Source of the DNA: a virus
DNA: 64,000 bases
Reading direction: 5' to 3' (one strand)
Virus record (IMG/VR): IMGVR_UViG_3300025154_000061
Location: 28,260 to 92,259 of that record
Positions 1 through 64,000 of the stretch are shown piece by piece. The notes beneath the pieces were generated by a model. That model was not told the origin of the DNA, ran no database searches, and saw only the letters and a program-made list of their open reading frames with translations. The position numbers and the translations under genes were made by a program. How positions within the stretch are numbered: position 1 is the stretch's first letter; every line of letters starts with the position of its first letter.

Positions 1-724
1 GCTTGACGTTGGCGAAATGGTGGCTTACGCTACCGGCCCGACGGGGTTAGATGAAAGGGGCGGGGATGAAGCGCAAGGTGATTCAGGGGAAGTGCGTCGA
101 GTGCGGCTCGCAGATCGAGATCGTGGGATACAATCGGTGTCACCTTTACGAGACGACGGGCCGGGGGTACTGCTCGGAAGTCTGCAAAAAGACTTGGATG
201 TCCCGCCGTTGGTCAGAAACGATGGCCCGCACGAATCGAGTTTACGCGTCGGCGAGGATGCGCAAGCACAACCCGATGCACGACCCCGAAGTGCGCGAGG
301 CCGTGACTGCGAAAGCTCGGGCTCGTGGTTGGCCTGTCGGCGTGCCGCGAGGGGGGAACGGGCACGGGCCGACGAGCGCGCAATCGACGTTGGCACTCGC
401 TCTTGGCTGGGCGATCGAAGTAGCTGTGCCGACGGGCAGGGGGGCTCGCGCGAAGGGATTCCCGCCTTGCTACAAGATCGACGTAGCGAATCCGGCCGCG
501 AAGATAGCCGTCGAGATCGATGGATCGGGGCACACCTCGACGCGCGTCAAGCTAGCCGACGAGCGCAAGGCCGCGTTCTTGCGTGGGCTCGGGTGGAAAG
601 TATTACGATTCAAGAATCAGGAAGTGATATCGGATCTTCCGACGGTGATTGCCTCGATTATGTCTACAATTTAGAAGTCGAGGGCGTGCATACATATACG
701 GCGAATGGCTTTGTCGTGCATAAT
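1..724 (+). mobile_element. Intein (5' cut) in helicase gene, with nested endonuclease gene
   Basis: The left edge lies inside an intein. In the helicase frame, bases 2-25 read LDVGEMVA, which resembles the end of an N-terminal splicing domain. The C-terminal splicing domain is clear: VYNLEVEGVHTY (block F) at about 662-697 and FVVHN at 710-724 (block G, ending His-Asn), followed by Cys+1 of the C-extein at 725. The helicase frame is open throughout 2-1501, so the intein needs no frameshift, yet its middle also encodes a Vsr-like endonuclease in another frame (51-674). An alternative is a split intein with the C-half starting at GTG 593. The Cys1 end is outside the window. Confidence 0.85.
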
Positions 725-1501
725 TGCCACCACCTCTCGGGGCAGGGCGACGCGTGGCGCGCCGCCGCGAATGCGATCGAGGCCCGGCACCGCTTCGGGC
801 TGTCGGCAACGGTCGGGCTCGACCCCGTCGGCGAGAACGATGCAACCGACGTTTGGCTTCGCGCCGTCTGCGGCCCGATCGTCTACGAGGTTGCGATCTC
901 GACCTTGATCGAGGCGGGTTACCTCGTGCGGCCGACGATCCGCTTTTTGCGCCACGGGGCGCCCGATCTGCCTTACGACCGTTGGTCGACGCGCGCCTAC
1001 GCCGACGGGATCTCGAAGTGCGAGAAGCGCAACGAGAGGATCGTCGCCGAGGCTGCGCGCTACGCGGGGCGCGGGCTGCGCGTGCTCGTCGACGTCGCCC
1101 GCGTGGGGCACGCCCGAGCCCTCGCCAACGCCTGCGCAAAGGCCCTTCCGCCCGGCCGGGTCGCCCTACTGCTCGGCACCTCGTCGGGCGACGAGCGCGC
1201 GGCCGTCGTGGCGTCGTGGCGTCGTGGCGAAGTGCTCGTCGTGGTCGGGACGATCCTCGGCGAAGGCGTCGACATTCCCGAACTCTCGGTCGTGATCAAC
1301 GCCGAGGGGGGCAAGGCGAACGTCTCGGGGCTTCAACGCCTGCGCAACCTGACGCTCTCGCCCGGTAAGACCGAGGCGATCGTCGTCGAGTTTCTCGACA
1401 CGCATCACCCGCACCTCTGCGATTGGACGGCACGCCGCCTCGCGCTCTACAGGCGTGAACGCGCCTTCAAGATCGAGGCTGAACCGAAGGGGGCAACGTG
1501 A
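2..1501 (+). CDS. SF2 DExH-type DNA helicase, C-terminal part (5' truncated)
   Basis: After removal of the intein the helicase resumes at Cys 725-727 as C-H-H, the end of a DE-CHH motif II whose first half is left of the window. GLSAT (motif III type, about 797-811) follows, then a second RecA-like domain with GEGVDIPEL (about 1262-1288) and a motif VI-like QRLRN (about 1336-1350). This is the layout of UvsW/RecG/Rad25-like superfamily 2 helicases that remodel forks and recombination intermediates. It ends at TGA 1499-1501, overlapping the GTG of the next gene. The intein interrupts the catalytic Mg/ATP motif, a typical intein site, so activity should require splicing. About 258 C-extein residues are visible. 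Confidence 0.85.
   Translation, partial: LDVGEMVAYATGPTGLDERGGDEAQGDSGEVRRVRLADRDRGIQSVSPLRDDGPGVLLGSLQKDLDVPPLVRNDGPHESSLRVGEDAQAQPDARPRSARGRDCESSGSWLACRRAARGERARADERAIDVGTRSWLGDRSSCADGQGGSREGIPALLQDRRSESGREDSRRDRWIGAHLDARQASRRAQGRVLAWARVESITIQESGSDIGSSDGDCLDYVYNLEVEGVHTYTANGFVVHNCHHLSGQGDAWRAAANAIEARHRFGLSATVGLDPVGENDATDVWLRAVCGPIVYEVAISTLIEAGYLVRPTIRFLRHGAPDLPYDRWSTRAYADGISKCEKRNERIVAEAARYAGRGLRVLVDVARVGHARALANACAKALPPGRVALLLGTSSGDERAAVVASWRRGEVLVVVGTILGEGVDIPELSVVINAEGGKANVSGLQRLRNLTLSPGKTEAIVVEFLDTHHPHLCDWTARRLALYRRERAFKIEAEPKGAT
51..674 (+). CDS. Vsr-like (EDxHD-type) homing endonuclease nested in intein
   Basis: A 207-residue protein in a different frame from the intein around it. The N-terminus has a CxxC...CSEVC zinc-finger-like pattern. 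The C-terminal half matches the very-short-patch-repair-like fold used by intein and intron homing endonucleases: a Lys-Ile-Asp strand (about residues 143-145), VEIDGSGH (about 160-167) and LGWKVLRF (about 182-189). Such enzymes cut intein-less alleles so that repair copies the intein. The start ATG 51 directly follows a TAG in its own frame; ATG 66 is an alternative. Its last codons overlap, out of frame, the block F codons of the intein C-terminus. Base composition is less G+C rich than the helicase. Confidence 0.85.
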   Translation: MKGAGMKRKVIQGKCVECGSQIEIVGYNRCHLYETTGRGYCSEVCKKTWMSRRWSETMARTNRVYASARMRKHNPMHDPEVREAVTAKARARGWPVGVPRGGNGHGPTSAQSTLALALGWAIEVAVPTGRGARAKGFPPCYKIDVANPAAKIAVEIDGSGHTSTRVKLADERKAAFLRGLGWKVLRFKNQEVISDLPTVIASIMSTI

Positions 1502-1743
1502 AGAACCTTCTCGCTTGGTTGGGATTGAAGCCGAGGCCCGCGAACGGACACGCGACCAATCCTCGCGCGACGCTTCCGGGGGTGCCCGACGTAGATCCGG
1601 CGCTCGCGCACTTCCGCCGCGACGACTCGGGGCGCCGCCTCTGCGCCTGCGGGAACGTGGCGAAGGGCGGGCGGGCGCAGTGTGGGCCGTGCTCGCGCGG
1701 CGAGCGCTTCGTTCGCTTCGGGGGAGGCGAACCGAATTTCTAG
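1498..1743 (+). CDS. Small zinc-ribbon-like protein
   Basis: 81 residues, GTG start overlapping the helicase stop (GTGA), so probably translated by coupling. The middle contains CACGNVAKGGRAQCGPC, a CxC...CxxC arrangement that could bind one zinc ion; the N-terminus is weakly hydrophobic (NLLAWLGL). No family recognised. It could be a helicase accessory protein judging only from coupling. Codon use matches the phage. Confidence 0.65.
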   Translation: MKNLLAWLGLKPRPANGHATNPRATLPGVPDVDPALAHFRRDDSGRRLCACGNVAKGGRAQCGPCSRGERFVRFGGGEPNF

Positions 1744-1757
1744 GCTCGGGGGATCCA

Positions 1758-2513
1758 ATGCCGACGCGGGAAGAGATCGTCGCGGGTATCGATCAAGCTC
1801 GGGGCCTTACGCCGCCCCTCGAAGTGCTGCGCGCGTGCCGCCGACTGACGCTGTCGGGGGTGTCGAGCGTTCCGGCGCTCGTTGACGGGCGTTGGTTCGC
1901 GGTCGTGTCGACGGCGACCTCGACGTTTGCAATGCCGATCGCCGGGTCGACCTCGCGCGTCGGCCGCCTCTACGACCGGATCTTCCCGGTCGGGACGCGC
2001 TCGGTGCTCTTCGGGGTTCACCATTGGGCGTTGCACCCCGTGCTCGTCGCGCTGGCGTGGCGCAAGCTCTACGGGGCATGGCCGACGCCTCGCGAGGCCG
2101 CCTGTATCTTCGTTCACGATCTCGGCTACCTCGGGAAGCGCACGATCGACGGCGCCGACGGCAAGCGTCACCCGGTCGCCGGGGCGACGATCGCCGAGCG
2201 CCTCTTCGGCGCCGAGTGGGGGGCGCTCGTGCTCTTCCATTCGGGCGACTTCGCGAAGGCGAAGGGCGGCGCGATCTCGAAGCTCTACGCCCCCGACAAG
2301 CTCTCGTTCTCGCTCTACCCGCGCGCCCTCTATCTCGCCCTCGCCCGGTTGACGGGCGAGCTTCACGAGTATCGGGCGACGGCCGCGATCGCGGGGGTCG
2401 TCGACGAGCACCTTCCCGACGTCGTTTGGTTCGACGTGATCTCTGCGCGCATGGCGGCGAAGGCTTCAAGATCGGCCGCTGCGTTCAGGGCGGCAGGGGG
2501 CGACAGGGGTTGA
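1758..2513 (+). CDS. HD-domain-like hydrolase
   Basis: 251 residues, ATG preceded by GGGGGA six to ten bases upstream. A run HHWALHP (about residue 89) followed by VHDLGYLGK (about 118-126) and DGKRHP resembles the His...His-Asp metal-binding core of the HD phosphohydrolase superfamily, which hydrolyses nucleotides or phosphodiesters. I do not see enough to choose a substrate. It sits between the helicase genes and the replication operon, which would suit nucleotide metabolism. The C-terminal part is helical and lacks further known motifs. Confidence 0.6.
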   Translation: MPTREEIVAGIDQARGLTPPLEVLRACRRLTLSGVSSVPALVDGRWFAVVSTATSTFAMPIAGSTSRVGRLYDRIFPVGTRSVLFGVHHWALHPVLVALAWRKLYGAWPTPREAACIFVHDLGYLGKRTIDGADGKRHPVAGATIAERLFGAEWGALVLFHSGDFAKAKGGAISKLYAPDKLSFSLYPRALYLALARLTGELHEYRATAAIAGVVDEHLPDVVWFDVISARMAAKASRSAAAFRAAGGDRG

Positions 2514-2539
2514 CGATGCGCGTCGATCGCTGCTACCTT
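2510..2539 (+). promoter_or_regulatory. Sigma70-like promoter before the replication operon
   Basis: TTGACG at 2510-2515, 18 bases, then TACCTT at 2534-2539 preceded by an extended -10 TG. It overlaps the stop codon of the HD gene and leaves a leader of about 130 bases before the ATG at 2674. Position and sequence support a promoter for the primase/helicase operon. The -10 match is weak. Confidence 0.4.
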
Positions 2540-2673
2540 CGAGCCCGCCTTCCGTTTCCTTCCCATTCGCTCGGGGTCGGCCGGGAGATCGCGCGGGCTG
2601 CCTCTCGCGTGATCGCCCACGGGGGCCGACCCTCGCCACGATTCGGCCGCACAACGTTACCGCAGGGCGCCGC

Positions 2674-3588
2674 ATGAAGCGCCCCGCCTTCTGCCCGCTC
2701 GACGCGCTGCGCGCCTACCTTGGCGCGATTGCGAGCGGGCTCGGGGGCGACGGGGCGATCGAGCAGATCGCGCGCGTGACGCAGTGTTCCCGGGCTGGCG
2801 TCTACCGCCTGCTCGACGATCTTCGCGGGGTGGGGCTCGTGAACGGCGATCGCCTCGTGCTCTTCGCAAAGGGGTTGACGGTTCATTCTCATGCGCCGGG
2901 CGAAGAGTGCGCGGGCGAGATCGTGCTGACGCTCGCCGAGTCGGCCGATATGCTCGCCTGCGCTGCCGCCGGGCCGCTGCCGTGCGCCAACCTTCCGCTT
3001 GCGCTGTTGCCCGAAGAGCGCGCCAAGCTCGCCGCCGAGCTTCGACAAGGGGCGGCCGAGATCTGCGTCGTGCGCGAGAGGCGCCGCGAGAAGATCACGC
3101 CCGACGACGAATACCTCTTTCGGCTCTACTCGGCCCGTCGCGTGCGGATCGACGTGGCGTGGTCGGGCGGTCGCTGCCCGAAGAAGATCGCCGACGCCCG
3201 GCGCCTGCTCGTGCGACACCACGTCGAGAAGCCGCAGTTCGCCGCCTATCTCGATTGGCTTTTCGAGAACTTCCCGAAGTGGTCGAAAGAGAAATTGCAC
3301 TACCCGCCGATCGGGATCGTGGCGTCGCAGTCGGTGATCGACTCGTTTGTCGCGACGCTCGGGGAACGCCCGTTGAACTGGCGACGCGCCGTCGAGATTC
3401 TCGCCGAGGGGGGCTTCGCCGACGTCAACGTCTTCGTCGCCCTCGACGTCGCCAAGATCGCTCGCGCCAAGAACCGCGACCCGCGCACGCTGCGCGGGCT
3501 CGACGGGCGCTACCCCGACGCGGTCGCCTACCTGCTCGAACGCTACGCCGAGATCGGGATCCTACCCACCGAAGAGGCCGCCCTATGA
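2674..3588 (+). CDS. Winged-helix protein upstream of replicative helicase (possible loader)
   Basis: 304 residues. Residues about 25-60 (IEQIARVTQCSRAGVYRLLDDL...GLV) look like a winged helix-turn-helix. The remainder is mostly helical with a basic central part (RERRREK, about residues 133-139) and a long C-terminal helical domain. The stop overlaps the dnaB start (TATGA), a strong sign of a shared operon. Phage loaders or DnaD-like initiators often sit directly next to the replicative helicase, so a role in origin recognition or helicase loading is plausible. No family was recognised, so that role is inferred from context only. Confidence 0.6.
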   Translation: MKRPAFCPLDALRAYLGAIASGLGGDGAIEQIARVTQCSRAGVYRLLDDLRGVGLVNGDRLVLFAKGLTVHSHAPGEECAGEIVLTLAESADMLACAAAGPLPCANLPLALLPEERAKLAAELRQGAAEICVVRERRREKITPDDEYLFRLYSARRVRIDVAWSGGRCPKKIADARRLLVRHHVEKPQFAAYLDWLFENFPKWSKEKLHYPPIGIVASQSVIDSFVATLGERPLNWRRAVEILAEGGFADVNVFVALDVAKIARAKNRDPRTLRGLDGRYPDAVAYLLERYAEIGILPTEEAAL

Positions 3589-4910
3589 CCACGACGATCG
3601 ACGTAGAGTTCGAGCGAGACGTTGTCGCCTCGTGCCTGCGCGACGAAGACTTCGTGCGCGCTGCGCTGCCTACGCTCTCGCGGCACAATTTCTCGTCGAA
3701 GCCCCTCGCGTTCCTGTGGGATGCGATCTCGACGAACTTCGTCGGCTCGCGCGAGCTTGTGACGCCGCGCCTGCTCTTCGCCAGGATCGATCGCGACTTC
3801 GCCCGCGAGGAAGAGCGCGACTTCATGCTCGACGTCGTGCGCGGGCTCTACGCCCGCAAGCCTGCCGCGCCGCGATCGTCGCTCGACCAGATCCGCGAGT
3901 TCGTGCGCCTGACCTCGGCCCGCGACACCGTCGGCGAGATCCTCGAAGGGCTTGACTCGGGGGATCTCGCGCGGGCCGAGGCCGCCATGATTGCCGGGAT
4001 CGAGCGCGCGAGGAAGGTCGTCGACGACGACGAGCCCGTCGAGTGGGCGACGTCGGCCTCGGCCCGCCTCGATCGCTACCGCCGCGAGAAGTCGATCGCC
4101 TCGATCAAGACGCCGCTCGAATCGCTGAACCGCTTCCTCGGGGGCGGGATGCGCCCCGGGCACCTTGGCTTGATCGTGGCGACGACGAACGTCGGCAAGT
4201 CGTCGCTCGCGACTGACTTCGGCTACTGCGCCGCCTTCCATTCCGACGCCGCCGTGATTCACCTCACGACCGAAGAGCCCGAATTCGAGCAGTCGGCCCG
4301 CTACGACAGCCGCTTCACGGGGATCGAGCGTTCGAAGTTCTTGCGGGGGGATCTGAGCGAGGCCGAAGAGATCTTCTACCTCGACCGCTTCAAGAGGCGC
4401 GAGGCCGAGATCAACCGGATCGCCGTGAAGGAAATCGGGACCGGGGGAAGCGCCGTTGTCGTGCGCCTGCTCGCCGAGTGGGCGAGAAGGAAGCACCCGA
4501 CGCGGCCCCTGCTCGTGATCGTCGACACGCCCGATCAATTGAAGATGCCGGGCAAGAGCGAGTCGAAGCGCCTCGACGCGACCGACGTCTATCTCGGGCT
4601 GCGTGGCATGGCGTTAGACAAGTCTTTAGCCCCGATCGCGGTGTGGGCAGTCACCCACGCCCCGGCCGCGTTCGAGGGGAAGAGCTTGACCCCGAAGGCC
4701 GTCAGCGAGTCTTACGACAAGGCGCGCTGTGCCTCGGTCATGGTAGGCGCCGAGGAAAAGGGCGATCTGCCGTCGGGCAAGAAGACGATCGTCGTGCGAA
4801 TCGTGAAGAACCGTCTCGGCCCCGTGAAGCATTACCGGATTTACACCGAGGCAGACTTCGGGATCTGCAAGTTCGAAGAGGTCGCGGGATGCGAGGAAGA
4901 CGAGGAATAG
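3585..4910 (+). CDS. dnaB: Replicative DNA helicase, DnaB/gp41 family
   Basis: 441 residues, ATG overlapping the previous stop. The N-terminal helical domain (about 1-130) is followed by a RecA-fold ATPase: Walker A ATTNVGKSS at about residues 199-207, catalytic LTTEEPE about 226-232, Walker B LLVIVDTPDQ about 308-317, and the later AVTHAPA segment. This is the SF4 hexameric helicase that unwinds DNA ahead of the polymerase and recruits primase. The primase gene starts inside its last codons (4889). Length fits phage members. Confidence 0.9.
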   Translation: MTTTIDVEFERDVVASCLRDEDFVRAALPTLSRHNFSSKPLAFLWDAISTNFVGSRELVTPRLLFARIDRDFAREEERDFMLDVVRGLYARKPAAPRSSLDQIREFVRLTSARDTVGEILEGLDSGDLARAEAAMIAGIERARKVVDDDEPVEWATSASARLDRYRREKSIASIKTPLESLNRFLGGGMRPGHLGLIVATTNVGKSSLATDFGYCAAFHSDAAVIHLTTEEPEFEQSARYDSRFTGIERSKFLRGDLSEAEEIFYLDRFKRREAEINRIAVKEIGTGGSAVVVRLLAEWARRKHPTRPLLVIVDTPDQLKMPGKSESKRLDATDVYLGLRGMALDKSLAPIAVWAVTHAPAAFEGKSLTPKAVSESYDKARCASVMVGAEEKGDLPSGKKTIVVRIVKNRLGPVKHYRIYTEADFGICKFEEVAGCEEDEE

Positions 4911-5920
4911 CCCGCGCCTTCGACGTCGAGGGCTACGTCGATCGCGAGATCGGGGTCGTCTCTCGCTCGACCGGGAAGCACGGCGCCGAGTTGATCTGCG
5001 TCTGCCCGTTCTGCGGGCGCCCGAAGCTCTACGTCAACGTCGAGTCGGGGCTTTGGGTCTGCTACCGCTGCGCGCCGAAGGGCGGCACCGTGATCGACCT
5101 CGTCGCCAAGACGCAGGGGATCCCGCGATCGCAGGCTCGCGAGATCGTCGCCGACCCGAAGAGCGCCCCGGGCGAGTCGCTCGAACGGATCGCCGAGCGG
5201 GCCGCCGCCTCGCTCGACGAAGAGGCCCGGCACGAGCGGCGGATCGACGCCCCGCGCGTCTCGCTCGACGTGGGGCTGCCCGACGAGTTCGTGCCGATCT
5301 TCGACGCCGCCTCGGGGACGTGGCGGATCCCCGACTACTGCCGCGAGAGGGGCATTCGCGGCCGCACCGCCCGCGCCTACGGCCTCGGCTATTGCACGGG
5401 CGGCCGCTACGGCGGGCGGTTGATCTTCCCGGCGCACGTCTTCGGCGAGACGGTCACGTTCCAAGGGCGGATCATGCGCCCGCTGGCAGACGACGAGCAC
5501 GTTCCGAAGTATCTCGGCCCGTCGGTCGAGAAGAGCGTCGCCGTCTACGGGCTCGACGAGGCGATCGGGGTGCGCCGCGTGGCGCTCGTCGAGGGGCCGA
5601 TTGACGTCGTGAAGCTCTATCAATTCGGCGTGCCTGCGGTCGCCCTTATGGGCAAGTCGGCGAGCATGGGGCAGGCGACCACGCTTTCGCGAGCGGGGTT
5701 CAGGTCGATCGACCTACTGCTTGACGCCGACGATCCGGGGATAGAAGCTCGCGCCGACGCCGTCGCGGTCTTGGGTCTGACCTTCGACGTTAGACTTGCC
5801 TTTCTACCCTACGGGGTCGATCCGGGGTCTGCGACCCGCGACCAAGTCGAAGACGCTCTCGCCCTCGCCCGTGCCCCGAAACTTAGCGAAACGATTGGCC
5901 GATCTAGAAAAGCGACGTGA
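4889..5920 (+). CDS. DNA primase, zinc-finger plus Toprim
   Basis: 343 residues; the ATG at 4889 lies inside the end of dnaB, so the two are coupled. The N-terminus carries CPFC (about residues 39-42) and CYRC (about 58-61), a CHC2/C4-type zinc ribbon for template reading. A Toprim catalytic core follows: VEGPIDVVKLY (Glu about 236) and LLLDADDPG (about 277-285). It synthesises RNA primers for the phage fork, probably in complex with the DnaB-like helicase. A DnaG-type helicase-interaction domain is not obvious; the protein is shorter than cellular DnaG. Confidence 0.88.
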   Translation: MRGRRGIARAFDVEGYVDREIGVVSRSTGKHGAELICVCPFCGRPKLYVNVESGLWVCYRCAPKGGTVIDLVAKTQGIPRSQAREIVADPKSAPGESLERIAERAAASLDEEARHERRIDAPRVSLDVGLPDEFVPIFDAASGTWRIPDYCRERGIRGRTARAYGLGYCTGGRYGGRLIFPAHVFGETVTFQGRIMRPLADDEHVPKYLGPSVEKSVAVYGLDEAIGVRRVALVEGPIDVVKLYQFGVPAVALMGKSASMGQATTLSRAGFRSIDLLLDADDPGIEARADAVAVLGLTFDVRLAFLPYGVDPGSATRDQVEDALALARAPKLSETIGRSRKAT

Positions 5921-5928
5921 TCTTTTCA

Positions 5929-5969
5929 AAAAGTATTGACGTGCCTATCCTCCCCGACTATACCTGTAG
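5929..5969 (+). promoter_or_regulatory. Strong promoter for cobS-like gene (AAAAAGTATTGAC class)
   Basis: CAAAAAGTATTGAC ends at 5940 with -35 TTGAC at 5936-5940. After 17 bases comes TATACC at 5959-5964, then TGTAG. The same block recurs at 7036 and 53921 with the same 17-base spacer. Start codon of the AAA+ gene is 39 bases past the -10. Confidence 0.88.
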
Positions 5970-6002
5970 TCGACCGCCACGACGGCGGGGAAGGGGCACC
6001 CA

Positions 6003-6935
6003 ATGACGACCGAACGACCGACGCTGCGATTCGGGGTTGCGACCGTTGCAGTTCGTGACGACCTGACGCCTTACGACGAAGTCTTCGTTCCCGAGTGGGA
6101 CGAGAATTTCCAAGTCGACGACCGGCTCTTCGAGACGCTCGCCGTCTGCGCCGCCGACGATATCCCCGCGCTGCTCGTCGGCCCGGCCGGGTGTGGCAAG
6201 ACGCAGGGCGTCAGAATGATCGCCGCCCTTCTGAATCAGCCCGTGCGCAAGATCTCGCTGAACGCCGACGTGCGGTCGAGCGACTTCGTCGGGCAGAAGT
6301 CGATCGACGTCGACGAGGCGACGGGCACCTCGATCGTCACCTTCAAAGACGGGATCCTTCCCGACGCTATGCGGCGCGGTCATTGGTTGGTTCTCGACGA
6401 GTTCGACGCCACGCCCCCGGGGATCGCCTTCGTGCTGCAAAGCGTGCTCGAACCCGGTCACGTCTTGACGCTGCTCGACAACTACGGCGAAGTCGTGACC
6501 CCGCACCCGAGCTTCCGCCTCTTCGCCACGGGCAACACGATCGGCAAGGGCGACGAGTCGGGACTCTACACCGGAACGAACGTCATGAACGAGGCGACGC
6601 TTGATCGCTTCGTCACGATCGAATGCACCTACGTTGTCCCGTCGGTCGAGTGCGAGATCCTGACCTCGAAGACGGGCGTCGCCGCGCAGATCGCGAAGCG
6701 CCTCGTCGACGTGGCGACGCTCGTTCGGCAGGGGTTCGACAAGAACGAGTGTTTCTGCACCTTCTCGACGCGCCGCCTGCTCGCGTGGGCTGCCTTCACG
6801 ACCCGGTTCGGCGCCAACGACGCCGCCGTCGTGCGGGGCTACAAGCTCGCGGTCGCCTCGAAGCTCGGCCGCGAGGATCGGCTCTACGTCGCCGGGGTCG
6901 TTCAGCGTGTGATCGGCCTCGACGTCGCTCGCTAA
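6003..6935 (+). CDS. cobS: AAA+ ATPase, CobS/MoxR-like
   Basis: 310 residues. Walker A GPAGCGKTQG at about residues 60-69 and Walker B LVLDEFDA at about 129-136 define a MoxR/CobS-type AAA+ ATPase; NADVRSSDFVG and later sensor/arginine segments fit cobaltochelatase subunit CobS. CobS works with a VWA partner (CobT) to drive metal insertion or protein remodelling. The CobT-like gene follows under its own near-identical promoter. The large chelatase subunit CobN is not present in the window, so a remodelling or maturation role is as likely as cobalt chelation. Confidence 0.85.
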   Translation: MTTERPTLRFGVATVAVRDDLTPYDEVFVPEWDENFQVDDRLFETLAVCAADDIPALLVGPAGCGKTQGVRMIAALLNQPVRKISLNADVRSSDFVGQKSIDVDEATGTSIVTFKDGILPDAMRRGHWLVLDEFDATPPGIAFVLQSVLEPGHVLTLLDNYGEVVTPHPSFRLFATGNTIGKGDESGLYTGTNVMNEATLDRFVTIECTYVVPSVECEILTSKTGVAAQIAKRLVDVATLVRQGFDKNECFCTFSTRRLLAWAAFTTRFGANDAAVVRGYKLAVASKLGREDRLYVAGVVQRVIGLDVAR

Positions 6936-6964
6936 CCCCGCCCCGTCGGTGTGCATCATGAAGA

Positions 6965-7021
6965 AAATCGACCCTCGCCCCGGCCGCCCTCGGGGCGGGG
7001 CTGCGCCTCTCGTGTCGATTT
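6965..7021 (+). terminator. Hairpin between cobS- and cobT-like genes
   Basis: Outer arms AAATCGAC (6965-6972) and GTCGATTT (7014-7021) enclose an inner stem GCCCCG (6977-6982) / CGGGGC (6991-6996). The structure ends in TTT and sits between the cobS stop and the next promoter, so it probably ends cobS transcription. The T run is short, so termination strength is uncertain. Confidence 0.5.
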
Positions 7022-7028
7022 CTAGTCA

Positions 7029-7069
7029 AAAAGTATTGACCCGTTGCGGCGCCCCGACTATACCTGTGG
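7029..7069 (+). promoter_or_regulatory. Strong promoter for cobT-like gene (AAAAAGTATTGAC class)
   Basis: CAAAAAGTATTGAC ending at 7040, 17-base spacer, TATACC at 7059-7064. Besides the -35 block, the bases CCCCGACTATACCTGT around the -10 are identical to the promoter at 5936. The ATG at 7101 is 37 bases past the -10. Confidence 0.88.
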
Positions 7070-7100
7070 GCGAGGGCACGACGCCCGAGGGGTTGACGAA

Positions 7101-9386
<2,286 letters not shown>

Positions 9387-9390
9387 GGTC

Positions 9391-10032
9391 ATGGGGCAGA
9401 TCGCGAAGGCAGTCGCGCTCGAAGTTCGTCAGTTCGCCCGCACGGCTACCCGGGCGATTCTCTTCCGGTTCCCGTGCGAGGCCGATCGGGAAGACCTCGA
9501 ACAAGAGGCGGCGATCGGGATCCTGCGCGCGCTCGGGAAGCTCGACGACGCGCGGCCCGAGGCCGAGCGCCGCTCGTTCTTGATCTGCGCGGGGCGTCGA
9601 GCCGCGATCGACGCGCTGCGGCACCGCAAGCGGCACGCGCGCGACGTTCTCGGGTTCGTGCCCGTAGAAGAGTCGGTCGATTGGAACGGCGCCGCCTTCG
9701 TGGGCTGCCGCGACGGCGTGCCGTCAACGGATCCGTGGGGCGAGTTCGCCTCGGCCGACGACCCCGACGGCGCGTTCGTGACCGCCGAGATCGCGGCGCG
9801 GATCGTTGACGTGCTCGAACTGGCCGAGTCGCGCATGACCCCGGGGCAGCGGGCGATCTTCCGCGCCCGCGTCTACGGCGAGATCGTGCCCGAGCAGTTC
9901 GCGCACGTCTCGCAGTCGGGGGTTCGGGATTTGGCGGCGCGTGCCCGTGCGTGCGTGAACGCGGCTTCGAGGGATCTAGGATGCGTCGATTTGATTGGTC
10001 CCGTCGAGTGCGTCGACTTGCTCGCGATCTAG
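9391..10032 (+). CDS. Sigma-70 family RNA polymerase sigma factor-like protein
   Basis: 213 residues, five bases after the cobT stop. Residues about 30-75 (DLEQEAAIGILRALGKL...FLICAGRRAAIDALRHRKR) match sigma region 2 in order and character, including the core-binding helix and a basic segment. Residues about 150-195 (MTPGQRAIF...SQSGVRDLAARAR) could be region 4, which reads -35 elements. Architecture without region 3 resembles ECF sigma factors. It could direct host polymerase to the phage promoters of type GCGACG-N16-CGTAGAA found from 27.8 kb onward. A sigma-like transcription regulator is the main alternative. Confidence 0.72.
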   Translation: MGQIAKAVALEVRQFARTATRAILFRFPCEADREDLEQEAAIGILRALGKLDDARPEAERRSFLICAGRRAAIDALRHRKRHARDVLGFVPVEESVDWNGAAFVGCRDGVPSTDPWGEFASADDPDGAFVTAEIAARIVDVLELAESRMTPGQRAIFRARVYGEIVPEQFAHVSQSGVRDLAARARACVNAASRDLGCVDLIGPVECVDLLAI

Positions 10033-10754
10033 GCGACCGGCCCGAGTGCGTGGGGCACTACGAGGCGGGCAATCTAGAGTGCGACGGCTCGCCCTCGTGC
10101 GCGTGGCGCGCGCCGTGCCGTGCCTATCGCGATCACTGCGCGATCCGGGGGATCAACCCCGAGGTCGAGAAGGCCGCGACGCCGCCCGACGCGCTCAATG
10201 CGTTGATCTTCGCCGTGCTTCGGCAAGCCCCGCCCGAGGGTGGGTATGCCCGTGCCCACAATTCAACGCGGGGCTGGCGCCGCTTCCTCGACGCCTACGT
10301 CGACGCGCTGCCCGAGGGCGTGGTCGTGCAAGCGTCGCGCGACGTCGCCCTCGTTGGCGAACTCTACGTCGTGACGTGGGCAGGGCGCCGCGAGGGGCGC
10401 ATTCGCGCGGGCGGGATCCGGGTGCGAACGACGATGAAGGGGAACGAGATCCCGATCGTGCGTTACTGGCCGACGCGTTACGACCGCATGACGCCCGAGA
10501 TCGAGATTCGGGCAGATCTCGCACGCCTGCTCGAAGTCTTTCCGGCCGCCCGGGGGATCCCGTGGCGTTGGTCGGAAAAGCACGCGAACGGCGAGGCGAA
10601 ACGCCCGCTCGGCTCGCTTGCGTCGAAGGTGCCGTCGGAACGGATCGAGGATATCGCCCGGCTCGCCGCCCGCGCTCTCGGGGCAGGCTTGATCCGCGAC
10701 TGCCGCGTTCGCGGTTCGGGCGTCGAAGTCAAAGGGAAGGGGGAACGATCATGA
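9981..10754 (+). CDS. Conserved-looking protein of unknown function
   Basis: 257 residues; ATG 9981 follows GGATCTAGG and overlaps the end of the sigma-like gene by 52 bases. The N-terminus has four cysteines (CVGH...CDGSPSCAWRAPC) that could bind a metal. The rest is mixed alpha/beta with many Arg and aromatic residues and no motif I recognise. The stop overlaps the next start (ATGA), so it belongs to the operon that leads into the polymerase gene. Confidence 0.6.
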   Translation: MRRFDWSRRVRRLARDLGDRPECVGHYEAGNLECDGSPSCAWRAPCRAYRDHCAIRGINPEVEKAATPPDALNALIFAVLRQAPPEGGYARAHNSTRGWRRFLDAYVDALPEGVVVQASRDVALVGELYVVTWAGRREGRIRAGGIRVRTTMKGNEIPIVRYWPTRYDRMTPEIEIRADLARLLEVFPAARGIPWRWSEKHANGEAKRPLGSLASKVPSERIEDIARLAARALGAGLIRDCRVRGSGVEVKGKGERS

Positions 10755-11134
10755 CCAAGCTCGAAGACGCTCGCGCCCGGTTCGCCGCGAAGAACGGCGC
10801 CGCGAAGCCCGCGTCGACGCCGTCGCCCGAGCCCGCGCGCCCGAAGCAAAACGTCGCCGCCATGCTAGGCAAGGGGGGCGGTTCGACGGGGATCGACCCT
10901 GCCGCCATGCGCACCGCACGGGGGCGGGGTGGGCGGTTCACGCTCGACCGCGCCCACGACGACGCGACGATCGGCTTCGGCAAGTATTCGGGAACGCGCG
11001 TTTCGGTTCTCGCGAATGACGAGGAAGGGCGGGGGTATCTGCGTTGGATGCTCACCCAAGAGTTCCCCGAGGCGCTGCTCGAAATCGTGCGGCACGCTCT
11101 CGACTCGACGCCTGAACTCGGGGGCCGACGGTGA
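10751..11134 (+). CDS. Tagged protein with ExoX-C/DUF3820-like domain
   Basis: 127 residues. Starts with the phage tag pattern (KLEDARARF, residues 3-11), then an Ala/Pro linker, a Gly-rich stretch, and a C-terminal domain (about 70-118) with GFGKYSGTRVS and GYLRWML. This GKYxG...YLxWL pattern is that of the small domain appended to DnaQ/ExoX-type exonucleases (DUF3820-like). The next gene is a paralogue of this domain. Placed directly before dnaE, it may act with the polymerase; that is inference. Confidence 0.65.
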   Translation: MTKLEDARARFAAKNGAAKPASTPSPEPARPKQNVAAMLGKGGGSTGIDPAAMRTARGRGGRFTLDRAHDDATIGFGKYSGTRVSVLANDEEGRGYLRWMLTQEFPEALLEIVRHALDSTPELGGRR

Positions 11135-11397
11135 TCGACGTCGCCCGTCTGCGCGCTCGACGCGAGGGCTCGATCCGCTTCCCGGTCGAGAACGCCGGGA
11201 GGCTCGACGTCGTGCTCGGCTTCGGCCCGTTCAAGGGCTACGCTGCGAGCGCGATCGCGCTGACGTCGAGGGGGCGCGCCTACCTGTCGCGCCTTTGGTG
11301 CGAGCACGGGCTACCGCACGCGGTCAAGAGCGCGATCGCGTGGCAACTAGAGTTCGCGCTCGACGAGCCCGACTCACTCTTCGGCGAGGTGTGCTGA
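11131..11397 (+). CDS. Small ExoX-C/DUF3820-like domain protein
   Basis: 88 residues, GTG start overlapping the previous stop. GFGPFKGYAAS and RAYLSRLW align with the domain of the preceding protein, so the pair look like a tandem duplication followed by divergence. The N-terminal VIDVARLRARRE is only loosely like the tag found on other phage proteins. The stop touches the dnaE ATG (TGAATG), so it is co-translated with the polymerase gene. Confidence 0.6.
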   Translation: MIDVARLRARREGSIRFPVENAGRLDVVLGFGPFKGYAASAIALTSRGRAYLSRLWCEHGLPHAVKSAIAWQLEFALDEPDSLFGEVC

Positions 11398-14300
11398 ATG
11401 CCCGAGAACTTCGTTCACTGCCACGTTCACACCCACGCGAGCGCCTTCGACGGGCTCGGCACCGCGAGCGACTTCTTCAAGCGGGCTGCCGAAATGGGGC
11501 AAGTCGCCCTCGCGACGACCGAACACGGCACGCTGCGCGGGCTCTACGAGGCGACGACGGCCGCGAAAGAGACGGGGGTCAAGTTCATCCCCGGGTGTGA
11601 GTTCTACCTCGCCGACGACGCCCTCGCGCGGGGGTTGACGAAGGAAGAGAAAGCCGCGATCGAAGGGGCGGCCGCCCGTGACGGCGGCGATCCGAAGGAA
11701 CTCGCCAAGGCGGCCGAGCGCCTGCGCCGCGAGCGCGATCACGTCACGGTTTGGGCGCTCGACGACGAGGGGCTCGGGAACTTGATCGCGCTCTCGTCGT
11801 GGTCGTGGCGAGAGGGCTTCTATTACAAGCCGCGCGTCGACGTCGCCCGGTTGACGTCCCGTTCGCGCGGGCTCGCGATCTCGACGGGCTGTCTCGGGGG
11901 CGTCGTTTCGGCGCCGCTGCGAGTCGGCGACGTGCGCGTCGCGTTCGACCGCCTCGACCGCCTCGTCGCTGCGTTCCCCGGGCGAGTCTACGTCGAGCTT
12001 CAACCGCACTGCCCGCCCGGGGCCGAGGGGCTCGCCGAGAAGCTCGCCCGGCTCGCGCGCGACTACGATTTACCCGTGATCGCGACGCAGGATGCGCACT
12101 ACCCCCGCCGCGACGACAGCGTCGCGCAAGAGGCCCTCTTGTGCGTGGGGACGCGCGACAAGATCGCGAACCCCGATCGCTTCCGCTTCGACTCTCGCGA
12201 GTATTGGCTTCGCTCGCGCGCTGAAATGGCCGAGGCGTTCGCCGCGAACTGCCCCGGGCTCTCGTCGCTCGTCGTCGAGAAGGCTCTCGACGAGACGGTC
12301 GCCTTCGCTGAACGGTGCTCGGCCCGGCTTGCCCTCCCCGGCGCGGGCGCCTACCTCGCCGCGCCCGCGTTGCCCGAGGGCGTGACGACCTACGATGCTT
12401 GGTTGCTCCACCTCTGCGCGATCGGTTCGATCGCGAGATATGGCAAGTCTATTTCCGATCTTCCGACCGAGCACCTCGCCCGGCTGCGCGCCGAACTCAC
12501 GACGATCAAGAGCCTCGGCTTCGCTGCTTACTTCGCAATGGTCTACGACCTGCGGGCGTGGGCTCGCGCGCAAGGGATCTTCGTCGGCCCGGGGCGTGGG
12601 TCGGCCGCAGGCTCGCTCGTTGCCTACCTCGCGAGGATCGTCGACGTCGACCCGATCCGACACGGGCTGTCGTTCGATCGCTTCCTCGCACCCGGCCGCG
12701 TCGACCTGCCCGATATCGATCTCGACTTTGAAGACGAGCGCCGCGACGAGGTGCTCGTCTACCTGCGCGAGCGCTACGGCGAAGACCGGGTCGCGCATAT
12801 CTCGACGGTGGGAACGATGCGGGGGAAGAGCCTCGCCCGCGACCTCGGCCGGATCTATGGCGTGCCCGATCGCGACGTCTCGGCCGTCGCCTCGGTGCTA
12901 CCCGACGCGACAGAAGACGTGCCTATGATCGAGGCCCTCGCCTCGACCGCGATCGGCCGCGAGTTTGCCGAGCGCTACCCCGACGTCGTCGACGTGGCGA
13001 CGCGCCTCGAAGGTCAAATGCGCGGGGTGGGGCTTCACCCCGCAGGCGTGGTCGTCTCGCGCGTTCCTGTCGCCACGATCGCCCCGGTCGAGACTCGCCC
13101 GCGCAAGGGCGGGGAACGGGTCGCCGCTGTCGCGTGGGATATGGTGGCGGTAGAGAAGGCGGGGTTCGTCAAGATCGACGTGCTCGGGCTGCGCGCGCTC
13201 TCGTTCTTGCGGCGCGCCTGCCTGCTCGCCGGGATCGCCGACCCGACGACGATCGAACTCGAAGACGCCGAGGCCCTCGACGCCTTCACTGCGCACCGCT
13301 TCGGCGGGATTTTCCAGTTCGACACGCCCTCGGCCCGCAAGGCTTGTCGGGGGTTCGTCTTCCGCCGCTTCGCCGATATCGCCGCCATGACCGCGCTCGA
13401 CCGCCCCGGCCCTATGCAGACCGGCATGGTTGCCGAGTTCGTGAAGCGCAGTGAAGATCCGTCGCTCGTGCCCGCGTTCAATCCCGTCTACGATAGGATC
13501 ACCGCCGAGACGTTCGGGGTCGTGGTCTACCAAGAGCAGATCGTCGCGCTGGCCCGCGAGCTTGCAGGCTTCACGCCCGAGGCCGCCGACAAGTTCCGCA
13601 AGGCGATCTCGAAGAAGAAGCGGGAAGAGGTCGATGCGATCCTGCCCGTCTTCGTGAAGGGCTGCGTCGACGTGGGCGGGATGGATCGGGGCGACGCCGA
13701 GAAGTTTGCAGAATCATTGGAGGGCTTCGCCGAGTATTGTTTCAACAAGGCGCACGCGATCTCGTATGCCGCGATCGCGCTTTGGTCAATGCACTTGAAG
13801 GTTCACTATCCCGAGGCGTTCTTCGCCGCGTTCTTGCAGACCGAGCCGAACGCCCAAGTTCAATTGAGAGTCGCCGCCGAGGCCCGGCACCTCGGGATCC
13901 CGGTCATGCCGCCCGACGTCAACGCCGCCGCCGAAGGGCTTACGCTTGCCTATTCCTCGACCGGGGCCGCGCAGATCGTGAACGGGATCGCCGAGATCAA
14001 GGGGATCGGCAAGCCGACCGCCGCCTCGATCGCGGCCCGCGCGCCGTTCAAGTCGCTTGTCGACTTCTACGATCGCACGGCTGGCGACGGGCTGCGCGTC
14101 ACGGTCGCGACGTTCGAGCTTCTCGCCCGCGCTACCGCCTTCCGCTCGCTCTTCCCGAGCGTGCGCTTCCTCGTCGAGAACGCCCGCGAGGTGTGGGATT
14201 GGTTGAAGGTGGGGGTCGAGCCCGTGCTCGACGTCGACTACGACTACGACGGCGACACGATCGCTCGAATCGCTGGCGAGGTGTGCCCGCTCTACGTCGA

Positions 14301-15000
14301 CGCGAAGGGGCGTTCTGCGTTCACGGTCGTCGAGCGCCTACTTCGAGAGGGGACACGCCGCGAGATCGCTACCGTGGGCGAAATCGCCGACGCTGGCGCC
14401 TACGTCGTGCTCGCCCGCGTCAGCGCCGCCCGGCTCTTCTCGGAAGACGGGGGCGGGAAGACGCTTCGAGTGCTGCTATCCGACAACGAGGGCGCCGAGG
14501 TCGCCGCGAAAGTCGATCAAGACGTGACCGAGGCGACGCTCGGGGTGCTCGACGATCCCGGTCGGCTCGTGCTCGTCGTGTTGCGCGTCTCGAATCGCGG
14601 GATGATCACGGTTGAAGTCGGGCTCGACGCGAACGCAGCGATCACCACGTCTTCGCCGCTCGCCGACGCGATCTTGCGCCCGAAGCGCACGAGCCCCCGC
14701 GACCCGGGCGCCGCCCTCGAACGCACCCCGCCCGACGCGTCGTTCGCTGCCGAGGGCGTGGTCGTGCGATCCTTGAAGCGCCGCGACAAGTCGGGGGGCA
14801 AGCTGCGCGTCGTGACCCTTGCCGGTTCGGCGGGCTTCGCGCGCTTCTTCGTCTTCGATCGTCGGCACCGCGCCGACGTCAAGGCGCTGACCGTCGGCGC
14901 TCGGGTGCGCGTCAAGTTGACGCGCCTCGAAGGCGACGCCGCCTGCCTCGCCGACGCGGCCGTCGAGGTGTGCGCGACGCTTGCGCCCGCCGTTTCGTAA
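11398..15000 (+). CDS. dnaE: DNA polymerase III alpha subunit (C family)
   Basis: 1200 residues, full-length for DnaE. The N-terminal PHP domain is intact in appearance (HCHVHTHASAFDGLG, TTEHG, QDAHYPR), so metal-dependent proofreading by PHP is possible. The palm has GPGRGSAAGSLVAY (about residues 397-410), the catalytic pair in LPDIDLDFED (about 437-446) and the third aspartate in VKIDVLGL (about 593). An HhH-like segment (IKGIGKPTAASIA) and an OB-like C-terminus follow. It replicates the phage chromosome; a matching clamp gene is at 35374. No epsilon, tau or clamp-loader gene is recognisable here, so loader functions may come from the host or from outside the window. Confidence 0.95.
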   Translation: MPENFVHCHVHTHASAFDGLGTASDFFKRAAEMGQVALATTEHGTLRGLYEATTAAKETGVKFIPGCEFYLADDALARGLTKEEKAAIEGAAARDGGDPKELAKAAERLRRERDHVTVWALDDEGLGNLIALSSWSWREGFYYKPRVDVARLTSRSRGLAISTGCLGGVVSAPLRVGDVRVAFDRLDRLVAAFPGRVYVELQPHCPPGAEGLAEKLARLARDYDLPVIATQDAHYPRRDDSVAQEALLCVGTRDKIANPDRFRFDSREYWLRSRAEMAEAFAANCPGLSSLVVEKALDETVAFAERCSARLALPGAGAYLAAPALPEGVTTYDAWLLHLCAIGSIARYGKSISDLPTEHLARLRAELTTIKSLGFAAYFAMVYDLRAWARAQGIFVGPGRGSAAGSLVAYLARIVDVDPIRHGLSFDRFLAPGRVDLPDIDLDFEDERRDEVLVYLRERYGEDRVAHISTVGTMRGKSLARDLGRIYGVPDRDVSAVASVLPDATEDVPMIEALASTAIGREFAERYPDVVDVATRLEGQMRGVGLHPAGVVVSRVPVATIAPVETRPRKGGERVAAVAWDMVAVEKAGFVKIDVLGLRALSFLRRACLLAGIADPTTIELEDAEALDAFTAHRFGGIFQFDTPSARKACRGFVFRRFADIAAMTALDRPGPMQTGMVAEFVKRSEDPSLVPAFNPVYDRITAETFGVVVYQEQIVALARELAGFTPEAADKFRKAISKKKREEVDAILPVFVKGCVDVGGMDRGDAEKFAESLEGFAEYCFNKAHAISYAAIALWSMHLKVHYPEAFFAAFLQTEPNAQVQLRVAAEARHLGIPVMPPDVNAAAEGLTLAYSSTGAAQIVNGIAEIKGIGKPTAASIAARAPFKSLVDFYDRTAGDGLRVTVATFELLARATAFRSLFPSVRFLVENAREVWDWLKVGVEPVLDVDYDYDGDTIARIAGEVCPLYVDAKGRSAFTVVERLLREGTRREIATVGEIADAGAYVVLARVSAARLFSEDGGGKTLRVLLSDNEGAEVAAKVDQDVTEATLGVLDDPGRLVLVVLRVSNRGMITVEVGLDANAAITTSSPLADAILRPKRTSPRDPGAALERTPPDASFAAEGVVVRSLKRRDKSGGKLRVVTLAGSAGFARFFVFDRRHRADVKALTVGARVRVKLTRLEGDAACLADAAVEVCATLAPAVS

Positions 15001-15026
15001 CACTGGCAGACCTGGGGGAACGAAGC

Positions 15027-15308
15027 ATGAAGAGCACGAACCAATCGACCCTTGCAGACGTCGCCCGCCGAGCGGGCGTCGACGCAGAGGTCGCCGAGAA
15101 GATCGTCGAAGCGCTGCTCGAAGAGGCGAAGCTCGGCCGCAAGGTTTGGATCCGCTCGCTTGGGATCTTCCGGGTGACGCATACCAAGGCCCGCGAGCAC
15201 GCGACGCCGCTCGTGCCCGGGGGGATCGCCAAGATTCCCGCGCGCTGCGTGCTGCGCTTCCGCAGTTCCGAGGCCGCGCAAGAGTTCTTGAATCGGGGGC
15301 AGGCGTGA
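15027..15308 (+). CDS. HU/IHF-like nucleoid protein
   Basis: 93 residues. The fold pattern of the HU/IHF family is visible: N-terminal helices (TLADVARRAGVDAEVAEKIVEALLEEAKLGRKV), then IRSLGIFRV, a basic beta-arm region (TKAREHATPLVPGGIAKIPAR) and C-terminal FRSSEAAQEFL. It bends or coats DNA and could help origin opening, recombination or packaging. Stop overlaps the next GTG (GTGA). Confidence 0.85.
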   Translation: MKSTNQSTLADVARRAGVDAEVAEKIVEALLEEAKLGRKVWIRSLGIFRVTHTKAREHATPLVPGGIAKIPARCVLRFRSSEAAQEFLNRGQA

Positions 15309-15913
15309 CGACGTCGCCCGCTGCCCGGCACAAGGCCGTCGGCCGCACGTTCACGCTCGACGGGGGCGAACGCGTGACGCTGCTCGTTGGGGATCTCTTC
15401 CCGGGCGAGGATCTCGACGAGGAAGCCGGTTGGTTGTCGTCGACGATCGGGCTCGTCGGGGAACTGCTCGGGCAGACGACGCACGCGCTCGAACGCGAAG
15501 ACGCCGCCTATCGACGTTGGCGCGCGGGGGCTTCGCGCGACGTGCTCGCCAGCGAGCCGAAGACCCCCGAATGGAAGATCAAGCACGAGGTCGAGAACGA
15601 CCCGAAGTTCGAGGCGTTCAAGAACCGGGTCGCCGCGCTCGAAGGCGACAGCGAGTTCTTGCGCGCCTATCACGACGCGCTGCGCACCAAGTCGAGCATG
15701 ATCCGCGCCCGGGTGGAACTGCGCGGGGGCGAGCGCCGCTCGCAGCACGAGCCCGACACGCGCGGGGACGAGGAACGAGGATCGGCCGGGGGTGTCACCC
15801 GGCCGCGCTTCTACGAGCCCGAGGTTCGCGAGCCGACCGCCGATCGTGCGGCCCGCGTGCGAGAGGCTCTCGCGAACGGCAGGAAATCACCGAAGGAAGG
15901 GGAACGGCAATGA
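15305..15913 (+). CDS. Unknown protein in recombination operon
   Basis: 202 residues, GTG start coupled to the HU-like gene, stop coupled to the ssDNA-binding-like gene. Central helical segments (DDPEWKIKHEV-type, FKNRVAALEGDSEFLRAYHDAL) suggest a coiled coil; the C-terminus is polar and probably disordered. No family recognised. Its position between HU and the probable SSB/RecA genes suggests recombination or replication, without direct evidence. Confidence 0.6.
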   Translation: MTTSPAARHKAVGRTFTLDGGERVTLLVGDLFPGEDLDEEAGWLSSTIGLVGELLGQTTHALEREDAAYRRWRAGASRDVLASEPKTPEWKIKHEVENDPKFEAFKNRVAALEGDSEFLRAYHDALRTKSSMIRARVELRGGERRSQHEPDTRGDEERGSAGGVTRPRFYEPEVREPTADRAARVREALANGRKSPKEGERQ

Positions 15914-17202
15914 GTCTCGATCTTGGCAAGCTGCGCGATCGCCACGCGCAGGGGAAGCGTTTCGCTGGCGGCGACAAGGGGTCGTTCTTGAAGATCCCCG
16001 ACGGCCTCTCGACCTACTACCTCGTCGCGCCGACCGAGGCAATGGGGGGGATCCCGTTCGTCGAGTTCCTCGTTCACCGCGAGGTCGGCCCCGAAGGCAA
16101 GATGACCGTGTGTCTCGCCGACGAGAACGAGATCTTGCGCGACCCGAGCGTCGCGCCCGCGCTGCGCGAGAAGGGCGTCGACGTCGGTCGCTGCCCGGTC
16201 GACGACTTCCTCGCCGACGACGCGGCGGCCGCGTCGCTGCCCGAGGTGAAGCTCGCGAAGATGGTCGCGAAGCCGCAATATCTCTTCGCGGTCGTGCCGT
16301 GGGAAATCCAGAACGCGGCGGGCGAACTCGTGCCCCTGCCCGACGGCGATCGCGTGCCCCGCCCGCTCTTCTGCGGCCCGCAGATATGGGATGGGATCTG
16401 CGACGTGATCGAGGCCGAGGGCAACGTCACCGATCCGAACGCCGCGATCTTGATCCGCATCAAGAAGAGCGTCGTCAAGAAGCGCACGAGCTACAAGGTC
16501 GAGGTCGACACCCGCTGCATTCGCGAGCCGATTCGGATCTCGAAGTCGACCAAGGCCGCGATCGCCGCCGCCTGCGCCTCGACGGGCGACTGCAACCTCT
16601 TCCGCATCGTCGTCAACATGACGAAGAGCGCCGACGTCGTCGACGCCTTCCTGCGCGGCGACACGGTCGAGACGCGCACGACGACCACGGGCGACGCCAA
16701 GCCGCACTGTTACTCGAAGGATCACGACCACGACGACGACGAGTGTCGCGTCTGCGTCTACGAGGTCGACTGCGCGAAGGCGTGCGGCACCGCGCCGTTC
16801 AAGGGCGCCGACAAGCCCGCGCCGCGTGGCGCCGTGACCGCCGCGCCCGCCACGAAGCCCGCCCCGGCCGCTGCCGCCGTCAAGGCGCCCGCCGCCCGCG
16901 CGGCCGCCCGGCCCGCGACGCCGCCGCCCCCGCCGCCCGAAGAGGAAGAACCCGAGTTCGACGCCGACCCGCCCGCGCCCGAACCGCCCCCGCCGCCGCC
17001 GCCCGCGCGTCGTCGTGCGGCGACGCCCCCGCCGCCGCCCGAGCCCGAGAGCAGCGTCGACGACGCGTTCCCCGACGAGCCCGAGCCCGGCGACGAGCCC
17101 GAGCCCGCCGAGGCCCCCGCCGCCGCGCCCGTCGACGAGGATCCCCTCGCCGAGATCGACCGCGAACTCGAAGCCCGCCGCGCGCGCAAGGGCGCCCGTT
17201 AG
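15910..17202 (+). CDS. Probable ssDNA-binding protein with Pro-rich acidic tail
   Basis: 430 residues. The N-terminal two thirds have features of phage gp32-like ssDNA-binding cores: YLFAVVPWEI, FCGPQIWDGICDVIE and alternating strands rich in Lys and aromatics. A Cys/His cluster (CYSKDHDHDDDECRVC...CAKAC, about residues 270-300) may bind zinc. Residues about 310-430 are a Pro/Ala/Glu tail, acidic as in SSB partner-binding tails, containing VDDAFPD. RecA follows directly. The start (MSLDLGKLRDRH) only loosely resembles the phage tag. Identification is by pattern and context. Confidence 0.6.
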   Translation: MSLDLGKLRDRHAQGKRFAGGDKGSFLKIPDGLSTYYLVAPTEAMGGIPFVEFLVHREVGPEGKMTVCLADENEILRDPSVAPALREKGVDVGRCPVDDFLADDAAAASLPEVKLAKMVAKPQYLFAVVPWEIQNAAGELVPLPDGDRVPRPLFCGPQIWDGICDVIEAEGNVTDPNAAILIRIKKSVVKKRTSYKVEVDTRCIREPIRISKSTKAAIAAACASTGDCNLFRIVVNMTKSADVVDAFLRGDTVETRTTTTGDAKPHCYSKDHDHDDDECRVCVYEVDCAKACGTAPFKGADKPAPRGAVTAAPATKPAPAAAAVKAPAARAAARPATPPPPPPEEEEPEFDADPPAPEPPPPPPPARRRAATPPPPPEPESSVDDAFPDEPEPGDEPEPAEAPAAAPVDEDPLAEIDRELEARRARKGAR

Positions 17203-17237
17203 AACCTTCAACCCGGGAACTTGATCGAGGTCTTTCA

Positions 17238-18374
17238 ATGTCGCACCGTGGCGCGTTCAGCACGAAGAAGGCGAAGTCGATCGCGAGCGCCCTCGCCCGC
17301 GATAAGGCGTTCGCCGAGTTCGACGATATCGTCGCGACGCGACGACGCACGACCTCGATCTCGACGGGGTCGCCAACCCTCGATCTCGCAATCGGGATCG
17401 GGGGTTGGCCCCTCGCCCGGCTCTCGATCCTTCACGGGGGCGAGGCGACCGGCAAGACGACGATCGCTCTCGAAGCGGTCGCGCAGTGGCAGCGCGCCGG
17501 GGGCGTCGTGCTCTACGCCGACGTCGAGCACGCGCTCGATCTCGACTACCTCGCCCGCGTCGTGCCCGATCCCGAGGGGATCATTCTGACGCACCCGCCC
17601 TATATCGAGAAGGGCTTCGAGTTGTTCGCCGCCTTCATCGATCGGGCGCGTGCCGCGAGCGTCGACGCGCCGCTCTTGATCGTGCTCGACTCGTTGCAGG
17701 CGTGGCCCGCAATGCGCACGTTCAACGGCGAGTATGATCGCCAGGACTACGGCCCCGAGGCGAACGCCTATTCGCGCGTGCTGCGCAAGTTCACCCCCAA
17801 GCTCTCGACGAGCAACACCGCCATGATCGCGATCTCGCAAGTGCGAACCAAAATGGACGGGTGGGGGAACTCGAAAGAGAAGGTCGGCGTCGGTCAAGCG
17901 CCGCTCTTCTATGCCAGCGTGATCGCCGACGTGAAGTCGAAGACCTTGCGCGGCACGACCGCCGAGGGCGTGACCGGGAATCACCTTCGGGTTCGCGTCG
18001 TCAAGAACAAGGTCGCCCCGCCGTTCCGCACGGCCGAGTTCGAGATCATCTTCGGCAAGGGCTTCGACCGCGTGCGCGCGCTCGTCGACTGCGCCAAGAC
18101 GATCGGCGTCGCCCGTGCCTTGAAGGGGAAGATCCTTTGGACGATCGACGGCGCCAAGGCCGACGCCTCGGGGCGAGCCTACGAGTGGGCGGCCGACGAT
18201 CTGTCGAGTCTGCTCGTGAAGGCGCCCGACCTCTACGACGGGCTCTTCGATCACGTTCACGATCTGCTAGTCGCCCGGCCCGACTTGATCGCGGTCGAGG
18301 TCGACGCCAGCCCCGCCGAGATCGACCTCGACGCGCCGCCCGCCGACGCGCCCGAAGACGAGGGCGACGCGTGA
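17238..18374 (+). CDS. recA: RecA/UvsX-family recombinase
   Basis: 378 residues. Walker A GGEATGKTT at about 67-75, ADVEHALD (catalytic Glu region) about 95-102, Walker B LLIVLDSL about 147-154, and IAISQVRTKM (loop region) are all in RecA order. The acidic C-terminus (DAPEDEGDA) is also RecA-like. It forms filaments on ssDNA for strand exchange in repair and recombination-dependent replication. Stop overlaps the resolvase start. Confidence 0.93.
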   Translation: MSHRGAFSTKKAKSIASALARDKAFAEFDDIVATRRRTTSISTGSPTLDLAIGIGGWPLARLSILHGGEATGKTTIALEAVAQWQRAGGVVLYADVEHALDLDYLARVVPDPEGIILTHPPYIEKGFELFAAFIDRARAASVDAPLLIVLDSLQAWPAMRTFNGEYDRQDYGPEANAYSRVLRKFTPKLSTSNTAMIAISQVRTKMDGWGNSKEKVGVGQAPLFYASVIADVKSKTLRGTTAEGVTGNHLRVRVVKNKVAPPFRTAEFEIIFGKGFDRVRALVDCAKTIGVARALKGKILWTIDGAKADASGRAYEWAADDLSSLLVKAPDLYDGLFDHVHDLLVARPDLIAVEVDASPAEIDLDAPPADAPEDEGDA

Positions 18375-19180
18375 CGCTACCGCACGACAAGCCCAAGAAG
18401 CCCGCGAAGCGCAAGCGCCCGGCCCGGCCCGAGGTCTTCGCGCGGTCTGCGGGGATCACCGCGCCGCGCCGCGATTGGGAAGCCGTGGGGCTAGACGTGT
18501 CTATCAATCACGCCGGGGCGGTCAAGCTCGACGGCGTCGACGGGGAGCTTCTCGACTTCGCGTTCTTGACGCCCCTCGTCGGGCTCGCGAAGTCGAGCCG
18601 CTCGTTCGGCACGCGGATCCCCGCGTTCAAGCAGGCCGACGTCGAGCGGCACCAATCCGAGATCGACCGCCTGCGTTGGTTGCGCGAGTGGTTCGGCCGC
18701 CTCGCCGACCGCCTCTTCCCGCTCGACGGGGTCGACTACTTCGTCGCGATCGAAGACTACGCTCTCGACGCCGCCCGGGGGGCTCACCAAATGGGCGAGG
18801 TCGGGGGAGCGCTGCGGTTGGCGTTGTTCGACTTCGCCGCCCGGCACCCCGGCCGCTCGATCAACCTGCGCTTTTGGGAACCGGGTTCAGTCAAGATCTT
18901 CGCGACCGGCAACGGCAACGCCGAGAAGGAACTCGTCGGCGAGTGCGCTCGCGCCAAGTGGCGCACCGCGCCGCTATTCGGCGACGACGACGTCGACGGG
19001 GATCTCGCCGACGCGCACACCCTCGCCCGCATGGTTTGGCGCGAGTGCCGCGTTCGCCTCGGTCGCGACGCGCTCGCCGACCTGCCCGACGAAGAGCGCC
19101 GGATCTTCCTGCGCACCACGAAGAGCGAGCCCGTCGCGGTATGCGACAGGCCGTTCGCGAGCTACCATGCCCCCGCGTAA
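18371..19180 (+). CDS. RuvC-like Holliday junction resolvase
   Basis: 269 residues; basic N-terminus (KPKKPAKRKRP), then a RNase H-like fold: GLDVSINHAG (first Asp, about residue 41), VAIEDYAL (Glu, about 126) and DGDLADAHTLARM (Asp pair, about 211-218). The spacing fits RuvC-type resolvases that cut four-way junctions, useful before packaging. GTG start overlaps the recA stop; its end overlaps the glycosylase start. Confidence 0.78.
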   Translation: MTLPHDKPKKPAKRKRPARPEVFARSAGITAPRRDWEAVGLDVSINHAGAVKLDGVDGELLDFAFLTPLVGLAKSSRSFGTRIPAFKQADVERHQSEIDRLRWLREWFGRLADRLFPLDGVDYFVAIEDYALDAARGAHQMGEVGGALRLALFDFAARHPGRSINLRFWEPGSVKIFATGNGNAEKELVGECARAKWRTAPLFGDDDVDGDLADAHTLARMVWRECRVRLGRDALADLPDEERRIFLRTTKSEPVAVCDRPFASYHAPA

Positions 19181-20036
19181 CCTTCGAGAACTCGGCGCCG
19201 AGTGGGCGACGTGCGCGCGTTGCCCGTTGCACGAGCGGCGCTCGTGCGTGATCGTGGGGGCTGCGGTCAAGAACGCGCCGACCGTCGACGATCCCCTTCT
19301 GCTCGTGATCGGCGAGGCGCCCGGCAGCGAGGAAGACGCCGAGGGCGTGCCGTTCGCCGGGAAGGCCGCCCGGGTCTTGCACGACGAGATCTTCGCGGGG
19401 GCTGGCGTTAGGCTTGCCTATGTCTCGAACTGCGTCGGCTGTCGCCCGCCCGGCAACCGCACCCCGGCACGCGCCGAGATCGAGGCGTGCGCGCCGCGTG
19501 TCGCTGCGTTGATCGAACTCACCGCGCCCGACGCGATCGTCGTGGTCGGCCCGGTCGCCGAGGAAGCCCTCGCCTCGGGGGTGTGGGGCGAGGGGGCCTC
19601 GACGCTGCCTTCCTGCGCGATCCTTCACCCGGCGACCCTTCTACACCGGGGGCACCCGACCGACGCAACGCGCCGGGCTTTGCGCGCCGAGGTCGCCAAG
19701 ATCTCGCGCCTGCTCGTGCGCCTCGGGGCGAAGAGGCCCGCCAAAGCCGAGCCCGTGCCCGAGGTCGCCGAGGTCGTCGCGCCCGAGTGCGCGCACGTCG
19801 GGGTTCCGCTCGGTCGGCTCGTCGCTCGCGACGGCCGCGAGGCGCCCCTCGTAGTTTGTCGCGAGTGCGGCGTCGCCCTCTCGGATCCCAAGGCGGCAGG
19901 ATTGACGCCAAGGCGTTCCGGCCGTCGAGGGGATACGACGTCAGGGGGCGCGCGCTCGAAACGCGCCACAATCGATCCTCGTGCGTCAGGCGACGAACGG
20001 GAGGGGGTAGACGATGCGACTCGCAACGATCGGTGA
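19167..20036 (+). CDS. Uracil-DNA glycosylase, family 4/5-like, with C-terminal zinc-ribbon segment
   Basis: 289 residues. Motif 1 GEAPGSEEDAEGVPFAG (about residues 50-66), the Cys ligands of an Fe-S cluster (CARC near 17-20, then NCVGCRPPGNRTP and EACAP), and the HPATLL motif define a family 4/5 UDG. It removes uracil from DNA. A C-terminal extension carries CAHVG...CREC, probably a zinc site, and then a basic tail. Phage-borne UDG suggests that deamination or uracil incorporation matters for this genome, or that the protein doubles as a replication factor. Confidence 0.85.
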   Translation: MPPRNLRELGAEWATCARCPLHERRSCVIVGAAVKNAPTVDDPLLLVIGEAPGSEEDAEGVPFAGKAARVLHDEIFAGAGVRLAYVSNCVGCRPPGNRTPARAEIEACAPRVAALIELTAPDAIVVVGPVAEEALASGVWGEGASTLPSCAILHPATLLHRGHPTDATRRALRAEVAKISRLLVRLGAKRPAKAEPVPEVAEVVAPECAHVGVPLGRLVARDGREAPLVVCRECGVALSDPKAAGLTPRRSGRRGDTTSGGARSKRATIDPRASGDEREGVDDATRNDR

Positions 20037-21264
20037 TCTTCACGTCGTCGACGGTGAACTCGACACGCAAGGCCCCGTGCTCGACGAGATCGCCGCAGGG
20101 GTCGAAGAGGCCCGGCCCGATCTCGTGCTCGTCGTGGGCGATCTGTCGGGACACCGCGTCCCGCACAAGGCGACGCCCCGCGAGCGAAACGCGCTCGTCG
20201 GCTTCTTCGCGAAGCTGGCGCAGTGTGCGCCCGTCGTGATCGTGCGGGGGAATCACGACTACCCGCGCGATTGGGAGTTCCTGAACGCGATCGGCGGGCA
20301 TTCGTTCTACTCGATCGGGTTCGTCGACGAGCCTTCGACGCTGACCGCTGGCAAGGCGGGGGCGCTCGCGCTCGTCGCGTGCTTCCCGTGGGTCGACCGT
20401 TCCCGGTTCGGTCCCGACGTCGACTACGGCGAGGCCGTGCGCACGCTCTACGACGCCGTCGTCGACGAGGCGCGCTCGACGATCGCCACGCTGCCCGACG
20501 ACGAGTTGCCGAACGCCGTGGTCGCCCTCGGTCACTGCGCGATCGCCGGGGGCATGATCGGGATCTTCGGTCAACCGTCGGTCCCGACCGCCGATCCCGT
20601 GGTCGCGATCGACGACGTCTGCCCGAGCGACGTCTTCGACGCGGGGTTCTTCGGGCACTACCACGCGCCGCAGGAACTACCCCGAGAGGGCGAGAGCGGG
20701 GGCGCCGCGTGCCGCTACGTGGGAAGCGCTTTCGTGTCGCAGCACGGCGAAGCGACCGCGAAGTCGTGGGGCGTGGTCGATATCTCGGGCGAGGGCAAGG
20801 CCCGAGCGCGAGAGATCCCGATCCCGCAGGCCCCGCGCGTGCTCTTGCGCGTCGACGGCGTCGCCCGTCGCATCGTCGAGATCGTGCCCGCCGCCCTTGT
20901 CGGGCTCTCGGCCGGGACGTTGATCGACGAGTGCAAGCCGATCGCCTTACCTCGGGGCGCGCCGAGCGCGAGCGTGAAGGTGCGGATCGAGGGGGCGATC
21001 TCGATCACCGAGGCGGCCCGCGCGTTCGATGAGATCGCCGCGTTGGTCGCCCCGGCTGCGCACTCGATCAAGCGCGAGTTCGCGATCGAGCGCGTCGCCC
21101 GTGCTCGCGAGGGCGCCGACGAGATCGCCAAGGCGACGACGACGGCCGACAAGCTCGCGCGCTACCTCGACACGATCAACCCCGCGCCGAGAGGCGTGAT
21201 CCGCAAGCGGGCGATCGCGTTGCTGGCCGAAATCGAAGCGACGCTCGACGCCCCGATCGCGTAG
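20014..21264 (+). CDS. sbcD: SbcD/Mre11-like nuclease subunit
   Basis: 416 residues. Metallophosphoesterase motifs in order: GDLHVVDG (residues 7-14), GDLSGHR (about 43-49), GNHDYPRD (about 84-91) and GHYHAP (about 214-219). The C-terminal third is helical as in SbcD capping domains. With SbcC (23456) it forms a DNA end- and hairpin-processing nuclease (gp46/gp47-like). The two subunits are separated by two genes. Confidence 0.9.
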   Translation: MRLATIGDLHVVDGELDTQGPVLDEIAAGVEEARPDLVLVVGDLSGHRVPHKATPRERNALVGFFAKLAQCAPVVIVRGNHDYPRDWEFLNAIGGHSFYSIGFVDEPSTLTAGKAGALALVACFPWVDRSRFGPDVDYGEAVRTLYDAVVDEARSTIATLPDDELPNAVVALGHCAIAGGMIGIFGQPSVPTADPVVAIDDVCPSDVFDAGFFGHYHAPQELPREGESGGAACRYVGSAFVSQHGEATAKSWGVVDISGEGKARAREIPIPQAPRVLLRVDGVARRIVEIVPAALVGLSAGTLIDECKPIALPRGAPSASVKVRIEGAISITEAARAFDEIAALVAPAAHSIKREFAIERVARAREGADEIAKATTTADKLARYLDTINPAPRGVIRKRAIALLAEIEATLDAPIA

Positions 21265-21297
21265 TTCGGGCGAGGCGCGCACACCACGGGGGCGATC

Positions 21298-21636
21298 ATG
21301 ACGACCGACGGCAAGCTCGACGTCACCAAGTCGACGAAGAAGCGGGGCGATCTCGCCCCGGGCGCAGCGAGTGAGGCCGTGCCGGTCCCCTCGGGGCTGG
21401 CGCCTTCGGCGCACGAGCCCGAACATAGGTTCGCGCGGATCCGCGTGAACAAGGGGGCGACGATCAACATTGGCCGAATGGAGTTCCTTCGCTGCGACGT
21501 CGCGGTCGAACTCCCGTGCAAGCCCGATCTCGCCTCGCTCGACCGGGCGATCGATATCGCCGATACGATCGCGAACGACCGCCTCGTCGCTGAGATCGAG
21601 AACGCCCGCAAGCAGTCGGGCGGGGGCGACAAGTGA
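21298..21636 (+). CDS. Small protein between sbcD and the ParB-Dam gene
   Basis: 112 residues. A disordered N-terminus leads into RIRVNKGATINIGRMEF and DVAVELPC, a beta-rich block of a kind that recurs in small phage proteins of recombination modules. Function unknown. Stop overlaps the next start (GTGA). Confidence 0.55.
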   Translation: MTTDGKLDVTKSTKKRGDLAPGAASEAVPVPSGLAPSAHEPEHRFARIRVNKGATINIGRMEFLRCDVAVELPCKPDLASLDRAIDIADTIANDRLVAEIENARKQSGGGDK

Positions 21637-23459
21637 AGACCTACCCCTCGCTCTTGCGCGCCGCGAAGATCGAAATGCACGGGGCCTTTCAGCCCCGCAA
21701 GATCGACGGGCTCTTCTCGGCCGACGACGTCGAGAAGATGCGCCAAGGCGGCCGCGACGCGGGCCGCCCCTCGGGGTGGGATCCCGCGCGCTACGAGCCG
21801 ATCAAGGTGTGGAACCCCGACAGCAACGACGCGACCTGCCCGGCCGCGCTGCGCGATCGCTTCGCCGAGTGGTTCGTGATCAAGGGCTTTCACCGCCTCG
21901 CGCTGGCGAGGGCGTGCGGGATCGAGTCGCTCGACGTGATCGTCTGCGCGGGCTCGTTCGACGAGGCGGTCGCCGCGAGCAAGCGCTCGAACTTCGAGAC
22001 GCGCGCGCTTCACCCGATCGACGAAGCCGCCGTCTATCGCGATCGCCTTGAAGCGGGCGACACGCCCGAGCAGATCTCGCGCGACCTCGACCGCCGCGCG
22101 CCCGCCTACTACCGCAAGCGGGCCGCCGTCGCCTACCTGTCGCCCTCGTTGATCGCCGACGTGCGCTCGGGGCTTCTGCGCCTCGACTACGCCGAGCACG
22201 TCGGCCGCGCCGCGCAAGTCGGGGCGAGCCCGGCCGCGCAGGTCGCGATCGCCTCGGTCGCTGCCCGAACTTCCATGCGCGCCGAGCTTTTCGGGCGTTA
22301 CGTCGACAAGGTGATCGCCGCAATTGCCGCCGCGAAACCGGGCGAAGACGTGGTCGACGTCGCCGCCCGCGAGGGGAAGACGCTTGATCTCTTCCCGCCG
22401 ACGTTCGACGCGGGGGTCGCTGCCGTCGAGTCGATCACGATCGGCGAGGCTCGACGCGAGAGCGTGCGCGACGGGTGGGCGTCGATCGGGCACGCCGCCC
22501 GAGCGCAGTTGAAGCGCCTCGAAACCGAGGGGGTTCCGCCCCCGCCCGCCCTTGGAAGGTTGATCGCCATGATCGATAAGCAGCGCGCAGGGGAAGACAG
22601 GGCGGTCGCCGCGAGCGTCGGGGCAACCGACACGCGCGAAGCGCTGCCGTTGATCAAGTGGGTCGGGTCGAAGCGCACCGAGGCCCCGACGCTCGCCGCG
22701 ATCATTCGCGCACGCCTGCGGCCCGGCGCCGAATACTTCGAGCCCTTCTTCGGATCGGGCTCGGTCTTCTTCGCCGTCGCCCCCGAAACCGCCGTGATCG
22801 GCGACGTGCTCGAACCCGTGGTAAACCTTTACAAGTCGACCCGAGACGACCCCCGCGCGGTCTTCGCCGCCATGCGGGCGATCGTCGAGAAGGGGCTCGA
22901 CAAGGCGTCGTTCCTCGCCGCCCGTGACGCCGACCCGCCCGCCGATCGCTTCGAGCGCGCGGGGTGGTTTCTCTACCTGAACCGCACGGGGTTCAACGGG
23001 CTGTGGCGCACGAACAAGTCGGGCAAGCTGAACGCCCCCTTCGGCACGCCGAAGACCGTCGCCGCCTTCCCGACGCTCGATCGCTTCGAGCGCTGCGCCG
23101 AGATTCTCTCGGGCGCCGTGCTCTACTGCGGCGACTACTCGAAGGGCGTCGCCCGCGCCAAGGCTGGCGACGTGGTCTTCGCCGACCCGCCCTACCCCGG
23201 CACGTTCAGCGACTACGCCAAGCGCACGGGGCCGATCGACTACGCCAAGCTCGCCGCCGACCTGCGCGCCGCGCACGATCGGGGGGCGCACGTCGTGACG
23301 ACCCTCGCCGCGAGCGAAGACCTCGACGCGCTCTTCTCGCCTTGGTGCTACCGCGTCGACCTTTCGCGCACCTCGAACGTCTCTTGCAAGGCGTCGACGA
23401 GGGGCGAGTTCAAGCAGGTCGTTTGGTGCTCGCACGAGCGAGAGGGGGCCGCCGAATGA
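21633..23459 (+). CDS. ParB-like nuclease/DNA-binding domain fused to Dam-type adenine methyltransferase
   Basis: 608 residues. The N-terminal half has ParB-like order: FHRLALARACG with LDVIVC, then an HTH-bearing region (DEAAVYRDRLEAGDTPEQISRDLD). The C-terminal half is a D12-class N6-adenine methyltransferase: IKWVGSKR (about 341-348), EPFFGSGSVFF (about 370-380, SAM site) and catalytic DPPYPG (about 517-522). The probable target is GATC-like DNA, protecting phage DNA or marking it. Start GTG 21633 overlaps the previous stop; stop overlaps sbcC. Fusion of both domains in one chain is uncommon but known in phages. Confidence 0.82.
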   Translation: MKTYPSLLRAAKIEMHGAFQPRKIDGLFSADDVEKMRQGGRDAGRPSGWDPARYEPIKVWNPDSNDATCPAALRDRFAEWFVIKGFHRLALARACGIESLDVIVCAGSFDEAVAASKRSNFETRALHPIDEAAVYRDRLEAGDTPEQISRDLDRRAPAYYRKRAAVAYLSPSLIADVRSGLLRLDYAEHVGRAAQVGASPAAQVAIASVAARTSMRAELFGRYVDKVIAAIAAAKPGEDVVDVAAREGKTLDLFPPTFDAGVAAVESITIGEARRESVRDGWASIGHAARAQLKRLETEGVPPPPALGRLIAMIDKQRAGEDRAVAASVGATDTREALPLIKWVGSKRTEAPTLAAIIRARLRPGAEYFEPFFGSGSVFFAVAPETAVIGDVLEPVVNLYKSTRDDPRAVFAAMRAIVEKGLDKASFLAARDADPPADRFERAGWFLYLNRTGFNGLWRTNKSGKLNAPFGTPKTVAAFPTLDRFERCAEILSGAVLYCGDYSKGVARAKAGDVVFADPPYPGTFSDYAKRTGPIDYAKLAADLRAAHDRGAHVVTTLAASEDLDALFSPWCYRVDLSRTSNVSCKASTRGEFKQVVWCSHEREGAAE

Positions 23460-26356
23460 AGATCGAACGCGTGCGCCTCGACGGGATCACCCGCTACCGC
23501 AGGCCGATCGAACTCGCGCTTCCCGAGGGGGTCGTCGCGATCGTCGGGCCGAACGGGTGCCTACAGGGCGACGTAGAGATTTACGATCCAACGGACGGAT
23601 CGTCCGTCGCCGTTCGCGATCGTTACAATCGGGGCGTGCCGTTTCACGTATGGGCGTTAGGGCCGCATGGGGTCGTAACGACGGCCGCAATGCCCCCTTG
23701 CAAGTATCCGCCCGCTCAAATGCTGCGATTGCGGTTCGCGGACGGGAAGTCGATTACGGTGACTCCGGCGCACAAGTTTTGGAGCGGCGCCGAGTGGTTG
23801 ACAGCTTCCGCCATTTTTCAAGCCCTGCGAGAGAACGGGCGCGTCCGGCTGCCGTCCAGTTCGGCCGCTTACCTGTCAACTCATGCCGAAGATGATCTGC
23901 GTTGGTGCGAAATAATTCCAGATTCTCCGGGCGGTTGTCGGCGTGTTCCCCGTTGCGATGATGCACGACTTCTTCCGGCAGAAGTCGGCGCCCGAGAATC
24001 CGTTCCATTACGAGGCGATGCTCCCGAACTAGCCCTTTGCGATCTGCGTCGGGGTGATACGGAAGCCGTAGAAGAATGTAGCCGTCGGCGTCAATCACCC
24101 GACCGCCGCGCCACGACCCATTGCGAGCGCCCGGCGCTCCCCGGTCACGAATCGCTCCTCCGACGTTGCGGATTGCCTTCGCGATCCGGCTTTGATTCGA
24201 GTGCATTGACCGGGCGATCTCCGCGAGACTCGCCCCGCTCTCGTAGCGTGCAAGAGCTTCGCGCCTCCGCTCATCCGTCCAATTCTGACGCATCGACGCC
24301 CCCCGGGGTTATGGTTCCTTTCGAAACATACCCCGCGATTGACCCGTCGACAATCGAAATTGTCGCGGTTGGCGAGCTACCGTGCGAGCCTTACTACGAC
24401 TTCCACGTCCCGGTTCACCTAAACTATTGGGCCGCCGGGGTCTGGAATCACAACTCCGGCAAGACGACGCTTCTCGAATGCCTCGGCCCGGCCGTCTTCT
24501 TCCGCGAGTTGCCGACCCGCGAGCCCTCGGGAATCCAGAATTGGATCGGGCCGAAGGGCGGCCGGATCGAACTCGACTTCGTGCGGGGCTCGCGCCGCTA
24601 CGAAGCGATCGTCGAGATCGACGGGTCGGGCAGGCAAGCCGCGTTCCTGACGTGCGACGGGGTCAAGCTCGCGTCGGGCAAGGTGCGCGACTACGACGTC
24701 GAGATCGCGAAGGTGGTCGGCAACCGCGACGCCTTCTACGCCTCGGTCTTCGGGATGCAGGGCGGGGGCGGGCGCTTCGAGTCGCTCGAAGTCACCGACC
24801 GCAAGGCGATCTTTCGCTACTACCTCGGGCTCGACCGGGTCGACAAGGCGCACCGCGCCGCCCGCGCCCGCCTCGAAGCGCTCGACGTCTCGAAGATCGC
24901 CACGCTGCGCGCCGATCTCGAAGCCTGCGAGACGGCGATCGCCGAGGCCGAGGCCGACGTCAAGGCTGCGGTCTTCGCGGCCGACGCCGAGCGCGAGGTA
25001 AGTCGCAAGGCGCGCGCCAAGCTCGACGACCTGCTCGCGCTCTCGTCGACGGCCGAACTCGTCGACGCCTACGACACCGCTCTCGACGCGGCGGGCGAGG
25101 CGCAAGACGCGCTCACCGCCCTACCTGCCCGCCCGGCCGCCGCGCCTGCGCCGACGGGCGACAAGGGCGCCGCTACGATCGCCTTAGAGGCCGCGAGGAA
25201 GAAGAACGAGGGCTACCTCGTCAAGAGCGCCGAGATCGCCCGCGTCGGCTCTTCGCTGGCGACGGCGAACGCCGACCTCGTGCGGGCGAACAAGGCGACC
25301 GAGCGTCTCGCGCGCGTGCCGTGCAAGGGCGAGGGCGCCTTCGCCGGGTGCGAGTTGCTGCGCGACGCGATCGCCGCGCGCGAATCGATCGCTGCGCTGC
25401 GCGACGTGTGCGCCAAGGCCGAGCAGGCGCACGAGACGTTGAAGGTCGAGGTCGCCGCGCTCGTCGTGCCCCGCGAGAAGCTCGACGCACTGCGCGCCAA
25501 GGTCGCCGAGGCCGAGCGGGAACTTGAAGCGCACCGCCTCGGGGCCGAGCGCTGCCGCGCCTACGACGAGAAGCGCGATCGACTGAACCGTGCGCTCGCT
25601 GACGCGAAGAGGCAGGCCGCCGCGCTGCGTGCCCGGCTGCCGAAGGTGATCGACGACGTGCCGTCGCTGGCGCAGATCGACGCCGCTCGCGAGGCGAGCG
25701 CCGCCGCGAGTGCCGCCTACGAGAAGGCGATCCGCGAGCACGAGGCGGGCGTCGCTGCGTTCGGCGGCGCCCTCGATCGCAAGGCCGGGATCGAGAAGGC
25801 CCTCGCCGCCGAGGAAGCTCGCGCCGCCGACGCGCCCGCGCTCGAACTGCTCGCCCGCGCTCTCGGGGCGAACGGGATCCAAGCCTACGAGATCGACGCC
25901 GCAGGCCCCCGCGTCTCGGCCCTCGCGAACTCGCTCTTGCATGCCTGCTACGGGCCGCGCTTCGACGTCGAGGTGCGCACGACGAAGGCGTTGAAGAGTG
26001 GCAAGGGCGAGAAGGAAGACTTCGACGTCGTCGTCTACGACAACGACAGCGGGATCGAGAACACGATCGCCGGGCTGTCGGGGGGCGAGAAGGTGATCGT
26101 CGACGAGGCGCTTCGGCTGTCGCTCGTGATCTTCGCCGACGAGCGCCTCTCGGTTCCGTTCCGGGTGCTCTACCGCGACGAGACGATCGGCGGGCTCACC
26201 CGGGACAACCGCGCCGCCTATGCGCGAATGCTTCACCGCGCCCGCGATCTCGGCGACTTCGGGCAGATCTTCCAAGTGACCCACGACGAAGAGTCGAGCG
26301 AGAGCGCCGATGTCGTGATCGCGATCGACGAGTCGGGCAATGTCTCGGTCGCATGA
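23456..26356 (+). CDS. sbcC: SbcC/Rad50-like ATPase, split by an intein in the P-loop
   Basis: The primary product is 966 residues including a 299-residue intein; the spliced protein would be 667. N-extein: 34 residues ending GPNG. C-extein begins Ser-Gly-Lys-Thr-Thr, restoring GPNGSGKTT, the Walker A motif. Long coiled coils follow, with a zinc-hook-like CKGEGAFAGC, then LSGGEK signature and the Walker B region near the C-terminus (FRVLYRDE). It pairs with SbcD. ATP binding is impossible before splicing. ATG overlaps the dam stop (ATGA). Confidence 0.92.
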   Translation: MKIERVRLDGITRYRRPIELALPEGVVAIVGPNGCLQGDVEIYDPTDGSSVAVRDRYNRGVPFHVWALGPHGVVTTAAMPPCKYPPAQMLRLRFADGKSITVTPAHKFWSGAEWLTASAIFQALRENGRVRLPSSSAAYLSTHAEDDLRWCEIIPDSPGGCRRVPRCDDARLLPAEVGARESVPLRGDAPELALCDLRRGDTEAVEECSRRRQSPDRRATTHCERPALPGHESLLRRCGLPSRSGFDSSALTGRSPRDSPRSRSVQELRASAHPSNSDASTPPGVMVPFETYPAIDPSTIEIVAVGELPCEPYYDFHVPVHLNYWAAGVWNHNSGKTTLLECLGPAVFFRELPTREPSGIQNWIGPKGGRIELDFVRGSRRYEAIVEIDGSGRQAAFLTCDGVKLASGKVRDYDVEIAKVVGNRDAFYASVFGMQGGGGRFESLEVTDRKAIFRYYLGLDRVDKAHRAARARLEALDVSKIATLRADLEACETAIAEAEADVKAAVFAADAEREVSRKARAKLDDLLALSSTAELVDAYDTALDAAGEAQDALTALPARPAAAPAPTGDKGAATIALEAARKKNEGYLVKSAEIARVGSSLATANADLVRANKATERLARVPCKGEGAFAGCELLRDAIAARESIAALRDVCAKAEQAHETLKVEVAALVVPREKLDALRAKVAEAERELEAHRLGAERCRAYDEKRDRLNRALADAKRQAAALRARLPKVIDDVPSLAQIDAAREASAAASAAYEKAIREHEAGVAAFGGALDRKAGIEKALAAEEARAADAPALELLARALGANGIQAYEIDAAGPRVSALANSLLHACYGPRFDVEVRTTKALKSGKGEKEDFDVVVYDNDSGIENTIAGLSGGEKVIVDEALRLSLVIFADERLSVPFRVLYRDETIGGLTRDNRAAYARMLHRARDLGDFGQIFQVTHDEESSESADVVIAIDESGNVSVA
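23558..24454 (+). mobile_element. Complete 299-codon intein with antisense endonuclease gene
   Basis: Starts with Cys1 (CLQGDVEIYD, block A) at 23558 and ends with His-Asn at 24452-24454, followed by Ser+1. Block B is TVTPAHKFW (23756-23782); block F includes YYDFHVPVHL (about 24398-24427) and block G ends VWNHN. The sense frame stays open through the central part, where the opposite strand encodes an HNH endonuclease. A start for a separate C-half exists at ATG 24311 after GGGG, so split expression is also possible. G+C is lower than in the exteins. Confidence 0.9.
23754..24293 (-). CDS. HNH homing endonuclease, antisense inside the sbcC intein
   Basis: 179 residues on the minus strand. An N-terminal HTH segment (ALARYESGASLAEIARSM) is followed by the HNH_3-type core: REHRLVMERILGRRL, EEVVHHRNG and DNRPENLELF. 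The catalytic His-His-Asn set is present. Its final codons run antisense across the block B codons (TPAH) of the intein, and its TAA is at 23754-23756. It would nick or cut the intein-less sbcC allele. No clear promoter seen. Confidence 0.85.
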   Translation of the reverse strand: MRQNWTDERRREALARYESGASLAEIARSMHSNQSRIAKAIRNVGGAIRDRGAPGARNGSWRGGRVIDADGYILLRLPYHPDADRKGLVREHRLVMERILGRRLLPEEVVHHRNGEHADNRPENLELFRTNADHLRHELTGKRPNWTAAGRARSLAGLEKWRKLSTTRRRSKTCAPESP

Positions 26357-27359
26357 CCTCGCCGCCGCCAACGCCGAGAGCGCGAGGCGCTACGATTGGA
26401 CGCCTCGCGACTTCGGCGCGCTCGACTTCGACGACGTGCTCGCCGAGAAGGTGCGCGCGTTTCAGCGCGATCGCCTGCTCGACGAGACGGGCTTCGTCGA
26501 CGCCCGCACGTTCAAGGCGTTCCTGCAATGGCAGGTCGCCTACGACGACGGCTCGAAGGATCGCGAGCGCGAGGCGAACCCGCCGCCCGTCGCCGACGTC
26601 AGCGTCTATCCCGACAACGATCCGCGAGTGCTCGCGACGCGCGTCTTCCGCGCGTCGAACTGCGTCGTCTCGGCTCTCGATCCCGCGATCTGCGACGTGC
26701 TGACGGGCTGCGGAAAGAGGGCGAACGTGATCACCTCGCCCCGTGCGTGGGAAGGGGCCGCCCGCGCGTTCGAGGGCGCGCCCCTCGTCGACGTAGGGGC
26801 CGCGCTCTCGACCCGCATCCTAGACGAAGGTCGAGCGTCAGGCGCCAAGGGTTGCGCGTTCGCCGTCTTCGCCCTCTCGTCGGCCGACTTCGACACGAAC
26901 GAGCGCGCGCCGACGTGGGCGGGCGACACCGTCGCGCGAATCAAGGCGCTCGTCGGCGACGTGCCCGTCGGCGTGCTCACTGCGATCTGCGTGCGTGACG
27001 CCCGCCGCGTTGAACGTCGCCGCGCGTGGGCTCGGCTCGCCGCGTTCGACGCCGCGCTGCCCCTCGTGCCCGGCCCCTATACCGGGGTCGAGACTGCGAC
27101 GGGGCTCGCCTCGTTCGAGTGGGCGATCTATGGGCAGATCCGCGCGCCGTTTCAATTCCCCGTCTACGCTGGCCCCGCGAACGCCCCGATCGAGCAGCAA
27201 GAGCAAGAGCTTTTCCGTCTGCGCGATTGGCTTGCCCGGTGGGGGTTTCGGGGTTACGGTGCCCGGGTGTCGAGCGATAGGCTAGTCAAAGCCCTTGTCG
27301 GGGACGTCCCCCGCGAGGTGGTTCGGATCGACGTGCGCCGTGAAGGCGCCCAAGACTGA
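26340..27359 (+). CDS. Protein with peptidoglycan-binding-like N-terminus, function unclear
   Basis: 339 residues; ATG overlaps the end of sbcC by 17 bases. Residues about 30-60 (AEKVRAFQRDRLLDETGFVDARTFKAFL) resemble the helical PG_binding_1 repeat of lysins. The remainder is alternating hydrophobic and helical without a recognised catalytic motif; DWLARWGFRGYGAR near the end is notable. It could be an endolysin-like or virion-associated cell-wall protein. Coupling to sbcC makes a DNA-related role an alternative. Confidence 0.5.
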   Translation: MSRSHDLAAANAESARRYDWTPRDFGALDFDDVLAEKVRAFQRDRLLDETGFVDARTFKAFLQWQVAYDDGSKDREREANPPPVADVSVYPDNDPRVLATRVFRASNCVVSALDPAICDVLTGCGKRANVITSPRAWEGAARAFEGAPLVDVGAALSTRILDEGRASGAKGCAFAVFALSSADFDTNERAPTWAGDTVARIKALVGDVPVGVLTAICVRDARRVERRRAWARLAAFDAALPLVPGPYTGVETATGLASFEWAIYGQIRAPFQFPVYAGPANAPIEQQEQELFRLRDWLARWGFRGYGARVSSDRLVKALVGDVPREVVRIDVRREGAQD

Positions 27360-27369
27360 GGGGGATCCC

Positions 27370-27861
27370 ATGTTGGTATTCATGCAGCCCAACGTGATCG
27401 ACGCGATCAAGTCGTGCGTCGGGAAGGTGGTCGTGATCGAGACGGCCGAGGGTGTGACGCGCCGGGGCAAGCTGACGCAGATCCGCACGCGGGCGATCAA
27501 CGTCGGGGTGCGCACGGGCGAGCCCCGCGAGTTCGTGCCCGGCATTCGCGCGACTCGCTCGCGCGACTTCAACTTCCCGATCGAGTTCATCCTCGACGGC
27601 GACGCGGCCGATCCGATCCCGTTCGCGACCTGCTCGCGCTTCGACGTCGACGGGGTCGCCGAGAAGATCGACGTCGTCGCCGAACTCGCCGAGATCGAGA
27701 AGGCCGAGAAGAAGGGCGCCGAGCCCGCGAAGAAGCCCGCGCCCGAGGCGCCCGCCAAGGCCGAGCCCAAGACGTCGGCCGTCGACGACGCCTTCCCCGA
27801 TCCACCCCCGGCCGAGGGCAAGAAGGGCGTGGGCGCGACGCCCAAGGCGCCCAAGGCGTAG
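27370..27861 (+). CDS. Small beta-barrel-like protein with disordered tail
   Basis: 163 residues; ATG after GGGGG. The N-terminal segment GKVVVIETAEGVTRRGKLTQI resembles an Sm/SH3-like strand pattern. The C-terminus is Lys/Pro/Ala rich and contains SAVDDAFPD, also found in the tail of the probable SSB at 15910. Its stop TAG is part of the CGTAGAA box of the downstream promoter. Function unknown. Confidence 0.6.
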   Translation: MLVFMQPNVIDAIKSCVGKVVVIETAEGVTRRGKLTQIRTRAINVGVRTGEPREFVPGIRATRSRDFNFPIEFILDGDAADPIPFATCSRFDVDGVAEKIDVVAELAEIEKAEKKGAEPAKKPAPEAPAKAEPKTSAVDDAFPDPPPAEGKKGVGATPKAPKA

Positions 27862-27863
27862 AA
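27835..27863 (+). promoter_or_regulatory. GCGACG-N16-CGTAGAA promoter, copy 1
   Basis: GCGACG 27835-27840 and CGTAGAA 27857-27863, followed by GGGGCGAACG. It overlaps the 3' end of the preceding gene and lies 37 bases before GTG 27900. Confidence 0.82.
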
Positions 27864-27899
27864 GGGGCGAACGCACCAACGCAACGACAGGGGGCGAAC

Positions 27900-28445
27900 G
27901 TGGGCGAAGAGCAGAGGGCAACGCAGGCGGCGGGGCGCAAGCTCGTGATCGCGGATCTCGGGCTCGTGAACCGGGCGATCTCGGCCGCCTTCAAGGCGGG
28001 CAGCGACTACAAGCTGCTCGAAGTGGGCGCGCGCTTGCAGGAAGACAAGCGGCTTCCGCCGAAAGACGTGCTCTTGCAGCGCGCCATGAACCAAGCGGGG
28101 ATCCCGAACGGGCTGCCCGTCTTCGACGTGGCGTCGGGGGCCGACCCCGCGACGGTGGCGCTGCGCGTCAAGCACGAGGTCGCCGAGGGCGAGGGGCGCC
28201 CGACGCCCACGATCGGCGACTACCTGCGCCGGGCTCGCGCCGGGCGGCCGCAGGGCGAGATCGCCAAGGCGGCCGGGATCTCGGTCGAGACGCTCGCGCG
28301 CTACGAGAGCGACGGCGTCGCGCAGAAGGGCGAGATCCTGGCCAAGATCGGCGACGCCCTCGGGGTGCCGAAGGCGCACGCCGCCCTTTGGATCAAGCTC
28401 GCCGACGCGACCAAGGGCGCCAAGACCCCCGCTGCCGCCGCCTGA
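27900..28445 (+). CDS. XRE-type HTH protein
   Basis: 181 residues, GTG after GGGGGCG. The C-terminal half has an XRE-like helix-turn-helix: IGDYLRRARAGRPQGEIAKAAGISVETLARYE...KIGDALGV (about residues 102-155). The N-terminal half is helical. Probably a DNA-binding regulator. Expressed from the promoter just upstream. Confidence 0.72.
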   Translation: MGEEQRATQAAGRKLVIADLGLVNRAISAAFKAGSDYKLLEVGARLQEDKRLPPKDVLLQRAMNQAGIPNGLPVFDVASGADPATVALRVKHEVAEGEGRPTPTIGDYLRRARAGRPQGEIAKAAGISVETLARYESDGVAQKGEILAKIGDALGVPKAHAALWIKLADATKGAKTPAAAA

Positions 28446-28520
28446 CCCGTCCCCGGGGCTGCCTGCGTTGGGGCGGGCGCTCCGGGGGCTTGGGTCTTCG
28501 CCTCGTCGAAAGGCCCGCCT

Positions 28521-28997
28521 ATGACTTCGATTGTCGTTTCAATCCTCGCCGCCCTCGCGCTGCAACCGACGAGCAAGATCTCGAAGCCCGAGGCCGTCGC
28601 CTTCGCGATCGTGGCGCACGTCTGCGCCTGCCTTCATGACGTGCCGCCCGTCGAAGCGATCGCGAACGCCTACGTCGAGAGCCGCTTCGACAACGCCGCC
28701 GAGGCCGGGCACGGTCGGGGGCGCTTCCAAGTTCTCTGCGGCCCGGGTCGGCGTTGGTGCTCGCCGTTGGTTTGGGCGTTCAAGCTCGACGTGCGCGGCC
28801 CGATCCTGAACGCCTACGAAGGGGCGCGTCGCATGGGCGCGTTCTTGCACGACTGGCGCCCGGCCGTGCGCGCCCGCTACCTTTGCCACTACAACGCGGG
28901 CTCGCGCTGCGACGCCGACGGGCGCCGCCACGAAAGGCGCGTGAAGGCCGTTCTCGCGAGGCTCGCCGATCGCCTGCCCGATTCCCGCGCCTTCTGA
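28521..28997 (+). CDS. Secreted SLT-type lytic transglycosylase
   Basis: 158 residues. A hydrophobic N-terminus (TSIVVSILAALAL) looks like a signal peptide or signal anchor. Then come ANAYVESRF (catalytic Glu), GRGRFQVLCG and CHYNAGSR, the order of the goose-lysozyme-like SLT transglycosylase fold. It cleaves peptidoglycan and may be the endolysin, exported by the host secretion system. Cys pairs could form disulfides outside the cytoplasm. Confidence 0.75.
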   Translation: MTSIVVSILAALALQPTSKISKPEAVAFAIVAHVCACLHDVPPVEAIANAYVESRFDNAAEAGHGRGRFQVLCGPGRRWCSPLVWAFKLDVRGPILNAYEGARRMGAFLHDWRPAVRARYLCHYNAGSRCDADGRRHERRVKAVLARLADRLPDSRAF

Positions 28998-29004
28998 CCT
29001 GCGA

Positions 29005-29033
29005 GCGACGCACGGGCACGCCGACGCGTAGAA
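29005..29033 (+). promoter_or_regulatory. GCGACG-N16-CGTAGAA promoter, copy 2
   Basis: GCGACG 29005-29010, CGTAGAA 29027-29033, then CCGGGCGAAC. Located in the short gap after the transglycosylase gene, 27 bases before ATG 29060. Confidence 0.85.
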
Positions 29034-29059
29034 CCGGGCGAACAAGCAAGGGGTCGAGA

Positions 29060-29914
29060 ATGTCGAAGCCCGTTCCGCCCGAATTCAAAGAGAGCGTGCT
29101 CGGTCTGCTCGTCGACCGGATCAAGGCGGCCCGGCCCGAGGTCGTGGTCGTGGGGGTCGTCGACGCGACCTACAAGTCGCCCGTCTGCTCGATCGTCTTC
29201 GACGCCGACCCGCTCGATCCCGAGGGCACGACCCGCAAGACGATCGCGCAGGCCGAACAAGACAACGCGCCCGGCCCGATCGCGTTCGACCTGGGCTTCG
29301 CCAAGCCCTACGGCAGCGACAAGACGAAGGTCACGCTTCATTCGCGCAAGTGGTCGTTCGGCGCCGACGAGTCGAAGACGTTGACGCAGAGGCGCGACGG
29401 CGACTTCAACCTCTCGCTCGGCGCGGTGTGGGTGCTCGACGTGCTCGACGACGTCAAGCGCTGCCGCCTCGCCAAGAAGAAGGCGGCCGAGGATCGCGCC
29501 GTGATCGTCGAGGCGGTCTTCGAGAAGCTCGGCTCGAAGTTCTGCGACCCCTCGACGGGCGCGCCCTTCGCCCGCCGCGAAGACGGCACGGCCCCGGGTT
29601 CCTACCGTATGAACGCCGCGAGCGATCGAACGCGCCTCGACGTCGTGCGCGTCGACCCTTCGGGCGTCGACATTCCCTGCGTCAAGATCGAGGCCGTGCT
29701 TCACGGGGTGCCCCTCGACGCCGCCGAGCGCATCTTGCGCCGCCTCGTGCTCGAAGGCTTCGTCGACGAGGCGCCGCGCTGCCCGCCGAACGAGGTCTTG
29801 CGCAAGGCGTTCGCGCACGCCGACGCGACCCACGAAGAGCGCCTCGCCGAGCACGACGCCGCGTTCCTGCCCGGGGTCGACGCGCGGCCCGACCTCACCG
29901 ACCCGCGCGAATAG
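29060..29914 (+). CDS. Protein of unknown function
   Basis: 284 residues, ATG after AAGGGG. Mixed alpha/beta; KKKAAEDRAVIVEAVFEKLG is strongly helical. Several Asp/Arg-rich segments but no recognised motif. First gene of a rightward run driven by the promoter at 29005. Soluble, no signal peptide. Confidence 0.6.
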   Translation: MSKPVPPEFKESVLGLLVDRIKAARPEVVVVGVVDATYKSPVCSIVFDADPLDPEGTTRKTIAQAEQDNAPGPIAFDLGFAKPYGSDKTKVTLHSRKWSFGADESKTLTQRRDGDFNLSLGAVWVLDVLDDVKRCRLAKKKAAEDRAVIVEAVFEKLGSKFCDPSTGAPFARREDGTAPGSYRMNAASDRTRLDVVRVDPSGVDIPCVKIEAVLHGVPLDAAERILRRLVLEGFVDEAPRCPPNEVLRKAFAHADATHEERLAEHDAAFLPGVDARPDLTDPRE

Positions 29915-29923
29915 GGGCGACCC

Positions 29924-30463
29924 ATGACGACGACCACGACAGCGCCCGAGACGGGCGCCGAAGAAGCGCTCGGTTGGCTTGGCGGCGACGCCGCCCGCCT
30001 GACCGCGCTCGCGAAGCGCTGCGCCCGCATCGTCGACAAGCTCGCCCCGATCGGCGACGAACTGCGCACGCAAGACAACCTCGGCACGAGCGATCCCGTC
30101 TTCATCGTTCAGCAGAAGCGCCGGATCTATGGCGGCGACGAGGGCTACGGCGATCACGTTTGGGTCAACGACGGGTGCGAGGCCGACGAGGAAGATCACA
30201 AGCGCTTCGACGAACTCGACCGGAACTTCGACGAGATCCCCGAGGGGTGGTCGCGCCTCGACTACGTCGACGTCTTCGACTTCGTGCGTGCGTGCTTCAC
30301 CCGCAAGGCGGCCGAGCGCTACCTCGAAGAGAATCGCCACAACCTGACCGAGCCCCGGATCTGGACCGACACCGCCTATCGCAATCGCGAATGGATCGAA
30401 CTGCGGGCGCTCTTCGTCGAGTGCTCGCAGATCGTCGAGGAAGAGCGGGGCCGCCCGCTATGA
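29924..30463 (+). CDS. Conserved phage protein of unknown function
   Basis: 179 residues. The pattern VQQKRRIYGGDEGYGDHVWV ... DVFDFVRACFT ... YLEENRHNL and YRNREW is one I associate with widespread small phage proteins without known role. Predicted soluble and cytoplasmic. Stop overlaps the next ATG (ATGA). Confidence 0.65.
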   Translation: MTTTTTAPETGAEEALGWLGGDAARLTALAKRCARIVDKLAPIGDELRTQDNLGTSDPVFIVQQKRRIYGGDEGYGDHVWVNDGCEADEEDHKRFDELDRNFDEIPEGWSRLDYVDVFDFVRACFTRKAAERYLEENRHNLTEPRIWTDTAYRNREWIELRALFVECSQIVEEERGRPL

Positions 30464-30675
30464 CGCTCGCGACCTGCAACCCCGCGCTCGCGACGGCCGT
30501 CGGTGCGGCGGTAGGGCTGGCGCTCTTTCTCGCTGCGATCGGCCTCGGCGCGCTCGTGCGTGGGCTCGTGCGGGATCGTGAGTTCCGACGTTGGGCGCTG
30601 CGCGAGAGCGCCGAGATCGCAGCATGGATCGCCCTCACCCTATCCGCGCTCGCCCTTCTTCGGTCGTGCGCATGA
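30460..30675 (+). CDS. Small two-helix membrane protein (holin candidate)
   Basis: 71 residues with two hydrophobic segments, AVGAAVGLALFLAAIGLGALV and AAWIALTLSALALL, separated by a charged loop (RDREFRRWALRE). Size and topology would suit a class II holin, and a transglycosylase gene lies about 1.5 kb upstream. No sequence family recognised, so holin is only a suggestion. Confidence 0.55.
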   Translation: MTLATCNPALATAVGAAVGLALFLAAIGLGALVRGLVRDREFRRWALRESAEIAAWIALTLSALALLRSCA

Positions 30676-30935
30676 CGACCAAGGCCGAGGCCCGCGTAGG
30701 CGAGATCGTGGTTGCCGCCATGCGCGCGATCGCGGCCCGGGGCGACCGGGCGATCGTCTTCGTGACGCAGGGGCGCCGCGTCGAGAGCGATCTCGCGCCC
30801 GTCGTGGCGCGCGGGATCGACGACGTGCGCTTCGCCGAGGCCGTGCTCGTGCTGTCGGCGAACGGCTCGTCGATCGTCGTCGCCAAGAACAACCACGGGC
30901 GCCCCGAGGCGATCCCGCTCGACGAGCAATCGTGA
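30672..30935 (+). CDS. Small unknown protein
   Basis: 87 residues, coupled to the membrane-protein gene and to the next gene. A beta-alpha pattern (AIVFVTQGRR, AEAVLVLSANGSSIVVAKN) suggests a compact alpha/beta fold. Function unknown. Confidence 0.5.
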   Translation: MTTKAEARVGEIVVAAMRAIAARGDRAIVFVTQGRRVESDLAPVVARGIDDVRFAEAVLVLSANGSSIVVAKNNHGRPEAIPLDEQS

Positions 30936-31111
30936 ACCGCGCCGACGACCTCGCCCTCGTGCTCGAAGTCTTCGCCGTGCGTTGGGTCGGGCAGACCTGC
31001 GCCCGCCTCGCTGGCGCGCAGACGTGGGCCTACGACCTCGACGTTCGCGAAGTGGGCTACCTCGCCCGGGTCGTGACGTTGATCGCGACGCCTGCCCCGC
31101 CTGACGCGTAG
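30932..31111 (+). CDS. Very small unknown protein
   Basis: 59 residues with a GTG start overlapping the previous stop. Its TAG stop lies inside the CGTAGAA box of the next promoter. Mostly helical and hydrophobic. Supported by coupling and codon use rather than homology. Confidence 0.45.
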   Translation: MNRADDLALVLEVFAVRWVGQTCARLAGAQTWAYDLDVREVGYLARVVTLIATPAPPDA

Positions 31112-31113
31112 AA
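31085..31113 (+). promoter_or_regulatory. GCGACG-N16-CGTAGAA promoter, copy 3
   Basis: GCGACG 31085-31090, CGTAGAA 31107-31113, then GGGGCGAACG as at 27863. 27 bases before GTG 31140 of the first of three tagged genes in a row. Confidence 0.85.
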
Positions 31114-31139
31114 GGGGCGAACGCTTCGAGGGGATCGCC

Positions 31140-31349
31140 GTGAAGCTCGCCGACGCCCGCCAACGCCACGACGAACGCACGCCGCGCGAGGTGCCGATCG
31201 TGCATTGGGCGGATCCCGCGCCTGACGCGCCGGGCTTTCGTTCGGTGCTCGCCGTCTGCGGGAACCTCGCGGGCTTCGCTGCGACGCACGCCTACGACAC
31301 GACCTGCCCCGAATGCCTCGCCCGGTTGCGCGAAAGGTCGGGGAAGTGA
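31140..31349 (+). CDS. Tagged small zinc-finger-like protein
   Basis: 69 residues. N-terminal tag VKLADARQRH, then a short linker and a C-terminal region with VCGNL and TTCPECLARL, which could bind zinc. First of three adjacent genes whose products begin with the same tag. GTG start chosen because it begins the tag and the site sits 27 bases after the promoter. Confidence 0.6.
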   Translation: MKLADARQRHDERTPREVPIVHWADPAPDAPGFRSVLAVCGNLAGFAATHAYDTTCPECLARLRERSGK

Positions 31350-31759
31350 AGCTCGCCGACGCCCGCGATCGCTTCGTGCGTGGCGTCCCGACGTCGACGC
31401 CGCCCTTCACCGCTTCCGAACTGCTCGCCGCGTTGAAGGCGGCCCGCCTTCCGCTGACCGCTGGCGAGTTCGACGCAACGCACGAGTGGGCGATCCGCTA
31501 CGGGCTGCCGCTCGCAGACGTGGTCGAGCGCATGAAGAAGGCGACCGACGACAAGGCCCTCGAACGCGCACAACGCAAGCGCCTCGACGCCAGCGCTCGC
31601 GCGCAGATCGACGCCGCGTTCGAGGCCCGCGAGCATTCGCCCGAAGCGCACGAGAGCCGCACCGCTGCGGATCTCTACCGGGAGGGGCACACTGTAGCCG
31701 ACGCGGTCGCGATCGTCGTGGAATCGGCCGCCGCGTTCGCCAAGAGGGGCAGGCCGTGA
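31346..31759 (+). CDS. Tagged helical protein
   Basis: 137 residues, GTG overlapping the previous stop. Begins VKLADARDRFVRGVPTSTP; the next gene starts with a nearly identical 20-residue block, although the rest differs. The body is alpha-helical and charged (ERMKKATDDKALERAQRKR). Function unknown. Confidence 0.62.
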   Translation: MKLADARDRFVRGVPTSTPPFTASELLAALKAARLPLTAGEFDATHEWAIRYGLPLADVVERMKKATDDKALERAQRKRLDASARAQIDAAFEAREHSPEAHESRTAADLYREGHTVADAVAIVVESAAAFAKRGRP

Positions 31760-32484
31760 AGCTCGCCGACGTGCGCGCCCGCTTCGAGAAGGGGGTTCCG
31801 ACCTCGACGCCCGAGGTCGAGGCCGTGACCGAGCCCGCCGAGCGCCCCGAAGACTACGGGCCGCACCTCTTCTCGACCCGCGAGCAACTCGAAAAGCTCG
31901 CCGACGCGTTCAAGGCTGGCGCGGTGTCGGCGAGTGCCTTCGGCGAGGCGTTCGCCCGCGTGGGTCGTTCGTTCGCCCACGGCTTCGGCACGCCGCCGAC
32001 GTTCGTAATGTCGCTCGAACTGGCCGAGGCATACAAGAAGGCCGGGATCTCGGGCGTCAGCGTCGAGGGGCCGACGGTCGATCGCGTCGCCGGGATCAAG
32101 GTCGTGACGAGCCCGCACGTTCCAAAGGGGACCGTGCTAGTCGTCGGCGACGATCCATTCGCGGGGGTGAAGGGGATCTTCGACGACCCGCCCGCGCACC
32201 CCGCCTGTCGGTGCGGGATCGATCACGGCTTCATGGCCGAAGACGCGCTCGCGCTGTCGAGGATCTCGGCCGACCCGTGCGGCTTCGAGGCCCGCTTCCC
32301 GCGCCTCTTGAATCGCGACTTCAAGTTCGCCGCGCAGGCTCGCGCCGCAGGGCTCGCCGCCGCCGCGTGGGTCGTGCGCCTCTTCGCCTCGGTGGTCGGA
32401 GGCAGTCGACCGCCCGAACCCCGCGCCCGGTCGCCTACCTGCGCCCGGTTCGGGGCGCTTCTTGCGTGTCAACCGATAGGCTAG
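31756..32484 (+). CDS. Tagged protein of unknown function
   Basis: 242 residues. Starts VKLADVRARFEKGVPTSTP. A central part contains VTSPHVPKGTVLVVGDDP and PAHPACRCGIDHG. A hydrophobic Ala-rich stretch (AAQARAAGLAAAAWVVRLFASVV, shown only in part here as AGLAAAAWVVRLF) could be a membrane segment. The stop TAG lies in an 18-base perfect palindrome. Third of three tandem tagged genes. Confidence 0.6.
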   Translation: MKLADVRARFEKGVPTSTPEVEAVTEPAERPEDYGPHLFSTREQLEKLADAFKAGAVSASAFGEAFARVGRSFAHGFGTPPTFVMSLELAEAYKKAGISGVSVEGPTVDRVAGIKVVTSPHVPKGTVLVVGDDPFAGVKGIFDDPPAHPACRCGIDHGFMAEDALALSRISADPCGFEARFPRLLNRDFKFAAQARAAGLAAAAWVVRLFASVVGGSRPPEPRARSPTCARFGALLACQPIG

Positions 32485-32491
32485 CCTATCG
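32474..32491. promoter_or_regulatory. Perfect 18-base palindrome (TAGGC type)
   Basis: CGATAGGCTAGCCTATCG is its own reverse complement. Its core TAGGCTAGCCTA fits the TAGGCNNGCCTA sites seen at 48404, 56249 and 57381. It covers the stop codon of the preceding gene and lies about 30 bases before the duplicated leader at 32521. A dimeric repressor site is a reasonable reading. Confidence 0.5.
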
Positions 32492-32520
32492 CCAACCCCG
32501 CACGCCAAGCCGACCCGCGA

Positions 32521-32600
32521 ACAATCGACACAAGCCCTTCGCTTTTTTCTTGCGACGTTTACGCCCTAGACGTAAAAGGAAGGCGTCGGCAATGACGCCG
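32521..32600 (+). repeat. 80-base duplicated leader, copy 1
   Basis: Matches 33989-34068 at 79 of 80 bases. Contains TTTACG-N7-CGTAAA and GGCGTC-N6-GACGCC inverted repeats, AAGGAAGG, and an ATG at 32592 opening a six-codon frame (MTPRRG, stop 32610-32612) just before the gene at 32615. Probably a promoter plus leader; TTGCGA-N17-TAAAAG could be its hexamers. Confidence 0.8.
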
Positions 32601-32614
32601 CGCAGGGGTTGAAG

Positions 32615-32935
32615 ATGAACGCCGTTCAGACCGAGACGATTCGCCAGTTCGTGACCCTCACGCCCGAGAGCCTGCGCTCGAACGGCCGCACCTTCAAGCG
32701 CACGACGACGCTCTTCGGCGCCGGGACCGAGGTCGTCTTCGCGTGGGCGAGCAAGCGCAAGGGCGCCTTCTGCGCCGACAAGGTCGTCGCGACGGTCGCC
32801 TACGACCACGCGAGCGACACCTACGGGATCAAGGTCGTTCGGTTCGACGGCGTCACCTTCGCGACCGAGACGCTCGCCGACCTCGACGGCGCGACCTTCG
32901 AGGCGTTCGAGAACGTCGCCGCGATCGCGGCGTAG
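32615..32935 (+). CDS. Unknown protein behind duplicated leader, first copy
   Basis: 106 residues; ATG 32615 preferred over TTG 32609 because the leader frame ends at 32612. Beta-rich with positively charged patches (FKRTTTLF, ASKRKGAF). The gene downstream of the second leader copy (34085) encodes a different protein, so the leader, not the product, is shared. Confidence 0.6.
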   Translation: MNAVQTETIRQFVTLTPESLRSNGRTFKRTTTLFGAGTEVVFAWASKRKGAFCADKVVATVAYDHASDTYGIKVVRFDGVTFATETLADLDGATFEAFENVAAIAA

Positions 32936-32947
32936 GGGGGGGCGGCC

Positions 32948-33154
32948 ATGAAAGAGCACTGCGGGAACTGCGCGAAGACGCGCACCTTGTTCGACGTGAC
33001 CGGGGCGCTCGCCTCTCACACGACCTGCGGCGTCGAGGCCGTGATCGGCGAGGCGACCGATCAACCCCCGAAGCGCTGCGTCTGTCAGAACGTCTACGAC
33101 GAGACGAAGCCCGAGGGCTGCCCGGGTTGGGCGAAAGCGGCGGTGACGCGATGA
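32948..33154 (+). CDS. Small Cys-rich protein
   Basis: 68 residues with CGNCAKTR, TTCG, RCVCQN and GCPGW; five to seven cysteines could bind zinc. Coupled to the next gene by ATGA-type overlap. Function unknown. Confidence 0.55.
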   Translation: MKEHCGNCAKTRTLFDVTGALASHTTCGVEAVIGEATDQPPKRCVCQNVYDETKPEGCPGWAKAAVTR

Positions 33155-33366
33155 CCTGCGAGCGCCAGATCGACGGGCTGTATATGGTGCGTGGGCTCGG
33201 GGCGCCCTTCCTCATGGCCGACAAGCCCCGCAAGCTCGGGATGACCGACCCCGCCCGTAAGGGGTGGGCGTTCGCCCGTACCAACGGGCTGTCGTTCGGT
33301 TGGGGGCACAAGACCCGCAAGGCGTGCTTGGTCGAGATTGAACGCGTCATGAACCGCGACGCGTGA
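33151..33366 (+). CDS. Small unknown protein
   Basis: 71 residues, rich in Gly, Arg and aromatics (GWAFARTNGLSFGWGHKTRK). Overlaps the preceding stop. No family recognised. Confidence 0.5.
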   Translation: MTCERQIDGLYMVRGLGAPFLMADKPRKLGMTDPARKGWAFARTNGLSFGWGHKTRKACLVEIERVMNRDA

Positions 33367-33376
33367 GGGGGCAGCC

Positions 33377-33946
33377 GTGATCGAACGACACGAGATCTTG
33401 ATCGCCAGCGTGGCCGAGGGGGACGTCGTTACCTATTGGTCGAGGAAGAGAAAGCAAGTGCGCACGGGGCGCGTCGTGCTCGTGCGGCCGCGCAAGCATA
33501 CCTTGAAGGTCGAGCACGCGCGCGGCTTCAACGAAGAGATCGACCCCGCCGACGTGCGCCGCGTCGAGCGCGAGGGGCCGCCGCCGTTGACCGAGGCGCA
33601 GGCCGCCGCGTTGAAGCACACCCTCGACGGGATCGACGCCTGCCTCGATTTGCTCGCCAGCGACGAGAAGGCCCCGCCCGCCGTTCACCCGTTCAAGGCT
33701 GCGGTCGAAGCCGCCCTCTCGCGTGGCGGCGTCTTGAAGGGCGATCTCTGCGACGCCCTCGGGCGGGGCTCGCGCCCGGCTTGGTTCACCGAGATCATGG
33801 GACGGGTCGAGAGGGGCACGGCGACGATCGACGAGATCGGATCGATCGCTGTCGTCTGCGCCAAGCACGACCCCGAGGCGACTCGCCGCGCTCGCTACCT
33901 GCGGGATCTCGTGCTGCTCGCCTTCGACTTCGGCACCTACCAATAG
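33377..33946 (+). CDS. Unknown protein with SH3-like N-terminus
   Basis: 189 residues, GTG after GGGGGCAGCC. Residues about 10-55 (GDVVTYWSRKRKQVRTGRVVLVR) look like a small beta-barrel. The C-terminal half is helical, including KGDLCDALGRGSRPAWFTEIM, which could be an HTH. Function unknown. Confidence 0.58.
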   Translation: MIERHEILIASVAEGDVVTYWSRKRKQVRTGRVVLVRPRKHTLKVEHARGFNEEIDPADVRRVEREGPPPLTEAQAAALKHTLDGIDACLDLLASDEKAPPAVHPFKAAVEAALSRGGVLKGDLCDALGRGSRPAWFTEIMGRVERGTATIDEIGSIAVVCAKHDPEATRRARYLRDLVLLAFDFGTYQ

Positions 33947-33988
33947 ACAGCCCTATCGCTCGGCCTCGCCTGCCGTGCGGCCTTCCCG

Positions 33989-34068
33989 ACAATCGACACA
34001 AGCCCTTCGCTTTTTTCTTGCGACGCTTACGCCCTAGACGTAAAAGGAAGGCGTCGGCAATGACGCCG
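33989..34068 (+). repeat. 80-base duplicated leader, copy 2
   Basis: Single difference from copy 1 (C for T in the first inverted repeat). The six-codon MTPRRG frame is preserved, but here it is not closed by a stop and runs out of frame into the following gene. Precedes ATG 34085 by 16 bases. Confidence 0.8.
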
Positions 34069-34084
34069 AGGCGAGGGGCCGAAG

Positions 34085-34312
34085 ATGGAAATGGTTCAGG
34101 CGGTTCGTAGCGAGATCGTGAAAGACACGTTCCCCGGTTCGCGTCGCCCCTACGGCGTGCGCGTCTACCTGACCACGAACTACGGCACCGAGATCAAGGC
34201 CGTCGATACGTTCAACGGGGGCACGGGCTACAAGACGCGCCCCGAGGCCCTCACCGCCGCGCGCGGCTTCGTCGCCGCCTACGCGCCGCACGTCTCAAAG
34301 ACCGGGAACTAG
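34085..34312 (+). CDS. Unknown protein behind duplicated leader, second copy
   Basis: 75 residues: MEMVQAVRSEIVKDTF, then a beta-rich middle with YGVRVYLTTNYG and GGTGYKTRPEAL. Could be a small nucleic-acid or protein-binding domain; no family recognised. Confidence 0.58.
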   Translation: MEMVQAVRSEIVKDTFPGSRRPYGVRVYLTTNYGTEIKAVDTFNGGTGYKTRPEALTAARGFVAAYAPHVSKTGN

Positions 34313-34321
34313 GGGATCAAG

Positions 34322-34783
34322 ATGGATCAAGCGACCTTCGACACCCGCGCCGCCCTCTACGTCGACGTCGTCTCGCGGCTCCCCTTCGGCCGCGCCTTCC
34401 GCGCCCGGTTCGCTGGCGTCTCGCCCGTGACCGGGATCCGCTTCAACGTCGGCGACCCCTGCCGCATGATCGACGGCCTCGGCTGCGTGCCTGACGCCGA
34501 TATGGGAACCGAGCGCCTCTCGATTCGACAGGGCGACACCGTCGCCCGCGTGCTCGACCGCTGCAACCTGCCGACCGTCGAGCGGGCGAAGGCGTGGGCG
34601 ACCCGCGCCGACGTGCGCATCGTCGCGACGGTCAACGCGCAGGGGAAGGCGACGCCCTACGCGGCCGACGCGCAAGGTCGCTTCGGGCGCTCGGGTTGGG
34701 GCGGTCACGTCGAGCCCATGACCGACAAGCAGATCGCCGCCCGCATGAACGCCGCGACGCTGCTTGTCGCGTGGCCGAAGTAG
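34322..34783 (+). CDS. Unknown protein
   Basis: 153 residues, ATG nine bases after the previous stop. N-terminal helix (TFDTRAALYVDVVSRLPFG) then mixed segments with GIRFNVGDPCRMI and RIVATVNAQGK. No motif recognised. Followed by the promoter at 34839. Confidence 0.55.
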   Translation: MDQATFDTRAALYVDVVSRLPFGRAFRARFAGVSPVTGIRFNVGDPCRMIDGLGCVPDADMGTERLSIRQGDTVARVLDRCNLPTVERAKAWATRADVRIVATVNAQGKATPYAADAQGRFGRSGWGGHVEPMTDKQIAARMNAATLLVAWPK

Positions 34784-34838
34784 CACCTCCTGCACCTCCT
34801 GCCGATCTGCGTTGCGCCTGCACCTCCTGCCCCTTCCC

Positions 34839-34867
34839 GCGACGCCCGACCCCTTCCTCTCGTAGAA
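34839..34867 (+). promoter_or_regulatory. GCGACG-N16-CGTAGAA promoter, copy 4
   Basis: GCGACG 34839-34844, CGTAGAA 34861-34867, then CTCGGCGAAG. In a clean intergenic gap, 30 bases before ATG 34897; the clamp gene lies two genes downstream. Confidence 0.87.
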
Positions 34868-34896
34868 CTCGGCGAAGACACCCCGCAGGGGCTACC

Positions 34897-35163
34897 ATGA
34901 CCGACGCCGCGCCCGTCAGAACGATCCCGAAGCTGACCCCGGTCGACTCGTCGAACATCAAGGCGATCGGCTACGCCAAGGCCGCCCGCGAGTTGTTCGT
35001 CGAGTTCAACAAGGGCGGGCTCTACGTCTATCTCGACGTCCCGCCCGAAGAGGCGCTCGCCTTCGTGAAGGCCGAGAGCCTCGGCTCGCACCTCGCCAAG
35101 CGGATCAAGCCGACCTTCCGCTTCGAGAAGTGCCCGTCGCAGCCCGTCGAGGTGAGGCCGTGA
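34897..35163 (+). CDS. KTSC-domain protein
   Basis: 88 residues. SSNIKAIGYAKAARELFVEF, GGLYVYLDVPPEEA and SLGSHLAKRIK match the order of the KTSC domain, a short fold found in phage and bacterial proteins and on some lysyl-tRNA synthetases. Molecular role unknown. First gene of the operon that carries the sliding clamp. Confidence 0.8.
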   Translation: MTDAAPVRTIPKLTPVDSSNIKAIGYAKAARELFVEFNKGGLYVYLDVPPEEALAFVKAESLGSHLAKRIKPTFRFEKCPSQPVEVRP

Positions 35164-35384
35164 AGCGCCAGCGCTGCGACGCCGACACGGGCGGCCCCGG
35201 GAAGCCTTGGAAGCATTGCACGCGGCCCGCCGTCGTGAAGATCTGGACGAAGGGCGGCGTCGAGCTTTGCTACTGCGACGAGCACAAGGCGCGGGCTAAC
35301 GACACGACGGGCCGCTACCATTCCGGCGCCGCCTCGACGCTGTCGCTCGTGCTCGAACCTGCGGGGGTTAACGATGCACTTTGA
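35160..35384 (+). CDS. Small Cys-containing protein
   Basis: 74 residues, GTG coupled to the KTSC gene, end overlapping dnaN. RCDAD, HCTRPAV and CYCDEHKAR suggest a small zinc finger. Function unknown. Confidence 0.55.
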   Translation: MKRQRCDADTGGPGKPWKHCTRPAVVKIWTKGGVELCYCDEHKARANDTTGRYHSGAASTLSLVLEPAGVNDAL

Positions 35385-36594
35385 GATCTGCCGCGAGACA
35401 CTCTCGGCCGCGCTGCGTTCGCTCTCGACGGGGATCGAGGTCGTGCGGCTTGAAGCCGACAAGACCCAACCGAAGCGGATCGCCCTCGTCGCGCGCCTGT
35501 CGGGCGTCGAGGTGACGACCTTCGTTCGCGCCTTCGGCGTGCGTTGGTCGGGGGCTTGCAGCCTGCCGCGCGCGGTGCTCGCGCGAGTCGTCGGCGCCAT
35601 GCCCGCCAATGCGATCGAGTTCGAGTCGGTCGCCGGGTGGCGCACGAGCCCCGCCTTGAGGTTCAAGCCCGATTCGCCATCGGCTTGCGAGGCGATCCCG
35701 GGTTGGAATGCGCGCCGGGGTGTGCTCGTCAGCGGCGGCACAATGGGGGCGATCCTCCACCAACGCGCGACCTACGACGCCGTCGAGGTGCCGACGCGCC
35801 CAACGACCCGCGCGACGGTGCCTGCCCGTGCGCTCGCCCGTGCGATCTCGCTGGCGCTCGACTACACCGAGAACGTCGCGAATCACCCCGAGTTTCTGCT
35901 CGTCAACGTCGAGGCGTTCGCCGATCCCGCCGCGCTGCGCGTCATGGCGACCGACGGCGCCCGCCTGACCTCGATCGACTTCGGCGACACGCGGGGCGAG
36001 GTCACGGGGCGCGCGCAGATCGACCGCGCAGGCGCCAACGTGATCGCCTCCGCTCTCGCTCGCCAGCCTGCCGAGGCGTGGGCGACGGTCGAGGTCGACA
36101 CCTCGCCGACCACGGGCAGGCACGGCGTCGAGGTGCTTTCGGTGCGCGCTGGCGACGCGGCGATCAAGGCCGTGACGAGCGATCAAGGCGCCGGGCAGTT
36201 CCCCGACTTTCGCCGCGTGCTGCGGCGCACCTACGCCGGGCGCGCCGTCGTCGAGAAAGGCGCCTTCAAGAGCGCCCTCGCCGGGCTCGGCGTGCTCGCC
36301 GAGAAGCGCCAAGGCTTCAACGTGAGGGCGATCGCCCGCGCGCTCGTGCTGTCGGTCGCGCATCCCGAGCGGGGCAGGGCCGAGCAGGCGCTCGCCGCCG
36401 AAACCTCGCTCGACGTGCTCGACACGATCGACGCGGGGCACTACAACCGCGCCTTTCTCGCCGCGATCGTCGACGCCTCGCCCGGCAAGACGATCGCCTT
36501 CGACCTGTCGAGCGTCGAGGGCGAGCCGTTGCGCTGCGCCTTCGACGTCGAGGGCGGGCGCGTCTCGATCCTCGTCGCCCCTATGCGCGCGTGA
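35374..36594 (+). CDS. dnaN: DNA polymerase III beta sliding clamp
   Basis: 406 residues. RVMATDGARL is the strongly conserved DnaN motif, the chain has the three-domain repeat length of beta clamps, and it ends with VSILVAPMRA, like the canonical PMR terminus. It tethers the phage DnaE (11398) to DNA. The clamp is encoded about 20 kb from its polymerase and under a promoter of a different class. No clamp-loader subunit was recognised. Confidence 0.88.
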   Translation: MHFEICRETLSAALRSLSTGIEVVRLEADKTQPKRIALVARLSGVEVTTFVRAFGVRWSGACSLPRAVLARVVGAMPANAIEFESVAGWRTSPALRFKPDSPSACEAIPGWNARRGVLVSGGTMGAILHQRATYDAVEVPTRPTTRATVPARALARAISLALDYTENVANHPEFLLVNVEAFADPAALRVMATDGARLTSIDFGDTRGEVTGRAQIDRAGANVIASALARQPAEAWATVEVDTSPTTGRHGVEVLSVRAGDAAIKAVTSDQGAGQFPDFRRVLRRTYAGRAVVEKGAFKSALAGLGVLAEKRQGFNVRAIARALVLSVAHPERGRAEQALAAETSLDVLDTIDAGHYNRAFLAAIVDASPGKTIAFDLSSVEGEPLRCAFDVEGGRVSILVAPMRA

Positions 36595-36624
36595 ATAGGC
36601 AAGCCAATCGACAAGGGGGAAGCC

Positions 36625-37005
36625 TTGGAAGTCAGGAACGCCGCACAAGCTCGCGAGTGGTTGAACGCCTGGGGGAAGGGCGCGTTCGAGTTGAACCGCG
36701 CCGCCCGTCTCGCCGACGATATGGACGCCTGTCGGAACCTCTGCCCCGATTGTCGTGGCGAAGAGGCCCGGGGCTATGTCGAAGCCGCCGAGGTCTTGCG
36801 GAAAGCCGTGGCGGCGCACGAGGCGGCGCCGGAAGTGATCGTTGACGAAGCCGAGGTCGACCGGGTTCTCGCCTGCGTTGCGGCCGGTCGCTCGCCGTGC
36901 TGCGACGCGCCGCTCGATCAAAGTCGGGTGGTCCCGACCGGGCGTTACAAGGGGCACGGGCCGCGCCTGTGCTCGAAGTGCGGCGTCGAGGTCTTCCGGG
37001 TCTAG
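36625..37005 (+). CDS. Unknown zinc-finger-like protein
   Basis: 126 residues, TTG start after GGGGGAAG. Two Cys pairs: LCPDC (about residues 39-43) and later SPCCDAP...RLCSKCGVE at the C-terminus, the latter like a zinc ribbon. Function unknown. Confidence 0.55.
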   Translation: MEVRNAAQAREWLNAWGKGAFELNRAARLADDMDACRNLCPDCRGEEARGYVEAAEVLRKAVAAHEAAPEVIVDEAEVDRVLACVAAGRSPCCDAPLDQSRVVPTGRYKGHGPRLCSKCGVEVFRV

Positions 37006-37027
37006 TGCAAACCGCGAGGGGGCAGCC

Positions 37028-37495
37028 GTGAGTGATTGGAAGTGGGGCCGGGCGCCGTTTTCCTTTAGCGATCAACCCGTGCTGATTCACGGGGCGCACG
37101 AGGGGCACGTCTCGCCGGATTGGGACTACGACAACGGCGAAGCCGTTAGCACGGGGAAGTTCCGCGCCAACGTCACGACACGCGCCGACGGGCACAAGAC
37201 CCCCTATCGCGTGGGGGTCTGTGACACCGAGGAAGACGCGCGCCGGGCAATCGAGACGCTCTTCGAGGCGTGGGGCTTGCGCGCCAACGCCAACCCGAAC
37301 CATCCCGATCACCCCGACAACGCGGCCGACCACGCCAAGCTGATTCGGCTCGAACGCGGCGCCGACAAGTTGAAGTTCTACCATCCCGACTATCCAAAGC
37401 ACCGATTCTATTCGGAAATCGACACGATCCGTAACGCGCAGAAGCTCAGGGCCGAAGGGGGAAGGCGAGCCCCTCCCGCCCCTGAAACGTGCTAG
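37028..37495 (+). CDS. Unknown protein
   Basis: 155 residues, GTG after GGGGGCAGCC. Starts VSDWKWGRAPFSF; aromatic- and His-rich (NPNHPDHPDNAADH). Soluble. No family recognised. Confidence 0.55.
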   Translation: MSDWKWGRAPFSFSDQPVLIHGAHEGHVSPDWDYDNGEAVSTGKFRANVTTRADGHKTPYRVGVCDTEEDARRAIETLFEAWGLRANANPNHPDHPDNAADHAKLIRLERGADKLKFYHPDYPKHRFYSEIDTIRNAQKLRAEGGRRAPPAPETC

Positions 37496-37529
37496 ACTTC
37501 CGCCGCAACCGCGAGGGGGATCGCCCAAG

Positions 37530-37679
37530 ATGAACGAGACGACCCGAACCAAGACACAAGTACACTTCGACGCCGTGCTCGGGAAGGCGAAGGCCGCCGC
37601 CCCGCAAAAGCTCGTCGGCGAGGAAGCCCCGCCCGAGCGCACGAAGAAGCGCGCCCGTAAGAAGGGGCTGCCGTCATGA
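37530..37679 (+). CDS. Very small basic protein
   Basis: 49 residues, ATG after GAGGGGG, stop overlapping the next ATG (ATGA). Basic C-terminus (ERTKKRARKKGLPS). Probably nucleic-acid binding or a small structural peptide. The extended -10 TGCTAGACT at 37488 may be its promoter. Confidence 0.5.
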   Translation: MNETTRTKTQVHFDAVLGKAKAAAPQKLVGEEAPPERTKKRARKKGLPS

Positions 37680-38047
37680 AGCATCCCGACACGCTGACCG
37701 CCCGCCCGAACCCGCGCGCACGCCTGCCGCTCGTCGAGTGCCTGAACGACCCGGGCTTCCGCCGAGCCCGAGCCCCCGAGCCCGAGCGGCAGTATATCCC
37801 GTGCGTGACCAACGACGCCGAGGCGGCCGCCGCGCCTGTGATCGACTGGCCGAGCGAGCACCTCGCGCACTACCCCGAGACGGTGGTCATGGCCCCCGCC
37901 AAGCCCAAGCGCACGAGGAAGCCGCGCTCGACGTCGAGCGCCTTCGAGACGATGGGCGGCGCCCCGGGATTCCCCGACGCCCAAGCTGCCAAGCCCAAGA
38001 AGCCGCCACGCGCACGCAAGGGCACCAAGAAGAAGCCGACGACCTAG
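37676..38047 (+). CDS. Unknown basic, Pro-rich protein
   Basis: 123 residues with a disordered, Lys/Pro/Arg-rich C-terminus (PAKPKRTRKPR, KPKKPPRARKGTKKKP). Coupled to the small gene before it. Might bind nucleic acid. Confidence 0.5.
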   Translation: MKHPDTLTARPNPRARLPLVECLNDPGFRRARAPEPERQYIPCVTNDAEAAAAPVIDWPSEHLAHYPETVVMAPAKPKRTRKPRSTSSAFETMGGAPGFPDAQAAKPKKPPRARKGTKKKPTT

Positions 38048-38102
38048 CCCCGCCCTCGACACCCCGCCCCGCACACCAAGACGCCTTCCCGCGCGCGCCC
38101 AA

Positions 38103-38131
38103 GCGACGCGCCCGACCTCGACGACGTAGAA
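38103..38131 (+). promoter_or_regulatory. GCGACG-N16-CGTAGAA promoter, copy 5
   Basis: GCGACG 38103-38108, CGTAGAA 38125-38131, then GGTGCGAACC. 29 bases before GTG 38160, the last rightward gene before the convergent gap. Confidence 0.86.
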
Positions 38132-38159
38132 GGTGCGAACCACGACGAGGGGGCCGCCC

Positions 38160-38318
38160 GTGACGCGCTACGGTCAAACGATGCTCTGCGCCTTCTGCGC
38201 TGCCGTGTCCTATCTCGCGAGCACCAAGACGCCGAGTCTTCTCGCCGGGTCTGCCGTCGTGCTCGCCGCCGCTCTCGTCGGCTTCGTCATAGGGTCGACC
38301 GCCACGCCCAAGCGCTAG
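38160..38318 (+). CDS. Small two-helix membrane protein
   Basis: 52 residues, GTG start. Hydrophobic segments MLCAFCAAVSYLAS and LLAGSAVVLAAALVGFVIG with a basic end (TPKR). Could be a holin or inner-membrane exclusion protein. Its dedicated promoter argues that it is a real gene. Confidence 0.55.
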   Translation: MTRYGQTMLCAFCAAVSYLASTKTPSLLAGSAVVLAAALVGFVIGSTATPKR

Positions 38319-38982
38319 CCTGCGACCTGCGAGCCTAACCTCACCCGCCCGCGCGTCTACCAATCCAACCCGACCCAACAACCGACCAAGAAACCGCAGG
38401 CGCAACCAACACAACGATCGACACCGCAGCGGAGAGGAACGCACACCCAACGCCCGCACTCGCACCCGCCCGTCACGCGCTGCGCCTGCTCGCCCTCCCC
38501 GGTGTGCAAGCCCACGGGGGACGCAAGCCCCAACCCGACCGAGGCCCGAGCGCCCGAGCCCGCACTCGTGGGGGGCTGGGGGGCCGGCAAGCGGTAGGGT
38601 GGGGCGCTCGCTCGGTAGGGCACACTCGCTCGCGCGAGCACGAGGGGGAAGGCAGGCACTCACCCCCGCAGGTAAGCCAACCCCGCAACCCCGCACCCCG
38701 GGCCGGTTTGCTGACGCGCGGGCCTAGTCGTATGGAAATGAGCTTGCGCCCGGGTGAGAGGGGGCAGGGACAATGGGTAAGCGGTAGGATGCACGGGCGC
38801 CCCCGGGGCCGCCCTGGGTGCGGGAATGCGAATGCAGGCAGGCCCGGAATGCAGGCAGGGGCACGCGGTCGGGCAAGCATGGGGGAAGGAAGGATCGCTC
38901 CAATAACCCCCTGCCCGACCAAAGCCCAAAAGATTACCATGACTTACGCTCGCGCTCCGCTTTCTCGGGCGCCCTTCCCGGT

Positions 38983-39007
38983 CTATCAATAGGGCTGTGT
39001 ATAGGTC
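38983..39007 (+). repeat. 25-base direct repeat, copy 1
   Basis: Identical in my reading to 39120-39144; begins CTATCAATAGGG and ends TGTATAGGTC. AT-rich within a very G+C-rich region. It may be a protein-binding iteron or part of a promoter. Confidence 0.7.
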
Positions 39008-39119
39008 GACCGGAAAGGGCGCGCCCAAGCACCCCCGGGGGCAGGCGCTCGACCCCGATCGTGCTACTGGCCCGACCCGCAAACTTGCCCGGTCGGAGCT
39101 ATCTCGGGAGGGGGCGATC

Positions 39120-39144
39120 CTATCAATAGGGCTGTGTATAGGTC
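39120..39144 (+). repeat. 25-base direct repeat, copy 2
   Basis: Second copy of 38983-39007, 137 bases downstream. Flanks differ, so conservation is limited to the 25 bases. Confidence 0.7.
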
Positions 39145-39598
39145 CGAGGATCGAGGGGGATGATTCCCGCGCCCCCGGGGGTGGGGGACTGGCGATCGGA
39201 TCGGGGGTGGGGGAGGGGGTGTTTTAGCAGTGACCCGCCCGCGCGCTATGCGAAAAAGTGGCGAGGGGGTCTGCCCCCTGACCGGGTGCAAGGCGGCCCC
39301 CTGTGCGGGATTGGTTGTTTTCTTGGTGGCCGACCAATGCACGCCAGCACCGAGAGGGTCGTCGGTCCCGCGAGCCCCGAGGCGTGCGCCTGCCCCAAGT
39401 GCCCCGGCCGCTTTGCCAGTGGCCCCCGACCCCAATCGCTTGATATATGCACGCCCCCGCGCTCGAACCCGTCAGGGGAACGAGTGCGCTTTGTGAATAG
39501 CCCCAACCCCGCGCCCTGGGCTTGTGCGTTCAGGTTCGGGCCGATCCGGGGATCCCGGGTTCGTGCTTTCTTGATTTATAGGTGTCGCGTGGGGCGGG

Positions 39599-40132
39599 CT
39601 AGAGGTCGTCGGGCCAGCCTTCGCCGCCCCGAGGAACCCCGCCCGGCTCGTCTTCGTCGAACGCGGCAGGGGCGGGGCAGCGAGCCCACAACGTGCGCCC
39701 GACACTCGGGCTCGGGTCGGCCCGCTTGCCTGCGCTCGCTGCCGCTCGCGTGCGTGAGGCGGGCGCGGTTTCCGGGGTGGAATCACGGGCGCCCGGCGCG
39801 GGGGTGGGAACGCCGGGCGATGTCTTCGACGGGGCGCGTCCTATCTTGGGAAGCTCGGGCTCGCGTGCCGTGGTCGCCATAGGGGCGATCTCGTCGGTGT
39901 AGAAGGTGTGCGTCGCCCGCTTCGTCAGCGAGTCAACGAGGTTCCGCATTTCGACGAGGCGCTTCCGGTCGACCTTCCCGAGCCCGTCGCAGACGTAGCG
40001 CGAGACGACGTCGATCACGTCGCCGAGCGTGCCGACTCGCCCGGCGATCCCCTGCGCGGCGGCGGGGGCCTCGACCTTGACGGTCGCCGGGCGCTTGGCG
40101 TCGAACTTGGCGCGCACCCCGTCGAGCTTCAC
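39599..40132 (-). CDS. Tagged protein, last gene of the leftward operon
   Basis: 177 residues. GTG at 40132 overlaps the previous stop. Starts VKLDGVRAKFDAKRPATV (tag variant), then a helical domain (TLGDVIDVVSRYVCDGL, RKRLVEMRNLVDSLTKRAT) and a long disordered Pro/Ala/Arg tail. Function unknown. Confidence 0.6.
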   Translation of the reverse strand: MKLDGVRAKFDAKRPATVKVEAPAAAQGIAGRVGTLGDVIDVVSRYVCDGLGKVDRKRLVEMRNLVDSLTKRATHTFYTDEIAPMATTAREPELPKIGRAPSKTSPGVPTPAPGARDSTPETAPASRTRAAASAGKRADPSPSVGRTLWARCPAPAAFDEDEPGGVPRGGEGWPDDL

Positions 40133-40908
40133 GACGGCGCCCCCTCGGCCGCCTTCGCCTTCTGCCGCTCGGTGTACCAAGGCAGGTCGCGCCCTTGGTA
40201 GTCGAGCCCCTGCTTTTCCTCGAAGCCGTGCGGCAGAAAGGGCATATAGACGCGGGGGTTGACCTGCTTGCGCCAGCACGCCGCGACGAGCGCGCGCAGG
40301 CCCTCGCCCGGCTTCCGGCGCATGATCTCGACGTCGAGCGGATCCGACACCCACGCGAAGACGAGATAGTCGGGCGCGCGGTTGACCGTGGTGTACGAGG
40401 GGTGGGGGTTCGGCGGATAGCTCTTGACGTCGATCTCGGTGCGCGTCAGGCCGCACGCGTGCGCCTCGATCTCGGCAAGCTCGGCGCGGGCCTTGGCATA
40501 GGCGCCCGCCCCAAACCCCTGCGTCGAGTAGGTCAAGCCCCAAGCCTCTTCGATCTTCACGCGCTCGCCGCCCGTGGCAGGCGACGCCAGCGGGATCCCC
40601 CGGGCTGCCTTGTCGAGCACGGCCTCGATCGTCTTCTTCCGCGCGTCGTGCTGCCGCGAGCGCTCGTCGTAGCGAGCTTGCAGCGGCAGGCGGATCGCCT
40701 CGACCGCTTCGGGGCCGAGCTTCCCGCAGACCTTCGCGCGCCAACCGTCGCCGACAAGGTCGAGCTTCGACTTCGGGAAGGCCGCCCGAAAGGCGGCGCG
40801 GTGCGCCTCGTCGAGTTCGACGTTCAGCGCGGCGCAGTCTTCGTCGTAGGCGGCGCGCTCTTCCCCGAGCAGATCGAACGCGCGCTTGAACGTCTCACGG
40901 TCGGTCAT
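40129..40908 (-). CDS. Unknown protein, leftward operon
   Basis: 259 residues. N-terminal helices (TFKRAFDLLGEERAAYDEDC) may form a coiled coil; the C-terminal half has VNRAPDYLVFAWVSDPLDVEIM and ends near YTERQKAKAAEG. No family recognised. Overlaps both neighbours. Confidence 0.58.
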   Translation of the reverse strand: MTDRETFKRAFDLLGEERAAYDEDCAALNVELDEAHRAAFRAAFPKSKLDLVGDGWRAKVCGKLGPEAVEAIRLPLQARYDERSRQHDARKKTIEAVLDKAARGIPLASPATGGERVKIEEAWGLTYSTQGFGAGAYAKARAELAEIEAHACGLTRTEIDVKSYPPNPHPSYTTVNRAPDYLVFAWVSDPLDVEIMRRKPGEGLRALVAACWRKQVNPRVYMPFLPHGFEEKQGLDYQGRDLPWYTERQKAKAAEGAPS

Positions 40909-41128
40909 GGCGAACCCCCGGGAAGTTGCGATAGGCGGCGCCGCGAGCGGCCGTGCCCGGCGAGCAGTTCGTCGCCGCCATGCGCCGCAGCGCGAAATCG
41001 TAGGCGGCCGGGTCGAGCACCTTCACGCCTTGCTTGCGAAAGGCTGCGAATAGGCGTGCCTTAGTATCGTCGGGGATGAACCGACCGGGGTCGGGATCGT
41101 GCGCGAGCCTCGCCTCGTAGAGCTTCAC
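40895..41128 (-). CDS. Small tagged protein
   Basis: 77 residues, GTG at 41128 overlapping the stop of the preceding gene. Starts VKLYEARLAHDPDPGRF, a divergent tag, then DDTKARLFAAFRKQGV and AAYDFALRRMAATNC. The last segment resembles short bacterial and phage peptides with a small hydrophobic core; function unknown. Confidence 0.55.
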   Translation of the reverse strand: MKLYEARLAHDPDPGRFIPDDTKARLFAAFRKQGVKVLDPAAYDFALRRMAATNCSPGTAARGAAYRNFPGVRHDRP

Positions 41129-42093
41129 CGCTTCGCCCCTGCGACGTGAACGTCGAACTTCTTCCCGAACGCCTCGAACGCCTCGCGGTCGCCGGGCCGC
41201 GCCTTCTCGAAGACGATCTCGATCCGGTAGGTCACGAGCGCCCCGCCCGTCACGGCGGGAACGAAGTCGATCTTCTTGATGCAGCGCGGGAACACCTCGA
41301 CGACGTGCGCCGCCGTCGCCTTGTTGGGCGCCGTCGTCGGGCGGCCGAAGCGCGTCGACTCGGCGCCGAGCGAGACGTCGACGAAGACCGCGACCGTGCT
41401 CTTCGTCTCGCTGCGCAGCGTCGCGGGGTGCCGCCCGTCGTGGAATAGCCCGGGGTTCGCGTCGCGGATCTGCCGCGCGAGGATCGAGTTGACGTGCCCG
41501 TCGTCGGGATCGTAGTCGGCCGCCGTCTTCACCGCAGGGGCGACCTCGGTAAAGACCGGCTTCGAGGGCGCCGGGGCGCACTCGTGAACGCCGAACTCGT
41601 GCCCGCAGTCGCGGCACTCGGTGAAGACCTCGCCGAACTCGTCGGTCCTCCCGATCGAGAGCGTGCCCGATCCGCACTTCGGGCAGGTCATTTCGGCGAG
41701 CGCACCCGGGAAGGTGTAGACGTCGCGCGCCCGCCTCGACTTCCCGACGAGCGTCATGGGCGACGGCTCTTCGTAGGGGTTGGCGAGCGGGATCGGCGCG
41801 CCGCCCCTGCGCCCGGCGACTCGGTCTAGGTCGTCGAGCGTCGGGAACGTCGCGCCTGCCGCACCGCCCGACGGCAAGGCCGCCGCCAACGGATCCCGCT
41901 CGATCGCCGCGATCGCCCGCTTCACCCGCGCAAGGGCATTGAAGTCGACCCGGCCCTCGGCGACGATCAAGGCCCGCACGCGCTCGAACGTCTCGTCGAC
42001 CGTGCTCGACGCGAGCCCCGCGACCGCGACCGGCGCCGGGGCTGGCGTGGCGACGGTGCGGGCGAAGCGTGCGCGAACGGCGTCTACCTTCAT
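41125..42093 (-). CDS. Tagged protein with zinc ribbon and C-terminal alpha/beta domain
   Basis: 322 residues, ATG at 42093. Starts MKVDAVRARFARTVATPAPAP (tag plus Pro/Ala linker; quoted in part as VDAVRARF). Middle: CPKCGSGTL ... CRDCGHEF, a four-Cys zinc ribbon. C-terminal part has STVAVFVDVSLGAESTRF and VTYRIEIVFEKARPGD. Longest gene product of the leftward operon; no known function. Confidence 0.6.
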   Translation of the reverse strand: MKVDAVRARFARTVATPAPAPVAVAGLASSTVDETFERVRALIVAEGRVDFNALARVKRAIAAIERDPLAAALPSGGAAGATFPTLDDLDRVAGRRGGAPIPLANPYEEPSPMTLVGKSRRARDVYTFPGALAEMTCPKCGSGTLSIGRTDEFGEVFTECRDCGHEFGVHECAPAPSKPVFTEVAPAVKTAADYDPDDGHVNSILARQIRDANPGLFHDGRHPATLRSETKSTVAVFVDVSLGAESTRFGRPTTAPNKATAAHVVEVFPRCIKKIDFVPAVTGGALVTYRIEIVFEKARPGDREAFEAFGKKFDVHVAGAKR

Positions 42094-42101
42094 GCCCCAA
42101 C

Positions 42102-42383
42102 CTACGCGCCGGGCTCGGCGAGCGTCGCGACGCTGCGGTGCTTGTCGCAGAACTCGACCCGCCCCGATTGGTGCGCCTTGTCGCACGAGAACTCGGCGAG
42201 GCACGTCTCGCAAAGCCCCCGGTCAGGCTTCGGGCGGTGCGAGTGGCAGTCGATCACGGGCCGGGCGCCCGAGGTGCGCGCGAGCTTGCAGGCGGGCGCG
42301 TCAATGCACGAGGCGCAGAGGTCGACCGGCGCAGGCGGGCGCCTCACCTTCGAGAACTGCGCGCGGGCGTCGGCGAGCTTCAC
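42102..42383 (-). CDS. Small tagged Cys-rich protein
   Basis: 93 residues, GTG at 42383 overlapping the previous stop. Starts VKLADARAQFSKVRRPPAP, then a Cys/His-rich body: CASCIDAPAC, DCHSH, LCETCLAEF, FCDKH. Likely binds two zinc ions. Good example of tag, linker and separate domain. Confidence 0.6.
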   Translation of the reverse strand: MKLADARAQFSKVRRPPAPVDLCASCIDAPACKLARTSGARPVIDCHSHRPKPDRGLCETCLAEFSCDKAHQSGRVEFCDKHRSVATLAEPGA

Positions 42384-43183
42384 GGGCGCGCCTTGACGAC
42401 GAGCACGGGGCACTTGAACCGCCCGCCGTTCCCGTCGCACCCCGCCGCCTTGGCGACGAGCGCTTGCAACCGCGCGACTTCGCCTTGCAACCGCGCGATC
42501 TCGTTCATGCTTTCAAGCCAAGCCTTCCGCGACTCGCCGCCGCAGTAGCGCACGTTCGCTTCGTCGCGTGCGTGCTTGGCGGCGCGCGCGACGTCGGCGC
42601 ACACCGAGGGCGGCACGCCAGCCCAACGGGCGATCCCCGCCTTCATGCCGCCCCGGTTCGCCCGGTCGTCGATCGCTTGTTGTGCCTCGTGCTCGAAGCC
42701 TTCGAGAACGCCGCGCAAGTAGAGCGCCTCGCCTTCGAGGTCGTCGCACTTGTTCTCGGCCGCCGCAGCCCGCGCCCCGAGTTCGCGATAGCCGTCTAGC
42801 TTCTCGTCGCAGGCGCGCTCTACCATGAAGCGGTAGTCGGCGAGAGCCTTGTCGCGGTCGGCGATCGCCTTGCGCACGAGGTCGAGCAGCGCGCCGATCT
42901 CGATCGTGCAAGGCTCGCCGAGCAGCGCGGCGACAACGATCGCGAAGCCTCGCGCGCTCTTCACTGCGGCGAGAACGTGGGGGCGCGGCGCCGACGCGTC
43001 GTTGACCGCGAGCGACGCGACTTGCTGTCGGAACTCGCGAAGCGTCGCGGTCGCGTCGGTGATCCCCTGAACGCAGGCACTCGCCCGCGACGGGTCGACC
43101 CGCCCGCCCTTGTAGAGCGGATCGAGCTTCCCGATCTGCCTGCCGACCGCGCGCCACGCTTCGAGTTCTTCGTCGATCGTCAT
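42380..43183 (-). CDS. Helical protein, first gene of the leftward operon
   Basis: 267 residues, ATG at 43183, 27 bases from the leftward promoter. Largely helical; the end (MNEIARLQGEVARLQALV) is a coiled coil. RANRGGMKAGIARWAGVPP may be a small HTH. No family recognised. Carries no tag, unlike four of the five genes after it. Confidence 0.6.
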   Translation of the reverse strand: MTIDEELEAWRAVGRQIGKLDPLYKGGRVDPSRASACVQGITDATATLREFRQQVASLAVNDASAPRPHVLAAVKSARGFAIVVAALLGEPCTIEIGALLDLVRKAIADRDKALADYRFMVERACDEKLDGYRELGARAAAAENKCDDLEGEALYLRGVLEGFEHEAQQAIDDRANRGGMKAGIARWAGVPPSVCADVARAAKHARDEANVRYCGGESRKAWLESMNEIARLQGEVARLQALVAKAAGCDGNGGRFKCPVLVVKARP

Positions 43184-43209
43184 GGGCTGCGCCCTCCCGG
43201 TTGCGCAAG

Positions 43210-43238
43210 TTCTACGCCGCGACGGTCGGCGGCGTCGC
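43210..43238 (-). promoter_or_regulatory. GCGACG-N16-CGTAGAA promoter, leftward copy
   Basis: On the minus strand GCGACG is at 43238-43233 and CGTAGAA at 43216-43210, again 16 bases apart. It overlaps the rightward copy at 43219-43247, making an almost palindromic divergent pair. Drives the six-gene leftward operon, 27 bases from its first ATG. Confidence 0.87.
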
Positions 43239-43247
43239 GTCGTAGAA
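43219..43247 (+). promoter_or_regulatory. GCGACG-N16-CGTAGAA promoter, copy 6 (divergent)
   Basis: GCGACG 43219-43224, CGTAGAA 43241-43247, then TGGGCGAACG. 22 bases before ATG 43269. Shares 20 bases with the leftward copy, so two polymerases could not occupy both at once. Confidence 0.87.
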
Positions 43248-43268
43248 TGGGCGAACGAGGGGGCCGCC

Positions 43269-43514
43269 ATGAAGTCGATCGCCGTCGCGCTGCTCGCGCT
43301 GCTCGCCGCCTGCGCCGAGACCTCGGGGCCGTCGCTCGACTACCTGCCCGGGGTGTGCTTCGAGGGCGAGCGCGTCTCGTGCCCGAAGTGCGACTCGGGG
43401 TGGGGGACGTGCGTCGACTACCGGGGCGCGTGCGAGTGCAACGTCGAGCCCGTCGACTTCGACGACGTCACGCCCGACGAAACGACCGAAACCGAAGAAG
43501 GAATCAGCGAATGA
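43269..43514 (+). CDS. Cys-rich lipoprotein
   Basis: 81 residues, ATG after GAGGGGG. MKSIAVALLALLAAC is a lipoprotein signal peptide with lipobox LAAC (cleavage before Cys 15). The mature part has six further cysteines (CFEGERVSC, CDSGWGTC, CEC) and an acidic tail. Probably anchored in the host envelope; exclusion or lysis role possible. Confidence 0.72.
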   Translation: MKSIAVALLALLAACAETSGPSLDYLPGVCFEGERVSCPKCDSGWGTCVDYRGACECNVEPVDFDDVTPDETTETEEGISE

Positions 43515-44128
43515 AGAGGCTCGAAGGCCGCGTGCTCGACCTGCTTGCACTGCTCGAAGACGACGAGGCGATCTGCGAGGCGATCAACCGGGGTTACGTC
43601 GTGTCGCAGGGCGGGATCACCTCGACTCACAAGGGGCGGGCCGCGCTCGTCACCGCCCGTGCGATCAAGCAGTGGTTCGACGACGGCGCCAAACCGCCCA
43701 ACCCCGAGCCCATGCGGATCGAGTTCTACGATCCGATGTGGAAACGCGGGCGCTCGGCCGAGGTGTCGACGATCGAGGCGCGCGTCGTGGCGCTCGCGCA
43801 GGTCGACGACGAAGCGTTCGCGCTCGAACTCGCCCGCCGCCTGAACGCCATGCTCGCCGAGCCGGGCGGCGAGGCCGCGATCGACGTGCTCTTGAACCTC
43901 TCGGCGCCCGTGGCGCCCGAGTTCGCGGCGACGATGCAGCGCGAGCCCCCGGGCGACCGTCTCGGCGTCTTCGCGTTGATCGCCTGCCTGTCGGGGCTGC
44001 CGTCGCACTTCGCCGCAGTGGCGGGGGCGCGTGAGTGGGACGCGACCGAGATCCCCTTCAAGGGCTTCTGCCTCGTCGGCTTGAAGAAGCCGCAGCCCGC
44101 GCCCAAGCCCGAAGAGGTGCCCGAATGA
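43511..44128 (+). CDS. Unknown protein
   Basis: 205 residues, coupled to the lipoprotein gene (ATGA). Mixed helical; IEFYDPMWKRG and a Pro-rich end (KKPQPAPKPEEVPE). No family recognised. Stop overlaps the next start. Confidence 0.55.
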   Translation: MKRLEGRVLDLLALLEDDEAICEAINRGYVVSQGGITSTHKGRAALVTARAIKQWFDDGAKPPNPEPMRIEFYDPMWKRGRSAEVSTIEARVVALAQVDDEAFALELARRLNAMLAEPGGEAAIDVLLNLSAPVAPEFAATMQREPPGDRLGVFALIACLSGLPSHFAAVAGAREWDATEIPFKGFCLVGLKKPQPAPKPEEVPE

Positions 44129-44529
44129 AACGCGCCGCATTGCAGGCTCGCAAGCTCACCCGCGCGATCTTCAACCTGCACTTGAAGTGGCCCGCTTGGT
44201 GGTGGCGCCGTCGCGTCGCCTTCTTCGCCCGCGTGGCCCGCGAGCGCGACGAACGCGACGGCACAACGCGGCACACCGAGCGCTTTCGCAAGGTCTTGTC
44301 GCGCGAGCGCCCGTGGTCGACGTGGCGCGCCTTCCGATGGGTCGCGGGCTTCGCGACGATGATCGCGCTCGGGGTGATCCCCCTGTTGCTGGCGATCGTC
44401 GGCGCGGTCTTCGAGAAGTTCTTCGAGATCACCGCGCCAAAAATCGAGAAGGCCGTCGAGGTGATTCGGGGAAACTACCCCGATCGCCGCGCGCCTGTCG
44501 ACGTCAAGTTCGGGAGGGCCGACGAATGA
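44125..44529 (+). CDS. Single-span membrane protein
   Basis: 134 residues. A basic, Trp-rich cytoplasmic N-terminus (WPAWWWRRRVAFF) precedes one clear transmembrane helix (GFATMIALGVIPLLLAIVGA). The end is amphipathic. Could be a lysis or membrane-exclusion protein; not recognised. Confidence 0.58.
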   Translation: MKRAALQARKLTRAIFNLHLKWPAWWWRRRVAFFARVARERDERDGTTRHTERFRKVLSRERPWSTWRAFRWVAGFATMIALGVIPLLLAIVGAVFEKFFEITAPKIEKAVEVIRGNYPDRRAPVDVKFGRADE

Positions 44530-44921
44530 AGCGCGCCCTACGAAGCAACGGCGCTGCGCTGCAAGAGGCGGCGGGCCAGATCCTAGCGCTCGTGCGCGCG
44601 TCGTGGTGTGCGACCCCGCTCGACGCCGCGATCTCGCGTGAGTTCGGCGAGGGCTCGGCGGCCCGCGTGCGCGAGGCCCTCGCCTACCTGCTCGACGGCC
44701 CGCTTCAAGACGTCTGCGACGGGCGCCCCGTGCTCGTCGCGCTGACGCCGCTCGAAGCGCGCACGCTGTCGAGCGCGGCCGGGCAGACCACCGGGGATCC
44801 TGACGCGATCAAAGGTTGGTTCAGCGGGCCGGACGAACGCGCCGCTGTCTTGTCGGCGCACTGTCGCCTTGATCGCGCGGCGTCGCGCGCCCTCACCTAC
44901 CGGAAGGGATCCCGTCCATGA
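44526..44921 (+). CDS. Unknown protein
   Basis: 131 residues, coupled on both sides. Helical segment LQEAAGQILALVRASW and REFGEGSAARVREALAYLL suggest an HTH-like fold; no certainty. Confidence 0.52.
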   Translation: MKRALRSNGAALQEAAGQILALVRASWCATPLDAAISREFGEGSAARVREALAYLLDGPLQDVCDGRPVLVALTPLEARTLSSAAGQTTGDPDAIKGWFSGPDERAAVLSAHCRLDRAASRALTYRKGSRP

Positions 44922-45313
44922 AGCGCGAGGAACTCACGACGATCCGGTTGAAGGTCGAGACGCTCGGCCGCCCGCTGCGCGTCTTCATTGCCAGCCCTTA
45001 CGCGGGCGAGGTCGAGCGCAACGTCAGGCGCGCGAAGCGTCTCGTCGTCGACGCGCTCGCGCTTCACTGCGCGCCCTACGCGCCGCACTTGCTCTATGTG
45101 AACCACCTCGACGACAACAACCCCGTCGAACGCCAGCGCGGGATCGACGCGGGGCTCGCGTGGTTGGAAGCCTGCGACGAGGTTTGGTCGTGGGGCTTGA
45201 TCTCTCCCGGGATGCTTCGCGAGATCGAGCACGCGAACTCGCTCGGGATCAAGGTGCGCTTCCCGTGGGGGCTCGACCCTTCGTGCGTCGCGCTCGTCAG
45301 GGGGTGCGCATGA
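44918..45313 (+). CDS. DUF4406/nucleoside deoxyribosyltransferase-like protein
   Basis: 131 residues. RVFIASPYAGEVERNVRRA, the later ERQRGIDAGLAWLEACDEVW and SPGMLREIEHA follow the order of DUF4406-type proteins related to nucleoside 2-deoxyribosyltransferases and SLOG folds. May process nucleotides or act as a nucleotide sensor. Confidence 0.7.
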   Translation: MKREELTTIRLKVETLGRPLRVFIASPYAGEVERNVRRAKRLVVDALALHCAPYAPHLLYVNHLDDNNPVERQRGIDAGLAWLEACDEVWSWGLISPGMLREIEHANSLGIKVRFPWGLDPSCVALVRGCA

Positions 45314-45639
45314 AGACCGAGATCGAGATCCGTAAGATAATCGACGAGTTGCGCTTGTCGATCGCGCTCGCGCGCGATCCCGACTGGCGCAGCGACGACA
45401 GCCCGCCCCGATTGAACGTGCTCGTCGACGAACTCGAAGCACTGCTCGACGAACTGTGCGCGAGCGACGGCAGGTTGCCCGGTCGCCTCGACGGCACGGG
45501 CCGCCTGTGCCTCGCGCTCTACGGGCGCCAAGCTCGCCCCCGCGACTACCTCGGGGGCAGCGAAGCGAGGATGCTTCACGACGCGGCCGACAAGCTCGAA
45601 GCCGCCAACACGAGAGGGGGTGCGCCTTGTGGGTCATAA
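45310..45639 (+). CDS. Unknown protein
   Basis: 109 residues, coupled to the previous gene. Helical N-terminus (IEIRKIIDELRLSIAL) and LNVLVDELEALLDELC suggest a coiled coil; C-terminal Gly-rich. Function unknown. Confidence 0.52.
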   Translation: MKTEIEIRKIIDELRLSIALARDPDWRSDDSPPRLNVLVDELEALLDELCASDGRLPGRLDGTGRLCLALYGRQARPRDYLGGSEARMLHDAADKLEAANTRGGAPCGS

Positions 45640-45989
45640 CGCGTGAGGGGTTCTTCTCGGTGTGCCGCCGCGACGGGGATCGCCCCGGGCACCTTCGGAT
45701 CCGCGCCCGGGTGCGCGCCGACTTCGGCAAGCTCGCGGGCTTCGTCGACCTCGTCGACGTCGAGCACAAGCCGCACGCCGATTACAAGTGGCACGCGCAG
45801 ATCGAAGAGGGCGCGCTCGGGCGCTACTTGGCGCAGGCCGTCGCCCGGATTGACTATGCCGACGTGAAAGACAAGATCACGCGAGGCAACCACGCCCGGC
45901 ACCGTACCTACATGAACGTTTGGGGCGCGCTGCTCGCAATCGAAGACGAAGAGGGGGCGCGCGGTGTCGCAACTTCCAAGCGTCGTTGA
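45627..45989 (+). CDS. Conserved small phage protein
   Basis: 120 residues; TTG at 45627 chosen because it gives MWVITREGFFSV and follows GAGAGGGGG. The pattern WVITREGFFSV ... RARVRADFGKL ... RIDYADVKDKI ... VWGALL is shared by a phage family of unknown role that I recall mainly from phages of high-G+C hosts. Confidence 0.65.
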   Translation: MWVITREGFFSVCRRDGDRPGHLRIRARVRADFGKLAGFVDLVDVEHKPHADYKWHAQIEEGALGRYLAQAVARIDYADVKDKITRGNHARHRTYMNVWGALLAIEDEEGARGVATSKRR

Positions 45990-46263
45990 CGTCGTCGACG
46001 GCTTCGAGATCCTCGGGGCGCCTATGCCCTCACCGAAAGGCAGGTCTAAATTGACGATTCGCGCTCGCTGCTCGAAGTGCGGGGCGGGCCTCACCGCCAA
46101 GATCGAGATCAAGCTCGCGACGGGCGGCGAGGATCCCGCCGTCGAGATCAAGGCCGAGCCGTGCCGCGCCTGCCTCGACGCCGCCTACGAGTCGGGGACG
46201 CTCGACGAGCGCGCTCTTCACGGCTGCGCGGCGAACGCCGACCCGGCGCGGCCGAGGGGGTGA
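45964..46263 (+). CDS. Zinc-ribbon-like small protein
   Basis: 99 residues, GTG overlapping the end of the previous gene by 26 bases. CSKCGAG and EPCRACLD make a likely zinc site. Function unknown; last small gene before the glycan cluster. Confidence 0.55.
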   Translation: MSQLPSVVDVVDGFEILGAPMPSPKGRSKLTIRARCSKCGAGLTAKIEIKLATGGEDPAVEIKAEPCRACLDAAYESGTLDERALHGCAANADPARPRG

Positions 46264-46267
46264 CGCC

Positions 46268-46966
46268 GTGCCCCGCTTCTTCTCGCTCGGCCCCGACTGC
46301 CAGTGTGCGCACCAATTGAAGGCGCACGGCCTACGGCGTGAAGCCGGGCCGTTCGATTGGCTTCTCGTGCCGCGCCTCGCCGACGCCTTCGTGCCCGTGC
46401 TCTCGGGCGAGGTCGACCTCTTCGACGGGCTGCGCAAGAACGAGCGCGCCCACGACGAGAACTCGCTCGCGATCGAGTTCACCCACCACGAAGCAACAAT
46501 CCCCGAGGTGCGCGCCGCGCTCTACCGACGCCTCGATCGCCTACGCGCCGCGCTCACCGATCCCGACGTGCTGCTCTTGCAGCGCTTCAACGTCTTCGAC
46601 GTTGACCCGCGCGCGATCGACGTCGTGACCGCCAACGTGCGCGCGCTGCGTACCTACCTCGACGGCGTAGGCGCTCGGGCGCGGATCCTCACGGCGATCC
46701 GCGTGCCGCAGCGTAGCGGCGTCTCGAACGGGGCGCTCGACTCGATCGCGCTCTCGGCCGTCGCCTGCGCGGCGAAAGGCCCTGACGCCGCCTTCGTCGT
46801 CTTCGCCCCTGGAATAGTCGGCTTCGATCCGCCCGAAGCGTGGTCGTTCCTCTCGCACTTCAAGCCCCGCCAGAACTTGACGCCCCCCCTGCCCGATCGG
46901 ACACTACGGCCTGAACGGATCCCGGGGCGGGAATGCCGCAGAGCGCCGACAGATTGCACCTCGTGA
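46268..46966 (+). CDS. DUF1796 papain-like protein
   Basis: 232 residues, GTG start. FFSLGPDCQCAHQLKA and REAGPFDWL are characteristic of DUF1796, proposed papain-like cysteine peptidases common in surface-polysaccharide clusters; Cys and later His could form the active site. The final 30 residues lose the typical character and overlap the next gene, so the C-terminus may be altered by the adjacent low-G+C insertion. Confidence 0.7.
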   Translation: MPRFFSLGPDCQCAHQLKAHGLRREAGPFDWLLVPRLADAFVPVLSGEVDLFDGLRKNERAHDENSLAIEFTHHEATIPEVRAALYRRLDRLRAALTDPDVLLLQRFNVFDVDPRAIDVVTANVRALRTYLDGVGARARILTAIRVPQRSGVSNGALDSIALSAVACAAKGPDAAFVVFAPGIVGFDPPEAWSFLSHFKPRQNLTPPLPDRTLRPERIPGRECRRAPTDCTS

Positions 46967-47511
46967 CCCTCGTCGGGACCGGCGAAGGCGTTTGGATCGC
47001 CCCGCAAGCATATTTGGATATGTCCCAAACGTGGTCGTCGAAGCTAATAGAAATGGACGATTACGCGGTTATAACATACGGGGCGGTTGTGCTAGTTCAC
47101 GAAATGGTATACCAGTCTGATATTATAAGTCACTACGGGCGCGTTCGTATGGAAAAATTTTCGACAATCAGAGTCAATGCGTTTGTCGGTCCTGGCGTGC
47201 ATATTGGCCTCGGATCGATCGTTGCCGTTGGGGCTGTGCTAACGGGGCCTTGCGTGATCCCGCCAATGGAAATATGGGGCGGTGTCCCGGCCCGACGCAT
47301 CGGTAGCGTCTACGATATGCTCGCGAAGCGCCGGGCACTTGTCGTTGAAGGTGCGCAACGAGGCTATGAAGCAATAAAGGCGATACCGCTAGGGCAACGT
47401 CTGACGATACAATATAGACCGAATGCAATCCGCAACACCGCTATATTGAACGGCGAATTGAGGAAAATAGGTATGCCGGAAGTGCCCATGCCCCCCGAGG
47501 TGCGCCCATGA
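46933..47511 (+). CDS. Hexapeptide-repeat acyltransferase, low G+C, recently acquired
   Basis: 192 residues. VGPGVHIGLGSIVAVGAVLTG and EIWGGVPARRIG are left-handed beta-helix (LbH) repeats of O-acetyltransferases (WbbJ/VatD type). From about 47010 to 47500 base composition is clearly more A+T rich than its surroundings and uses codons such as ATA and TTA that are rare elsewhere here, indicating recent transfer. Likely acetylates sugars. The start may be later (ATG about 47019). Confidence 0.75.
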   Translation: MPQSADRLHLVTLVGTGEGVWIAPQAYLDMSQTWSSKLIEMDDYAVITYGAVVLVHEMVYQSDIISHYGRVRMEKFSTIRVNAFVGPGVHIGLGSIVAVGAVLTGPCVIPPMEIWGGVPARRIGSVYDMLAKRRALVVEGAQRGYEAIKAIPLGQRLTIQYRPNAIRNTAILNGELRKIGMPEVPMPPEVRP

Positions 47512-48200
47512 TCGGATTACAAACGACCGCAGTTCTCGACCTGCCCGGTCGGCACTTCGTGATCCGCTGTCACGAGGGCGACCACGTCACGAACCGGATC
47601 GAAGCCGACGGGGGCTACGAGCGCGAGCTTCTCGCACGCGTGCTCGCGCTGAACCCCTCGATCCCCGCCGACCGCGTCTTCGTCGACGCAGGCGCCAATA
47701 TCGGCACTCACTCGATCTTCTTCGCCGTCGTCTGCAAGCGGCGCGTCGTCGCGTTCGAGCCGCAGATCAACAACTACGCGCTCTTGGCAACGAACGTCAC
47801 GTCGAACGGGCTGCCCGTCGAGACGCACTTCGCCGCCCTCGGCGACGCGCACGGCGTCGGGCACGTCGTCGTCGAAGACCCCGCGAACATGGGGCGTTGT
47901 CGGTTCGTCCCGGGCGGCGGGGGCGTCAGCGTCCCCGTGCTGCCGCTCGACGCCGTGCGGTCGTTCGACCGCGTCGCCGTGGGGCTCTTGAAGGTCGACG
48001 TCGAAGGAATGGACGCGGCAGTTCTGCGCGGCGCCGCTCGCCTGCTCGCCCGTGATCGCCCGGTCGTGATCGCCGAGGCGCACGAGCCCGCCGACCTCGC
48101 CGCGATCGAAGCTGCGCTCGGCCCCGACTACGTGCGCGACCCCGAGCCCTACTGCGCGACGCCTACCTTCGTTTGGCTTCCGCGCGAGCCCCGCCCGTGA
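47508..48200 (+). CDS. FkbM-family methyltransferase
   Basis: 230 residues, ATG overlapping the previous stop. VFVDAGANIGTHSIFF (SAM motif, about residues 59-74), VVAFEPQINNYALL and LLKVDVEGMDAAVL are FkbM hallmarks. Methylates sugars or other small acceptors; with the neighbouring genes it suggests modification of a surface glycan. Composition is again typical of the phage. Confidence 0.85.
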   Translation: MIGLQTTAVLDLPGRHFVIRCHEGDHVTNRIEADGGYERELLARVLALNPSIPADRVFVDAGANIGTHSIFFAVVCKRRVVAFEPQINNYALLATNVTSNGLPVETHFAALGDAHGVGHVVVEDPANMGRCRFVPGGGGVSVPVLPLDAVRSFDRVAVGLLKVDVEGMDAAVLRGAARLLARDRPVVIAEAHEPADLAAIEAALGPDYVRDPEPYCATPTFVWLPREPRP

Positions 48201-48406
48201 AGCTCACCGACGCCCGGGATCGCTTCGCTCACGCCGAGGCCCCGCCGCCAGTAGAGCCGACGACGCTCGCCCTTCGCGGCGCGCAGTTCGACGAGATCTG
48301 CGCGGCCGTGCGTGCCCGCCGCATGACCTTCGCCGACGTCGAGCGCCTTCACTCGCCCGACGTGCGGCGCGCCGTCGAGGCTCTCGTCGGGCCGTCGAAG
48401 CGATAG
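48197..48406 (+). CDS. Small tagged protein
   Basis: 69 residues, GTG coupled to the methyltransferase. Starts VKLTDARDRFAHAEAPPP (tag and Pro linker), then a short helical body (FDEICAAVRARRMTFADVERL). Function unknown; the tag is a quarter of the protein. Confidence 0.6.
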   Translation: MKLTDARDRFAHAEAPPPVEPTTLALRGAQFDEICAAVRARRMTFADVERLHSPDVRRAVEALVGPSKR

Positions 48407-48415
48407 GCAAGCCTA
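48404..48415. promoter_or_regulatory. TAGGCAAGCCTA palindrome
   Basis: Inverted repeat TAGGC-AA-GCCTA beginning in the stop codon of the previous gene. It lies about 25 bases before the TTGACG promoter at 48439, a place where a repressor could act. Confidence 0.5.
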
Positions 48416-48438
48416 AAGGCAATCGAGCCGGGCGATAG

Positions 48439-48467
48439 TTGACGCCCCGCCGCTCTTGGGGCACTCT
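48439..48467 (+). promoter_or_regulatory. TTGACG-type promoter before lipoprotein gene
   Basis: TTGACG 48439-48444, 17 bases, CACTCT 48462-48467. The bases just downstream (CGTAACC...GGCGACTAC) resemble those after the -10 of the promoter at 49172, but no GCGACG lies 16 bases before CGTAACC. Confidence 0.4.
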
Positions 48468-48522
48468 CGGCCCGTAACCTGCGGCGACTACGCCGCGAGA
48501 CTTCCAAGGGGAGGATCGAACG

Positions 48523-49140
48523 ATGCGAAGAGGATCCGTGTTCGTCGTGCTGCTCGCCTGTGCCGCGCTCTTCGGGCTCGTCGCCTGCGACCCGCAGGCC
48601 CCGCCCGACAACCCCGTCGCCACGATCGGCGCCCCGCCCGCCGACGTGGTCGCCGCCGAACCCGCCGTCGCCGAGAAGGTGGTCGCCGCGCCCGTCATGA
48701 CCGCGATCGAAGTCGCGTTCGTCGAATGCAAGGCCGCGCTCGCCGAATGCAACGGGGCCGCCCCGGCGCCCTCGGTGATCGCCGACGACGCCGCGAAGGC
48801 TCACTCGCTGCCGCCCTCGATCACGCTCTACGTCACGAACGAGACGGGCAACCCCGACACCCCCGCCGACTACTTCATGCTCGACACGGGGATCTTGAAC
48901 GAGCACGCGGGCCGGGTGATCGCCGCCTTCTACAACGAGGTCGCGGCGCACTCGCTCTACCAAGCCAACGCCCCCGGCGCCGTTCCCGCGATCACCCTCT
49001 CGAAGATGCAGGGCGCGATCGTCGTCTTCACGTCGCCGGGCGGGCAGGGGTATTCGCCGTGCTCCGGTTGCACGCTGGCGACGCTGCTCTCGACCTACTC
49101 GGGCACCGCGATCGAGCAGTGGTCTTCCGACGACGCCTGA
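48523..49140 (+). CDS. Lipoprotein of unknown function
   Basis: 205 residues, ATG after GGGGAGG. Signal peptide MRRGSVFVVLLACAALF with lipobox LVAC (Cys 26 approx). The mature part begins disordered (Pro/Ala/Val), then has CKAALAEC and a C-terminal CSGC pair. Probably exported and lipid-anchored; may alter the host surface. Confidence 0.72.
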   Translation: MRRGSVFVVLLACAALFGLVACDPQAPPDNPVATIGAPPADVVAAEPAVAEKVVAAPVMTAIEVAFVECKAALAECNGAAPAPSVIADDAAKAHSLPPSITLYVTNETGNPDTPADYFMLDTGILNEHAGRVIAAFYNEVAAHSLYQANAPGAVPAITLSKMQGAIVVFTSPGGQGYSPCSGCTLATLLSTYSGTAIEQWSSDDA

Positions 49141-49171
49141 CCCCCTTCCCGCCTCACTCCCCGCCCGCACC

Positions 49172-49200
49172 GCGACGCCCGACCCCTCCCCGACGTAAAC
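49172..49200 (+). promoter_or_regulatory. GCGACG-N16-CGTAAAC promoter, copy 7
   Basis: GCGACG 49172-49177; the -10 box here is CGTAAAC (49194-49200), the only variant box, followed by TCGGGCGACT. 28 bases before GTG 49228. Confidence 0.8.
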
Positions 49201-49227
49201 TCGGGCGACTACAACGAGGGGGCCGAA

Positions 49228-49836
49228 GTGCTCGACGAGTTCAAGGTCGACGTTCCCGAAGGCAAGAGCGGCGAGGTCGAGATCAAGCGCTTCGTCGTCG
49301 ACGCGGCCGGTTCCGCGTTTACGAAGATGCGGGCCGCCATGAAGGGGCGGGGCTACGTCCCCGAGGGCACCTACACCGAGATCCGGCGCGCTGGCGTGCT
49401 TTGGATGAGCGACACGCCCGACGAGATCCGCGATCACCTCGGCTTCATTGGTCGGGCCTCGGGGCGCGTGCTCGTGACCGGGCTCGGCCTCGGAATGGTC
49501 GCGGCCGCCTGCCTGCGCAAGCCCGAGGTCGAGAAGGTCGTCGTCGTCGAGATCGACCCCGACGTCGTCGCGCTCGTCGCCCCGCACCTCGTCGAGCAGT
49601 TCGGGGATCGCGTCGACGTCGTGCTCGCCGACGCCTACAAGTGGAAACCCGCCGAGGGCTCGCGGGTCTTCGACTGTGCGTGGCATGACGTTTGGCCCGA
49701 TATCTGCGGCAGCAACGCGCGCAAGATGCGGGCGATCGTGAAGCATTACGCGCCCTTCATGACGGCGCCGGGCTTCTTCGCACGGCAGGCTTGTTGGTGC
49801 GAGCGCGAGACGGCGCGCGAGAACCGCCGTCGGTGA
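49228..49836 (+). CDS. Spermidine-synthase-like methyltransferase
   Basis: 202 residues, GTG after GAGGGGG. VLVTGLGLGMVAAACL (SAM-loop, about residues 81-96) and VVVVEIDPDVVALV (about 106-119) are the Rossmann motifs of the spermidine-synthase/class I fold; DVWPD may be the catalytic loop. No aminopropyl-transfer motif is certain. Could methylate a small molecule or protein. Confidence 0.7.
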   Translation: MLDEFKVDVPEGKSGEVEIKRFVVDAAGSAFTKMRAAMKGRGYVPEGTYTEIRRAGVLWMSDTPDEIRDHLGFIGRASGRVLVTGLGLGMVAAACLRKPEVEKVVVVEIDPDVVALVAPHLVEQFGDRVDVVLADAYKWKPAEGSRVFDCAWHDVWPDICGSNARKMRAIVKHYAPFMTAPGFFARQACWCERETARENRRR

Positions 49837-49844
49837 CGCCGAAC

Positions 49845-49873
49845 TTGACGGCGTATCCCCTGCGGGTGACACT
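49845..49873 (+). promoter_or_regulatory. TTGACG-N17 promoter before glycosyltransferase
   Basis: TTGACG 49845-49850, 17 bases, GACACT 49868-49873. Shares AACTTGACGGCGTATCCC with the promoter at 57836. 24 bases before GTG 49897. Confidence 0.5.
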
Positions 49874-49896
49874 ACCGGCAACCGAGGGGGGAAGCC

Positions 49897-51549
49897 GTGA
49901 AGTCGATCGCCGTGATCATCCCCGCCTTCAAGGCCGAGGCGTTCCTCGGCGAGTCACTCGACTCGGTGCTCTCGCAGAAGACCCCCGAGGGGATCGTCGT
50001 CGAGGTGCTCGTCGGGATCGACGCCTGCCCCTCGTCGCGTGACGCCGCCCTCGCCTACGTCGCCGCCTGTCACGATCGCCGCCTGCGCCTCTTCTACGCG
50101 GCCGAGAACGTGGGCGCCTACGTCGTGCGAAACGCGTTGGCGCGCAAGACGACGGCCGACGTGCTCGTCTTTCACGACGCCGACGACGTCATGCTTCCCG
50201 GGCACCTCGCCGAGATCGCCGAGGGGTTCGAGAGGCTCCCCGCGATCGACGTCGTGCGCAACCGTTGGCTTTTAGACGGGCCTAATCCCCGGATCGTCCC
50301 GGGCTTCGGCGAGGGGCACTTCGCGATCTCGCGCGCCTCGTTCGAACTCGCAGGCGGCTTCGCCCCGTGGCGCGTGGCGGGCGACACCGAGTTCCGCCTT
50401 CGTGGGAACGCCTTCGGCTTCTCGACGCTGCAACTCGCGACCCCGGGCTTCGTCTACCGTCAGCACGCCGCGCAGGCGACACGCGCGATCCCCGGCGCCA
50501 AGGGCGACGAGCGCGCCCGCCGCCGCGCCGAGATCAAAGAGCGGGCCGAGAAGTGGGAAGGCGGCGAGGTCGTCGAGCCCGAGAGCTTCGCCGTCGTCGA
50601 CCTCGATCCGCTCGAATGGGCGTGGTCGTCGCTTGCCCCGGTTCACGTCTGCCTGTGCTCGTTCCCGCCGCGCGCCGCGAGCCTGCGCGAGACGCTGCGA
50701 TCGCTGCTCGCGCAGTTGCCGTCGAACGGGTGCGTTCACGTCTACCTGAACGACTACGCCGACGGCGAGATCCCGCCCGAGTGCTTCGACCCGCGCGTCG
50801 ACTGCGTGCGCTCGCAAGACGCCGTCGGCGACTTGGGCGACGTCGGGAAGTTCTACTTCGTCGGGCACGTCGAGGGCTACTACCTCACCGTCGACGACGA
50901 CTTCGTCTACCCTCGCGACTACGTCGAGCGCGTCGTCGAGGCGATCGAGGCCCGAGGGCGGCGCGCTGCGGTCGGCTTTCACGGCGTCGTCTTCAACCCC
51001 GAAGGCACGACGACCCACGGGCAGCGCGACAAGTTCTACCCCGTGCTCTCGAACCAACCCGCGCCGCAGTGGGTCAACATGCTCGGCACGGGCGTTCTCG
51101 GCTTTCACACCTCGGCGATCTTGCTATCGCTCGAAGCCTTCCCCGTGCGCAACATGGCCGACGTTTGGTTCGCCCTCACGGCGAAGCGCCAAGGCGTTCC
51201 GCTGTGCTGCCTCGCCCACGTCAAGACGTGGTTGACGCTTTGTCCGTCGTGCGATCAAGCCGTCTCGATCTGGCAGTCGAGCGCCAAGCGCGACGGCACG
51301 CCGCGCAACACCGCGCAAGTTCAGATCGAAACGATCGCCGCCTGCGCCCCGTGGCCCGTGATCGGGACGAACGAACGGGGCGAGACGTTCGTCGTCTACC
51401 GCGTCGACCGTCGAGATCCTGCGGCGCCCAAGACGGCCGCAACGCCCGCGCCCGAGGCCCCGCCCGCCACGACCAAGACGGGCGCGCCCGCCGCCCGCCT
51501 GCCGCGCTTCTCACTGCGCGTCGGCGGCGAACGTGCCCGGGGGCAATAG
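49897..51549 (+). CDS. Two-domain family 2 glycosyltransferase
   Basis: 550 residues, GTG after GGGGGGAAG. N-terminal GT-A domain: VIIPAFKAEAFLGESLDSVL, with the metal-binding FHDADDVMLPGH at about 93-104. A second GT-A-like domain starts near residue 250 (VHVCLCSFPPRAASLRETL) and has YLTVDDDFVYP near 330. Probably adds two sugars or extends a chain. The disordered C-terminus is Pro/Ala-rich. Phage-borne glycosyltransferases decorate host receptors, virion proteins or DNA; context favours a surface glycan. Confidence 0.82.
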   Translation: MKSIAVIIPAFKAEAFLGESLDSVLSQKTPEGIVVEVLVGIDACPSSRDAALAYVAACHDRRLRLFYAAENVGAYVVRNALARKTTADVLVFHDADDVMLPGHLAEIAEGFERLPAIDVVRNRWLLDGPNPRIVPGFGEGHFAISRASFELAGGFAPWRVAGDTEFRLRGNAFGFSTLQLATPGFVYRQHAAQATRAIPGAKGDERARRRAEIKERAEKWEGGEVVEPESFAVVDLDPLEWAWSSLAPVHVCLCSFPPRAASLRETLRSLLAQLPSNGCVHVYLNDYADGEIPPECFDPRVDCVRSQDAVGDLGDVGKFYFVGHVEGYYLTVDDDFVYPRDYVERVVEAIEARGRRAAVGFHGVVFNPEGTTTHGQRDKFYPVLSNQPAPQWVNMLGTGVLGFHTSAILLSLEAFPVRNMADVWFALTAKRQGVPLCCLAHVKTWLTLCPSCDQAVSIWQSSAKRDGTPRNTAQVQIETIAACAPWPVIGTNERGETFVVYRVDRRDPAAPKTAATPAPEAPPATTKTGAPAARLPRFSLRVGGERARGQ

Positions 51550-51605
51550 ACGATCCCGACTTCTCGTGCTAGGCTTCCCGCCGTGACACGGTCCCGAGGA
51601 ACACC

Positions 51606-51986
51606 TTGACCACCAACGAGATCGCGGAAGAACTGACCCGGCTCGAACCGCTCGTCGCCGGGCTCGCGAAGAAGGTCGATCGCGCGACCGCCCGGGGCGT
51701 GGGCGAGGCGTTGCTCGAACTGCGCAAGAGCGCGGGGGCCGACGAGCAGATCTCGAAGTTGATCGACTCGCTCTTCGCTTCCGCGCTGGCGTGCTCGAAG
51801 GCGGCGTCGGCGTCGCGGCCCGGCATGGCGGCGTCGCACGCGACGGCGCTCGCCCGTCTGCTCGCGAGCACGCTCGAAGTCGTGCGGGGGCAGGCAAGGT
51901 CGACGCAAACGTCGCCGCCTGCGGCCGACGTCGTAGCGGCGTGGCCCTCTCGCTTCGACGGGCAAGTGCTCGTCGTGAAGGGGTAG
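51606..51986 (+). CDS. Helical protein of unknown function
   Basis: 126 residues, TTG start after GAGGAAC. Repeated amphipathic helices (EELTRLEPLVAGLAKKV, ISKLIDSLFASALA) suggest a coiled-coil or four-helix bundle. An extended -10 TGCTAGGCT lies at 51570. The gene precedes the probable virion gene at 51990. Confidence 0.55.
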   Translation: MTTNEIAEELTRLEPLVAGLAKKVDRATARGVGEALLELRKSAGADEQISKLIDSLFASALACSKAASASRPGMAASHATALARLLASTLEVVRGQARSTQTSPPAADVVAAWPSRFDGQVLVVKG

Positions 51987-51989
51987 AGC

Positions 51990-52946
51990 ATGGGCGACCA
52001 GATCGAGCGACTCACCGCCGAAGACCTCGCCGGATCCGGCGCCGCACGCGAGCACGTTCCCGCGCTGCTCGAACGATTGAACCTGCTCGTCGACCGCGCC
52101 AACGCTGGCGGCGACTCGGGGCTCACCTTCGAGACGATCGCCGCGCTGCGCGCGCAGTCAACCGAGGGCTTCCTATCCGGCCGTGCCGCGATCGTGAAGG
52201 CGGCGCAGATCGGCGGCGAAGGCCCGGCCGTCGCGGTCGAGTTCCTCTTCGCCGCGACGGTCGACGCGACGCTCTTCGCCGCCACCGACGAGGCGCGCGC
52301 CGAGGCCGAGGCGGCGCTCGTCGTGATCCCCAACGCGATCTGGCAAACGACGAAGGTCGGCGCGTGGTTGGGGGCGCTTCCCGCTGCCTACAACGGGGGC
52401 GGCGACACGGTCTCTTCGACGGGCAAGCTCGACGAGGCGATCTTCTCGGGGCACGTCTACTTCGGCGGCGAGACGGGCGGCGCGCCTGCCGAGCCGATCC
52501 TTCCGATCGACGAGTTCGTCGCCCCGTTTGCGTTCAATCCCGACCGCATTCGCGATCAAGACGGCGTCTACCTAGACGCGTTCCTGTCGGCGGCCGGGAA
52601 CGGCGCGGGGGCGGAGGGCAACGCCGACTTCCCGAACACGACGCGGCACGTATTCGCGCAGACCCTACGCTTCAAGGTGCGCCTGTGGGCGCTCCGCAAC
52701 GACGAGTTCGTCGCGCACGACGTCTCGCCCGCGATCGAGATCTCGCCCGTTCAACCGCAGGGGCGTTGGTCGCTGGCGCGCGTGTCGTGGCAGATCACGA
52801 AGCAAGACCTGACCCCGCCCGAGGGGTTCTCGGTCGTGGCGTGGGGGCTACAGGGCTACTGCGCCGGGTTGAACGCCGCGATCGTCCCGCACGTCGTTCT
52901 GACGATCTCGAACACCCCGGGCGGGCCGCCGTGGGTGAAGCTGTAG
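51990..52946 (+). CDS. Unknown protein, possibly structural
   Basis: 318 residues. The sequence is rich in Gly, Ala, Thr and Asn in beta-type patterns (HVYFGGETGG, GNADFPNTTRHVF, LTISNTPGGPPW), which is common for virion or tail proteins. N-terminal helix. No family recognised; it could be a capsid decoration or receptor-binding protein. Confidence 0.55.
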   Translation: MGDQIERLTAEDLAGSGAAREHVPALLERLNLLVDRANAGGDSGLTFETIAALRAQSTEGFLSGRAAIVKAAQIGGEGPAVAVEFLFAATVDATLFAATDEARAEAEAALVVIPNAIWQTTKVGAWLGALPAAYNGGGDTVSSTGKLDEAIFSGHVYFGGETGGAPAEPILPIDEFVAPFAFNPDRIRDQDGVYLDAFLSAAGNGAGAEGNADFPNTTRHVFAQTLRFKVRLWALRNDEFVAHDVSPAIEISPVQPQGRWSLARVSWQITKQDLTPPEGFSVVAWGLQGYCAGLNAAIVPHVVLTISNTPGGPPWVKL

Positions 52947-52974
52947 CGACGCGGGGCGCCCCGTCTTCGTAGAA
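52946..52974 (+). promoter_or_regulatory. GCGACG-N16-CGTAGAA promoter, copy 8
   Basis: GCGACG 52946-52951 begins one base after the stop of the previous gene; CGTAGAA 52968-52974, then GATCGCGAAG. 20 bases before GTG 52994, the shortest distance in the set. Confidence 0.84.
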
Positions 52975-52993
52975 GATCGCGAAGGTGGTAGAC

Positions 52994-53338
52994 GTGAAGC
53001 TCGCCGACGCCCGCAAGCGGTTCGACAAGACCGAGAGCGCCCCTGCGCCAACGCCCGCCCCGGCGCCCGCGTCGCCGAACCCGTTCACTCTCACGACCTC
53101 GACGACGACCCCGGGCGAAGGCGGCACGACCTCGGTCGTGTTGCTCTTCCGCTGCTCGTCGAAGCTCGTCACGCTCGCCAAGAACGACGCCAAGCTCGGC
53201 GACGCCCTTCGCGCCTCGCTGCAAGTCGCGACGGCCGAGGCGCACCCGGGCGCCGAGGTGATCTCGTTCGCTTGGGCTCTTCGCCCGCAAGACCGCGATC
53301 TCGACTTCGAGGTGCGGGCGATCGTTCGCCCGTTCTAG
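52994..53338 (+). CDS. Tagged protein of unknown function
   Basis: 114 residues. GTG 52994 rather than 52985 is chosen because the tag VKLADARKRF then starts exactly at the initiator, with AAGGTGG at the right distance. A Pro/Ala linker follows (APAPTPAPAPA), then a beta-rich domain (TSVVLLFRCSSKLVTLAK, VISFAWALRPQDRDL). Confidence 0.62.
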   Translation: MKLADARKRFDKTESAPAPTPAPAPASPNPFTLTTSTTTPGEGGTTSVVLLFRCSSKLVTLAKNDAKLGDALRASLQVATAEAHPGAEVISFAWALRPQDRDLDFEVRAIVRPF

Positions 53339-53574
53339 GTGCGCCTCGTGCGGTGGTCGACGATCGTCAACCGCTTCGTGCGGATCCGCGTGATCGCGGC
53401 TTCGCCCATTACTTCGAGCGCGAGCAGCGCGAGCGAACCCGCGACCCTTACGAACTCGCCAGCGACGGCGCCCGTCGAGCCCGCGAAGCTCGCGATCGCC
53501 TCGCCCGTTGCCTTCGCCGTGACGACAGCGCCTCGGGCCGTGTCGATCGCTAGCGCGACGCCCGCGCGGTTCAC
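53335..53574 (-). CDS. Small hydrophobic protein, possible membrane protein
   Basis: 79 residues, GTG at 53574 overlapping the lipoprotein stop. Ala/Val-rich with a long hydrophobic stretch (FVRVAGSLALLALEVMGEA). Convergent with the tagged gene at 52994. With the lipoprotein upstream it might form a lysis (spanin-like) pair. Confidence 0.5.
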   Translation of the reverse strand: MNRAGVALAIDTARGAVVTAKATGEAIASFAGSTGAVAGEFVRVAGSLALLALEVMGEAAITRIRTKRLTIVDHRTRRT

Positions 53575-53831
53575 TTCGGCACCTCGGCGGGCTCGGGCTC
53601 GGGCGCGACGGGGACGGGCGACGCGTCGCAGGGGCACGACGAGCAGAGGTCGAACTCGTCGGTCTGCCATTCGACGAGGATCACCTCACTCTTCGGCCCG
53701 ACACACTTCGCGACGACCTTCGTCGTGCCCGGCTCGTCGCCGTCGTAGAGGTCGAGCCTCGTCTTCGGGCACACCGTCGCGCACGACACGAGCAGCGCGA
53801 GCGCGAAGAAACCGAACGCGATCCGCTTCAT
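53571..53831 (-). CDS. Small lipoprotein
   Basis: 86 residues, ATG at 53831. MKRIAFGFFALALLVSC is a lipoprotein signal peptide with lipobox LVSC. The mature part contains CPKTRLDLYDG, CSSCPCDAS and a Pro/Glu tail (PVAPEPEPAEVPK). It is in the outer-membrane-lipoprotein size range of o-spanins. A leftward TTGACG promoter is at 53860-53888. Confidence 0.68.
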   Translation of the reverse strand: MKRIAFGFFALALLVSCATVCPKTRLDLYDGDEPGTTKVVAKCVGPKSEVILVEWQTDEFDLCSSCPCDASPVPVAPEPEPAEVPK

Positions 53832-53859
53832 GGAATCCCCCCGGGGAAGTTGCGGGGCG

Positions 53860-53888
53860 AGTCTCGCGCGCCCGCGTTCCCGCGTCAA
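53860..53888 (-). promoter_or_regulatory. Leftward TTGACG-N17 promoter
   Basis: On the minus strand TTGACG is at 53888-53883 and GAGACT at 53865-53860, 17 bases apart, for the lipoprotein gene starting at 53831. It is back-to-back with the rightward promoter at 53921. Confidence 0.45.
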
Positions 53889-53911
53889 GTGCGGCCCGTG
53901 TCGCTTTTCTG

Positions 53912-53952
53912 CAAAAAGTATTGACGCGGGGATTAGGCGAGCCCATACTTTG
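53912..53952 (+). promoter_or_regulatory. AAAAAGTATTGAC promoter, third copy
   Basis: GCAAAAAGTATTGACG with -35 TTGACG 53921-53926, 17 bases, CATACT 53944-53949. It matches the cobS and cobT promoters except in the -10. ATG 53991 is 42 bases past the -10. Confidence 0.82.
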
Positions 53953-53990
53953 CGTCAAGGCGGGCATGACGCCCGGCGAAGGGAATCAAG

Positions 53991-54230
53991 ATGCACGGTA
54001 ACGACGGACACATTCTGGAAACGTTGGTCGGCGGGCAGACGCGCGAGGAGTTCCTCGCCAATAGCACCGAGGGCACCTACGAGGAAATGGTCGACGCCTA
54101 CCTGCTGACGCCGTGGCTCGTCGAGGCGCTCGCCGACACCGAGAACCCCGCGAGCGAGTGCTACGACCCCGACATCAAGCCGGGCGACGTGCGGCGCGTG
54201 CTGCTCACTTGGCTGCGCGGCGCCGAGTAG
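53991..54230 (+). CDS. Small acidic protein under a strong promoter
   Basis: 79 residues, ATG after AAGGGAATCAAG. Acidic with helical parts (TYEEMVDAYLLTPWLVEALAD). Its promoter class is otherwise used only by cobS and cobT here, so it is probably made early and in quantity. It could be an anti-host protein; no family recognised. Confidence 0.62.
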   Translation: MHGNDGHILETLVGGQTREEFLANSTEGTYEEMVDAYLLTPWLVEALADTENPASECYDPDIKPGDVRRVLLTWLRGAE

Positions 54231-54312
54231 CGCCAACGCCCCGGTTCGCCGGGCACGCGATCGCACGGGCGGCGCGTCGCTTCGCGCCCGCAACGTCTAG
54301 GAAGGTGCCGCC

Positions 54313-54564
54313 ATGACGACCACGACGCCCGCCCCCTACCTCGCAGCCCTCGACCCCGAGACGCGCGCCTTCGTGCTGCGCGAGTTCGTCGACCTGCTCG
54401 ACCTCGGGGTGCGGGTGTGGCGCGGCCCCCTCGCCGAACTGCTCGCCAGCAACGAGGAACTCGTTGACGAGCTTCCCGCCCTCGTGCGCGACGGCCGCGC
54501 GATCGTCGGCGGCGGCGCCTCGCCCCTCTACGAGATCGCGATCTCGACCGCCCTCCCGAACTGA
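54313..54564 (+). CDS. Small unknown protein
   Basis: 83 residues, ATG after AGGAAGGTG. Helical (LDPETRAFVLREFVDLLDL, LAELLASNEELVDEL). Function unknown. The stop is a few bases before the promoter at 54569. Confidence 0.55.
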   Translation: MTTTTPAPYLAALDPETRAFVLREFVDLLDLGVRVWRGPLAELLASNEELVDELPALVRDGRAIVGGGASPLYEIAISTALPN

Positions 54565-54568
54565 CCCC

Positions 54569-54597
54569 GCGACGCCAGCCCCCGCCACGACGTAGAA
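54569..54597 (+). promoter_or_regulatory. GCGACG-N16-CGTAGAA promoter, copy 9
   Basis: GCGACG 54569-54574, CGTAGAA 54591-54597, then GGGCCGAAGC. 28 bases before ATG 54625. Confidence 0.86.
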
Positions 54598-54624
54598 GGG
54601 CCGAAGCCCCGAGAGGCGCCCGCC

Positions 54625-54942
54625 ATGCTCTACACCGTCGCCCCGCGTTGCATCGTCGAGGATCTCGCCGCCCGTGGCGAGCGCGTCTTCAAGGCGTATC
54701 AAGGCGTCGTCTTCGAGCACCGCGACGACGCCGAGCGCGTGCTCGCCCTCGGCTCGGGCCGGGTGCGTGTCGACGTCTCGGGGATCGAGCGCGCCTGCGT
54801 CGAAGCCCGCGTCTACGAGGTCAACGCCACGCTCGCCGACACGACGACCCCCGTCTCGCCCGAGCACGCCGAACGGCGCTTGAAGGCGCGCGCCGAGATC
54901 GTCGTCGACGTTCCCAAGCAGGAAGCCCCGCCCGACGCGTGA
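54625..54942 (+). CDS. Small unknown protein
   Basis: 105 residues. Beta-rich start (LYTVAPRCIVEDL), VRVDVSGIERACVEARVYEV, acidic end. A monocistronic unit between two phage promoters. No family recognised. Confidence 0.55.
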   Translation: MLYTVAPRCIVEDLAARGERVFKAYQGVVFEHRDDAERVLALGSGRVRVDVSGIERACVEARVYEVNATLADTTTPVSPEHAERRLKARAEIVVDVPKQEAPPDA

Positions 54943-55034
54943 CGTTCAACGCTGGCGCGTTTCTACGCGTCGACCCGCCTCTTCGTAGCCCCCGCGATCC
55001 CCGAACGCATCCTAGACGATCCTCGCGCGTCACG

Positions 55035-55063
55035 GCGACGACGGCGCCCCCGCAGGCGTAGAA
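55035..55063 (+). promoter_or_regulatory. GCGACG-N16-CGTAGAA promoter, copy 10
   Basis: GCGACG 55035-55040, CGTAGAA 55057-55063, then GGGGCGAGAA. 30 bases before ATG 55093. Confidence 0.86.
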
Positions 55064-55092
55064 GGGGCGAGAACCGCAAGCGAGGCGCGATC

Positions 55093-55512
55093 ATGGCCGA
55101 GAAGTTGTCGATCGGGATCGTGGGATCCCGTTGGGGGATGAACGTCGCGCAGGGGCTCGCGCTCGACGCGCTCTTCGCCCGCTACACCCCCGCCCGGGTC
55201 GTTCACCACGATCGGCACGGGGCGGGGTGTCAAGCGCACTACAAGGCGCTCGCTTGCAAGATCCCGACCCTCGTCTTCCCGGTCGATCCGCCGCACGAGC
55301 GCGCCTTCGTGCGGGACGCGACGCGCACCTACAGGCCGATCCCGTGGGATGCGGCGTTGCGCGCGGTTGTTGACAGTTCCGATCTTCTCGTGACGATCCC
55401 TTGTAGTGAGACGCAGGCGCACGACGAGCTTTGGATCGCCGTCGACTACGCGCGCGAGGCGGGCGTTCCCGTCGTCGTGGTAGAGCCCGACGGCACAACC
55501 CGCAGGGGGTGA
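55093..55512 (+). CDS. SLOG/YspA-like nucleotide-binding protein
   Basis: 139 residues. IGIVGSRWG, ARVVHHDRHGAGCQAHYKAL, SSDLLVTIPCSETQ and a final VVVVEPDG follow the Rossmann-like SLOG (DprA/YspA) superfamily pattern that binds nucleotide ligands. Relatives act as sensors in nucleotide-based immunity or process ADP-ribose compounds. In a phage it could neutralise or sense signalling nucleotides. Function is inferred from fold only. Confidence 0.72.
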   Translation: MAEKLSIGIVGSRWGMNVAQGLALDALFARYTPARVVHHDRHGAGCQAHYKALACKIPTLVFPVDPPHERAFVRDATRTYRPIPWDAALRAVVDSSDLLVTIPCSETQAHDELWIAVDYAREAGVPVVVVEPDGTTRRG

Positions 55513-55514
55513 CG

Positions 55515-55793
55515 ATGATCAACGCGAAAGACCGCTACAAGCGCCTCGGGGGTGTGATCGCGAGCGACCTCGACGCCGACGTCGAGCGTTGGCTTCTGAC
55601 CGCCGAACCCGTCGAAATCGACGCCGACGATCCGAACCCGCTCGCCCTCGTGCTCGACAACCTGCGCAGGCGTAGGGCGCTCGGGCAGCAAGGCTCGTTC
55701 GTCGTGCTCTACGACGTCGCCGAAGAGCTTCTCGTCGAGGTCACGAACGAAAGCGTCGAGCGCGCACGCGTGGCGAAAGGGGCCGGGGCATGA
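55515..55793 (+). CDS. Small unknown protein
   Basis: 92 residues, ATG just after the previous stop. Begins MINAKDRYKRLGG, only faintly like the phage tag. Contains LALVLDNLRRRRALGQQGSF. Stop overlaps the next start (ATGA). Function unknown. Confidence 0.52.
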   Translation: MINAKDRYKRLGGVIASDLDADVERWLLTAEPVEIDADDPNPLALVLDNLRRRRALGQQGSFVVLYDVAEELLVEVTNESVERARVAKGAGA

Positions 55794-56101
55794 AAGAGAA
55801 GATCACCGTCGCCGTCGACGGCTTCGGCGTCTACAAGGGGCACCGCCGCGAAGGGCGCGTCGTCGCGCTGCGCAGCGCCGAGGCGCTCGTCGCGATCCCC
55901 TTCTTCGATCCCGACGAGGTGAAGCTCGTTCGGCCCCGCGTCCGCGAGCACGTCGAGGCGTTCCGGCTCACCGACGGGATCGGCGAGTTCGACTGCGAGA
56001 TCTTCGTCGGCCTCGACGACGGGACGCACGATCTCGTTCATTCCGGTTTTCGCCTCGCCCCCGCCGATCTCGACCGCCTGCGCGCCGCCCTTACCGCCTA
56101 G
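55790..56101 (+). CDS. Small unknown protein
   Basis: 103 residues. Beta-rich (ITVAVDGFGVYKGHRREGRVV) with an acidic middle. Last gene of the rightward group before the repeat-rich control region. Confidence 0.52.
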   Translation: MKEKITVAVDGFGVYKGHRREGRVVALRSAEALVAIPFFDPDEVKLVRPRVREHVEAFRLTDGIGEFDCEIFVGLDDGTHDLVHSGFRLAPADLDRLRAALTA

Positions 56102-56194
56102 TCCCGACGATCACAAAACCTAGATTGAGCGATAGCTGATTCGCGCGCACGCGCGAGGGCGCGCGATCGCCCTTGCGTTTCATGGGCGCCGCAG

Positions 56195-56286
56195 TCTATC
56201 TATAGGCTTACCTAGATACAGACACGCAAGGCCCCCAAAATCTATCTCTAGGCTTGCCTAGAGATAGGCACGCAAAGCCCCCGAAA
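56195..56286 (+). repeat. Two 46-base tandem repeats with palindromes
   Basis: Copies at 56195-56240 and 56241-56286, both starting TCTATCT, with a few substitutions. Copy 2 has a perfect 26-base palindrome: CTATCTCTAGGC (56242-56253), TT, GCCTAGAGATAG (56256-56267). Copy 1 has the decayed form. Likely operators. Confidence 0.75.
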
Positions 56287-56429
56287 TGCCCCGTTTCCGG
56301 CGTGCGAAAATCGCTAAATTGTGGTGAATGCGTCTCAGGATCGGGATTTTGAGACTGCTCCTTCGATCTTTCGCACTTTGCGCTCGCGGATCTCGGCGCA
56401 GTCATTCAAGAACACGACCGGGCGCGGAT

Positions 56430-56503
56430 CGGCTCGGATCGTTGCTGGGATATTCCTTATAAGATCCTGATCTGTTATCTCTAACCAGCAACGATCCGAG
56501 CCG
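56430..56503. repeat. 19-base perfect inverted repeat
   Basis: Arm CGGCTCGGATCGTTGCTGG (56430-56448) and its exact complement at 56485-56503, loop of 36 bases that itself contains AGATC-CT-GATCT. No T run follows on either strand, so this is not an ordinary terminator. Could extrude as a cruciform or fold as RNA. Confidence 0.8.
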
Positions 56504-56529
56504 GGGAAATTGGGGCGTTCGGCGGGCAT

Positions 56530-56559
56530 GAAAAAGCCCGGCCGAGGGGCCGAGCTTTT
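56530..56559 (-). terminator. Rho-independent terminator (bidirectional shape)
   Basis: Reading leftward: AAAAGCTCGGCC, CCTC loop, GGCCGGGCTTTTT. It follows the stop of the leftward gene at 56579 by 19 bases. The reverse reading also ends in TTTT, so it may stop rightward transcripts from 55790 as well. Confidence 0.85.
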
Positions 56560-56578
56560 GGAACCCCTCGGGCGGGGG

Positions 56579-57340
56579 TTACGCGGGGGTCTTCGTGCTG
56601 AACTTTTCGCGCACTTCGGCGAGCGACTTTTTCGCCTTCTTGGGGGTCGCGGGCTTGACGGTCGGCACGGGCTCGGCCGGGTAGTTCTCGGCGGGCGTGT
56701 CGTTCTCGACGACCGGCTCGGCCGCTTCGGGCTCGGGCGCGAAGGTGGGCTCGCTGGCGAAGACGGGCGCCTCGACCGGGGTCGCCTCGTCGCGGCCGTA
56801 GAAGTGTTCGACGATCTTCGTCACGAGGGCGGGCTTCGTCTCGTAGGCGCGCAGCGTAACGCCGTTGTCGCTAGCGAAGGCGCGAAGGTTCTTCACCGTG
56901 CGGCGGGCGAGATATTCGACGGCACGGGCGCGCTTCATCTTCGGGATCGAGTCGCCGATAATCTCGTCGTCGCGCTCGACCGGGGCGGCCGCGACGACGA
57001 TCTTCGGGGCCTTGACGGTGACGATCTCGGGGTTGTCGCTGCCGCCTTCGAGCACGGCGAGCGCCTCGCGAACCTGCGTCAAGGCGCGCTTCAACGACGC
57101 CTTCAAGTAGGCGAGCCCCTTCGCCGAGTTCGCGATCGACTTGTAGGAATGCGAGAAGCCCTTGCCCCGGCCGAGGCCGATCGCCTCGATCACTTCGAGC
57201 GGGTAGGTGCCCGCCGCGTCGAACGCGGGGCGGTGCGCGGTGCGGCCGCAGCACGGGCAGCGCACTTGAACGTTCGCGGTCTTCTTCGTGGTCGTGGCGG
57301 GCGCGGTCGTCGTCGTGGTCGTTTCGGGCGTGGTCGTCAT
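56579..57340 (-). CDS. Zinc-ribbon protein with C-terminal copy of the phage tag
   Basis: 253 residues; ATG 57340 chosen over GTG 57370 because GAAGGAA precedes it. A Thr-rich N-terminus leads to RCPCCGRTAHRP (zinc-binding), then a basic helical region (KGLAYLKASLKRALTQVREAL), a long Pro/Glu linker and finally SLAEVREKFSTKTPA at the very end, which matches the N-terminal tag of other proteins. Function unknown; monocistronic with its own promoter and terminator. Confidence 0.68.
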   Translation of the reverse strand: MTTTPETTTTTTAPATTTKKTANVQVRCPCCGRTAHRPAFDAAGTYPLEVIEAIGLGRGKGFSHSYKSIANSAKGLAYLKASLKRALTQVREALAVLEGGSDNPEIVTVKAPKIVVAAAPVERDDEIIGDSIPKMKRARAVEYLARRTVKNLRAFASDNGVTLRAYETKPALVTKIVEHFYGRDEATPVEAPVFASEPTFAPEPEAAEPVVENDTPAENYPAEPVPTVKPATPKKAKKSLAEVREKFSTKTPA

Positions 57341-57376
57341 GGCCGGGTTCCTTCGTTGTGCGTCATGCACGACCCC

Positions 57377-57404
57377 ATAATAGGCGGGCCTAAAGGCAAG
57401 GCAA
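57377..57404 (-). promoter_or_regulatory. Leftward sigma70-like promoter containing an operator-like palindrome
   Basis: On the minus strand -35 TTGCCT (57404-57399), 16 bases, -10 TATTAT (57382-57377). The palindrome TAGGCGGGCCTA occupies 57381-57392 in the spacer and touches the -10, an ideal place for repression. ATG 57340 is 36 bases downstream. Confidence 0.65.
57381..57392. promoter_or_regulatory. TAGGCGGGCCTA palindrome (candidate operator)
   Basis: Perfect TAGGC-GG-GCCTA within the spacer of the leftward promoter. This is the best-placed member of the palindrome family and argues for a dimeric repressor. Confidence 0.6.
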
Positions 57405-57485
57405 CAAAAAAACGCACGGGAATTTTCTTCGTTTGTAATCCGACGGGATTACAGGCGAATCGGTGTGCTGATTTTCTCGTGCCGT

Positions 57486-57514
57486 GCGACGATCTGCCGT
57501 CGTTGCGCGTAGAA
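57486..57514 (+). promoter_or_regulatory. GCGACG-N16-CGTAGAA promoter, copy 11
   Basis: GCGACG 57486-57491, CGTAGAA 57508-57514, then TCGCCCAAGA. 30 bases before ATG 57544; the rightmost copy, leading into the regulator and terminase genes. Confidence 0.86.
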
Positions 57515-57543
57515 TCGCCCAAGAATCGGGGGCGGGGTGGGGC

Positions 57544-57888
57544 ATGGCGCGACGCAGGAAGAGCGAGGATCGGCTTCGTAGCGTGAACGTCGACGGCGTC
57601 GGCGCGAACGCGGTCGTGATCCTGCGAGTTCTGCTTGCCCGTGGTCACGAGAAGCGCACGGCCTCGCAGGTCGCCGCCGAAACGGGGATCGTGGTCTTCC
57701 GGGTGCGCGAGAGCTTCAAGGCGCTTGCCTCTCGGGGCGTGGTCGACCTCGATGAGCAGGGGCGCGCGTCGGCTGGCGCTGTCGCCGCGTTCGCGCTGCG
57801 CGAGATCGAGCACTCGTCGCCCGCCGTCGCGAAACTTGACGGCGTATCCCGCCCGGCTTACGCTGGCAACCGAACGAACCGCCCTTGA
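57544..57888 (+). CDS. Winged-helix DNA-binding protein
   Basis: 114 residues, basic N-terminus (MARRRKSEDRLR). AVVILRVLLARGHEKRTASQVAAETGIVVFRVRESFKALASRGVV is a winged-helix pattern (described here by its key stretch TASQVAAETGI). Its C-terminal codons carry the promoter at 57836. A candidate regulator of the structural genes or of the TAGGC palindromes. Confidence 0.65.
   Translation: MARRRKSEDRLRSVNVDGVGANAVVILRVLLARGHEKRTASQVAAETGIVVFRVRESFKALASRGVVDLDEQGRASAGAVAAFALREIEHSSPAVAKLDGVSRPAYAGNRTNRP
57836..57864 (+). promoter_or_regulatory. TTGACG-N17-TACGCT promoter inside the regulator gene
   Basis: TTGACG 57836-57841, 17 bases, TACGCT 57859-57864, sharing TTGACGGCGTATCCC with 49845. 36 bases before ATG 57900, so it may feed the membrane-protein, XRE and terminase genes. 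Confidence 0.5.
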
Positions 57889-57899
57889 CGGGGATCCCC

Positions 57900-58064
57900 A
57901 TGACGAGAGCCCGGCGCTACCAGATCGCGAAGGCGTGCTCGCACGCCGCTACGACCCCGAAGAAGCCCCTCTCGCTGCGGGACGTGGGCGAGCGTCTCGG
58001 CGGCGCTGTCTTCGTGCTCGGTGTCGTCGCGCTGCTCGTCGGCGGGCTTGCCGTTGCAAGCTGA
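57900..58064 (+). CDS. Small single-span membrane protein
   Basis: 54 residues, ATG after GGGGATCCCC. A basic N-terminal half (TRARRYQIAKACSHAA) and one hydrophobic helix near the end (AVFVLGVVALLVGGLAVA). Tail-anchored topology. Overlaps the XRE gene start. Function unknown. Confidence 0.55.
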   Translation: MTRARRYQIAKACSHAATTPKKPLSLRDVGERLGGAVFVLGVVALLVGGLAVAS

Positions 58065-58362
58065 CGCCCCGACCCTTCACGACCGAATCGGCGCGCGCCT
58101 CGAAGCTCGCTTCGCGACGTTCGCCGATCTCGCCCGAGCGCTCGGCCTCACGAGGCAATCGTTTTGGAAAAAGCTCGTCAGGCGCCCCGACGACCTGCGG
58201 TTGCGCGAGATCCGCGCGATCGCGGCGTTCCTCGCCGTCCCGCCCGGGTGGTTGTTCGACGCCGACCCGCTGACGCGCGAGGATCGTCTAGGATGCGTTT
58301 CGGGCGACGGGGCGTCGACGGGTGGGGGCGACGCGACCGTCGCGACGCACGGGGGCGCCTAG
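58054..58362 (+). CDS. XRE-like HTH regulator
   Basis: 102 residues; TTG 58054 after GGCGGG is the likely start. FATFADLARALGLTRQSFWKK and LREIRAIAAFLAVPPGWLF form a Cro/CI-like helix-turn-helix. The C-terminus is Gly-rich. It may control the terminase operon or the palindromic sites. Confidence 0.68.
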   Translation: MQADAPTLHDRIGARLEARFATFADLARALGLTRQSFWKKLVRRPDDLRLREIRAIAAFLAVPPGWLFDADPLTREDRLGCVSGDGASTGGGDATVATHGGA

Positions 58363-58401
58363 CTCTTCGGGGAGGCCGTTTCACGGCGATCGGGGGATAG
58401 C

Positions 58402-59100
58402 GTGACGACGAAGCCGAGCGGCGACGACAAGACGATCGTTCGAGCCTTGATCGCAGACGGCAAGACGATCGTCGAGGTCGCCGACGATCTCGGGGGGGAA
58501 CCGCAGCGCGTCGTCGACGCGTGGGAATCGGTCGTCACCGACGAAGAGCAACACCTCGTCGGGCGGCGAAGCGAAGAGGTTTACGTCGCCTACGTCACCC
58601 GCACGAACTCGAACATTCGCAAGCTCGACGAGGCGATCGTCGAGTTGAAGGGCTCGAAGCAAGGCTCGGCGATCGTCGGCGCTATCAAGGCGCGACAAGA
58701 ACTCTTCGATCGGATCATCGATCGCGGGCAGGAACTCGGCTTCGTGGCGAAGAAGGCCGAGCGCCGCGAGGTCGTGCTCGCGCGCCTCGACGACGCCGCC
58801 TTGCAGGAAATGCTCTTCTCGGAAATGAACCGACTGCGCGAGTCAATGCGGGCAGCGGGCGACGTGCGGCTTCTCGAAGTCGCGGCCCCTGCGCTTCCCG
58901 CGCTGTCGGGCGACGTGGTAATCGAGGCGAGGCCCGGCGTGCCTGTCGTGGCGCGAACCCCCTACGTGTCGCCGAAGCCCCCGAGCGAGTTCCGCGCGCC
59001 GCCGATCCCGGGACGTGCCCCGGTCGACCCCGGGCCGCCGACCGCGAGTCTCGGCGGGATCGTGCGCAGGAAGGCCGTCGCGCCCACGGGAAAGGGCTAG
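58402..59100 (+). CDS. Probable terminase small subunit
   Basis: 232 residues, GTG start. N-terminal HTH (DKTIVRALIADGKTIVEVADDLG), a helical middle (RKLDEAIVELKG) and a Pro-rich end, immediately before terL. These match phage TerS proteins that recognise packaging sites. Assigned from architecture and position. Confidence 0.65.
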   Translation: MTTKPSGDDKTIVRALIADGKTIVEVADDLGGEPQRVVDAWESVVTDEEQHLVGRRSEEVYVAYVTRTNSNIRKLDEAIVELKGSKQGSAIVGAIKARQELFDRIIDRGQELGFVAKKAERREVVLARLDDAALQEMLFSEMNRLRESMRAAGDVRLLEVAAPALPALSGDVVIEARPGVPVVARTPYVSPKPPSEFRAPPIPGRAPVDPGPPTASLGGIVRRKAVAPTGKG

Positions 59101-59103
59101 CCT

Positions 59104-60540
59104 ATGGCCCCGCGTGCGACTCGCGCCTCGTTGCACGATCGCCGGGCGGTGATCAAGAAACTCGAAGAGATCCGCGAGACTCGGCGCGATTGGTTGCGGC
59201 GCCAGATCCTAGAGAAAGACCGGATCGACCTGCTCGCGACCGAGGTTCTCGGCTTGCAGGTCGAGCCGCATCATTTCGCCATGATCGCGCACCAACACCG
59301 CTACTCGCCCGACCCCGGCTGCATGATCCTGTGCTGGCGTGGCGCGGGGAAGACGAGTATCACGAGCGTAGCCCGAACGGTCTTCAAGCTCTTGAAGAAC
59401 CCCGACGAGCGGATCCTCTTGGCGTCGAAGTCGGGCACGAACGCGGTCGGGATCCTGTCGGAAGTGAAGCGGCGTCTCGTGCTGCCCGAGGTCGAAGAGA
59501 TCTTCGGGCCGCAGATCGGCGACAAGTGGGACGACGTCGAGATCAACGTCGCGGGCCGCAAGTCGGCGTCGAAAGAGTCGAACGTCACCGCGATCGGCGC
59601 CGAGTCGGCCGTCGTCTCGCGGCACTACGACGCGATCAACGCCGACGACCTCGTCGACGAGAAGAACTCGCGAACGCGCTACATGCGCGACCAGATCAAG
59701 ACGTTCCTCTACAAAACGCTCTTGCCGACGCTCGAACCCGGGGGCGAGTTCTCGGTTCAGGGCACGCGCTACCACGATCAAGACCTCTACGGGCACCTCG
59801 TCGAGAACGAACTCGCGGGGCGCGTGCTCGTGATCCCGGCCCTCGTCGGCAGCGAGGAACACGGCTACCGCTCGAACTGGCCCGCGAAGTTCCCGGTCGA
59901 GTGGTTGTTGCAGCGTCGCGCGAGCATGGGCTCGATCCTCTTCGACGGGCAATATCGCTGCGATACCGCGAAGATGAAGGGCGGCGGGGTCTTCGATATC
60001 GACGACGTCGACACGATCGCGCTCTCGCAAGTTCCGGCCGGGCTGCCGCGCTACCTCGGCGTCGACCTCGCGATCTCGCAGAAGGCGAAGGCCGACCGCT
60101 TCTTCGCGGTCGTGATCGCCTACGACGCCGCGACCGATACCGTCTATGTCGTCGACAACGTCTACGGGCGCTTCTCGTTCGTCAAGCAGCGCGAGATCGT
60201 GATCGACCTGTGCGACCGTCACTCGATCGTCAGGGGCGCGATCGAAGCGCAGTTCTATCAAGCCGCCTTGTGGCAGGAAGTGAAGCGCGAGCGGCCCGAC
60301 CTGCCGATCGTGGCGTGGCAACAACGCGTCGACAAGTTGACGAGGGCGCAGCGCTTCTCGGCCCGGTTCGAGGGCGGGAAGGTGCATTTCGTTCACGGGC
60401 TAGACACCCTCGTCGAAGAACTGATAGCATTCCCCGACGGGGAGCACGACGACGGCTTCGACGGCCTCGATCTCGCCGTCGCCGCGACGCGAGCCCGTTC
60501 TCGCAAACCGGCCCGCGATCGCGAGCCGGGCGTTTTCTGA
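59104..60540 (+). CDS. terL: Terminase large subunit
   Basis: 478 residues. ATPase: Walker A CWRGAGKTS (about residues 77-85) and Walker B YDAINADDLVDE (about 174-185). RNase H-like nuclease: GVDLAIS (about 319), EAQFYQ (about 381) and DGFDGLDLAV (about 450). It pumps and cuts phage DNA during packaging. Directly after TerS and before the portal. Confidence 0.92.
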   Translation: MAPRATRASLHDRRAVIKKLEEIRETRRDWLRRQILEKDRIDLLATEVLGLQVEPHHFAMIAHQHRYSPDPGCMILCWRGAGKTSITSVARTVFKLLKNPDERILLASKSGTNAVGILSEVKRRLVLPEVEEIFGPQIGDKWDDVEINVAGRKSASKESNVTAIGAESAVVSRHYDAINADDLVDEKNSRTRYMRDQIKTFLYKTLLPTLEPGGEFSVQGTRYHDQDLYGHLVENELAGRVLVIPALVGSEEHGYRSNWPAKFPVEWLLQRRASMGSILFDGQYRCDTAKMKGGGVFDIDDVDTIALSQVPAGLPRYLGVDLAISQKAKADRFFAVVIAYDAATDTVYVVDNVYGRFSFVKQREIVIDLCDRHSIVRGAIEAQFYQAALWQEVKRERPDLPIVAWQQRVDKLTRAQRFSARFEGGKVHFVHGLDTLVEELIAFPDGEHDDGFDGLDLAVAATRARSRKPARDREPGVF

Positions 60541-60556
60541 CGGGGAGGGGGCGATC

Positions 60557-62335
60557 ATGGCCGACGAGTTGACGAAGAAGGTCGCGGACGCAGCCCGCGC
60601 CGTTCGCTCGCTGACCGCCCGAATCTTCCCCGACTCGTCGCGAATCATGAAGGCCGCCGCGTCTGACTCGACGACGCCAGCCTCGAAGGCGATCTCGACC
60701 GACGACCTCTTCGCGTCGGTGAGTGGGCGGATCGTCGACCCGCCCTACGATCCCGCCGTGCTTGTCGAACTCGCGACGCAGTCGAGCGAACTCGGGCAGG
60801 CCGTCGAGGCAATGGAAACGAATATCGCGGGCTTCGGCTGGCGCATCGTCCCGACCCACGTCCTACCGAAAGACGCGCCCGCCGACGTCGTCAAGCGGGC
60901 GTCGTGGGAAAAGACCTTCGTCAAGAATTTCTTCGACTACTGCTCGATCGGGCAGCGCTTGTCGTTCACGGCGCTACGTCGCCGCGTGCGCAAAGACGCC
61001 GAGATCGTGGGCTACGCCTTCGTCGAGATCGTGTGCAACCTGAACGGGCGGATCGTCGAGTTCCGGCACCTCCCGGCGCATACCGTCAGGCTCGGGAAAG
61101 AGTCGACCGACCTCGTCGAGTTCAACGAGCCCGTCTTGACGCAGGGCGAAGACGGCTCGGTTGTCTACGAGATTCGGTTGATCCTGCGTCGGGCGCGCCT
61201 CTTCGCGCAGGGCGGGGGATCGACGTCAAAGGTGCGTTGGTTCAAAGAGGTCGGCGACGCCCGCGTGATCGACAACGAGACGGGCGAGGTCGTGCCGCCT
61301 GAGCAGGTCGCGTCGTTCGGGAACACCAACGAGCCCATGCCCGAGAGCCGCAAGGCGGGCGAACTGCTTTACTTTTCGCTCTACTTCCCGGGAACCCCCT
61401 ACGGCGTGCCGCGTTGGATCGGCAACACGACGGCGGTTCTCGGGGTGCGTCAGGCCGAAGAGACGTCGTATCATACGATGAAAAACAACATGATCCCTTC
61501 GGCTTTCATTACGGTTTCCGACGGTCGGTTGACCCCGACGTCGATTGACCGGATCTCGCAGTTCGTCGACGAGTCGATCAAGGGCGAGTCGAACTATTCG
61601 CGCTTCGTGTTGCTCGAAGCCGAAGCCGAGTTCGAGGGCGACACCCCGGGCGCCCCGAAGATCGACGTCAAGCCCATGACCGATATGCAGCGCACCGAAG
61701 GGCTTTTCCCCAATTATATCGAGCTTTCCAAAGACTCGATCCGCCGCTCGTTCCGCCTGCCCGGGATCTTCGTGGGCTCGGTAAAAGACGTCAACAAGTC
61801 GAACCTCGACGGATCGCGCGCGCTCGCCGACGAGCAGGTCTTCGCCCCCGAGCGCACCGAAGAGGATTGGACTTGGAACGTCGTCGTCTTGGCGCGCCTC
61901 GGGATCCTGCACTACCGGATCGCGAGCCGCACGCCGAACGTCACCGACAACCAAGAGTTGATCTCCATGCTCTCGGTCGTCGAGCGCACGGGCGGGCTCA
62001 CCCCGAGGATTGCGCGAAGCGTCGTCGAAGACGTCTTCCCGAGCGCGGCCGAGGCGCCGCCGCTCGACTCGGAGAAGTTCGATCCCGACGTGCCGTTCTC
62101 GCTGACGTTGGCCGAGCGCATGAAGAACCTTGCCGACCCGACCGAACCAAACCAAACGACCGCCCCGGTCATGGGCGCGCGAGGCGACGCCGTCACGCAG
62201 CGCGCCGACCCCGAGCCGAAGGCCGACGAGGGCGATCTCTTCGGGGTTCACCTTCGCCGGTTGATCGACGTCTCGGGGCGCGCCAATGCCGAATTGAAGA
62301 GGGCGATCGGTGTGCCTTCCCACGACCCCGACTGA
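60557..62335 (+). CDS. Portal protein
   Basis: 592 residues, ATG after GGGGAGGGGG. LSFTALRRRVRKDAEIVGYAFVE, SRKAGELLYFSLYFPGTPYG and YIELSKDSIRRSFRLPGIF follow the order of PBSX/HK97-like portal proteins. It forms the dodecameric DNA entry ring. The acidic C-terminus overlaps the next gene by 26 bases. Confidence 0.87.
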   Translation: MADELTKKVADAARAVRSLTARIFPDSSRIMKAAASDSTTPASKAISTDDLFASVSGRIVDPPYDPAVLVELATQSSELGQAVEAMETNIAGFGWRIVPTHVLPKDAPADVVKRASWEKTFVKNFFDYCSIGQRLSFTALRRRVRKDAEIVGYAFVEIVCNLNGRIVEFRHLPAHTVRLGKESTDLVEFNEPVLTQGEDGSVVYEIRLILRRARLFAQGGGSTSKVRWFKEVGDARVIDNETGEVVPPEQVASFGNTNEPMPESRKAGELLYFSLYFPGTPYGVPRWIGNTTAVLGVRQAEETSYHTMKNNMIPSAFITVSDGRLTPTSIDRISQFVDESIKGESNYSRFVLLEAEAEFEGDTPGAPKIDVKPMTDMQRTEGLFPNYIELSKDSIRRSFRLPGIFVGSVKDVNKSNLDGSRALADEQVFAPERTEEDWTWNVVVLARLGILHYRIASRTPNVTDNQELISMLSVVERTGGLTPRIARSVVEDVFPSAAEAPPLDSEKFDPDVPFSLTLAERMKNLADPTEPNQTTAPVMGARGDAVTQRADPEPKADEGDLFGVHLRRLIDVSGRANAELKRAIGVPSHDPD

Positions 62336-63419
62336 CCTTGCCCTCGCGAGGATCTATGCCGCGACGTCGCTTGCTGCGCTCGCCAAGGCGAGCCCGGCCC
62401 TTCGCGACTTCGTCGCCGCCGAGTCGGCCCTCGAAGCCGCCCTCTTCGACGCCAACGAGCAGGCCGCGAAGGTCGCGATCGCTGCGTCGCTGCGCGCGCT
62501 GAATGCGGGCGCGAGCCCCGACGAGATCGGGGCCGTCGCTGGCGCCGCCTTCTCGCCCGCCTTCGCGCCCCTCGCCTCGCGGGCGATTGACGCCGCGACG
62601 CCGCTCTTCTACGTGATCGGCAAGGCCGACGGCTACGCCCGCGCCACGGGGAAGAGCGTAGGCGTCGCGACCGTCAACACGCCGCAGATCGCGAAGGTCG
62701 ATCCCGCCAAGCTCGCGGCAGGCTTCAACGTCGATTGGAACCTCGCCGACAACGAGGCGATCGCCGCGTTGAAGACGCACCGCACCTTTTGGGTGAACGG
62801 CGCCGACGAGGTGCTCTATACGGGCATGGCGACGGCAAGCGTCGCCCGCGACGTCATGGTTCGCGACGGGCTCTCGGGCTTCGAGGCCGCGAAGGCGCTC
62901 GAAGCTCGATTGAAGGTTCTCTCGGGCGGGGTCGATCCCGACGTCCCCGGGCATTGGTTGGGCGCCTCGGGGCGCGCTTCCTACTTCCGGGGCGTCGCGA
63001 CGAATGCCGCGACGGTCGGGCGCACGCTTGGGTCGGTGAAGGCGATCGGCGACGCTGGCGTTCAAGAAATCCAGATCAACGCCGTGCTCGACGAGCGAAC
63101 GTGCTCGCGCTGCCGAATGATGGACGGCCGCAGGATCGCGATCGGCGACGCGCTCGCCGCACGTTCGGCGCTGCTCACCTCGAAGAGCAGGGTCGACGTT
63201 CAGACCGCGCACCCGTGGCGCGGTGAAAAGTGGTTCGGCGCGAACGTCGGACACGGCGACGAGTCGCGCGAGAAGCTCGACCCCGCCTTCTCGGCGAAGT
63301 TACGGGCGGCCGGTGTCGCTATTCCGCCTTGGCATATGTTTTGCAGATGCGCCGCCGACGTGCCTATAAACGCGCGCCTCGCGCCCCCGGGGCGGCCGCG
63401 TGCTCTCGGTCGAGCCTGA
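62310..63419 (+). CDS. Minor head protein, SPP1 gp7-like
   Basis: 369 residues, GTG start within the portal gene. The C-terminal domain has VLDERTCSRCRMMDGR and PPWHMFCRC, the Cys/His signature of the phage Mu gpF/SPP1 gp7 head morphogenesis domain. It binds the portal and helps DNA ejection or early packaging. Confidence 0.85.
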   Translation: MCLPTTPTDLALARIYAATSLAALAKASPALRDFVAAESALEAALFDANEQAAKVAIAASLRALNAGASPDEIGAVAGAAFSPAFAPLASRAIDAATPLFYVIGKADGYARATGKSVGVATVNTPQIAKVDPAKLAAGFNVDWNLADNEAIAALKTHRTFWVNGADEVLYTGMATASVARDVMVRDGLSGFEAAKALEARLKVLSGGVDPDVPGHWLGASGRASYFRGVATNAATVGRTLGSVKAIGDAGVQEIQINAVLDERTCSRCRMMDGRRIAIGDALAARSALLTSKSRVDVQTAHPWRGEKWFGANVGHGDESREKLDPAFSAKLRAAGVAIPPWHMFCRCAADVPINARLAPPGRPRALGRA

Positions 63420-63951
63420 CGGCGACGATCTCGTCGTGAAGCTCGAACGCGACGAGACGATCCTCGCGCTGACGCTCTCGCCGCTCTACCCCGACGACTT
63501 CGCCGCGTTCGACGACGCCGCCGCGCAAGACGTCGCGACGCGCTCGCCCGAGGCCGCCCCCGGCAGGCAGACCGTCGCGAGCGCCGCCGCCATGCGCGAC
63601 GAGCCCACGCCCCCGGCCGCCGCCTCGCACCCGTTCAGCGCGATCGAGGTCGGCGTCAGGCTGCCCGACGGGACGCAGATCCCGATCGCCGCGATCGCCT
63701 ACGACGGGAAGACCTGCGACGCCGCCGTTGCCTACGGCTTCGACTTCGCCGCCGCCCGCGTGGTTGGGTGGGTGCAATGCGTCGCGCAGGGGTCGGCGAC
63801 CGTGCCCGAATTGCTCGAACGGATCGCCGAGCAGGGGGCGCAGGCCGCCGAGACGTTCAGCGCGCCCGCGAAGCTCTCGGCCCCGACGGCGCGCGCCGCC
63901 GCGATCGATCGCCTCGTCGCCTCTCTCGTCGCCGCGAAGCTCCCGGCTTGA
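63400..63951 (+). CDS. Unknown protein after the minor head gene
   Basis: 183 residues, GTG overlapping the previous gene by 20 bases. N-terminal LSVEPDGDDLVVKLERDETIL and a Pro/Ala linker, then GVRLPDGTQIPIAAIAYDG and helical end. Position suggests scaffold, protease-adjacent or head accessory protein, but no motif shows it. Confidence 0.55.
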   Translation: MLSVEPDGDDLVVKLERDETILALTLSPLYPDDFAAFDDAAAQDVATRSPEAAPGRQTVASAAAMRDEPTPPAAASHPFSAIEVGVRLPDGTQIPIAAIAYDGKTCDAAVAYGFDFAAARVVGWVQCVAQGSATVPELLERIAEQGAQAAETFSAPAKLSAPTARAAAIDRLVASLVAAKLPA

Positions 63952-63958
63952 CCCCTCG

Positions 63959-63987
63959 TTGACGCTTTTCGTGCTCTAGGCTAGTCT
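63959..63987 (+). promoter_or_regulatory. TTGACG-N17-TAGTCT promoter at right edge
   Basis: TTGACG 63959-63964, 17 bases, TAGTCT 63982-63987, with a half palindrome CTAGGCTAG in the spacer. It would serve a gene beyond the window, probably in the capsid block. Confidence 0.55.
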
Positions 63988-64000
63988 TTCCCCCGAAGAC

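Follow-up and report, generated by a model that had tools for sequence, protein, structure and literature searches.

The gene at positions 9391-10032 of the window, the 64,000-nucleotide stretch analysed here, encodes a sigma-like protein, and the same stretch carries a recurrent two-box promoter motif, which raises the question whether the viral protein reads these promoters. The window corresponds to bases 28260-92259 of a virus record of 92,259 bases, which is G000 in the comparisons; positions are those of the window unless the record is named. Genes for terminase, portal, capsid-type, sheath and baseplate proteins identify the virus as a contractile-tailed phage. By capsid alignment no relative was found in the genome_contigs collection. 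The phages database contains no near isolate, the best capsid match reaching 26% over 93%.

The open reading frame 9391-10032 (plus strand) is coding-like and lies 4 nt downstream of a vWA/CobT-like gene (7101-9386, plus strand), its conserved upstream neighbour, whose product contains long acidic low-complexity repeats (7760-8395). The encoded protein of 213 residues, P0001, consists of a sigma2 domain (residues ∼1-86), a linker (∼87-124) and a sigma4 domain (∼125-195). Sigma2 is recognized by the Pfam model Sigma70_r2 (PF04542) with an E-value of 7.9e-9, over its cut-off. The TIGR02937 model of the ECF superfamily covers residues 12-187 (profile positions 14-159 of 165) with 38.5 bits, against a curated cut-off of 42.9. 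As a yardstick, the proven phage sigma factors gp47 of 7-11 and gp36 of phiEco32 score 54.8 and 23.3 bits, such that P0001 falls between them; since gp36 scores only 23.3 bits, the cut-off is not decisive for phage sigma factors. The Pfam region-4 models do not match P0001. Sigma4 is indicated by the C-terminal helices of the predicted model, which in a Foldseek search match the isolated sigma4 domain of Mycobacterium tuberculosis SigL (3hug_E, TMt 0.66), and a family profile of seven sequences aligns to RpoD over regions 2-4 with an E-value of 2.4e-8.

The structure model of P0001, built together with six relatives, is of modest quality (pLDDT 65.8, pTM 0.40). It shows two better-predicted helical domains (residues 2-86 and 125-195), connected by a loose linker of low confidence (86-127), and contains no sigma1 or sigma3 domain. 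The 50 Foldseek matches listed for the model are sigma factors, with the M. tuberculosis ECF factor SigL as the best (E-value 4.8e-3) and none below 0.001, and a structural superposition of sigma2 gives 2.3 Å over 72 residues. With TIGR02937 a single sigma factor is found in the entire 92-kb record. The first-pass annotation, which had described the gene as the only sigma-like one in the window, with region 2, a possible region 4 and the ECF architecture, and had proposed a structural comparison with ECF factors, is borne out on all these points. It is nearly certain that 9391-10032 encodes a sigma factor, for which a two-domain, ECF-like fold is predicted. A scan with P0001 as a single sequence revealed no close relative in viral_contigs, and in the phages database only four weak matches (E-values 0.3-0.5).

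The promoter class is real as a sequence feature. The motif GCGACG-N16-CGTARA occurs 13 times in the 64-kb window, compared to 0.04 copies expected, and none of 100 shuffles reaches 13. Across the record, the boxes GCGACG and CGTA[GA]A are separated by 16 nt in 14 cases, against 0-2 cases at every other length from 4 to 30. De novo counting of dyads in upstream regions gives 12, with a shuffled maximum of 3, and an unconstrained two-box EM search of this record reaches a log-likelihood of 152.8, with 48-54 in shuffles; no other class of comparable strength was found de novo in this record. ECF promoters have two boxes approximately 16-17 nt apart and a CGT-type -10 element, a layout to which the class, with its 16-nt spacer and CGTAGAA box, conforms. 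A scan of viral_contigs with the class motif as a DNA pattern gave, among the matches listed, single hits only, which are probably due to chance.

Twelve of the thirteen copies are located upstream of genes and in gene orientation. They are found at 27835-27863, 29005-29033, 31085-31113, 34839-34867, 38103-38131, 43219-43247, 49172-49200 (with the variant CGTAAAC), 52946-52974, 54569-54597, 55035-55063 and 57486-57514 on the plus strand, and at 43210-43238 on the minus strand, where the site forms a divergent pair at 43.2 kb with that of 43219. By our own gene calls, the -10 box begins 26-43 nt before the start codon in 11 of the 12 upstream sites, the distance in the twelfth (57486) depending on the choice of start codon. 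The earlier description of a twelve-copy promoter class with ECF-like spacing thus holds. The thirteenth copy (9641-9669, plus strand), with the full consensus GCGACG-N16-CGTAGAA, lies inside the sigma gene and is the sole copy within any called coding sequence. No such copy arose in 200 codon-resampling trials, and the site contains a GTA codon, which accounts for 1.8% of the valine codons here; it may be an internal or autoregulatory promoter.

Weaker class sites are present at 14974-15002 (CGTAACA, plus strand), in the 3′-terminal part of dnaE and upstream of an HU-like gene, at 21238-21266 (CGTAGTT, plus strand), and at record position 27328 (CGTAGAG), where the site ends ∼7 nt short of the probable start of an intein-bearing helicase. 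The block around the sigma gene, which had been described as early-looking and lacking these promoters, is therefore nearly as stated, apart from the full copy at 9641 and the weaker ones at 14974 and 21238. The helicase itself is probably split by an intein (window 1 to ∼711, and L003 from 13364), which begins upstream of the window, ends near 711 and bears the marks CFPAGTLV and TPNHPFFT at its N-terminal and GFVVHNC at its C-terminal side.

Promoters of the sigma70 type occur in the same genome. TTGACC-N17-TATACC (7036-7064, plus strand) precedes the operon of the vWA and sigma genes, TTGACG-N17-TATACC (5936-5964, plus strand) precedes the gene of a CobS-like ATPase, and further ones are found before the protease/capsid operon (record position 153) and at a few other places. 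These sites mostly have TTGAC and a 17-nt spacer. In all twelve class sites, in contrast, the -35 box (GCGACG) begins with GC and never with TT, and is thus not TTGACA-like. As judged from their sequences, these are two separate promoter classes in one genome. Among the relatives described below, G015 also has a sigma70-type promoter at p≤0.01 before the ATPase gene, as this record has before both the ATPase and the vWA gene; in G001, G002, G009, G011 and G014 no such promoter reaches significance before either gene. In several non-class leaders the ribosome-binding site is preceded by a short, hairpin-like stretch built around ATGACGC or ACGACGCC (window 6003, 7101, 32615, 34085, 53991 and, on the minus strand, 57340), those of 32615 and 34085 being near-identical.

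When the complete record was scanned with a matrix, none of the class sites stood immediately upstream of a capsid or tail gene, from which it follows that the private class would serve accessory operons and those bordering the replication block; a "late" role in the sense of structural genes is not supported by the arrangement of the sites. The cascade that had been proposed, with host sigma70 promoters acting before those of the phage sigma factor, stands only in part. The good sigma70-type promoter before the vWA-sigma operon agrees with it, but the protease/capsid operon also has a sigma70-type promoter, and class sites are missing before the capsid and tail genes.

To place the locus in a wider context, relatives were collected by terminase, capsid and ATPase searches, which yielded seven further long records with a common gene order, eight with the present one. 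Among 80 ATPase loci, five have a match to the sigma family model at E≤1, of which G014 and G015 were taken in and L215, L219 and L230 left out. No sigma match was obtained in G005 and G006, which are more distant terminase relatives, and six records (G003, G004, G007, G008, G012 and G013) are short fragments that do not show the sigma region. A sigma-like open reading frame is present in all eight long records and in seven of them lies between the vWA (CobT-like) gene and dnaE; G010 has no vWA or dnaE match, hence the position cannot be assessed there. TIGR02937 detects the sigma factor in G000, G002, G009, G010 and G011. The G001 protein, with a weak Pfam match (0.0087), was assigned by its homology to that of G002 and by its position, and those of G014 and G015 by the local family model, the latter without a Pfam sigma match. 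The sequence identity of P0001 to these proteins is 13-21%. The GC content in the lineage ranges from 38 to 68%, which suggests that the hosts are probably distant from each other.

The letters of the motif are essentially private to this record: GCGACG-N16-CGTA has 18 copies in G000 and 0 or 1 per record in the others that were searched, none of which was seen to keep the class promoters without a sigma gene. Five of the seven relatives (G001, G002, G009, G014 and G015) each have their own over-represented upstream element, found in searches that were exploratory, with definitions refined on the same data that were used for counting. In G001 this is RGTCM-N16-GYKAAYCAT (7 sites), with GTCC-N16-GCGAAYC occurring 6 times and at most once at other spacings. 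In G002 it is RCCMV-N16-RGAACTGT (7 sites, one of them at 17 nt), with GAACTGT in 8 upstream regions compared to 0.17-0.2 expected. Both elements have the 16-nt geometry of the present record with other letters. Two-box EM fits for these two genomes (64.1 and 66.9, against 46-52 in shuffles) were set aside as GC-rich noise, and k-mer, anchored and spacer tests were used instead. G009 has a weak class, with GCTGTAG in 6 upstream regions and 0.33 expected. The G014 element is TTTTCGCTTACT, with 7 sites, some of which precede the ATPase gene, the called vWA start (by 284 nt) and the next gene, and that of G015 is GTTGAAGCGAA, with 18 sites; neither shows a clear 16-nt two-box layout. Most of the G015 copies (L298-L303) are embedded in a longer element, AAAAGTTGTTGCGTTGAAGCGAA, followed by GCTAG, and many are close to start codons. 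By k-mer, anchored and spacer searches no convincing class was found in G010 and G011.

The elements are private to their own genomes save for strays (one of the G000 type in G001 and one of the G002 type in G010), and the short G009 pattern also matches four times in G002 and once in G000. Some positions recur. G001 and G002 have a site of their own element directly after the sigma gene, and the end of dnaE carries the local element in G000 (the weaker site at 14974), G001, G002 and G009; the upstream sequences of G014 and G015 contain no equivalent promoter after dnaE. The co-occurrence of gene and motif in related phages, which had been suggested as a check, therefore does not extend to the letters of the motif, and on these comparisons would hold only in the sense that most relatives have something.

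Directly downstream of the sigma gene lies a gene (10050-10754, plus strand) for a protein with a cluster of cysteines (CDG..C..R..C). A protein with the pattern CDG-x(2-18)-C-x2-[RK]-x2-C occurs once per genome in seven of the eight records, G010 being the exception, and is not matched by any of 4915 shuffled proteins. Its gene directly follows the sigma gene in six of the eight records, and in G011 the counterpart shares one open frame with sigma (60136-61965). The protein belongs to no Pfam family in the two copies scanned, and four of five separate copies have no PHROGs match, the G001 copy touching phrog_3616 at 0.026; the predicted model is poor (pLDDT 41.8). It may be a cofactor of the sigma factor, for which a conserved and once-fused neighbour is a concrete candidate. 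Ten otherwise different genes, at 10751, 31140, 31346, 31756, 48197 and 52994 on the plus strand and at 39599, 40895, 41125 and 42102 on the minus strand, open with a similar N-terminus (approximately MKLxDARxRF), possibly a shared N-terminal tag, and similar N-termini occur in relatives (MPTLEEIRSRF, MPTLDELRARF and MKLTDLRKRY).

The best explanation of these observations, to which we assign a probability of roughly three in four, is that the phage sigma factor reads the private promoter class. The sigma gene and the vWA gene would be expressed together from the host-type sigma70 promoter, upon which the phage factor would join the host core RNA polymerase and redirect it to promoters with GCGACG as -35 and CGTAGAA as -10 element, 16 nt apart. 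This class would drive small accessory genes in roughly twelve operons, along with operons that border the replication block; the order of expression in this scheme is one that we infer. The explanation is preferred because of the sigma fold, the statistics of the class, the fixed spacer, the orientation of the sites along the genes, the single sigma factor in the record, the conserved locus and the elements that relatives have of their own. It is further supported by a precedent, since a phage sigma factor with private promoters has been proven biochemically, according to the available text of PMC8948821.

Alternatively, the class could be read by a host sigma factor, be it of the ECF type, another alternative factor or a variant primary one, with the phage protein acting otherwise or elsewhere. 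TAGAA in the -10 and GAC in the -35 box partly resemble TATAAT and TTGACA at an 18-nt spacer, giving the twelve class sites sigma70 scores of 4.9-5.85, and differing hosts could account for the differing elements of the relatives. Compared to shuffles, however, 11 of 14 class regions contain no better sigma70 sites at p 0.075, and the three that reach 0.03-0.035 do so because of the resemblance of TAGAA to TATAAT. In addition, GC instead of TT in 12 of 12 sites sets the class apart from the TTGAC and 17 nt of this genome's sigma70-type sites, and a conserved phage sigma factor needs targets, for which the de novo search offered no other comparable class here. We therefore consider a host factor unlikely as the reader of the class.

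It is still less probable that a different regulator of the phage, an activator or repressor, binds the boxes, which would then not be -35 and -10 elements. Such sites would be in line with the long, not clearly two-box elements of G014 and G015 and with the partial conservation of GCGAA after the -10 box in this record, but two boxes with an unconserved 16-nt spacer, which in 11 of 12 cases lie 26-43 nt (-10 box) ahead of the start codon, have the geometry of promoters, and G001 and G002 repeat this layout with different letters. The slimmest chance is given to a decayed or repurposed sigma2/sigma4 protein, for example an inhibitor of the host sigma factor, with the class being read in another way. 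The high divergence (13-21% identity to the relatives) and the G015 protein without a Pfam sigma match could be taken as signs of decay. Yet a sigma-like gene is retained in eight of eight lineage records, both domains can be modelled, and the proven sigma factors of phiEco32 and 7-11 are themselves reportedly only 15% identical, as given in the available part of PMC8948821.

With the phage sigma factor as the reader of the class, a broader picture can be drawn, which is put forward tentatively, at less than even odds. In an uncultivated lineage of tailed phages with a syntenic sigma gene and a Cys-cluster partner, the promoter class would have been rewritten several times (at least five elements), forming a two-part switch that co-evolves with its promoters and controls accessory and replication-edge operons and, via promoters in or beside the sigma gene, also itself. 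Phage sigma factors with promoters of their own are already known from phiEco32 and 7-11, but few sigma-promoter pairs have been matched. Up to six candidate pairs at one locus in one lineage make the joint change of sigma factor and promoter testable. In the literature searched, no report of this lineage or of its sigma-promoter pair was found.

Among the closest known systems is that of Salmonella phage 7-11, in which gp47, a phage sigma factor with region 4, reads two-box private promoters with the same 16-nt spacer (GTAAtg-(16)-aCTA); its boxes are different, and its eight promoters are upstream of late genes, the early genes being served by host sigma70 (available text of PMC8948821), whereas the class described here is found at accessory and replication-edge operons. 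In the E. coli phage phiEco32, gp36 is likewise a phage-encoded factor of the ECF type, with six private middle and late promoters (PMC4281155, PMC8948821, as far as their available text goes). Unlike P0001, gp36 has no region 4 and recognizes one box only, tAATGTAtA, and the authors relate the absence of a -35 box to that of region 4 (PMC8948821, same portion). Systems of this kind are also treated in the accessible portions of PMC4331800 and PMC4281155. P0001 has no specific homology to gp47 (blastp E-value 11, hhalign probability 1.8%) or to gp36 (hhalign probability 0.4%), and, whereas phiEco32 has the reported regulator gp79, a different neighbour, the Cys-cluster gene as a candidate cofactor, is found here. 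With bacterial ECF factors such as M. tuberculosis SigL and Bacillus subtilis SigW, P0001 shares the two-domain sigma2-sigma4 organization; in contrast to these it is viral and scores under the TIGR02937 cut-off, and no anti-sigma gene was recognized here. Promoters of the SigW type have a CGT-type -10 box and 16-nt spacing, as does the present class, whereas the usual ECF -35 box is of the AAC type and that of the class is GCGACG. The late sigma factor gp55 of phage T4 matches sigma2 structurally (7d7c_F, Z 8.5, 3.7 Å over 86 residues); to our knowledge it has no sigma4 of the kind modelled here, while P0001 has a modelled sigma4 domain and its putative promoters a conserved -35 box. By all signs the pair of sigma factor and promoter class would work like the gp36 and gp47 systems, without being a member of their family.

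Follow-up and report, generated by a model that had tools for sequence, protein, structure and literature searches.

The sbcC-like gene of the window (the whole 64 kb stretch analysed, being the final part of a 92,259 bp virus contig) is interrupted by an intein that has an HNH endonuclease gene on the opposite DNA strand. The usual view is that an intein holds its endonuclease in the splicing frame. The insert is very probably a cis-splicing mobile mini-intein with its homing gene placed backwards at the canonical insertion site and with the open reverse reading of this gene as its linker. It probably also represents a widespread undescribed class of phage P-loop inteins with an antisense homing gene, in which about 480 bp code both ways in one phase, stop avoidance on one strand shapes the protein of the other strand, and the homing gene is free in its expression timing. 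At the level of sequence, the design can be followed through both reading frames, a family of relatives, a fixed phase, stop avoidance, loss forms, a split derivative and an empty allele. The gene and the insert comprise the following features.

23456-26356, + strand: SbcC-like gene (phrog_77, E 1e-35), Walker A motif split as GPNG/C...WNHN/SGKT
23456-23557, + strand: SbcC N-extein, 34 aa, ending with GPNG, the first half of Walker A (translation; phrog_77 on the C part)
23558-23854, + strand: intein N-terminal splicing part, residues 1-99, with Cys1 and block B TPAH at 23762-23773 (TIGR01445, pLDDT, profile matches to PDB inteins)
23855-24349, + strand: sense-frame linker, residues about 100-264, the HNH gene read on its complementary strand (no stops, no homology, disorder predicted)
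24350-24454, + strand: intein C-terminal splicing part with block F VGELPCEPYYDFHVPV and block G WNHN (PF14890 to the profile end, home-made C profile, pLDDT)
24455-26356, + strand: SbcC C-extein, beginning with SGKTTL, the second half of Walker A (phrog_77, E 1e-35)
23754-24293, - strand: antisense HNH endonuclease gene, 179 aa plus stop (HNH_3, phrog_20891, family-invariant residues, model)
23877-24035, - strand: HNH catalytic core, residues 87-139 (EHRLVME, EVVHHRNG, DNRPENL, H134; alignment invariants)
24162-24278, - strand: HNH N-terminal helix-turn-helix, residues 6-44, putative DNA-binding part (modelled helices 7-18, 23-29, 34-43)

Translation of 23558-24454 gives 299 residues with zero stops, including Cys1, TPAH (residue 72 being the His), His298-Asn299 and Ser+1, as the preliminary description had stated for the splicing blocks and the open frame. 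TIGR01445 (intein_Nterm) matches intein residues 1-74 above the cut-off (E 2.6e-5), and PF14890 (Intein_splicing) matches residues 53-299 with E 0.009, which is below the cut-off for the single window sequence. The splicing-domain profile matches DnaB and RecA inteins in the PDB with E down to 1.8e-24. C1, H72, H298 and N299 are invariant across 37 family members, and Ser+1 is present. Removal of the intein restores the Walker A motif GPNGSGKT. Judged by the N-terminal Cys, TxxH, His-Asn, the +1 residue and HINT homology, the insert can be assigned to the class-1-type inteins. AlphaFold2 predicted the splicing halves (residues 1-99 and 265-299) at about 97 pLDDT, the N part lying mostly at 92-98 and the final 30 residues at 94-98; pLDDT was <50 for most of residues 107-261, so this section is predicted to be disordered. 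The model resembles the NpuDnaB and Mtu RecA inteins in fold (TMt 0.80 for NpuDnaB). A group I intron was considered as another reading of the insert and was rejected, since an Rfam search of 23400-24600 gave no match up to E 1.

The antisense ORF matches HNH_3 (PF13392) above the cut-off (E 4.2e-8) and phrog_20891 (E 6.7e-27), which bears out the convincing core attributed to it beforehand. Every family-invariant HNH residue is retained in the window copy in the alignment, HNH_3 was matched by 39/39 family members examined, and helix-turn-helix profiles match some of them. The window HNH model has a pLDDT of 92 with the helix-turn-helix in front, and its nearest fold, by a weak match, is the homing endonuclease I-HmuI. 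The last HNH codons cover TPAH at 23762-23773, so that the 3' end of the gene does overlap the block B codons in antisense. The database search proposed in the preliminary description separated the two strands as foreseen: the HNH was matched and the sense middle was not. Had the sense middle resembled an endonuclease, that description would have been contradicted; no such homology appeared in any of the 37 members, of which 33 matched Intein_splicing, with one weak PT-HINT match in addition. Shine-Dalgarno-like matches precede the antisense HNH starts in 49% of cases in the family vs 25% in shuffles; the window HNH start is preceded by a weak one only (GGGGGG), and a promoter scan found no sigma-70-like promoter for the antisense HNH. 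The HNH gene would be expressed from its own message.

Scanning of viral contigs with the window HNH alone gave 19 loci. Among the early loci, several terminases and one helicase showed the same arrangement, in every case with an extended open frame opposite the HNH, at a GC content down to 0.42. For a second scan of viral contigs, an HNH alignment served as the query and the best 80 of 581 relatives were taken, the N and C parts of inteins being recognised by home-made profiles. Among these best 80, an intein N part lay opposite the HNH in 78 and a C part as well in 77, both parts sharing one ORF everywhere except in locus L036 and in contig-end cases. Together with the earlier loci, the HNH-seeded set amounted to 86, or 73 once near-duplicates were removed. 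An unbiased scan was seeded only with the splicing domain at the terminase site and gave 80 loci, of which 74 had an antisense HNH, 5 were HNH-less mini-inteins and 1 was cut by an early contig end; a sense-strand (in-frame) HNH occurred in 0/80. An intein with an in-frame endonuclease domain was rejected as a candidate, since no sense-frame endonuclease was present in the 37 members or in these 80 loci. Altogether, well over a hundred phage inserts of the antisense-HNH design were found. Scans of viral contigs in which the complete intein or the complete SbcC was the seed gave almost no loci because the linker is unconserved, the SbcC seed still yielding a related terminase intein; HNH- and block-seeded scans succeeded.

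Insertion sites are Walker A motifs of the form G../C...HN/[STC]GK[ST] or GK/C...HN/T. Host genes code for terminases (many members), helicases, AAA ATPases, SbcC and others, with a P-loop in every case. The HNH is antisense in a single fixed phase in all 86 HNH-seeded loci and in the 74 intein-seeded antisense loci. The constant phase argues for one origin of the antisense-HNH inteins, because another antisense phase would be about equally permissive (4.7 vs 4.5 stops). Judging by the contigs, the family looks phage-borne, since scanning of genome contigs with P0002 gave a single weak locus; such a scan detects close relatives only. In the HNH tree, which is weak, nested and free-standing HNHs were not cleanly separated. 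At L065:3001-3294, an HNH was observed with no intein found around it, and its phase-1 antisense frame has 0 stops over 155 codons (3.2 expected). This HNH is perhaps a recent departure from an intein.

The sense frame opposite the HNH is stop-free in 71/73 non-redundant loci. Synonymous shuffles of each HNH gene predicted 327 stops for the 73 loci, and 8 were observed, all in two loci, L036 and L054; the summed log10 P is -188, but the stop tests treat loci as independent, so that P values are not literal and the argument lies in the contrast with controls. Free-standing HNH relatives serve as such a control and contained 62 stops vs 73 expected, with an open frame in 1/18. The window alone has 3.2 stops expected, and its open frame has P = 0.01 given the HNH protein and codon usage.

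The possibility that only one of the two genes is real, the antisense HNH or the open sense frame being a by-product of high GC, could be raised because the window is GC-rich and has many long chance ORFs. However, the same design is seen at GC 0.35-0.45, the remaining two antisense frames average 4.7 and 7.6 stops, and the HNH_3 and Intein_splicing matches cover nearly all members on their respective strands. Together with the codon-position pattern given below, the stop statistics exclude it at the family level, and its probability is practically nil.

In the fixed phase, a sense stop arises only if an HNH codon nTT, nTC or nCT precedes an A-initial codon. Phe followed by M/I/T/N/K occurs in 0/191 cases in nested HNHs and in 6/21 in free HNHs; therefore, the stop constraint reaches the HNH protein sequence. 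When relatives are compared, the overlap has changed most at HNH codon position 3, which is sense codon position 2, and identity in example pairs is 84% vs 67% and 0.65 vs 0.27 for the HNH and the sense reading, respectively. The HNH identity well above the sense identity and the changes at HNH position 3 indicate that the HNH is the constrained protein of the overlap and that the sense linker is free except for staying open.

Separate translation of IntN and IntC around a free-standing HNH, as in a split intein or fractured gene with an accidentally open frame, would be compatible with the in-frame ATG at 24312 that begins the C part in the window. Real splitting does occur in the family. At L036 (an AAA ATPase; L036:200-1310, intein strand), the N half ends at a stop and the C half has its own ATG behind a Shine-Dalgarno sequence, AAAGAGG; at L054, a stop directly follows the N half, and the contig ends before the C half. 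By its gene structure, L036 seems to have arisen naturally as a split derivative, and L054 is likely a split form too. L036 shows what the linker region becomes once a continuous frame is unneeded: it has 4 stops vs 3.8 expected from shuffles. Stops at shuffle level where the constraint is gone mean that the open frame elsewhere is selected, and the lack of stops in the linker is attributed to selection at the family level. With this, the deficit of stops across the other loci and the low P for the window, separate translation is very unlikely for the window copy. The split with a start at 24311, which the preliminary description had set against its own reading, is not supported; its own reading, in which the intein is continuous, splices in cis and has an antisense HNH, is supported.

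Forms with a reduced or missing HNH are also present. Mini-inteins at the same terminase site are 132-158 aa long (HNH-less, n=5), and L128, counted among the 74 antisense loci, retains an HNH remnant of 28 codons and is an apparent loss intermediate. L128, L140, L152, L172, L177 and L189 were recorded as HNH-less or HNH-remnant mini-inteins; they probably represent steps of HNH loss within the homing cycle and are candidate compact splicing tools.

Among cultured phages, Pseudoalteromonas phage PHS3 (L121/L124) has a 300-codon antisense-HNH intein in its terminase, and in its record the terminase is annotated as truncated and the HNH as a gene of its own. Phage AL of the same host species has a terminase without the intein. 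The two differ by a 900 nt insert that is exact at GGAG/SGKS, and the predicted spliced PHS3 TerL is 98.8% identical to that of AL over 408 aa with no gaps. We infer that the PHS3 intein splices, because a viable phage has the P-loop of its terminase interrupted. Identity between PHS3 and AL peaks at the insertion (>=99% over about 600 bp), which fits co-conversion, although similar peaks are present elsewhere in these mosaic genomes. A related terminase intein was found in seven Pectobacterium phages and in Dickeya phage Setonix; in Pectobacterium phage Koroua (L116), the intein-bearing terminase large subunit is annotated as a 754-aa hypothetical protein. These eight Pectobacterium/Dickeya phages and PHS3 were the only annotated phages with the antisense-HNH intein among the matches examined. 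For the HNH matches in phiH, GAL1, Comrade, Jabbawokkie, ctXG6705 and a Staphylococcus phage, the home-made profiles revealed no intein of this type.

Terminases are known to have HNH proteins encoded next to them. The HNH could thus be a passenger or packaging helper for which the intein linker is a safe harbour, with no role in intein homing; many members do reside in terminase genes, and HNH-less mini-inteins exist. This is improbable, given that SbcC, helicases and AAA ATPases contain the element as well, with a P-loop as its site every time, that an exact empty allele exists in phage AL, and that HNH and HINT divergence are correlated (r = 0.47).

For the mobile cis-splicing element, the following course of events is proposed. 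A DnaB/RecA-type mobile mini-intein would have inserted into the Walker A motif of SbcC, with the homing gene at the place where an intein endonuclease usually lies, flanked by the N and C halves, yet encoded on the other strand. The whole element would be translated as one precursor polypeptide, in which the splicing halves associate into one fold, leaving the disordered linker as an external loop, and the intein excises itself in cis; the window copy would be expected to splice in this way. A separate antisense message would direct synthesis of the HNH protein, which would presumably cut intein-free P-loop genes, and repair would copy the whole element. The reverse HNH reading would provide a disordered linker of ~165 residues whose sole duty is to contain no stop codon, and this duty would fix the frame phase and bar Phe followed by Met/Ile/Thr/Asn/Lys in the HNH protein. 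A possible gain, which is conjecture, is that the timing and dose of the nuclease become independent of the host gene.

Fractured genes with split inteins were reportedly described by Dassa et al. in 2009, the endonuclease gene lying between the intein halves and the host parts being translated separately. The window intein likewise has the endonuclease between the halves, but as one ORF, the exceptions in the family being L036 and probably L054. Class 1 inteins with an in-frame endonuclease (PI-SceI, PI-PfuI; the DnaB and RecA mini-inteins being relatives for the splicing domain) have in common with it the HINT domain, Cys1, TxxH, His-Asn and Ser/Thr/Cys+1. The endonuclease position between the N and C splicing parts is highly conserved in inteins (PMC6801210), and the antisense-HNH inteins share this position. 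Unlike in class 1 inteins, the endonuclease here is on the opposite strand and outside the spliced product, a separate transcript would be required for it, and the linker is without a domain. The ShiLan domain has its HNH in the third frame of the same transcript and strand, without a splicing domain, in a non-essential methylase (Arsenault, Gosselin, Gogarten 2025, PMC11855218), and the insertion is thought to remain in the protein (PMC11855218). The ShiLan domain and the Pacc40 insertion are likewise phage insertions with an HNH hidden in another frame, an open host frame and a disordered host-frame reading (PMC11855218). An insertion of the ShiLan type was ruled out here, as the HNH is antisense and a splicing domain is present. 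Porphyra group I introns carry homing genes on the complementary strand (PMC2585584) and are similar in this respect, but, being RNA elements, they do not have to keep both strands open. The literature searched contains no report of an intein with its endonuclease on the antisense strand; Gorbalenya 1998 ('Non-canonical inteins'), Dassa 2009 and Gosselin 2025 (bioRxiv 10.1101/2025.01.02.630785, '...Non-Canonical Architecture'), which lie outside the searchable text, could contain relatives, and the design is likely new to the literature.

The antisense-HNH inteins would represent a third route of coupling splicing with homing, besides fusion and splitting. They offer natural antisense dual coding with a simple measurable constraint, i.e., no stops on one strand and function on the other, for which matched natural controls are at hand in free-standing HNHs, split derivatives and mini-inteins. 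The family supplies mini-inteins with long tolerant linkers and accounts for terminase genes databased as truncated or hypothetical (PHS3, Pectobacterium phages). PHS3 and AL are a cultured phage pair with and without the element and are suited to a direct homing test.

The window contains a second intein with a detached endonuclease, located at the DEAH motif of a helicase, its sense ORF extending from 904 bases 5' of the window to 1498 (L034:3356-5758). It contains one further feature.

51-671, + strand: DUF559/MTES_1575-type nuclease ORF inside the helicase intein (E 4e-12; shifted frame, same strand)

The view that this genome has two inteins with endonucleases detached in two different ways thus holds, with a same-strand, shifted-frame nuclease in the helicase intein and an antisense HNH in the sbcC intein. 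Seven relatives of the helicase intein have the nuclease at the identical frame offset and 0 intein-frame stops vs 7-12 expected, even at GC 0.29-0.41. The helicase-type DUF559 inteins make up a second family of dual-coding inteins. In L214/L215, the nuclease is in frame with the intein.
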